A DNA stretch of 21,496 nucleotides from a bacterium (GTDB lineage Bacteria > ARS69). Below, one piece after another: positions 1-21,496 of this stretch. Made by a program: the position numbers and the translations under genes. Location: assembly GCA_025774865.1 (NCBI GenBank), contig JALGZO010000188.1, forward strand, positions 1 to 21,496, given 5' to 3'. Positions within the stretch are counted from its first letter, which is position 1. The number at the start of each line of letters is the position of its first letter. The notes beneath the pieces were generated by a model. The model worked only from the letters and a program-made list of their open reading frames with translations, made no database searches and was not told where the DNA came from.

Positions 1-585
1 CGGTACGATCGTCGACCGCGCACCGGAGTTCCCGATCACCGTGTCACGATCGCGGCACGAGACGAATACCGAGCATCGAGCATCCCGGATCGCCCGCTTT
101 TCGACGCGCAGCGTTCGCAGGTACTCGAGCCCGAGGAGCATCCGTCGAGGGAGGCTCGCGTACCGCATGCTCAGTCGGACGCGCATCGAGGCCGCGTCGC
201 ACATGTCCGCGACGAGCGGCAGGTCGGCGACCGGCTCGATCGCCGGGAGGGCCAGTTTGCCGCAGAACACGGCGTCGAACGTCTGCTCCATGCGAGCCAC
301 CGCTGTTCGCATTTCCCGGACAGCGGGCTCGACCTCGACCCACGACCGGAACCGGCCCGCGATCTTGCGCGGAAGCGACTGTCCTTTGGTCCTCGACGCG
401 AACGTCTGGATGCTCTTGGTGAACGGCCGGAGCTCGTCCACATGCTCCTCCCGATGGCTCGGTCCCACGAGCGAGAGGAGGGTCACGTCGTGGTCGCGCG
501 ACAGTTCCCGCAACAGGTAGTAATGACGCAGGTATCCGCTGGTCAGCGGGAACGGGAAGCCGTTCGTGAGGTAGAGGATCTGCAT
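1..585 (-). CDS. Glycosyltransferase, family-4-like N-terminal part (partial, cut by window edge)
   Basis: The first 195 codons of a gene that continues past the left edge. The protein opens MQILYLTNGFPFP, followed by a Gly-Tyr-x-Arg-His-Tyr-Tyr stretch, which is the first beta strand, glycine loop and first helix of a GT-B Rossmann fold. This opening resembles family 4 glycosyltransferases, including the polysaccharide-locus group that starts R-I-L-Y-L-x-H-R-x-P-Y-P. The sequence HDVTLLSLVGPS (second strand) and PLVADMCDAAS (later strand, the place where such enzymes often have D-x-x-D) support this. The sugar-donor site lies in the missing C-terminal half, so donor and acceptor are unknown. 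The start is the ATG preceded by GTGAGGAGAGG about 8 bases upstream. It begins 11 bases after the kinase-like gene ends and is last of three co-directional genes here, after a flippase, which suggests extracellular polysaccharide or glycolipid assembly. The fold is fairly secure, the exact family less so. Confidence 0.72.
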   Translation of the reverse strand, partial: MQILYLTNGFPFPLTSGYLRHYYLLRELSRDHDVTLLSLVGPSHREEHVDELRPFTKSIQTFASRTKGQSLPRKIAGRFRSWVEVEPAVREMRTAVARMEQTFDAVFCGKLALPAIEPVADLPLVADMCDAASMRVRLSMRYASLPRRMLLGLEYLRTLRVEKRAIRDARCSVFVSCRDRDTVIGNSGARSTIVP

Positions 586-596
586 CCGGCCTCTCC

Positions 597-1745
597 TCAC
601 ACGTAGGGGCGCATCGATTCGAACAGGTCCGAAATCGGGACCGGGTACGGATGGTAGACCGCGTAGGTCTCCTTTCCGTCGAGGACCCGCAGAAGTGTCG
701 CGCGCTGAAGTTCCTCGGCCCCTTCGAGCAGCTCGTTGCGCATCTCCGGGAAGGCGAAGCGGAATCGGTGGTAGCAGGCGAGCAGACCGATCCGTTCCTC
801 CTGGAGCGAGAAGACCATGCGTCGGGCCACTTCCTGGGGATCGATCTCCTGAACCTCGATATCCGGCGTTTCGTGGCTCGCCACGAGGAAGACCTTTTGC
901 GGCACGCCGACGAGAGTGTTGCTCATCACCCCGAAGAGCTGTCTCGGCGGCATCTGCACGTACTGCTGCCTCTGGAGGAGCAGAGCCAGCCGTCGCATCA
1001 ACCGGGCGGACTTGCTGCCGCTGCGATTCCTCCGGTCCAGCGATCGCGCCGCGATATCCAGGGCACCGAGCCGCAGGCGGTTGCCGGTTCCGATGAGGGC
1101 GCGGTAGCGAGGCACTTCGTCCAGGTGCCATTTCCACAGGCGAATCGGTTCCGGGATTCCGTACATCTTTTTTCCATCGGCGCTCAGATACACCCACTCG
1201 TCACCGACGTACTCGCCCCCGTTGCTCATGAACGCCAGGAGCGACTCGGTCTTGCCGCCCTTTGCCCATCCGGTCGTCAACACGCCGACTCCGTTGTACC
1301 GGAAGGCGGACGCGTGCAACGGTAGAGCCCCGCGCGCGAGCGCCGTGAGGTTCATGATCGCGAGCAAGTGCGGTACCGCGGGTAGTCCCCGCTCGCACAC
1401 GATCTCGCAGCGGTTCCCGATCTGATCGAATGGAATCTGTACCATCGTCCGGGCCTTGTGCTTGCTCTTCAGCACGAGGAAGGCGTCGTCAGTGAAGCCG
1501 GCGTCGTCGAGACCGAGGTACCGGATCCGCGAGGAGGTTCGCATCCGATCGACGAATCGGACGACGATGTCCGGCTCGCGGTCGAGTGGCTTCTCGATGG
1601 GACCGACCTGCCGCAGGACGGCGGCGCGGTCACGAGCGTCGGCCTCCACGAGGCGGAGGCCCACGATGCCGTGGAGGTCGAAGTCGACGAATCGCCCCGC
1701 TTCTCGCGATGGCGCGGGAGCCTCGATCAGGGTCGTGTCGGCCAT
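597..1745 (-). CDS. HPr kinase/phosphorylase-like P-loop protein
   Basis: A 382-residue protein resembling HprK-related kinases that sit in polysaccharide and peptide-modification loci. Visible landmarks are LPLHAS at about 141-146 (the His that precedes the P-loop in this family), the nucleotide loop GWAKGGKTE at 159-167, and VGDEWVYLS at 180-188, where the family has its acidic strand after the P-loop. The C-terminal third is basic and helical (residues about 225-260 rich in Arg). True HprK phosphorylates Ser46 of HPr; no HPr or PTS gene is visible here, and the first ~135 residues are not the HprK N-terminal domain I would expect, so the substrate is unknown. It could regulate or modify a glycan enzyme, or act on a sugar or lipid. 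The ATG start lies inside the end of the flippase gene (19-base overlap), implying translational coupling. The frame stays open far upstream, but that part is a shadow of the flippase. Confidence 0.75.
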   Translation of the reverse strand: MADTTLIEAPAPSREAGRFVDFDLHGIVGLRLVEADARDRAAVLRQVGPIEKPLDREPDIVVRFVDRMRTSSRIRYLGLDDAGFTDDAFLVLKSKHKARTMVQIPFDQIGNRCEIVCERGLPAVPHLLAIMNLTALARGALPLHASAFRYNGVGVLTTGWAKGGKTESLLAFMSNGGEYVGDEWVYLSADGKKMYGIPEPIRLWKWHLDEVPRYRALIGTGNRLRLGALDIAARSLDRRNRSGSKSARLMRRLALLLQRQQYVQMPPRQLFGVMSNTLVGVPQKVFLVASHETPDIEVQEIDPQEVARRMVFSLQEERIGLLACYHRFRFAFPEMRNELLEGAEELQRATLLRVLDGKETYAVYHPYPVPISDLFESMRPYV

Positions 1746-3322
1746 CGATCTCCCTCCGCTTGGAAGAACCACCGCATCCCGGGCATCTTCATGACTTCGG
1801 GAAAAGTCTCCCCGATCGTGAGCATTCTGCGATTCAGCCGCAGCACGAGCAGCGAGGTGATCACCGCCATCGCGATGCCCGCCCAGACTGGGGCCTCGGT
1901 GACCGTCTGGAACAGCAGAAGGCTCCCCGCCCCGCCCAGGATCACGACGTACACCCTCGCGTACCGCCACTCGAAGAGGCTGATGCCGGTCCCCAGCCGG
2001 AGCCCGGCCTGCTTCAAGAGGTTGTGGAAGATGAGCGCGCTCAGTGTCCCGATCGCCGCCCCGATCGCGCCGTACCGGGGAATGAGAATCAGGTTGAGGC
2101 CGAGGTTCACGAAGGCCGCGATGAAGTTCAGAGTCACGACGTACTTCACCTTTCGGAAGACCTTCAACGTGATGCCGTTGAAGCCGAGCGAGGCGTTGAA
2201 GTAGTAGCCGAACGAGAGCATCGCGAGAATGACGGCCGACTGGGCGTAACGCTCGCCGTACAGCAGGAGCGTCACGGGCTTCGCCATCGAGAACGTCAGC
2301 GCGAACACCGGGAATGTGAAGCAGGCGATCCAGATGGCGGTCTGCCAATACAGCCGGTTGATGCCCTCCCGGTCCTGCCGCGCGAAGAGCCGAGCGGCCA
2401 TCGGCAGAAACAGGGTCGCGAAGCTCGCCATCACCAGCAGGTTCATCTTGGCGGCCGGTTGAACGGCCCGGATCGATGCGACCGCGGTCGCATCGTGGAA
2501 GTACTCGAGCATGACCGCGTCCGTCGTGTTCATCACGATGAAGACGAGGTCCGTGGTCATGAGCGGGATGCTGAAGCTCAGGATGTCGCGCCACGGCATG
2601 CGCATCGTCCGCATCGAAAAGTGCTCGACGATGCCCGCGACCCGCATGGTGCGGTACAGCAGCCACGAGTAGACGACGATTCCGAGCGTGCTCGCGGCCA
2701 GGTACCCGCCCGCGAGAAAGAAGACGTCGCGCCCGCCGAGGACCAGCGCCACGACGACGACGGCCTTGAGCACCGGCGCGAGGACGTGCTTTCGGAAGAA
2801 GATCGACTTGGGGCTCGCGAACGACGCGAAGAGCCCGATCAGCATCTCGTCCAGCGCCTGGACCGGGGCGAGGAAGATCATGATCAGGAGAAGCGAGACG
2901 GCGAGCTCGTCGCTGACGAGCGACCCGCCGACGAATCCCTGGAGGCCATGCAGACCGAGTCCGATCGCGAGGCCGAGCGAGACGATCGTGAGGGGGATCA
3001 GGACGATCGTCCCGAGCATGCGGTCGTAGTCGCCCTCCTCGTGGTAGATCGGGACGAAGCGGGCGATGGCACGCCCCATGCCCAGGTTCACGAGGTGCTG
3101 GACGAGCATCACGATCGACAGCGCGTACGCGAACGCTCCGTAGGCGCCCTGGGACAGGTAGCGGACGATCATCACCTGGAGAGCGAAGTTGACGCCCTTC
3201 GAGAGGAGCCTTCCGGCGAAGAGGAGGCTCGATCCGCGGACGAGTCTTTTCGTGGACGTGCCCCGGGCGGCGACGCTCGAAGGCGCCCCGACGGAGGCGT
3301 CCGCGGGTGAGGTCTGAGTCAA
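1727..3322 (-). CDS. Lipid-linked oligosaccharide flippase (MOP superfamily, Wzx-like)
   Basis: A 531-residue integral membrane protein, with about 12-14 hydrophobic segments from roughly residue 30 to 515. The opening RLVRGSSLLFAGRLLSKG and the following VRYLSQGAYGAFAYAL are typical of Wzx and related polysaccharide exporters: a first helix, then the L-x-x-x-x-Y-G-x-(F/L) signature. A second half with NLGLNLILIPRYGAIGAA is also characteristic; this Asn-Leu-x-Leu-N-x-x-L-I-P-x-x-G-x-x-G-A pattern recurs across MOP flippases. The protein would move undecaprenyl- or polyprenyl-linked glycans across the inner membrane. The likely start is a TTG, since no ATG or GTG lies in frame nearby; it lacks a strong ribosome binding site, so the exact start is unsure. 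It overlaps the following kinase-like gene by 19 bases and is the first gene of the left polysaccharide operon, downstream of a terminator-like hairpin. Confidence 0.88.
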   Translation of the reverse strand: MTQTSPADASVGAPSSVAARGTSTKRLVRGSSLLFAGRLLSKGVNFALQVMIVRYLSQGAYGAFAYALSIVMLVQHLVNLGMGRAIARFVPIYHEEGDYDRMLGTIVLIPLTIVSLGLAIGLGLHGLQGFVGGSLVSDELAVSLLLIMIFLAPVQALDEMLIGLFASFASPKSIFFRKHVLAPVLKAVVVVALVLGGRDVFFLAGGYLAASTLGIVVYSWLLYRTMRVAGIVEHFSMRTMRMPWRDILSFSIPLMTTDLVFIVMNTTDAVMLEYFHDATAVASIRAVQPAAKMNLLVMASFATLFLPMAARLFARQDREGINRLYWQTAIWIACFTFPVFALTFSMAKPVTLLLYGERYAQSAVILAMLSFGYYFNASLGFNGITLKVFRKVKYVVTLNFIAAFVNLGLNLILIPRYGAIGAAIGTLSALIFHNLLKQAGLRLGTGISLFEWRYARVYVVILGGAGSLLLFQTVTEAPVWAGIAMAVITSLLVLRLNRRMLTIGETFPEVMKMPGMRWFFQAEGDRWPTRP

Positions 3323-3358
3323 GACCAGTCCGTGGGTGAAAGTGGCCAGAATCCCGTC

Positions 3359-3368
3359 TTCCCGGGAA
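3359..3368. promoter_or_regulatory. 10-bp perfect palindrome upstream of flippase gene
   Basis: TTCCCGGGAA lies in the short untranslated stretch between the hairpin at 3418-3450 and the flippase start. A self-complementary decamer here could be an operator for the polysaccharide operon. No convincing -35/-10 pair was found beside it, and short palindromes occur by chance in G+C-rich DNA. Confidence 0.2.
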
Positions 3369-3417
3369 ATATCGGCCGGAAGGAGCCAAGAATTGAGGGA
3401 CCGGCCCCCCTGGAGAA

Positions 3418-3450
3418 ACGGCCGCCGCGGTCAGTTCCCGCAGCGGCCGT
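3418..3450 (-). terminator. Terminator-like hairpin after the secreted-protein gene
   Basis: ACGGCCGC at 3418-3425 is the exact reverse complement of GCGGCCGT at 3443-3450, and GCGG/CCGC inside extends the stem. On the minus strand the stem is followed by TTTCTCC, a weak T-tract. It lies 29 bases beyond the stop codon of the 211-residue secreted protein, so it would end that transcript and insulate the flippase operon. Confidence 0.55.
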
Positions 3451-3479
3451 GGAGCCCTTCAGATGTTCCCGATGGGCGT

Positions 3480-4115
3480 TTACCGGTAGAGAGCCTTTAC
3501 CTGGGTAAAGCTCTGGGACTCTACCGACGTCGTGGTGTCCACGTTGAACGTTCCGTTGGTCACGGCCAACTCGATTCCGGTCGCGGCGTCGAACGTGACG
3601 GTCTCGAACGTGCCCGCGACGACAAAGTCGCCGAAAGTCGAGAAGGTCACGCTGCCGGAGACGGACGAGTGCTTCCCGTCAGCCACGATGTCGGCAAGCT
3701 CCTGGGACCAGTTCGTGTCTTTGAAATCGAGCGGTGGAATCCAACCGAGGGCGTTGTCGATGAACACGAGCGCCCCGTTGACCCCGTCGAGGTCGTAAGT
3801 GCCCGCGACGATCGGGTTGTCGGGGTCCTTCACGAGAATTACCCCGCCGTCGACGAAGTTCGCACCGTCCTCGACCGCCCCTACGACCACCGCCCAGAAA
3901 TCACCGTCGAGTTCGAACGTCGCGGCGGCCGTACCCTCGATCGGGGGAGCCTTGACAATGACCCCGTTCGAGCTGAAATGACCGTTGACGCTCCCCGGAG
4001 GGACCTCCATGTAGTCGAAATCCATCGTGCCCCCGTTGAGCAGCAGCGTCGGATTCGCGAACGTCGGACTGGCGAGACACAACAGCCCGAGGAGGAGTGT
4101 AGCCCTTTGCTTCAT
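3480..4115 (-). CDS. Small secreted protein of unknown function
   Basis: A 211-residue protein with a clear Sec signal peptide: MKQRATLLLGLLCLASPTFA, then Asn at 21, with an A-x-A-like cleavage site and no lipobox. The mature part is rich in Gly, Val, Thr, Phe and Asp and reads as an all-beta domain. The C-terminal stretch alternates VAGTFETVTFDAATG with AVTNGTFNV, a strand-turn-strand pattern common in small secreted beta-sandwich proteins. It has no cysteines in the mature part and no catalytic motif I recognise. The ATG start is chosen for the AGGAGT 7 bases upstream and the signal peptide that follows; the open frame extends about 92 codons further but that part is not protein-like. It is flanked by a gene-free region on its 5' side and a hairpin on its 3' side, so it appears to be monocistronic. 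Its G+C looks somewhat lower than its neighbours (37 of 60 bases at 3541-3600). Function unknown. Confidence 0.75.
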   Translation of the reverse strand: MKQRATLLLGLLCLASPTFANPTLLLNGGTMDFDYMEVPPGSVNGHFSSNGVIVKAPPIEGTAAATFELDGDFWAVVVGAVEDGANFVDGGVILVKDPDNPIVAGTYDLDGVNGALVFIDNALGWIPPLDFKDTNWSQELADIVADGKHSSVSGSVTFSTFGDFVVAGTFETVTFDAATGIELAVTNGTFNVDTTTSVESQSFTQVKALYR

Positions 4116-4498
4116 GATTGCTACTCCTGATGCGAAAGCTTGTTGAAAGTCGTCACGATATGGCGGCAGTTTGGGCCACGCCCAGAATAGCAGAGAAACC
4201 TCGGGAGAATCTAGCGGTTCCCCAGAATTCCTGAGCAGAAAGAGGAAGGTCTGACAGCCAGCGGTGCGCCGCTTCGACGGAACGAACGCAACGCCAGAGA
4301 GGATAATTACTTGAAAGGACAGGGATTCTGAGCGCGAGGCAGCCGAAGCGCCGATCCGAAGGGCACGCGGCTCCTTCTCGGCACCGGTCACCGCGGGCGT
4401 GGCTGCGACCGGCGAATCCAGGCAGAACTTGGAGATGTTTGTAGCGAGTTGCTACTTCTGGCGCTCGCTTTGTCGCAAGGAACCGAAGCCGGCCGTTG
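4116..4498. other. Gene-free stretch upstream of the secreted-protein gene
   Basis: No credible gene is seen in these 383 bases. The region is less G+C-rich than its surroundings and contains AT-rich islands, such as GATAATTACTTGAAAG near 4301-4316. A small perfect hairpin, GTAGC-GAGTT-GCTAC, lies at 4441-4455 beyond the end of the 88-residue protein gene, but it has no T-tract and is weak as a terminator. The stretch probably holds the promoter of the secreted-protein gene and the 3' end of the longer minus-strand transcript. Confidence 0.5.
4184..4213 (-). promoter_or_regulatory. Weak candidate promoter for the secreted-protein gene
   Basis: On the minus strand TAGATT (4213-4208) is followed after 18 bases by TATTCT (4189-4184). 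The -10 keeps the critical TA...T pattern and the -35 matches TTGACA at only three positions. It would give a leader of roughly 60 bases before the ATG at 4115. This is only a candidate. Confidence 0.25.
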
Positions 4499-4765
4499 CT
4501 ATACGACAGTCCGGAGGAGTTTCAGCACGACACCGCCCAGCTCGCCGAAGTTCCGACGGATCGTCGCGATCTTCCGGTTCTGCGCGGCCGAGCTGTTGAC
4601 GATCTGGATCAGTTGGCCGAGCCGCTCCTTGTCCGCTTTCCGGGGGAGGAGTCGCGCGATCTCGGCCGCCGACAGGGCGGAGTGAGTGGCGAGCTCGCGG
4701 GCGAGCTCGTCGTTGGTCAGTGCGGCCTCCTCGCTGAAATCGAAGTCGAATCTCCGCCGGGGCAT
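4499..4765 (-). CDS. Small charged helical protein, unknown function
   Basis: An 88-residue protein with an excellent ribosome binding site (AGGAGGTGA directly before the ATG). It starts MPRRRFDFDFSEEAALTNDE and then reads as several amphipathic helices: ELARELATHS, SAAEIARLLPRK, RLGQLIQIVNSSAAQNRKI, ending GGVVLKLLRTVV. It has no signal peptide, no membrane segment and no cysteines, so it should be cytoplasmic. The LSAAEIARLLPRK part is loosely like a helix-turn-helix helix pair, but I would not call it a DNA-binding protein on that alone. It follows the lipoprotein gene after 35 bases and is last of the co-directional run, so the two may be co-expressed. I do not recognise the family. Confidence 0.68.
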   Translation of the reverse strand: MPRRRFDFDFSEEAALTNDELARELATHSALSAAEIARLLPRKADKERLGQLIQIVNSSAAQNRKIATIRRNFGELGGVVLKLLRTVV

Positions 4766-4800
4766 CGTTCACCTCCTGGGCCTGGTGTCAGTTTCCGCGT

Positions 4801-5661
4801 TCACTCGGGGGCCGGCTCCGGCGGGTGGTCGCTCCCGTCCCGCAGGTCCCGGAGCCGCTCCAGCGTCTCCGCCATCCTCTCGCGGAAGGCGTCGATCGCC
4901 TCCTGCGCGTCACCCACCTGCTCGATCGCCTCCACCGTCTGATCGTTCGCGTCCACCGCCGCCTGGACGATCTCCCGCTGGGTTTGGAGGAGTCCGACCC
5001 GCCGCAGGATTTCGTCGCGCTCCTCCACGACGTCCGCGACCGCGGCGAGATGCGCCTTCACGGCAGTGTGTCCTCGGAGGATGTCGGCGTAGCCGTCGCG
5101 GATCTCGGTCAGTACGACCCGTTCCTGCGCGTCGATCGGCGCGTGCAGGCTGCGCCGCTGCGCCTCGATTTCCTCCCGCGTTGCTCGTGCGTAACCGAGC
5201 ATCACCTGCCCGAGAGTGGACCTCGTGTCCTCCACCGCGAGTTCCAGCGCGTCACGGATGGCATCGCGCACGGCGGGATCCGGGATCGCCAAAGAGTCCA
5301 CGTGCACCGTGACGGCGGTCGGATCGATCGACGTGATGTGGAAGCTCCCCTCGAGCTCCCGCAGAAACCGCCGGCTCTGCTCCGTCTCGCCGGAGAGAGT
5401 CTTCTCGAGGAAGTGAGGCGTCCAGACCTCGTCCACGAACGCGTCCACGTTCCCGCGCAACCCGTCGTAGTACAGCCGGACGAAGGCTTCGTGCGACTTC
5501 TGCATCTCGGTGATCTGCTCGTCCACGATTTCCGCGCGCTCGACGGTCGCACGCGGAGCCGACGCGCATGCCGTCAGGAACGCGGCGACGGCGGTCACGG
5601 CCCCGACCACGCCGCCGCTCGCGGCGCGGCGGGTCCTCGGCTGATCACGAATCGACGACAT
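4801..5661 (-). CDS. Lipoprotein with helical C-terminal region, unknown function
   Basis: A 286-residue predicted lipoprotein. An Arg-rich start (MSSIRDQPRTRR) leads into a hydrophobic segment ending with the lipobox L-T-A-C, Cys at 32, followed by Ala-Ser. There is no Asp at +2, so it would be sorted to the outer membrane under the E. coli rule. Residues ~40-140 form a mixed region (FVDEVWTPHFLEKTLSGETE, then a beta-rich SIDPTAVTVHVDSLAIPDP). From ~140 to 275 the chain is almost entirely helical with heptad-like spacing (VVEERDEILRRVGLLQTQRE, AIDAFRERMAETLERLRDLR), probably a coiled coil or helical bundle; the tail is Pro-rich. The start is supported by GGTGGAGG 5-6 bases upstream. It sits between an amidotransferase gene (35 bases) and the 88-residue protein gene (35 bases). 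No enzymatic motif is visible; a structural or envelope-scaffold role is only a guess. Confidence 0.75.
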   Translation of the reverse strand: MSSIRDQPRTRRAASGGVVGAVTAVAAFLTACASAPRATVERAEIVDEQITEMQKSHEAFVRLYYDGLRGNVDAFVDEVWTPHFLEKTLSGETEQSRRFLRELEGSFHITSIDPTAVTVHVDSLAIPDPAVRDAIRDALELAVEDTRSTLGQVMLGYARATREEIEAQRRSLHAPIDAQERVVLTEIRDGYADILRGHTAVKAHLAAVADVVEERDEILRRVGLLQTQREIVQAAVDANDQTVEAIEQVGDAQEAIDAFRERMAETLERLRDLRDGSDHPPEPAPE

Positions 5662-5696
5662 CGCTGCCTCCACCGAAGGGACCCTCGAGAGGGCCC

Positions 5697-6467
5697 TCAT
5701 CGTAGCAACCGCACGTCGGGGCGGCCAGTAAGCGCGCTCGGGCGAAACCAATCGCCAAACCGCTCCAGAATCCTTCCGGCCGCGGAGGCAGCGACCCCGT
5801 TCAGAAGCACGTCGGGATCCGCTCCGTCCTCGGCCAGAGTTCGCGCGTGCCGCCTCACGTAGGCGCGCATGATCGACTCCGAGAACTCGGGGTGGAACTG
5901 CGCGCCCCATGCGCGCTCCCCGAAGCGTGCGGCCTGCACTTCCACGCCCCGCGAGCGGGCCAGCGGAACGGCGCCCTCGGGAAGCGTCAGAACCGACTGC
6001 GCGTGTGCGGAGTGCGCGACGAACGTCTCTGGCATGATGCCGAAGAGAGCGTCGGCCTCGGCCGACTCGAGGCATTGCATCTCGATGGTCCCGTACGCAC
6101 GCCCCGCGGGATTCCAACCGACCACGCCGCCCAGCGCATGCGCCAGGAGCTGATGGCCGAAACAGACTCCGAGCACCGGCTTCTGGGCCGCGACGAGATC
6201 ACGCAGCCAGGCGGCGGCGGGTTCGATCCAGGCGGCACCGTCCGTGAGCATCTCCGGCGATCCCGTGACGACCGCTCCGCAGAGACGCGAAGGCGAAGGG
6301 AGCTCCGGGGTCGCTCGGGCGTCCACGATCTCGACGGTCTCGCGCGCGATACCCAGGCCACGGAGGAACCAGTCCTCGAAGTCGCCCTCGACCCGCGCGA
6401 GATCGTCGAAGGTCGATCCCGTCTTGAGCACGATCAGATTGTGTACCGCTCGCTCTCGTTCAGCCAT
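5697..6467 (-). CDS. Class I glutamine amidotransferase (GMP-synthase-like GATase domain)
   Basis: A 256-residue protein consisting of a single GATase1 domain. The nucleophile elbow is GVCFGHQLLAHALGG with Cys at about 102, and the other triad members lie in FHPEFSE with His ~192 and Glu ~194. VVTGSPEML around 67-75 forms the oxyanion-loop region. The motif set matches the stand-alone GMP-synthase-like amidotransferases (COG0518), which hydrolyse glutamine and pass ammonia to a partner, or hydrolyse other gamma-glutamyl compounds. There is no GMP-synthase ATP-pyrophosphatase domain and no such gene nearby, so this is not GuaA itself. The residues after ~205 are an extra C-terminal helical tail. 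The ATG at 6467 has no strong ribosome binding site. It follows the lyase-like gene after 33 bases, consistent with one transcript. The true substrate cannot be told from sequence. Confidence 0.87.
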   Translation of the reverse strand: MAERERAVHNLIVLKTGSTFDDLARVEGDFEDWFLRGLGIARETVEIVDARATPELPSPSRLCGAVVTGSPEMLTDGAAWIEPAAAWLRDLVAAQKPVLGVCFGHQLLAHALGGVVGWNPAGRAYGTIEMQCLESAEADALFGIMPETFVAHSAHAQSVLTLPEGAVPLARSRGVEVQAARFGERAWGAQFHPEFSESIMRAYVRRHARTLAEDGADPDVLLNGVAASAAGRILERFGDWFRPSALTGRPDVRLLR

Positions 6468-6500
6468 CGGTCAAATTCGGAAGAAGGCTGAGCCGCTCGC

Positions 6501-7652
6501 CTACGGTGTCGGCGTCGCGGCCGTGAACCGCATGCCCTGATGCGTCCAGTCCGTCCAACCCATGTTCTTGCCGGGCTGCGCCGGCAGGGCCGTCGGGAAG
6601 TCGGTGCCGTGGACGTGGTTGACGAGCCAAACGACCCACTCGTCGTCCCCGTGCGCCCACCACTCGTCGCGGGGGTAGAGGACGCTCAGATCGTAGAGGG
6701 CTTGCACGGCCCGGAGGACCGCGCGGTCCTCCCAGTTCCACGTGTCATAACCCTGACGCCAGAGGATCTCGGCGCAGACGGCGGCACCGCTGACCGACCC
6801 CCACGGGTAGTTCGTCTTGCCGGGCGGAAACGCGAACTGGGTGCCGCGGCGCATGTCGTCGGCAATGAGACCGTCGATGTTCCGATCGTGCTTCGTCGCC
6901 CCCTTCGGATTGACTCCGACCGGTCTCGTCTCGTCGGCCTGCCATGACAGGTCCCCGTACTTGAAACCGGTGTACGAATCCCGATCTCCGAGCCAGCCCT
7001 TGAAGACGAGCGCGGTGCGCTCGAGCTCCTTGCGGTCTCCGAGGTACGCGGCCACGGCGGCTCGGCTCGCCCCCGCGTGCGCCCCCCAGTTGTTGGGGCG
7101 GATCTCGTGCGTCGACTGCAGCGTCTTTCCCTTCATCTCCCGCTTCAATGCTCGCCGCAGCCAGCTCTTGAACTCCTCGTCCTCGTCCGGCGGCAGGCCG
7201 ACGAGGTCCGCGGCGATCACATACGAGACGAGGTTCCGCCCGAGGGCCAGGGTGCGCCCTTCGACGTCCGTGCCGATGGCGTCTCGACATCCCTCGCGCA
7301 CCTCCGTGCGGTAGCGCGCGTCTCCGCTTCGGGCGTAGACGAGCGCCTTCGCCAGAGTCCGCACGTCGTGGTTCGAGTCCTGGTCGCGGACTTCGGGGCG
7401 TCCCGCCGGACTGTCGGCAGCGCTCTTGAGCTGGCGCCAGGCGTGGCCGGAAGTGGGGAGCCGCTGAATCTCGGCGTGCGAGAGCCAGAGGCCGGGCCGG
7501 TCGGAGCCGGGGATCGGATCGGCCATGACCGCCGCGGGCGCACCGACGAAAGCGAGGATGACGAGAGCGGCTGGTCGCAAGGCTCGAATCCGAGAAGGGG
7601 TCCTGCTCCGATCATCGGATTGAACACGCGAAGACCCGAGAGTTTCCGTCAC
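6501..7652 (-). CDS. Alginate-lyase-like secreted polysaccharide-degrading enzyme
   Basis: A 383-residue protein with a signal peptide (RIRALRPAALVILAFVGAPA, cleavage likely after VMA at ~44) and an all-helical body typical of the alginate lyase (alpha/alpha) barrel family (PF05426-like). Recognised landmarks are IRPNNWGAHAG at ~184-194 (the family's N-N-x-G-x-x-x-G with a nearby His), RNIDGLIADDMRRGTQFAF at ~257-275 (the D-G-x-x-x-x-x-x-R-G block), and YPWGSVSGAAVCAEILWRQG at ~282-301. Such enzymes cleave uronic-acid polysaccharides by beta-elimination; whether this one uses alginate is not shown. A GTG start is chosen (GGGG about 9 bases upstream) because the nearby ATG is in another frame and hits a stop after three codons. 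It begins 22 bases after the nucleotidase gene, so the two are probably co-transcribed. The frame stays open far upstream, but that part is a nucleotidase shadow. Confidence 0.75.
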   Translation of the reverse strand: MTETLGSSRVQSDDRSRTPSRIRALRPAALVILAFVGAPAAVMADPIPGSDRPGLWLSHAEIQRLPTSGHAWRQLKSAADSPAGRPEVRDQDSNHDVRTLAKALVYARSGDARYRTEVREGCRDAIGTDVEGRTLALGRNLVSYVIAADLVGLPPDEDEEFKSWLRRALKREMKGKTLQSTHEIRPNNWGAHAGASRAAVAAYLGDRKELERTALVFKGWLGDRDSYTGFKYGDLSWQADETRPVGVNPKGATKHDRNIDGLIADDMRRGTQFAFPPGKTNYPWGSVSGAAVCAEILWRQGYDTWNWEDRAVLRAVQALYDLSVLYPRDEWWAHGDDEWVVWLVNHVHGTDFPTALPAQPGKNMGWTDWTHQGMRFTAATPTP

Positions 7653-7674
7653 ACTCTCATTCCCCTGCCGCTCC

Positions 7675-9141
7675 TCACCCCGGATCGTGTGGCAAGCTCC
7701 CCCGCGGTGCGCGCCAATAGGCGAAGGGCGTTTGGTACACGAAGTTCGAAACGCGCGAAGTATAGATGTCGGCGTACCGCTCCACCTGCCTCGCGTAGAG
7801 GCTCTTGTCGTTTCCGGCCCGCATGAGCGAGCCCCAAATGGGATTCCCCAGCTCGGCCGCGGACTGCGCGAGTGGCGCGATCCGTTCGTCGAGCTCTTCG
7901 AACTGTTCGCGCAGCTCGGTGAGCCGGGCCTCCGCCCCGTCTGCCTCTTCTGCATCGGTCGGCCCGTAACCGTCGCGCGCCCGCTGGGCGACGAGGCGCC
8001 GCCGGCAGATCTCCGCCTCGATCGCCTCCTTCTGCTCCATCATCTCTCGCAGCTTCTTCTGCGTTTCTTCGAAGTCGCGAAGGTCGCGGAGCTCCTCTTC
8101 CAGCTCGCGCAGAATGAGCGCGGTGCGCCACCGGTGGACCGCTTTCGACACGTGAACGTCGCCGTAGAGATGGTCACCCACGAAGAGAATCTCGTCGCCG
8201 GAAACGCCGAGCTGTTTCTCGAGGAACGCGGCGCTCCCACCGAAGTACACTCCACCCTTGCGAATGGCGCCGAAGTGCGGTCGCAGCAAGCCCAGGTTCT
8301 CCTCGACGACTTCGTACATCGGATTCGGTCGGAAGAAGAAGTCCGGCTTGCGCGCCGAGACGATCACCGTGTGGAAGAGATCACGCCACGTCATGCCGTC
8401 CGGCAGGAAACGGTCGAACGCGTAGGACATCATCGATCTCGTGAAATCCCACTCGGAGTTCGTGATGAGGAGGAGCTTCTTGCCGGCGTGCCGCTGATCG
8501 AGGAGCGCGAGCGGAAGCTCCGGGTCGTGTTCCACGAACCTCTCCGGATCCGCGATGATCTCGGCCTTGAAGCTCCCCTCCATGTGGACCGCGTCGATGC
8601 TGTTGCGCACGGCCTGGTAGAGCTCGGCGTAGCCGAGTACTCCGGGAAGCTCGTGTTGGTCGACCCGATCGACGAGCTGCGCGAACAGACTCGCCTCCGA
8701 GTGGGAGAACAACGTGTTCAGGAAGACGAACCGGTCCTCGGAGAGGTCGACGATTCTACCGGCGTACGCGCGGCGCTGTTCGTCGAAGTCGAGGACGCGC
8801 GTGCCGTGAGCGGCCTTCATCACGTAACCGAAACGGTTCGGCTTCACGAGATTGCCGAGCTCGAGGTCGAATGTGAGACCGCGGATCACCTGCCGCGCTT
8901 CGAATTTCAAATCGTCGACCGGCCACCCGCGATCGCCGAGCACCCGCCGGGCGTAGCCGAAGGCGAGCTTCTCACCTTCCTGGGCCCGGTAATGGACCAG
9001 GGTGTAGTCCATGTCGTAACCGACGGCTCGGGTCGAGCGGAGGTTCAACGTGCGATTGCAGAAGATGCCGCGTTCGGCGGGGTAATCGGCCGTCGGCACA
9101 GGAGTCGGCGCGACCTCGGCCGTATCTCGGGTCCGGGACAT
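7675..9141 (-). CDS. HAD-superfamily 5'-nucleotidase, NT5C2/cN-II type
   Basis: A 488-residue protein of the IMP/GMP-specific cytosolic 5'-nucleotidase family (PF05761), known mainly from animals and scattered bacteria. All HAD motifs are visible: motif I DMDYTLVHY with Asp 43 (nucleophile) and Asp 45; motif II LLLITNSEWDF with Thr 227; the Lys of motif III in ARKPDFFF (~265); and motif IV FVGDHLYGDV with Asp 323 and Asp 328. Length and motif spacing match the family. It would dephosphorylate purine nucleoside monophosphates in the cytoplasm. Residues ~343-430 form a long charged coiled coil (ELEEELRDLRDFEETQKKLR and onward) that is also present in NT5C2 relatives. The ATG at 9141 is preferred because GGAGAGGAAC precedes it; an in-frame ATG at 9165 is possible. 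It is downstream of a winged-helix gene (83 bases) and 22 bases upstream of the lyase-like gene. Confidence 0.9.
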   Translation of the reverse strand: MSRTRDTAEVAPTPVPTADYPAERGIFCNRTLNLRSTRAVGYDMDYTLVHYRAQEGEKLAFGYARRVLGDRGWPVDDLKFEARQVIRGLTFDLELGNLVKPNRFGYVMKAAHGTRVLDFDEQRRAYAGRIVDLSEDRFVFLNTLFSHSEASLFAQLVDRVDQHELPGVLGYAELYQAVRNSIDAVHMEGSFKAEIIADPERFVEHDPELPLALLDQRHAGKKLLLITNSEWDFTRSMMSYAFDRFLPDGMTWRDLFHTVIVSARKPDFFFRPNPMYEVVEENLGLLRPHFGAIRKGGVYFGGSAAFLEKQLGVSGDEILFVGDHLYGDVHVSKAVHRWRTALILRELEEELRDLRDFEETQKKLREMMEQKEAIEAEICRRRLVAQRARDGYGPTDAEEADGAEARLTELREQFEELDERIAPLAQSAAELGNPIWGSLMRAGNDKSLYARQVERYADIYTSRVSNFVYQTPFAYWRAPRGSLPHDPG

Positions 9142-9224
9142 GAGTTCCTCTCCGTTGGCGGCCATGATACTCGCCCCCGGGGTGGGGGGATAGTTCCGGT
9201 GGGGGAGCGGTGAGAGACGAGCGG

Positions 9225-9509
9225 TCAGCGGTCGGGCGCGCCCCATGCGTAGCCGACGCCCTTCACGGTGACGACGATCCTCGGACTCGAGGGATCCCGT
9301 TCGATCTTGTGTCGGAGGTTCGAGATCGTCATGTCGACCGTGCGAGTCTGAAGATCGCCGGGCACGCCCCACACGTTCTCGAGGAGCTCCGGACGGGAGA
9401 CGGCCCGGTTGCGATGATGGTAGAGCCAGCTCAGGATATCGACCTCGCGCTTCGTGAGGTGCACCTGCGGTTGCTCGACCACGAAGTTGCGCATCGAATC
9501 AGGGGTCAT
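9225..9509 (-). CDS. Stand-alone OmpR/PhoB-type winged-helix DNA-binding protein
   Basis: A 94-residue protein that is essentially only the C-terminal effector domain of an OmpR-family response regulator: VHLTKREVDILSWLYHHRNR (the LT-x-x-E-x-x-L-L opening), SRPELLENVWG (helix 2), RTVDMTISNLRHKIE (recognition helix, with the R-T-V-D and R-x-K-I-E consensus) and IVVTVKGVGYAWG (the beta hairpin V-x-G-x-G-Y). There is no receiver domain and no kinase gene beside it. The ATG used has no clear ribosome binding site. A GTG at 9698 would add 63 residues, but these look non-coding, contain no receiver-like motif and include a palindrome. It probably regulates its own operon or acts as a partner of another regulator; this is inference. 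Identity of the domain is strong, the start less so. Confidence 0.78.
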   Translation of the reverse strand: MTPDSMRNFVVEQPQVHLTKREVDILSWLYHHRNRAVSRPELLENVWGVPGDLQTRTVDMTISNLRHKIERDPSSPRIVVTVKGVGYAWGAPDR

Positions 9510-9619
9510 GGCACGCCCATTCTCGACGGAACCGCCGTCCGCGGAGTCGAGTGGCAGGGAAGGAACCGCCGGGCTCCAGGGGCGGAGGTGATCTCGTGTG
9601 TGGACCACAGCGCATCTAC

Positions 9620-9629
9620 TTTTCGAAAA
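9620..9629. promoter_or_regulatory. 10-bp AT-rich palindrome upstream of winged-helix gene
   Basis: TTTTCGAAAA lies in the 279-base gap between the winged-helix gene and the broken AhpD-like gene. It is the most AT-rich point of the gap, immediately followed on the plus strand by AACCCCC, and could be an operator or a melting site. No good -35/-10 pair was found, and the rest of the gap holds no gene I can support. Confidence 0.25.
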
Positions 9630-9788
9630 ACCCCCGATTCGCGCAAGGGGGGCGGCCCGTTCGGCACCCCACGATTTACACGGCCGCGGAAGCGGCACGG
9701 GCTCATTCCCGAGCGTAGCTCCCCGGAGGATGAGACGAGTTTCGTCGCCCTTTCGTTCAGGGAACGCGCTCGAAGGGGATCGCGCTGA

Positions 9789-10279
9789 TCAGGTACCGGG
9801 TTCGAGACTCACGCCGAGTCCGTCCGCGACGCGATTGACGTACGCGTAGTACGCAGTCACTTCCACGATCGCGAGCACATCCCGATCGGAGAAGCCGGCG
9901 TCGTGGAGCCGCCCGACGTCTCCCTCCGTCATCTCCGAGGGCGTGAGGGTGAGCTTGCGGACGAACCGCACCATCGCCAGCCGTCGTTCGTCGAGCCCCG
10001 CCGACTCCGGATCCTCGGCGATTCGGTCGGCTAGTTCGTGTGGCAGTCGTTGAGGCGGCTGACCGTGACCGCGATCATCTCGCGATCGACCTTCCGGAGC
10101 GTCGCGGTCCCGGCCATGACGGCCCGGTACAAGTCGTTGTGGGCCGCGAGCCCGGCCGGGTGGAGCGAATGGCACTTCAAGATGTTGTCGACCTGCCCCG
10201 ATCGATCGGCCAAATCCTCGTACAGACGGGCGAGCTCTCCCTCGGCCTCTTGCTCGTCGATCACGCGAATCCAGGTCAT
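9789..10279 (-). pseudogene. Peroxidase-related (AhpD-like, CMD family) gene, broken by deletion
   Basis: Two adjoining reading frames together make most of an alkylhydroperoxidase-like protein. The first (10279-10031) starts MTWIRVIDEQEAEGELARLY, includes VDREMIAVTVSRLNDC and then ends H-T-N-stop. The second, in the next frame (about 10034-9789), resumes LADRIAEDPESAGL and continues with RFVRKLTLTPSEMTEGDV and YYAYVNRVADGLGV, as in the family. Between them the expected C-x-x-C and following His-His active-site block is missing: only Cys 79 and His 80 remain. The frame change means a net loss of 3n+1 bases, probably about 46-55 by comparison with family layout. The family reduces peroxides through this dithiol site, so the product would be inactive. 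Promoter and AGGAG ribosome binding site are intact, which suggests a recent break or an assembly error. Confidence 0.78.
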
Positions 10280-10300
10280 GCGTCGCTCCTTCCCGTGGGG

Positions 10301-10329
10301 ATCATAATCCGCCGGGAGGGGCAGGTCAC
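10301..10329 (-). promoter_or_regulatory. Sigma-70-type promoter for the AhpD-like gene
   Basis: On the minus strand GTGACC (10329-10324) is followed after exactly 17 bases by TATGAT (10306-10301). The -10 differs from TATAAT at one position. Transcription would start near 10294, just before the AGGAGC ribosome binding site and the ATG at 10279, giving a short leader. Confidence 0.5.
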
Positions 10330-10411
10330 GGCTCCGGGCCCGCGTACGTATCAGGGGGTGAACCGGTCGAGGCTCCGACAAGCCGGGGGGAAAAGGGGCC
10401 TCGCCGAGGGG

Positions 10412-10544
10412 GAGGCACGTCAAGCATCGCACCTCGAGAAGGGCGCCCTGACCGAACTAGGGGAGGTCGGGGACGCCCCCTCCTCCGAGGAGTCGTGCCT
10501 CAAATCGAGCTCCTGCTGAAGGGAGCTCGTCCCTTTTTAGGCAC
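10412..10544 (+). promoter_or_regulatory. Nested alternative inverted repeats, attenuator-like leader
   Basis: Three repeats can form mutually exclusive RNA stems upstream of the TPR-zincin gene. GAGGCACG (10412-10419) is the exact complement of CGTGCCTC (10494-10501), whose GTGCCT can instead pair with AGGCAC (10539-10544). CGAGCTCC (10506-10513) is the exact complement of GGAGCTCG (10522-10529), and that second arm overlaps the left arm of a terminator-like hairpin (10519-10538). This layout is what transcription attenuators and riboswitches have. No known riboswitch class was recognised, and no leader peptide or promoter was identified. Confidence 0.35.
10519..10538 (+). terminator. Terminator-like hairpin in the TPR-zincin leader
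   Basis: AAGGGA (10519-10524) pairs with TCCCTT (10530-10535) around a five-base loop and is followed by three more T. It lies 70 bases ahead of the ATG at 10608 with no plus-strand gene upstream, so it would act within a leader rather than at the end of a gene. Confidence 0.4.
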
Positions 10545-10607
10545 TTGTCGCGATTGCTCCGCCGCGCGAACATGGCTCCGCCGCCTCCGCGTCGCGCGAG
10601 GAGCCCC

Positions 10608-11417
10608 ATGGACGAAGCTCGACTCGAGGAAATCTGGGACGAGGTCTGGACGCTGCTCCAGGACGGGAGATCGGACGCGGCGACGTCCCGAGTTCTCGCG
10701 ATCTTGAACGACGAGGGCGACGCGCCCGAGCTCCGGTATCTCCTCGGCGTGTCCCTCATGGATCTGGACGAAGTCCACGCCGCGATCTCCGAGCTCGAGA
10801 ACGCGACGGGCCAGGATCCCGGCTGGCCCGACCCGCACGCCGCGCTCGCGTGGGCGTACTTCCGCGCCTGCCGGTTCGACGAGGCACAGGAGATGGTCGA
10901 CGGGGTGCTGCAAATGGAGCCCGAGCTCGCGGAAGGACATCAACTCCAGGGGCTCTTGGCAGAGCGGGCCGGCGACGAGGACGGCGCGGCGACCGCGTTC
11001 GCCGAGGCTCGACGCCTCGATCCCGAACGCTACCCGGACGCGGTGCACATGGACGAAGAGGAGTTCTTGGAAGTCGCGCGCGAGGCGGTGCGCGAGCTCG
11101 ACGAATCGATCCTGGAGGTACTCGAGGAAACCTCGTTCTTCGTACAGAACGTGCCGGCCCGGGATCTTCTCGTCGAGTCCGAGCCACCGCTGGATCCGCA
11201 GCTCCTGGGTCTCTTCGTGGGCCGGAGTCTCCTCGAGCAGTCGGTGCACGACTCGGGGGCGCTTCCCAACGCGATGTACCTCTTCCAGCGCAACCTCGAG
11301 CGAGGCGCCAGCACGAGAGGCGAGCTGGAGGAGGAGATCCGCATCACCGTCCTTCACGAGATCGGACATCATCTCGGCTGGGGCGAAGAGGAGTTGGAGG
11401 CAAGGGGTCTCGCCTGA
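10608..11417 (+). CDS. TPR-repeat protein fused to zincin-type metallopeptidase domain
   Basis: A 269-residue, very acidic protein in two parts. Residues ~5-145 are helical tetratricopeptide-like repeats (ELRYLLGVSLMDLDEVHAAI, PHAALAWAYFRACRFDEAQE, HQLQGLLAERAGDEDGAATA), each with the A-x-x-x-Y/G-x-x-x-x-x-(A/L) spacing. Residues ~150-269 match the small zincin family PF06262 (minimal metalloproteases related to gluzincins): the motif VLHEIGHHLGW with His 250, Glu 251 and His 254, followed by EEEL carrying the likely third ligand. EEIRITVLHEIGHH is a good match to that family's conserved block. There is no signal peptide, so it should be cytoplasmic. The ATG is chosen for GAGGAG 5 bases upstream; an ATG at 10572 and a TTG at 10545 in the same frame lack such a site. 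A hairpin follows the stop. The peptidase fold is secure; substrate and regulation are unknown. Confidence 0.82.
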   Translation: MDEARLEEIWDEVWTLLQDGRSDAATSRVLAILNDEGDAPELRYLLGVSLMDLDEVHAAISELENATGQDPGWPDPHAALAWAYFRACRFDEAQEMVDGVLQMEPELAEGHQLQGLLAERAGDEDGAATAFAEARRLDPERYPDAVHMDEEEFLEVAREAVRELDESILEVLEETSFFVQNVPARDLLVESEPPLDPQLLGLFVGRSLLEQSVHDSGALPNAMYLFQRNLERGASTRGELEEEIRITVLHEIGHHLGWGEEELEARGLA

Positions 11418-11424
11418 CCCGCGC

Positions 11425-11450
11425 CCGCCGGCTCGCCGCGACGCCGGCGG
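11425..11450 (+). terminator. Hairpin after the TPR-zincin gene
   Basis: CCGCCGGC (11425-11432) is the exact reverse complement of GCCGGCGG (11443-11450), with a ten-base loop, starting 8 bases after the stop codon. There is no T-tract, so it would be a weak intrinsic terminator or a 3' stabilising stem. Confidence 0.45.
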
Positions 11451-11499
11451 TTCGCCCCTAACCCTTCGTCAGGTAGGCACTTAGGTTCCGGCCCCCTGG

Positions 11500-11528
11500 T
11501 TGACACCCGATATGGATGTGGCTACCTT
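11500..11528 (+). promoter_or_regulatory. Sigma-70-type promoter at the head of the plus-strand operon
   Basis: A perfect TTGACA (11500-11505), a 17-base spacer and TACCTT (11523-11528, TA...T pattern) make a good housekeeping-type promoter. Transcription would begin around 11535. The site overlaps the possible upstream start codons TTG 11500 and ATG 11512 of the S55 peptidase gene; if it is real, translation must start further in, for instance at TTG 11578. Confidence 0.5.
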
Positions 11529-13338
11529 CTGGCAGAGTCCGCGAAACGCCCACCCGAGAGCCGAACCACGATTTGCCTTGAGAAGCCCTGAACTCGCCCG
11601 CCGAGGCGTCTGTACCGCTCTTTCTCTCGCTGTCGTCGGGGGCCTCGGGCCCGCCTCCGCCGCCGACCTCGTCCCGTCCGCCGCTCTCGGTCTCGACGAG
11701 ATCCGGGCCGGAGCCGCCGCGACGACCAAGACCGTTCTCTCCGGCACGGACATCGTCGAGATTCCCGTCGAGATCATCTCCGTAGTTCGCAACATCGGTC
11801 CCCAGCGGGACATGATCCTCGCGCGTGGGCTGGGTGAGGAAATCGAGCGTCTCGGCGTTCCGAGCGGAATGAGCGGCAGCCCCGTCTACGTGGATGGTCG
11901 GCTGATCGGCGCCGTGTCGTCGACGTGGTCGTTCGCCCGCGAGCCTTTGATGGGGATCACGCCCGTCCACCAGATGGCGCGCGAAGCAGCGTGGGGATCG
12001 CAGGGCGTCTCCACGGGCGGCGAGGATCTGCTCCGGGCCACGATCCCCGAGGTGCCGGGGTCGTCCGCCCCCGGTCCGATCCGAACACCTCTCGTTCTCT
12101 CCGGCTTCGATCGACGCCTGGTGAACCTCGCGGCCGAGATCTTCGAGCCGTGGGGGTTCACGGTCGCCGAGGGTGGCACGGCGGGCGATGACCAGGCCGG
12201 CGGGGCGATCGAGCCCGGGGCGACCATCGGCGTGAGGCTCGCGGGGGGTGACGCGAACATCACTTCGTTCGGAACGGTCACCTGGGTCGACGGCGACTTC
12301 GTCCACGGCTGGGGGCATCCGATGTTCCAGATGGGCGAGGTCGAGATGCCCCTCGTCTCGGCGTACATTCACACGGTCATTCCGAACCAGTTCATGTCGT
12401 TCAAGCTCGGCAGCGGCGGCGACGTGGTCGGGACGCTGACGGCTGATCACCGCTCGGGGATCTTCGGACGTCTCGGCGACGCCCCGCGCACGACGAGCTT
12501 CGACCTGAATGTCGTCCGCGGCGAAACATCGGAGTCGTTTCACTTCGATCTCGTGCGCGACGAGTTCCTCGCCCCGAGTCTCGTCGGCATTACGGCGATG
12601 AACGCCTTGCTCGCGCACGGCGGCGCTGTCGGCGAGGAGACCGTGCGCTTCTCGCAGAGACTCGTACTGGACGATGCCCGCGAGGCGACGGTCGAGACAT
12701 TCATCGCGGGGAACCGCACGCTTCGCCAGATCACCACGCTGCTTTCCGAAGCGACCACGGCGATCATCGGGAATCCGTTCGAGGACGTCCGGATCGATCG
12801 CATCGACGGCGAGATCTCGGTCGATCGGGGGATCCGGCTCGCGGCGTTGACCGAGCTCTCATTGGAGGACGACCGTCCCGAGCCGGGCGAGATTCTGCGC
12901 GGCACGTATACGCTTCACGACTGGCGCGGCGGGGAAAGCCGCCATCCGTTCGAAGTCCAGCTGCCGGCGGACGCGCGGACCGGCCGATATCTTCTGCTCG
13001 TGGCCGACGCCGCGACGGCCGAACTGTACGAGGCCGAGCGCGATCCGCGATCCTTCGGCCCCCGCTCTCTCGACGAGCTCCTCGCGCGCATCGACCGTCT
13101 GCGTCAAACGGACGAGGTTCACATCCACCTGTATCGGCAGTCGCGGGGAGTGCTCATCCACGGTCGGCCGCTCGCCGATCTACCGCCGTCCGCGCTGTCG
13201 GTGATGCGGGGGACGTCCCGGAGCGGGGTCGACGACAACCTTCCCGCGGAGCTCGTACACGAGCATCGCGCGCACGTCGACCGCCTCGTCCAGGGGGCCC
13301 ACACGATCCTCTTCGAGGTCGAAAAGGAGCGCCGTTGA
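11512..13338 (+). CDS. Secreted S55 (SpoIVB-type) serine peptidase-domain protein
   Basis: About 608 residues from the ATG at 11512 (alternative TTG 11578, 586 residues). Signal peptide: ARRGVCTALSLAVVGGLGPA followed by S-A-A. The peptidase signature is GVPSGMSGSPVYVDGRLIGA at ~115-134, with Ser 121 the likely nucleophile by analogy to G-D-S-G-G-P. VHGWGHPMFQMGEVEMP at ~264-280 carries the likely catalytic His 269. Blocks such as VDGDFVHGWGHP and YIHTVIPNQFMSFKLG match the SpoIVB-like S55 proteins of Acidobacteria and related phyla. Here the Ser block precedes the His block, the reverse of Bacillus SpoIVB. The C-terminal ~230 residues are an extra beta-rich region with no name I recognise. 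The exact start is unsure because no ribosome binding site is visible and a promoter overlaps it. Its stop overlaps the propeller gene's start (TTGA), and it heads the operon. The protein should be periplasmic or exported. Confidence 0.82.
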   Translation: MDVATFWQSPRNAHPRAEPRFALRSPELARRGVCTALSLAVVGGLGPASAADLVPSAALGLDEIRAGAAATTKTVLSGTDIVEIPVEIISVVRNIGPQRDMILARGLGEEIERLGVPSGMSGSPVYVDGRLIGAVSSTWSFAREPLMGITPVHQMAREAAWGSQGVSTGGEDLLRATIPEVPGSSAPGPIRTPLVLSGFDRRLVNLAAEIFEPWGFTVAEGGTAGDDQAGGAIEPGATIGVRLAGGDANITSFGTVTWVDGDFVHGWGHPMFQMGEVEMPLVSAYIHTVIPNQFMSFKLGSGGDVVGTLTADHRSGIFGRLGDAPRTTSFDLNVVRGETSESFHFDLVRDEFLAPSLVGITAMNALLAHGGAVGEETVRFSQRLVLDDAREATVETFIAGNRTLRQITTLLSEATTAIIGNPFEDVRIDRIDGEISVDRGIRLAALTELSLEDDRPEPGEILRGTYTLHDWRGGESRHPFEVQLPADARTGRYLLLVADAATAELYEAERDPRSFGPRSLDELLARIDRLRQTDEVHIHLYRQSRGVLIHGRPLADLPPSALSVMRGTSRSGVDDNLPAELVHEHRAHVDRLVQGAHTILFEVEKERR

Positions 13339-15488
13339 AGCCGCACTCGTTTCCGATCCGGTCCGTTCTCGCGGCGGCGACGACGCTCTTCGCGACGACG
13401 GCGTTCGCGGTGTCTCCCAAGTACTGGATCCACGACACGGCGGAAGAGTTTCTTCGCGGCGAGCCCGACGGGGTCTCGGTGATGGGCGAAGGGACGCTCC
13501 GGCTCGCGCCCAAGGTGGACAAGATCGCCGAGCGCGATGAGCCGTACGTCTGGGATCTCGCACGCGATCCTCGTAACGGTGACGTCTATCTCGGCACCGG
13601 TGACGACGGATTGGTCGTACGGGTTCGCGGTAGTGAATCGGAGAGCTTCTTCCAGGCCGCGACCCTGGAAGTGGTCTCGGTGATCGTGGGTGACGACGGA
13701 CGCGTTTACGTCGGGACCGCGCCGGAGGGCTTCGTGTACGTGATCACTCCGGACGGCGAAGGCGAGCTCATCTTCGACGCGGAAGAACTCTATGTCTGGG
13801 ACCTCGCGATCGGCCCTGATGGCATGCTCTACGCCGCGGTGGGGCCGGGCGGTTCCGTCTACCGGATCGATCCCCGATCCGGGAAATCGGAACGGTTCTT
13901 CCAAACCGACGACAATCACGTCGTCTGCCTCGCCTTCGACTCAAACGGGAACCTGCTCGTCGGAACGGAGGGGCGGGGTCTGGTCGTTCGCATCAAGCCC
14001 GACGGCGAGTCGCACGTGCTCCACGACTTCCCGCAGGGCGAAGTCGGAGCCGTGCTCCCCGGACCGGACGGAAGCGTGTGGGCGGCCGCCGCCGCGACCG
14101 CCGAGTCTCGCGACGAACCCACCCAGCCGGACCGGAACGCCGACGGCACCGGCATCGACTACATGTTCGAGATCACGCCTTCGACCGCCGGCGATGGCGT
14201 GCTGTATCGCATCGAGCCCGGGGGCGACGCGATGCGCGTATGGGAGTCCGGCCAGGGCGCGATCTACGATCTCGTGTGGAGCGGCGACGGGCGGATTCTC
14301 GCGACGACGGGTGACGACGGTGGAATCTACGAAGTGGACGTCGAAGGGCGGACCACGCTCGTCCTCGCGACCGAGGAGAATCAGGTGGTCGCCATCGAGC
14401 CCGATGACGATGGGGGCTTCCTGTACGCGACCGCCAATCCGTCGAGGCTCGTCCGGATCTCCTCCCGGTACCGGGACCAGGGCACGCTGGTGTCCGAGGT
14501 TCTCGACGCCCGCCACCTCGCGAAGTGGGGACGCATCGAGTGGACCGGCGAGAAAGGCGGAGGGAAGGTGTCGCTCTCGGTCCGCTCCGGCAACACCGAC
14601 GAGCCGGATGGAAGCTGGACGCAGTGGAGCAAGGGGATCGACGGCGGGTCCGGCACGCTCGCGTTTCTCGGAAAGGTCCGCTACCTGCAATGGCGCGCCA
14701 CTCTGGACGGGGGCGGCCGCGATACCCCGCTCGTCCGCCGTGTCCGCGTGTCCTCTCTCGAGAACAATCTGCCGCCGCTGGTCTCGGACGTGCGCGTCGT
14801 TCCGTCGGGTAACCGTTACTACGAGGATACTCCCGAGCTGCGCCCGCGCCCGCTCTTCCAGGCCCTTCCGGGAGGAGTCAAGGTGCAGTACTCGTACGAC
14901 CTCGGCGGCGAGCAGGAGCTTCCCGCGGAAGCGCGGGCGCCGTGGACGCACGGGTTGAGGCAAGTGTCCTGGAACGCGGTCGACCCGAACGAGGATTTCC
15001 TCATCTTCGATCTTTCGTACCGGCGGGAGGACGAGAAGCGCTGGAAACAGTTCGCCGAGAGCGTCGAGGGGCAGAACTACACGTTCAACGCGAAGGGAAT
15101 GCCCGACGGAAAGTACCGGATCCTCGTGTCCGCGAGCGACCGCCGGTTCAATCCGAATGACGAAAGGACGACCTCGCGGGAGAGCGAGTCGTTCATCGTC
15201 GACAACACCGCGCCCGGCTTCCGAGATGTGAAGCACCAGCATCGAGACGGCGAGATCAGCATTTCCGGTACCCTCAGCGACGAGCTCTCCGATCTCGTCC
15301 GGTTCGAAGTCTCCCTGAACGGGGAGGATTGGATCGACCGAGAGCCGACCGACGGCATCTTCGACTCTTCACGGGAGCAGTTCGAGCTGAAGCTCGAGGC
15401 GGTGGCGGGTGAGGAGCACTCGATCATCCTGCGCGGCACCGACCTCGCCGGGAACCTCGGCACGACTCGTGTCCTGATCCGACCATGA
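13335..15488 (+). CDS. Secreted beta-propeller protein with Ig-like C-terminal part
   Basis: 717 residues from a TTG start that sits in the overlap TTGA with the peptidase stop and has AAGGAG 5-6 bases ahead. Signal peptide: RSVLAAATTLFATTAFA. Residues ~70-380 contain about seven blade repeats with the pattern (V/L)-Y-x-G-T-x-x-x-G-x-(V/I)-x-(R/V)-(I/V), for example DVYLGTGDDGLVVRV, RVYVGTAPEGFVYVI, MLYAAVGPGGSVYRI and RILATTGDDGGIYEV. A roughly 35-residue Asp/Pro-rich insertion interrupts the fifth blade. Residues ~395-475 (WGRIEWTGEKGGG ... SWTQWSKGIDGG ... YLQWRATL) look like a beta-sandwich domain, and ~480-717 look like Ig/fibronectin-like domains (SFIVDNTAPGF, SISGTLSDELSDLVRFEVSL). No catalytic residues stand out; propellers of this kind bind proteins or glycans. 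Translational coupling with the peptidase suggests the two work together. It could also be a stand-alone envelope protein. Confidence 0.8.
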   Translation: MKPHSFPIRSVLAAATTLFATTAFAVSPKYWIHDTAEEFLRGEPDGVSVMGEGTLRLAPKVDKIAERDEPYVWDLARDPRNGDVYLGTGDDGLVVRVRGSESESFFQAATLEVVSVIVGDDGRVYVGTAPEGFVYVITPDGEGELIFDAEELYVWDLAIGPDGMLYAAVGPGGSVYRIDPRSGKSERFFQTDDNHVVCLAFDSNGNLLVGTEGRGLVVRIKPDGESHVLHDFPQGEVGAVLPGPDGSVWAAAAATAESRDEPTQPDRNADGTGIDYMFEITPSTAGDGVLYRIEPGGDAMRVWESGQGAIYDLVWSGDGRILATTGDDGGIYEVDVEGRTTLVLATEENQVVAIEPDDDGGFLYATANPSRLVRISSRYRDQGTLVSEVLDARHLAKWGRIEWTGEKGGGKVSLSVRSGNTDEPDGSWTQWSKGIDGGSGTLAFLGKVRYLQWRATLDGGGRDTPLVRRVRVSSLENNLPPLVSDVRVVPSGNRYYEDTPELRPRPLFQALPGGVKVQYSYDLGGEQELPAEARAPWTHGLRQVSWNAVDPNEDFLIFDLSYRREDEKRWKQFAESVEGQNYTFNAKGMPDGKYRILVSASDRRFNPNDERTTSRESESFIVDNTAPGFRDVKHQHRDGEISISGTLSDELSDLVRFEVSLNGEDWIDREPTDGIFDSSREQFELKLEAVAGEEHSIILRGTDLAGNLGTTRVLIRP

Positions 15489-16021
15489 GCCGTCCAGCGG
15501 TGCTGCTCGATCGCGACGGCACGCTCAACGAGAGTCCCAAGGAGTACATCACGTCGGTCGACGACTTCGTGCCGATCCCCGGCGCGTTCGAGGCGGTGGG
15601 TCGGCTCTGTCGCGCGGGCTGGCCGGTCGTGCTCGCGACGAACCAGTCGTGTATCGGTCGCGGTATCGCCACCCGCGAGGAGGTCGATCGGGTGCACGCC
15701 GAGTGCGCCCGGATCGCGGCCGAGAGCGGCGGATCGTTCGAAGGATTCCACGTCTGTCCCCACGCGCCCGACGAAGGGTGCGCGTGTCGCAAGCCCCTGC
15801 CGGGCCTCCTGCTGGAGGCGGCGTCCGAGCACGACTACGATCTCTTCCGGTCGTTCGTCATCGGCGACTCGTTGCGCGACCTCGTCGCGGGTCGGTCCGC
15901 CGGAGCCACGTCGCTTCTCGTCCTCACGGGTCACGGTCGAGAGGCGCGCGCGGAGCACCCCGAACGCCTGACGTTCGAGACCGTCGTGGAAGCAATCGAC
16001 TGGATTCTTTCCCGCGCGTGA
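15485..16021 (+). CDS. gmhB: D-glycero-D-manno-heptose 1,7-bisphosphate 7-phosphatase (HAD, GmhB type)
   Basis: 178 residues, the usual length for GmhB. HAD motif I is LLDRDGTLNE with Asp 9 and Asp 11. Motif II is ATNQS (Thr 52). The zinc-binding loop typical of GmhB/HisB phosphatases is present as CPHAPDEGCACRKP, with ligands Cys 91, His 93, Cys 99 and Cys 101 and the motif III Lys at 103. Motif IV is VIGDSLRDL with Asp 128 and Asp 132. GmhB removes the 7-phosphate of heptose bisphosphate on the way to ADP- or GDP-heptose for cell-surface glycans. Histidinol-phosphatase has the same fold, so the substrate is a strong but not absolute call. The ATG overlaps the propeller stop (ATGA). No gmhA, hldE or gmhD gene is in view, so the rest of the pathway must be elsewhere. 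It could supply a heptose to the following transferases. Confidence 0.85.
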   Translation: MSRPAVLLDRDGTLNESPKEYITSVDDFVPIPGAFEAVGRLCRAGWPVVLATNQSCIGRGIATREEVDRVHAECARIAAESGGSFEGFHVCPHAPDEGCACRKPLPGLLLEAASEHDYDLFRSFVIGDSLRDLVAGRSAGATSLLVLTGHGREARAEHPERLTFETVVEAIDWILSRA

Positions 16022-16034
16022 TCTAGGAGCGAGG

Positions 16035-16766
16035 ATGCTTGACGCCGCCCCACGACTCTCAGTCGTGATCCCGGCCTACAACGAGGGGAAGCGGCTCAGA
16101 GCCACGCTCGAGCGTGTCCTCGAATGGACGGGGCAGTGGGGTGGGACGTTCGAGGTGCTCGTCGTCGACGACGGGAGCCGGGACGATACGTCCGCCATCG
16201 CGGGCGAGTTCGCGTCCAACCACGAGCACTTCGCGTTGCACCGACTGAGTCGGAATCGCGGCAAGGGAGCTGCCGTCCGCGAAGGGTTCGTGAGGAGTCG
16301 AGGCGAGTTCGTGCTGTTCTCCGATGCCGATCTTTCGACTCCGATCGAGGAGTACGAACGGCTTCAGGAAATCGTCGACGGGGGCGCGGATTTCGTGATC
16401 GCTTCTCGCGGTTTGCCGGGGTCCGACCTCGTCATTCGCCAGGTGTGGTACCGCGAGTGGATGGGGAAGACGTTCAACGGCTTCGTCCGTTTGCTGACCG
16501 GAATCCCGTTCCGCGACACGCAGTGCGGTTTCAAGCTGATTCGCGGACAGCCGGCGCGAGACGTCGCCCGGTTCATGAAAGAGGAAGGGTTCGCGTTCGA
16601 CGTGGAGCTCATTCTCCTCGCGAACCGTAAGGGATTGCGTATCCAGGAGCTCCCCGTGTCCTGGTCGAACGACGACGCGAGCCGGGTGAATCCCGTGACC
16701 GACTCGCTGCGCATGCTGGCGTCGCTGGCCCGGATTGTTGCGCGTACCGGGAGATACCGTGACTGA
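16035..16766 (+). CDS. Family 2 glycosyltransferase, dolichyl-phosphate glucosyl/mannosyltransferase-like
   Basis: 243 residues, a single GT-A domain. SVVIPAYNEGKRL is the first strand and loop, VLVVDDGSRDDT holds the DDGS motif (45-48), LSRNRGKGAAVREGF is the conserved R-N-x-G-K-G-x-A-V-x-x-G block, and LFSDADLSTPIEEYERL holds the metal-binding DAD (97-99). RDTQCGFKLIRG is the hallmark of ALG5/DPM1-type enzymes, which transfer a hexose from a nucleotide sugar to a polyprenyl phosphate at the cytoplasmic face. There are no transmembrane helices, as in ALG5-like soluble relatives. The start has TAGGAGCGAGG directly ahead of it. It lies 13 bases after gmhB and overlaps the next gene by 8 bases. 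The donor sugar cannot be told; the product would be a polyprenyl-phosphate sugar, the donor that GT-C transferases downstream use. Confidence 0.86.
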   Translation: MLDAAPRLSVVIPAYNEGKRLRATLERVLEWTGQWGGTFEVLVVDDGSRDDTSAIAGEFASNHEHFALHRLSRNRGKGAAVREGFVRSRGEFVLFSDADLSTPIEEYERLQEIVDGGADFVIASRGLPGSDLVIRQVWYREWMGKTFNGFVRLLTGIPFRDTQCGFKLIRGQPARDVARFMKEEGFAFDVELILLANRKGLRIQELPVSWSNDDASRVNPVTDSLRMLASLARIVARTGRYRD

Positions 16767-19134
16767 GGCGAGTGGCGTACCCGTGACGAGCCCCGGAAGC
16801 GTCGGTTTGAGCGAGCGGGTCATCGTGACGGCGGCGCTCACGCTGTTCATGCTGCTCGCGGTTCTTTCTCTGCGCGTCAAGAACCCGACGTTCGACGAGA
16901 CGGCCCACCTCGCGGCCGGAATCTCGTACGTGCAGACGCGGGACTTCCGCCTGAATCCGGAGCATCCTGCATTGACGAAACTGCTCGCGGGGGCGACGGC
17001 GACGATCGCCGGCGCGGGGCACTCGTACGACACCGTCGCCTGGCGCGACGCCGAGCAGTGGGACTTCGCGCGGGAGGCGCTCTACTCGCCCGGCTCGGAT
17101 TGGCGGCGCGTGCTCCAGGCGGGGCGCTTGCCGATGGTCGCGATCGGTGTGCTGCTCGGTGTCGTCCTGTGGGGGTGGGCGCGCGCCATGGCGGGCCCGG
17201 CCGCCGCCGCGATCGCGCTCGGGATCTACGCGTTTTCGCCGAACTTCCTCGCACACACGCGGCTCGTGACGACCGACGTGCCGCTCACGTTCACCGTCGT
17301 GGCGGCGACCGCGTGCCTCTGGGCGGCCTGGCGCACCGGGAAGCTCGGGTGGACGATCTCGGCGGCGTCCTTCGTGGGACTTTCCATGGTGACGAAGTTC
17401 TCGGCGTTTTCGTACGCACCGGCGTACATCGCACTCGCGGTTCTGCCGTCCGCCGCCCGCCCCTGGCGACGATCGCTCGTGCACGCCGGGGTCTTCGTCG
17501 CGGCGTCCTTCGTTCTGACCGAGCTCTTGGTCTTCGTCTGCTACGGATTCGCGTCCGACTGGATCACGATCCGGTCGCTCGGTCTGGAAGGCCGGGGCGT
17601 GAGTCCGGAAGGCATGAGTGGGCTCCGGCGGATCGCGCTCGAGATCATGGCGAGCGTTCCTTGGCCCTCCGCTGCGTTTGCGACGGGCCTGAAAGACATC
17701 ATCCTGTTCACCGAGGCGGGTCATCCCGTCTACCTCATGGGGATGCGCGGGGATCAGGGGTGGTGGTGGGCGCCGTTAGTGACGCTCGGCGTGAAGATGC
17801 CGCTTCCGATCCTGGCTCTGATCGGGGCCGCCATCGTGGCGATCGTGCGCTCGCCGACCCTTCGCCGCCGAGATCTCGTCTTTCTGATCGTCCCCGCGTT
17901 GCTCGTGCTGGTCACGAACGTCGCCGCGAATCTCGGGCTCGGGGTGCGTCACTTGATGCCGATGTTCCCGTTTCTCATGATCCTCGTGGGGTGGGCGTCC
18001 CGCGCTCTCCCGCGTGTGCTTGTCGTGGTGATGCTCCTCTGGCACGCCGTCGGGACCGTCGCGGCGCACCCGCACTACCTACCGTTCTTCAACGAGATCG
18101 CGCGAGCGACCGGGGGGGGAGCTCGCTGGCTCGGGGACTCGAATCTCGACTGGGGACAGGATCTCTCGGCGGCGGCTGAACGACTTCGCGAACGGGGGGC
18201 AACCGGAGCGATCCTCTGCTACTTCGGGACGGCAAGCCCGTTCGTCGAGGGTCTCGCGTGGCAGATCCTCCCGCCTACGCTGCGGGAGAAGGCGCGCGAT
18301 CCGTGGACGGAGTTGCCGACGGAGGGGCCGCAATGGCTCGCCGTGAGCGTGACGAACGCGCAGGGCATCTACTACCGAACGCCGGGCGACGAAGACCCGC
18401 TCGCGTGGCTCGAGGGGTTCGAGCCCGACGAAGTGGTGGGAGAAACGATCCGACTGTACGAAATCTCGACGATCGACGAAGTGCAACGCGGGCTCGTCGA
18501 GGTGTACGAGCGTCACGGTCTCCGGGAGGAGGCGCGCCGGGCCCTGATTCGCGTCGTCCGGGAAAGTCCTTACGACGGAGAATCGCGACGTGCCCTGATC
18601 GCGGCGTACCTGGCGGCCGGTGAGCTCGAGGAGGCTGAAGCGACGATCCTGCAGGCGCAAAATCCGAGTGTGGAGGAGGTGCTTCAGCTCGCGAACATCC
18701 GGAAGCAGCTCGGAAACGACGAGGGGATCCGGGAGGTGTACGAGTCGGGGCTCCGTGGATTCAAGTACGAGGCAGAAATCCACAACGAGTATGCGTGGTG
18801 GCTGCAGGAGAACGAACTCGACCTCGACAAGGCCCTTCAACTCGCGGCCCGCGCCGTCGAGTTGGGTCCCGGGGACTTCTACTATCTCGACACCCTCGCC
18901 ATGGTGCACCTCCGACGGCACGAGTACTGGGAGGCGCTCGAGGCGATCGATGCCGCGCTCGCGCTCCCCGGCGCCGACGTCGGGGAGATCCGCTGGCACC
19001 GGGTTCTCGTCCTGACCGGGCTGCGCCGCGATCGGGAGGCCGTCCGCGAGGCGGAGCGCATTCTCGACCGCGACGACATCTCGCCGGAGCTCGAAGAAGA
19101 GGTCGGGCTCTGGCTCTTCGAGGTCGATCGATGA
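16759..19134 (+). CDS. GT-C glycosyltransferase (PMT/ArnT-like) with C-terminal TPR-like tail
   Basis: 791 residues from a GTG start with GGGAG 5 bases ahead, overlapping the previous stop by 8 bases. The N-terminal ~450 residues are multi-pass membrane. After the first helix comes the GT-C catalytic signature NPTFDETAHLAAG with Asp 46 and Glu 47, and LNPEHPALTKLL at 65-76, the (P-x-H-P-x-L-x-K) motif of PMT/ArnT-like lipid-carrier-dependent transferases. GDSNLDWGQDLSAAAERL follows the last helices and is common in this subfamily. Residues ~575-791 are soluble and helical with TPR-like repeats (LVEVYERHGLREEARRALIR, RRALIAAYLAAGELEEAEAT, IHNEYAWWLQENELDLDKAL). It would use polyprenyl-phosphate sugar outside the inner membrane to glycosylate a protein, lipid or glycan. 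The preceding ALG5-like enzyme could make that donor. The acceptor is unknown; the TPR tail may bind it. Confidence 0.85.
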   Translation: MTEASGVPVTSPGSVGLSERVIVTAALTLFMLLAVLSLRVKNPTFDETAHLAAGISYVQTRDFRLNPEHPALTKLLAGATATIAGAGHSYDTVAWRDAEQWDFAREALYSPGSDWRRVLQAGRLPMVAIGVLLGVVLWGWARAMAGPAAAAIALGIYAFSPNFLAHTRLVTTDVPLTFTVVAATACLWAAWRTGKLGWTISAASFVGLSMVTKFSAFSYAPAYIALAVLPSAARPWRRSLVHAGVFVAASFVLTELLVFVCYGFASDWITIRSLGLEGRGVSPEGMSGLRRIALEIMASVPWPSAAFATGLKDIILFTEAGHPVYLMGMRGDQGWWWAPLVTLGVKMPLPILALIGAAIVAIVRSPTLRRRDLVFLIVPALLVLVTNVAANLGLGVRHLMPMFPFLMILVGWASRALPRVLVVVMLLWHAVGTVAAHPHYLPFFNEIARATGGGARWLGDSNLDWGQDLSAAAERLRERGATGAILCYFGTASPFVEGLAWQILPPTLREKARDPWTELPTEGPQWLAVSVTNAQGIYYRTPGDEDPLAWLEGFEPDEVVGETIRLYEISTIDEVQRGLVEVYERHGLREEARRALIRVVRESPYDGESRRALIAAYLAAGELEEAEATILQAQNPSVEEVLQLANIRKQLGNDEGIREVYESGLRGFKYEAEIHNEYAWWLQENELDLDKALQLAARAVELGPGDFYYLDTLAMVHLRRHEYWEALEAIDAALALPGADVGEIRWHRVLVLTGLRRDREAVREAERILDRDDISPELEEEVGLWLFEVDR

Positions 19135-20825
19135 CGCTTCGGCGGGGTCCTCGCGTCGCCGTCGCGGTCCTCGCCCTCGCGGCTCCCTACCTGCCGATCG
19201 CCGCCGGGGTGTCGCTCGGCGGGGGATTCGTCGCGGCGGCGATCGTCGGCGCCGCGGCGCTCGGGGCGCCGGGCACGGCCGGTCTCCTCTGGGGACGCGG
19301 GCGCGGCGTGGCGCGAAGGTTCGCGCACGCGCTCGGAGCAGTCGTACTCCTGAACGTCGCCGCGGCAGTGGGGTTGAAGCTGGCCGGGATCTCGCCGACC
19401 GCCGCGAGTTTCGCGGCGGCGCTCGGGGTGCTGACCATGGCGACCGGCGGAGCCGCCGTCGCACGCGGCAGCACGATGCCGGGACTCACGAAGGAGCCCG
19501 CGGGAATCGTCGTGGCCGTGATCGGCTGCGGGCTCGCGTGGCTCTCCGGCACCTACGTCGTGCCGCCGCTCGAGGATCAGGACATGGAGGTTCAGGGGAC
19601 CGCTTGGGGGCTCGCCAATGATCTCGAGCCGCTTTGTCTCACGAATCGGAGCACACTGTACTTCTTCGCGCACCCGCTCCTGCTGCACGCGCTCAACGCC
19701 TCGACCCTGACGCTGGCGGGTGAGCTTCCGATCGTGCGGCCCGCGTACGACGCGGCGGTCGCGGCGCGCGAAGCGTCGGGCGCGGTGGAACGGCCGCGGG
19801 GAGTCGTCGCGGCGTGGCGAGCGTTGCGAGCTCCGGAGGTTAGAGTCGATCGGAGCTTCGAATGGTTCCACGAAGTGTACAAGCCCTTCCTCGAGTCGCC
19901 GGCGCTGCTCGGGACGCGGACCCCGAACTGGGTGCTCGCCGGCGCCGTCGCGGTCCTGCTGTTCGCCGCGGCGAGGCGCTCGGGGGCGGGGGCGGGTGAC
20001 GCGGCGCTCGTCACCGTGACCTACGCGACGCTCCCCGAGATCTTCGTGCGCTCGGGGTACGGCGGCTACTACGTCCTGAGCGCGGCGACGATGCTCGCGG
20101 GAGCTTCGCTCGCGTCCGGCGACCAGGGTGGCGGGCGGTCCGGATACGTCGCCGGAGCACTCGCGATTCTCTCGAACCAGAAGGCGCTCGTCGTCGCGAT
20201 GGCCGTCGGCGCGTTCCGGACCATGGTGGCGGTCGCTCAGCGTCCGACGCGCCTCGCGGCGGCCGCGCCGTACGTTCTAGGCATCGTCGCCGGGGGAACG
20301 GCGTTCTGGGTCTACGGTTTGGCGATCGCCCCGAGCGAATTCGTGGCGGACCACGTGCTCGATCACGCCCTGAAGCGCTTTGCGGGCGGCGAAGTCACGA
20401 GCCGGGCGGGGCAGGCGGTCTACGCGTCGAGGCCGGGGATCTGGCTCGAGTTCGCACGGCACATGGGGGGGGGCTGGGTCATCCTCGCCGCGGCGGGGCT
20501 CACGCTCGGCTTGCGGCAAACGTGGCGGGAGGTCGCGGCCGAGCCGACGGGGGAGTCGTCCCGGGGATCGCTGGTCGCGATCCTGACGCTCTGGTCCATC
20601 GTCGGCGCCGTCGTATTCACCGCGACGGACTGGCGACAGACGAAGCATCTCTGTCTGATCGTGCCTGCGCTCTCGGTGTTGATCGCGGCGCTCTTTCCCG
20701 CCGCCCGCCCCCGACCGCGAATGATGCTGCGAGTCGGTCTCGTCCTGTCGTTCGCGTGGAACGTCCGCTGGCTCGTGCGACTCGCGAACGACTTCGACTC
20801 CTTCACGGTGACGCCGATATGGTGA
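19131..20825 (+). CDS. Multi-pass membrane protein, divergent GT-C glycosyltransferase-like
   Basis: 564 residues with about 11-13 hydrophobic segments, starting in an ATGA overlap with the GT-C gene. The first ~140 residues hold four or five helices of low complexity (Ala, Gly, Val). Then comes VVPPLEDQDMEVQGTAWGLA at 143-162, with acidic residues E148, D149, D151 and E153, and FFAHPLLLHALNA at 178-190. The pattern acidic pair, A-x-G-L, and H-P-x-L-x-H recalls the D-E ... H-P-x-L signature of the PMT/ArnT family in the first external loop. Later helices such as LAILSNQKALVVAMAVGAF and the conserved TDWRQTKHLCLIVPALSVL near the C-terminus are also PMT-like. If this is GT-C, the extra N-terminal helices are unusual. 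It might instead be a polymerase or an accessory protein. It overlaps the next gene by 7 bases. Confidence 0.6.
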   Translation: MTLRRGPRVAVAVLALAAPYLPIAAGVSLGGGFVAAAIVGAAALGAPGTAGLLWGRGRGVARRFAHALGAVVLLNVAAAVGLKLAGISPTAASFAAALGVLTMATGGAAVARGSTMPGLTKEPAGIVVAVIGCGLAWLSGTYVVPPLEDQDMEVQGTAWGLANDLEPLCLTNRSTLYFFAHPLLLHALNASTLTLAGELPIVRPAYDAAVAAREASGAVERPRGVVAAWRALRAPEVRVDRSFEWFHEVYKPFLESPALLGTRTPNWVLAGAVAVLLFAAARRSGAGAGDAALVTVTYATLPEIFVRSGYGGYYVLSAATMLAGASLASGDQGGGRSGYVAGALAILSNQKALVVAMAVGAFRTMVAVAQRPTRLAAAAPYVLGIVAGGTAFWVYGLAIAPSEFVADHVLDHALKRFAGGEVTSRAGQAVYASRPGIWLEFARHMGGGWVILAAAGLTLGLRQTWREVAAEPTGESSRGSLVAILTLWSIVGAVVFTATDWRQTKHLCLIVPALSVLIAALFPAARPRPRMMLRVGLVLSFAWNVRWLVRLANDFDSFTVTPIW

Positions 20826-21496
20826 GGCTCCGGGTCACGGCCACGGTGGTCGCGGCGGCCGGCAGTATCGTCCTCTCGGGCTGCGGCGGAGCCCGGGAGC
20901 CGTCGGAGCCGGCGGAACCCACGCGGGCCGCGACGACCCTGATCGGGCTGGACGGTGCCGACTGGCGCAACGCGATCCCGCTGATTCGTCAGGGGAAGCT
21001 CCCGGTGCTCGCGGCGCTGAAGCGCGCCGGCACGAGCGGCGTGATGCTGACGAACCCGGACTACCGCTGGTCGCCCGTTCTGTGGACCACGATCGCGACC
21101 GGGAAGCTGCCGAGCCAGACCGGGGTCACGAACTTCTTCGCGCGGGTTCAGGGGATCGACCGTCCGATCCCGACGCCGTCCATGGCGCGCCGGTGCAAGG
21201 CGATCTGGAACATCTTCAGCGAGGAGAATCTCGAAGTGGGCTTCGTCGGCTGGTGGGTGACGTGGCCGGCCGAGCCCGTGAACGGGTTCATCGTCTCGGA
21301 TCACTTCTCGGTGTCCCGGTTCGATCTCGGCGACGAGTACGAGCGCGACGTCGAGGACGAGGCGTACTTCTTCCGGCAGACCTATCCGGAGGAGCTCGCG
21401 CAGGAGATCCGTCCGCTGAAGTACGAGCGGCGCCAAGTCGGCCGCGACGATTTCTCGCGGTTCGCCGACCTTCCCGACGACTGGGAGCTTCCGAAG
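20819..21496 (+). CDS. Lipoprotein phosphodiesterase / alkaline phosphatase superfamily (partial)
   Basis: 226 codons, cut by the right edge, starting at ATG 20819 (an adjacent GTG 20822 is also possible) inside the end of the previous gene. The signal peptide ends in the lipobox V-L-S-G-C with Cys 22. The catalytic region begins TTLIGLDGADWRNAIPLI at 39-56, with Asp 45 and Asp 48, one of which binds metal. WSPVLWTTIATGKLPSQTG at ~84-102 carries the threonine nucleophile (Thr 90 or 91). These are the opening motifs of the type I phosphodiesterase / nucleotide pyrophosphatase family (PF01663). Many relatives have His-Gly-Ile/Val after the P-S; here it is Q-T-G-V. The remaining metal ligands (D-x-x-x-H, D-H, H) lie beyond the window, so activity cannot be judged. 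It might trim phosphate- or nucleotide-containing groups, or transfer phosphoryl groups, in the envelope. Confidence 0.8.
   Translation, partial: MVRLRVTATVVAAAGSIVLSGCGGAREPSEPAEPTRAATTLIGLDGADWRNAIPLIRQGKLPVLAALKRAGTSGVMLTNPDYRWSPVLWTTIATGKLPSQTGVTNFFARVQGIDRPIPTPSMARRCKAIWNIFSEENLEVGFVGWWVTWPAEPVNGFIVSDHFSVSRFDLGDEYERDVEDEAYFFRQTYPEELAQEIRPLKYERRQVGRDDFSRFADLPDDWELPK

Follow-up and report, generated by a model that had tools for sequence, protein, structure and literature searches.

The window analysed here, one entire contig of 21,496 bases from a genome of 785 contigs, encodes at the head of a conserved operon what we propose to be a SpoIVB-like protease in permuted form, which would be secreted, act in the envelope together with its own β-propeller/Ig protein and, in this case, probably be co-expressed with putative polyprenyl-sugar glycosyltransferases. 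For this reading we estimate a probability of about 0.62. The further-reaching idea, that natural permutation of a PA-clan protease gave rise to a widespread and undescribed envelope family which works only with its propeller partner and possesses the full Ser-His-Asp triad that SpoIVB lacks, could in our view go either way.

Gene row

Seven open reading frames follow each other on the plus strand of the window. They are given here together with the parts of the protease that are discussed below.

11500..13338, + strand: S55-like, putatively secreted protease, apparently permuted (Ser half, then His half); partial PF05580 match, alignments and AF2 model
11677..12015, + strand: first β-barrel of the protease, aa 60–172, with GMSGSPVY; structural and profile match to the Ser half of SpoIVB
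11872..11874, + strand: codon of Ser125, predicted nucleophile (SpoIVB Ser378); aligned to GMSGSP of SpoIVB, invariant in 85 sequences
12187..12534, + strand: second β-barrel, aa 230–345, with GHP and a conserved D; folded alone, hhalign match to the His half of SpoIVB
12316..12318, + strand: codon of His273, predicted general base (SpoIVB His236); aligned to GH of SpoIVB, invariant in 85 sequences
12445..12447, + strand: codon of Asp316, candidate third triad residue; invariant in 85 sequences
13335..15488, + strand: putatively secreted β-propeller and Ig-like protein, protease partner; Reg_prop and other matches, adjoins S55 in 69 of 75 testable loci
15485..16021, + strand: GmhB-like HAD-IIIA phosphatase; NF006506 169.5 bits (cut-off 178), TIGR01656 above cut-off
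16035..16766, + strand: GT2, probably of the polyprenyl-phosphate-sugar synthase type (DPM1/ALG5-like); PF00535 1.3e-30
16759..19134, + strand: GTC1, PMT_2 membrane glycosyltransferase with C-terminal TPR; PF13231 1.2e-15, TPR_14
19131..20825, + strand: GTC2, membrane protein without family match, GT-C-like only by the call of the sequence-only reading; adjoins GTC1 in 5/5 family genomes
20819..21496, + strand: type I phosphodiesterase lipoprotein, truncated where the contig stops; PF01663 2.5e-6

These boundaries are exactly those of an earlier sequence-only reading of this DNA, and so are the junctions, five of which overlap (by 4, 4, 8, 4 and 7 bases) while the sixth leaves 13 bases between the genes; they require the non-ATG starts TTG (S55 protein and propeller) and GTG (GTC1). 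Family profile scans also agreed with the roles it had assigned, giving S55, Reg_prop propeller, HAD-IIIA/GmhB-like, GT2, PMT_2 with TPR, and Phosphodiest. For the S55 gene, position 11500 probably lies upstream of the true start, for which an in-frame TTG at 11578 is the likelier codon. This codon fits better because most homologues are gapped over residues 7–34 and because it lies directly before a signal-peptide-like helix at residues 31–48 of the AF2 model. A scan of the window for promoters and terminators gave nothing above shuffled sequences. The contig stops at 21496 inside the phosphodiesterase gene, and the 3' end of the operon may lie beyond it.

Reversed order of the halves in the S55 protein

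The S55 protein shows a partial match to PF05580 (E 1.2e-5), in which profile positions 116–201 lie on aa 66–152, and in the homologue from Brocadia profile positions 12–113 match the rear of the protein, weakly (E 0.046). Using hhalign and a SpoIVB profile of only four sequences, three from plasmid records and one from B. subtilis, the Ser half (aa 60–175) matched the Ser half of SpoIVB with E 3e-15 and gave no match to its His half. With the same profile the His half matched the His half of SpoIVB (score 36.7, E 2.2e-5, probability 66–76%) and gave no match to its Ser half. Decoys of the His half stayed at or below 21.6 in 200 column shuffles and reached 8.9 for the reversed sequence vs 36.7 for the real one, and the motifs GT.T, GH and GI.G.L are in register between the His half and SpoIVB. 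In the B. subtilis row the approximately 20 residues before GTMT are presumed and the rest was taken from the 9lnf alignment; two canonical SpoIVB genes adjoin spo0A. A profile search of the PDB matched SpoIVB (9lnf) with the front half only, at chain positions 223–326, and a sequence search of the PDB with the His half did not find SpoIVB, the signal appearing only in the profile–profile comparison.

The computed order is Ser before His in 85/85 aligned sequences. In front of the Ser barrel there is nothing but a stretch resembling a signal peptide, which leaves no room for a hidden His barrel at this end. The family scan detected no PDZ domain in the S55 protein, and in the AF2 model the signal-like helix is followed by the Ser barrel. 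With TIGR02860, the SpoIVB equivalog model, the protein scored 23 bits vs a cut-off of 305, and the sporulation neighbours spo0A and recN are absent from the window operon. Taken together, the S55 protein of the window appears to be circularly permuted relative to SpoIVB. The earlier assignment as an S55 peptidase holds in that the protein is S55-like and carries a signal-like N-terminus; it is no ordinary S55 peptidase, as the reversal of its halves, which had been missed, the lack of PDZ and the TIGR02860 score demonstrate.

Fold and predicted catalytic residues

The AF2 model of the S55 protein is confident (pLDDT 86.9, pTM 0.82). In VIA-align comparisons of this model, aa 61–171 align to residues 151–258 of DegP, its C-terminal barrel, with Z 8.6 and to residues 313–426 of SpoIVB with Z 6.8. 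Residues 230–348 modelled alone also gave a barrel (pLDDT 89.9), and its structural matches are nearly all PA-clan proteins, with a best Z of 7.8 that falls into the range where ordinary resemblance is possible. Because these matches align mostly to C-terminal barrels, the second barrel is assigned as the His barrel by sequence comparison and not by structure. Structural matches to superantigen-type β-grasp/OB proteins were taken as common-fold resemblance and discarded as a hint to function.

The same structural matches would also fit a different origin of the reversed order, namely that two similar barrels were paired independently by barrel duplication in place of a permutation of SpoIVB, since PA-clan barrels resemble each other and the second barrel finds C-terminal ones. 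We regard such an origin as quite improbable, as each half matches its own SpoIVB counterpart only and does so with the three motifs of the His half in register, and we continue with the permutation.

Ser125, His273 and Asp316 are invariant in the 85 aligned sequences from several phyla; for the Ser motif this is partly forced, as GMSGSPVY was the seed of the scan, whereas His273 and Asp316 were not seeds. Second copies found without the seed in whole-genome searches keep the order, with GMSGSP, GHP and EDR in one (L153) and GMSGSP, GHA and QDR in the other (L152). From His273 to Asp316 the spacing is 43 residues, and between His57 and Asp102 of chymotrypsin it is 45 residues. In the four SpoIVB sequences the counterpart of Asp316 is Asn or Ser, and in the crystal structure of SpoIVB (9lnf) Asp363 is located approximately 24 Å from His236, leaving the third catalytic residue open (PMC12502668). 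From these alignments we infer that the permuted family would have a complete Ser-His-Asp triad.

The S55-like protein might also be an ex-protease that keeps the fold as a structural or binding protein, and the weak likeness of the whole protein to SpoIVB in the TIGR02860 score would be in line with such a loss. With all three residues invariant across several phyla and retained in the unseeded copies, apart from the change of GHP to GHA beside the His, we find it very hard to favour this explanation over a functional protease. The protein looks built to work as an S55/PA-clan protease, yet it departs from SpoIVB in the order of its halves, the PDZ domain and the curated score.

The predicted protease and its propeller partner

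Relatives of the S55 protein were collected by a scan of genome contigs seeded on the Ser motif, which gave at least 579 loci, and the neighbourhoods of the best 80 of these were analysed. The 80 loci belong to acidobacteria, Aminicenantes, Gemmatimonadota, Latescibacterota, anammox and other Planctomycetes, Eisenbacteria, WOR-3, Hebobacteria and others, according to the bin labels as deposited, some of which are perhaps wrong. The pair spans about ten phyla, mostly of uncultured bacteria. Viral contigs gave no matches when scanned with either the S55 protein or SpoIVB.

In 69 of the 75 testable loci the next gene downstream, in the same orientation, encodes a propeller; five of the 80 have too little downstream sequence. 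The distance is mostly within 150 bases with a median gap of 16 bases, and the genes overlap in 13 of 68 cases. Counted among the 69 is the locus L090, where both are fused to a single protein of 1314 residues. The six genomes without adjacency all encode a propeller homologue at another site, which is full length in three of them and split or partial in the other three, and both genes are present in every testable genome. The pairwise distances of S55 and propeller proteins are correlated with r 0.95 over 71 pairs, which is expected from shared descent and adds little alone.

The propeller protein itself matches Reg_prop (4.3e-11) and, with 52 bits and below the cut-off, ScyE_fam, and it carries an Ig-like tail and an unusually conserved stretch at 380–480. 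As protease and propeller both have signal-like N-termini, the pair is most likely located in the periplasm or outer envelope.

In the model that we propose, in which protease activity, its substrate, the triad role of Asp316 and propeller binding are predictions, the operon head would encode a secreted two-part protease unit. Barrel one with Ser125 and barrel two with His273 and Asp316 would rebuild a Ser-His-Asp site at the barrel interface, and the propeller/Ig protein, made in step, would bind the protease and either present the substrate or regulate the enzyme in the periplasm or outer envelope. The main rival to this model is that the propeller/Ig protein is no adaptor but a dedicated substrate or a bound inhibitor, as in a zymogen-like pair. 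The near-obligate one-to-one pairing, the natural fusion and the unusually conserved stretch 380–480 would suit such a role just as well, and the finding that both parts are whole in the fusion speaks against it without being decisive. We consider it possible but doubtful and prefer the propeller as a presenting or regulating partner.

Operon conservation and the sugar genes

The operon was compared in five genomes of the window's phylum, all belonging to one family. Protein searches found S55 and propeller genes, adjacent to each other, in 4/5 of these genomes and detected neither in the fifth (G002, 82% complete). The order S55-propeller-GmhB-GT2-GTC1-GTC2 is repeated in two other genera (G001 and G004) at 42–63% protein identity with several of the 4-base overlaps preserved, and GTC1 and GTC2 stand together in 5/5 family genomes, G002 included. 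Since the six-gene order recurs in two other genera with several overlaps kept, the first six genes are a real, conserved operon in the window's family and more than chance packing, and in this respect the tightly coupled operon described before stands. Its seventh gene does not belong to it: the phosphodiesterase family has 10–15 matches per genome, the most similar copies are found on different contigs in G001, G003 and G004, and in G001 a second GT2 gene stands after GTC2 in its place. We therefore rejected the phosphodiesterase as a part of the system.

The protein that had been read as a GmhB-type phosphatase is indeed of the HAD-IIIA/GmhB-like family and above the cut-off of TIGR01656, but stays below the cut-offs of the curated GmhB models with 169.5 for NF006506 (cut-off 178) and 103 for TIGR00213 (cut-off 150). 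An HldE-type kinase is encoded elsewhere in 5/5 family genomes. For GT2 (PF00535, 1.3e-30) the nearest curated models are of the ArnC and AglJ type, none of them above cut-off. Two GT-C-like membrane proteins had been proposed as well; GTC1 matches PF13231 (1.2e-15) and qualifies as a PMT-type GT-C protein, and GTC2 gave no Pfam or NCBIfam match. Together, the GT2 and PMT_2 genes resemble a module for polyprenyl-sugar transfer.

Outside the family this module does not accompany the pair. None of GmhB, GTC1 and GTC2 is found near any of the 80 loci, and GTC2 is present in 0/22 other pair-bearing genomes, the same query having matched 5/5 family genomes. The neighbours vary by lineage: nine Aminicenantes and related loci have a serine-palmitoyltransferase-like gene immediately upstream, and others have aroDE/trp genes, Sua5 or MobA (these three identified by sequence only); as all-against-all clustering of neighbours was noisy due to shadow reading frames, only individually checked neighbour families were used. 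Because the pair is found in about ten phyla without GmhB, GTC1 or GTC2 nearby and GTC2 was not found in any of the 22 genomes, S55 protein and propeller are an independent and old two-gene unit to which the sugar module is attached in the window's family. A recurring gene order had been named as support for one common system, and the neighbourhood search showed the six-gene order within the family and only S55 and propeller outside of it.

All seven genes had been read as one envelope glycosylation system with its own peptidase, which would process a glycosylated product. The GT2/PMT_2 module of this proposal is retained, and the overlapping genes, the six-gene arrangement shared by three genera of the family and the constant GTC1-GTC2 couple would agree with the whole of it. 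That peptidase and propeller belong to glycosylation is nevertheless unlikely, given a pair that across about ten phyla stands apart from these genes and adjoins unrelated ones, and given a family genome (G002, 82% complete) that has GTC1-GTC2 and no detected S55 or propeller. We favour the independent protease–propeller unit, which in the window's family would be joined to a four-gene sugar module, probably co-expressed with it and not obligately linked to it. This co-expression suggests envelope glycoproteins or glycans around the protease in the window's family, and a required link is disfavoured by the wider distribution of the pair.

Comparison with known systems

Few enzymes have been studied as thoroughly as the PA-clan proteases, whose chain order is His-Asp-Ser. 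If true, a large natural family with the Ser barrel first would mean that the PA-clan fold tolerates permutation in nature. A search of openly accessible literature gave no report of an S55 permutation, a propeller pairing or permuted chymotrypsin folds. Acidobacteria are not known to form endospores. A survey records broad detection of the SpoIVB peptidase (S55) in these bacteria and does not analyse it further (PMC8841776), and our data suggest that many of these acidobacterial S55 matches are members of the permuted family with a propeller partner. If so, the S55 annotation outside spore formers would change. For the third catalytic residue of SpoIVB, an open question (PMC12502668), the permuted family provides a point of comparison, and a widespread two-gene unit, probably of the envelope, can now be named for mostly uncultured phyla.

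SpoIVB (S55; PDB 9lnf, PF05580, TIGR02860) is similar in GMSGSP, in GT.T...GH and GI.G.L, in what looks like a two-barrel fold and in a putatively secreted or envelope location. In contrast to SpoIVB, where His236 precedes Ser378, Ser125 precedes His273 in the window protein, which also lacks PDZ and sporulation neighbours and has additional β-grasp-like and C-terminal domains, a propeller partner and the invariant Asp316. HtrA, DegP and DegS (PA clan, S1C) share the fold of the Ser barrel, as seen for DegP, and are envelope proteases as well, but have the His-Asp barrel first and PDZ domains, whereas the window protein has the Ser barrel first, no PDZ and no match to this family in sequence. 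The propeller resembles ScyD/ScyE-like and Reg_prop propellers in its repeats and differs from them by the 380–480 module, the Ig-like tail and the fixed pairing with S55. Finally, the succession of GT2 and a PMT_2 protein that carries TPR at its C-terminus, an arrangement similar to TMTC, is reminiscent of O-glycosylation by DPM1/ALG5-type GT2 and PMT/TMTC-type GT-C enzymes, although the sugar genes of the window reach no curated subfamily of these systems and are restricted to the window's family in the genomes searched.

Relatives of the S55-propeller pair

The genome from which the window comes (G000, contamination 8.3%) also carries another pair of genes for an S55-like protease and a beta-propeller protein, which may be a paralogue or may lie on a contaminant contig. 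At a locus labelled Candidatus Hebobacteria both proteins are naturally fused.

L013 (G000:C66) 1-3042, minus strand: second, divergent S55-propeller pair, ~30% identity
L090:106-4050: S55-like protein fused to propeller, one frame of 1314 residues

Homologues of the S55-like protein start nearer the TTG at 11578 than the TTG listed at 11500, and the listed start is probably too far upstream. In the remote relative encoded at L153 (G021:C27) the Ser-His-Asp order is the same; this protein has a lipoprotein-like start and alanine-rich repeats, and no propeller match was found in the 4-kb locus. From this distant sequence, the permuted fold may make up a larger superfamily.

Neighbouring genes

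At nine loci, Aminicenantes and related ones (L034, L041, L042, L057, L058, L061, L067, L072 and L077), a serine-palmitoyltransferase-like gene immediately precedes the S55-like gene in the same orientation and is adjoined by a divergent SDR/epimerase-type gene, an arrangement that suggests a possible link to sphingolipid synthesis.

L034:8744-9958: serine-palmitoyltransferase-like gene

Upstream of the operon lies a metalloprotease gene, whose orthologue in G001, from the same bacterial family, is a few kilobases off in the same orientation. The type I phosphodiesterase family is notably expanded in this bacterial family, with 10-15 matches per genome.

Window 10545-11417: TPR and zincin-like metalloprotease
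L017:311-1228: its G001 orthologue
Window 20819-21496: type I phosphodiesterase

The membrane glycosyltransferase GTC1 ends in a C-terminal TPR region, most of which is missing from its G001 orthologue.

Window 16759-19134: GTC1
L016:10232-12025: G001 orthologue, 597 residues

In having this TPR region GTC1 resembles eukaryotic TMTC proteins.
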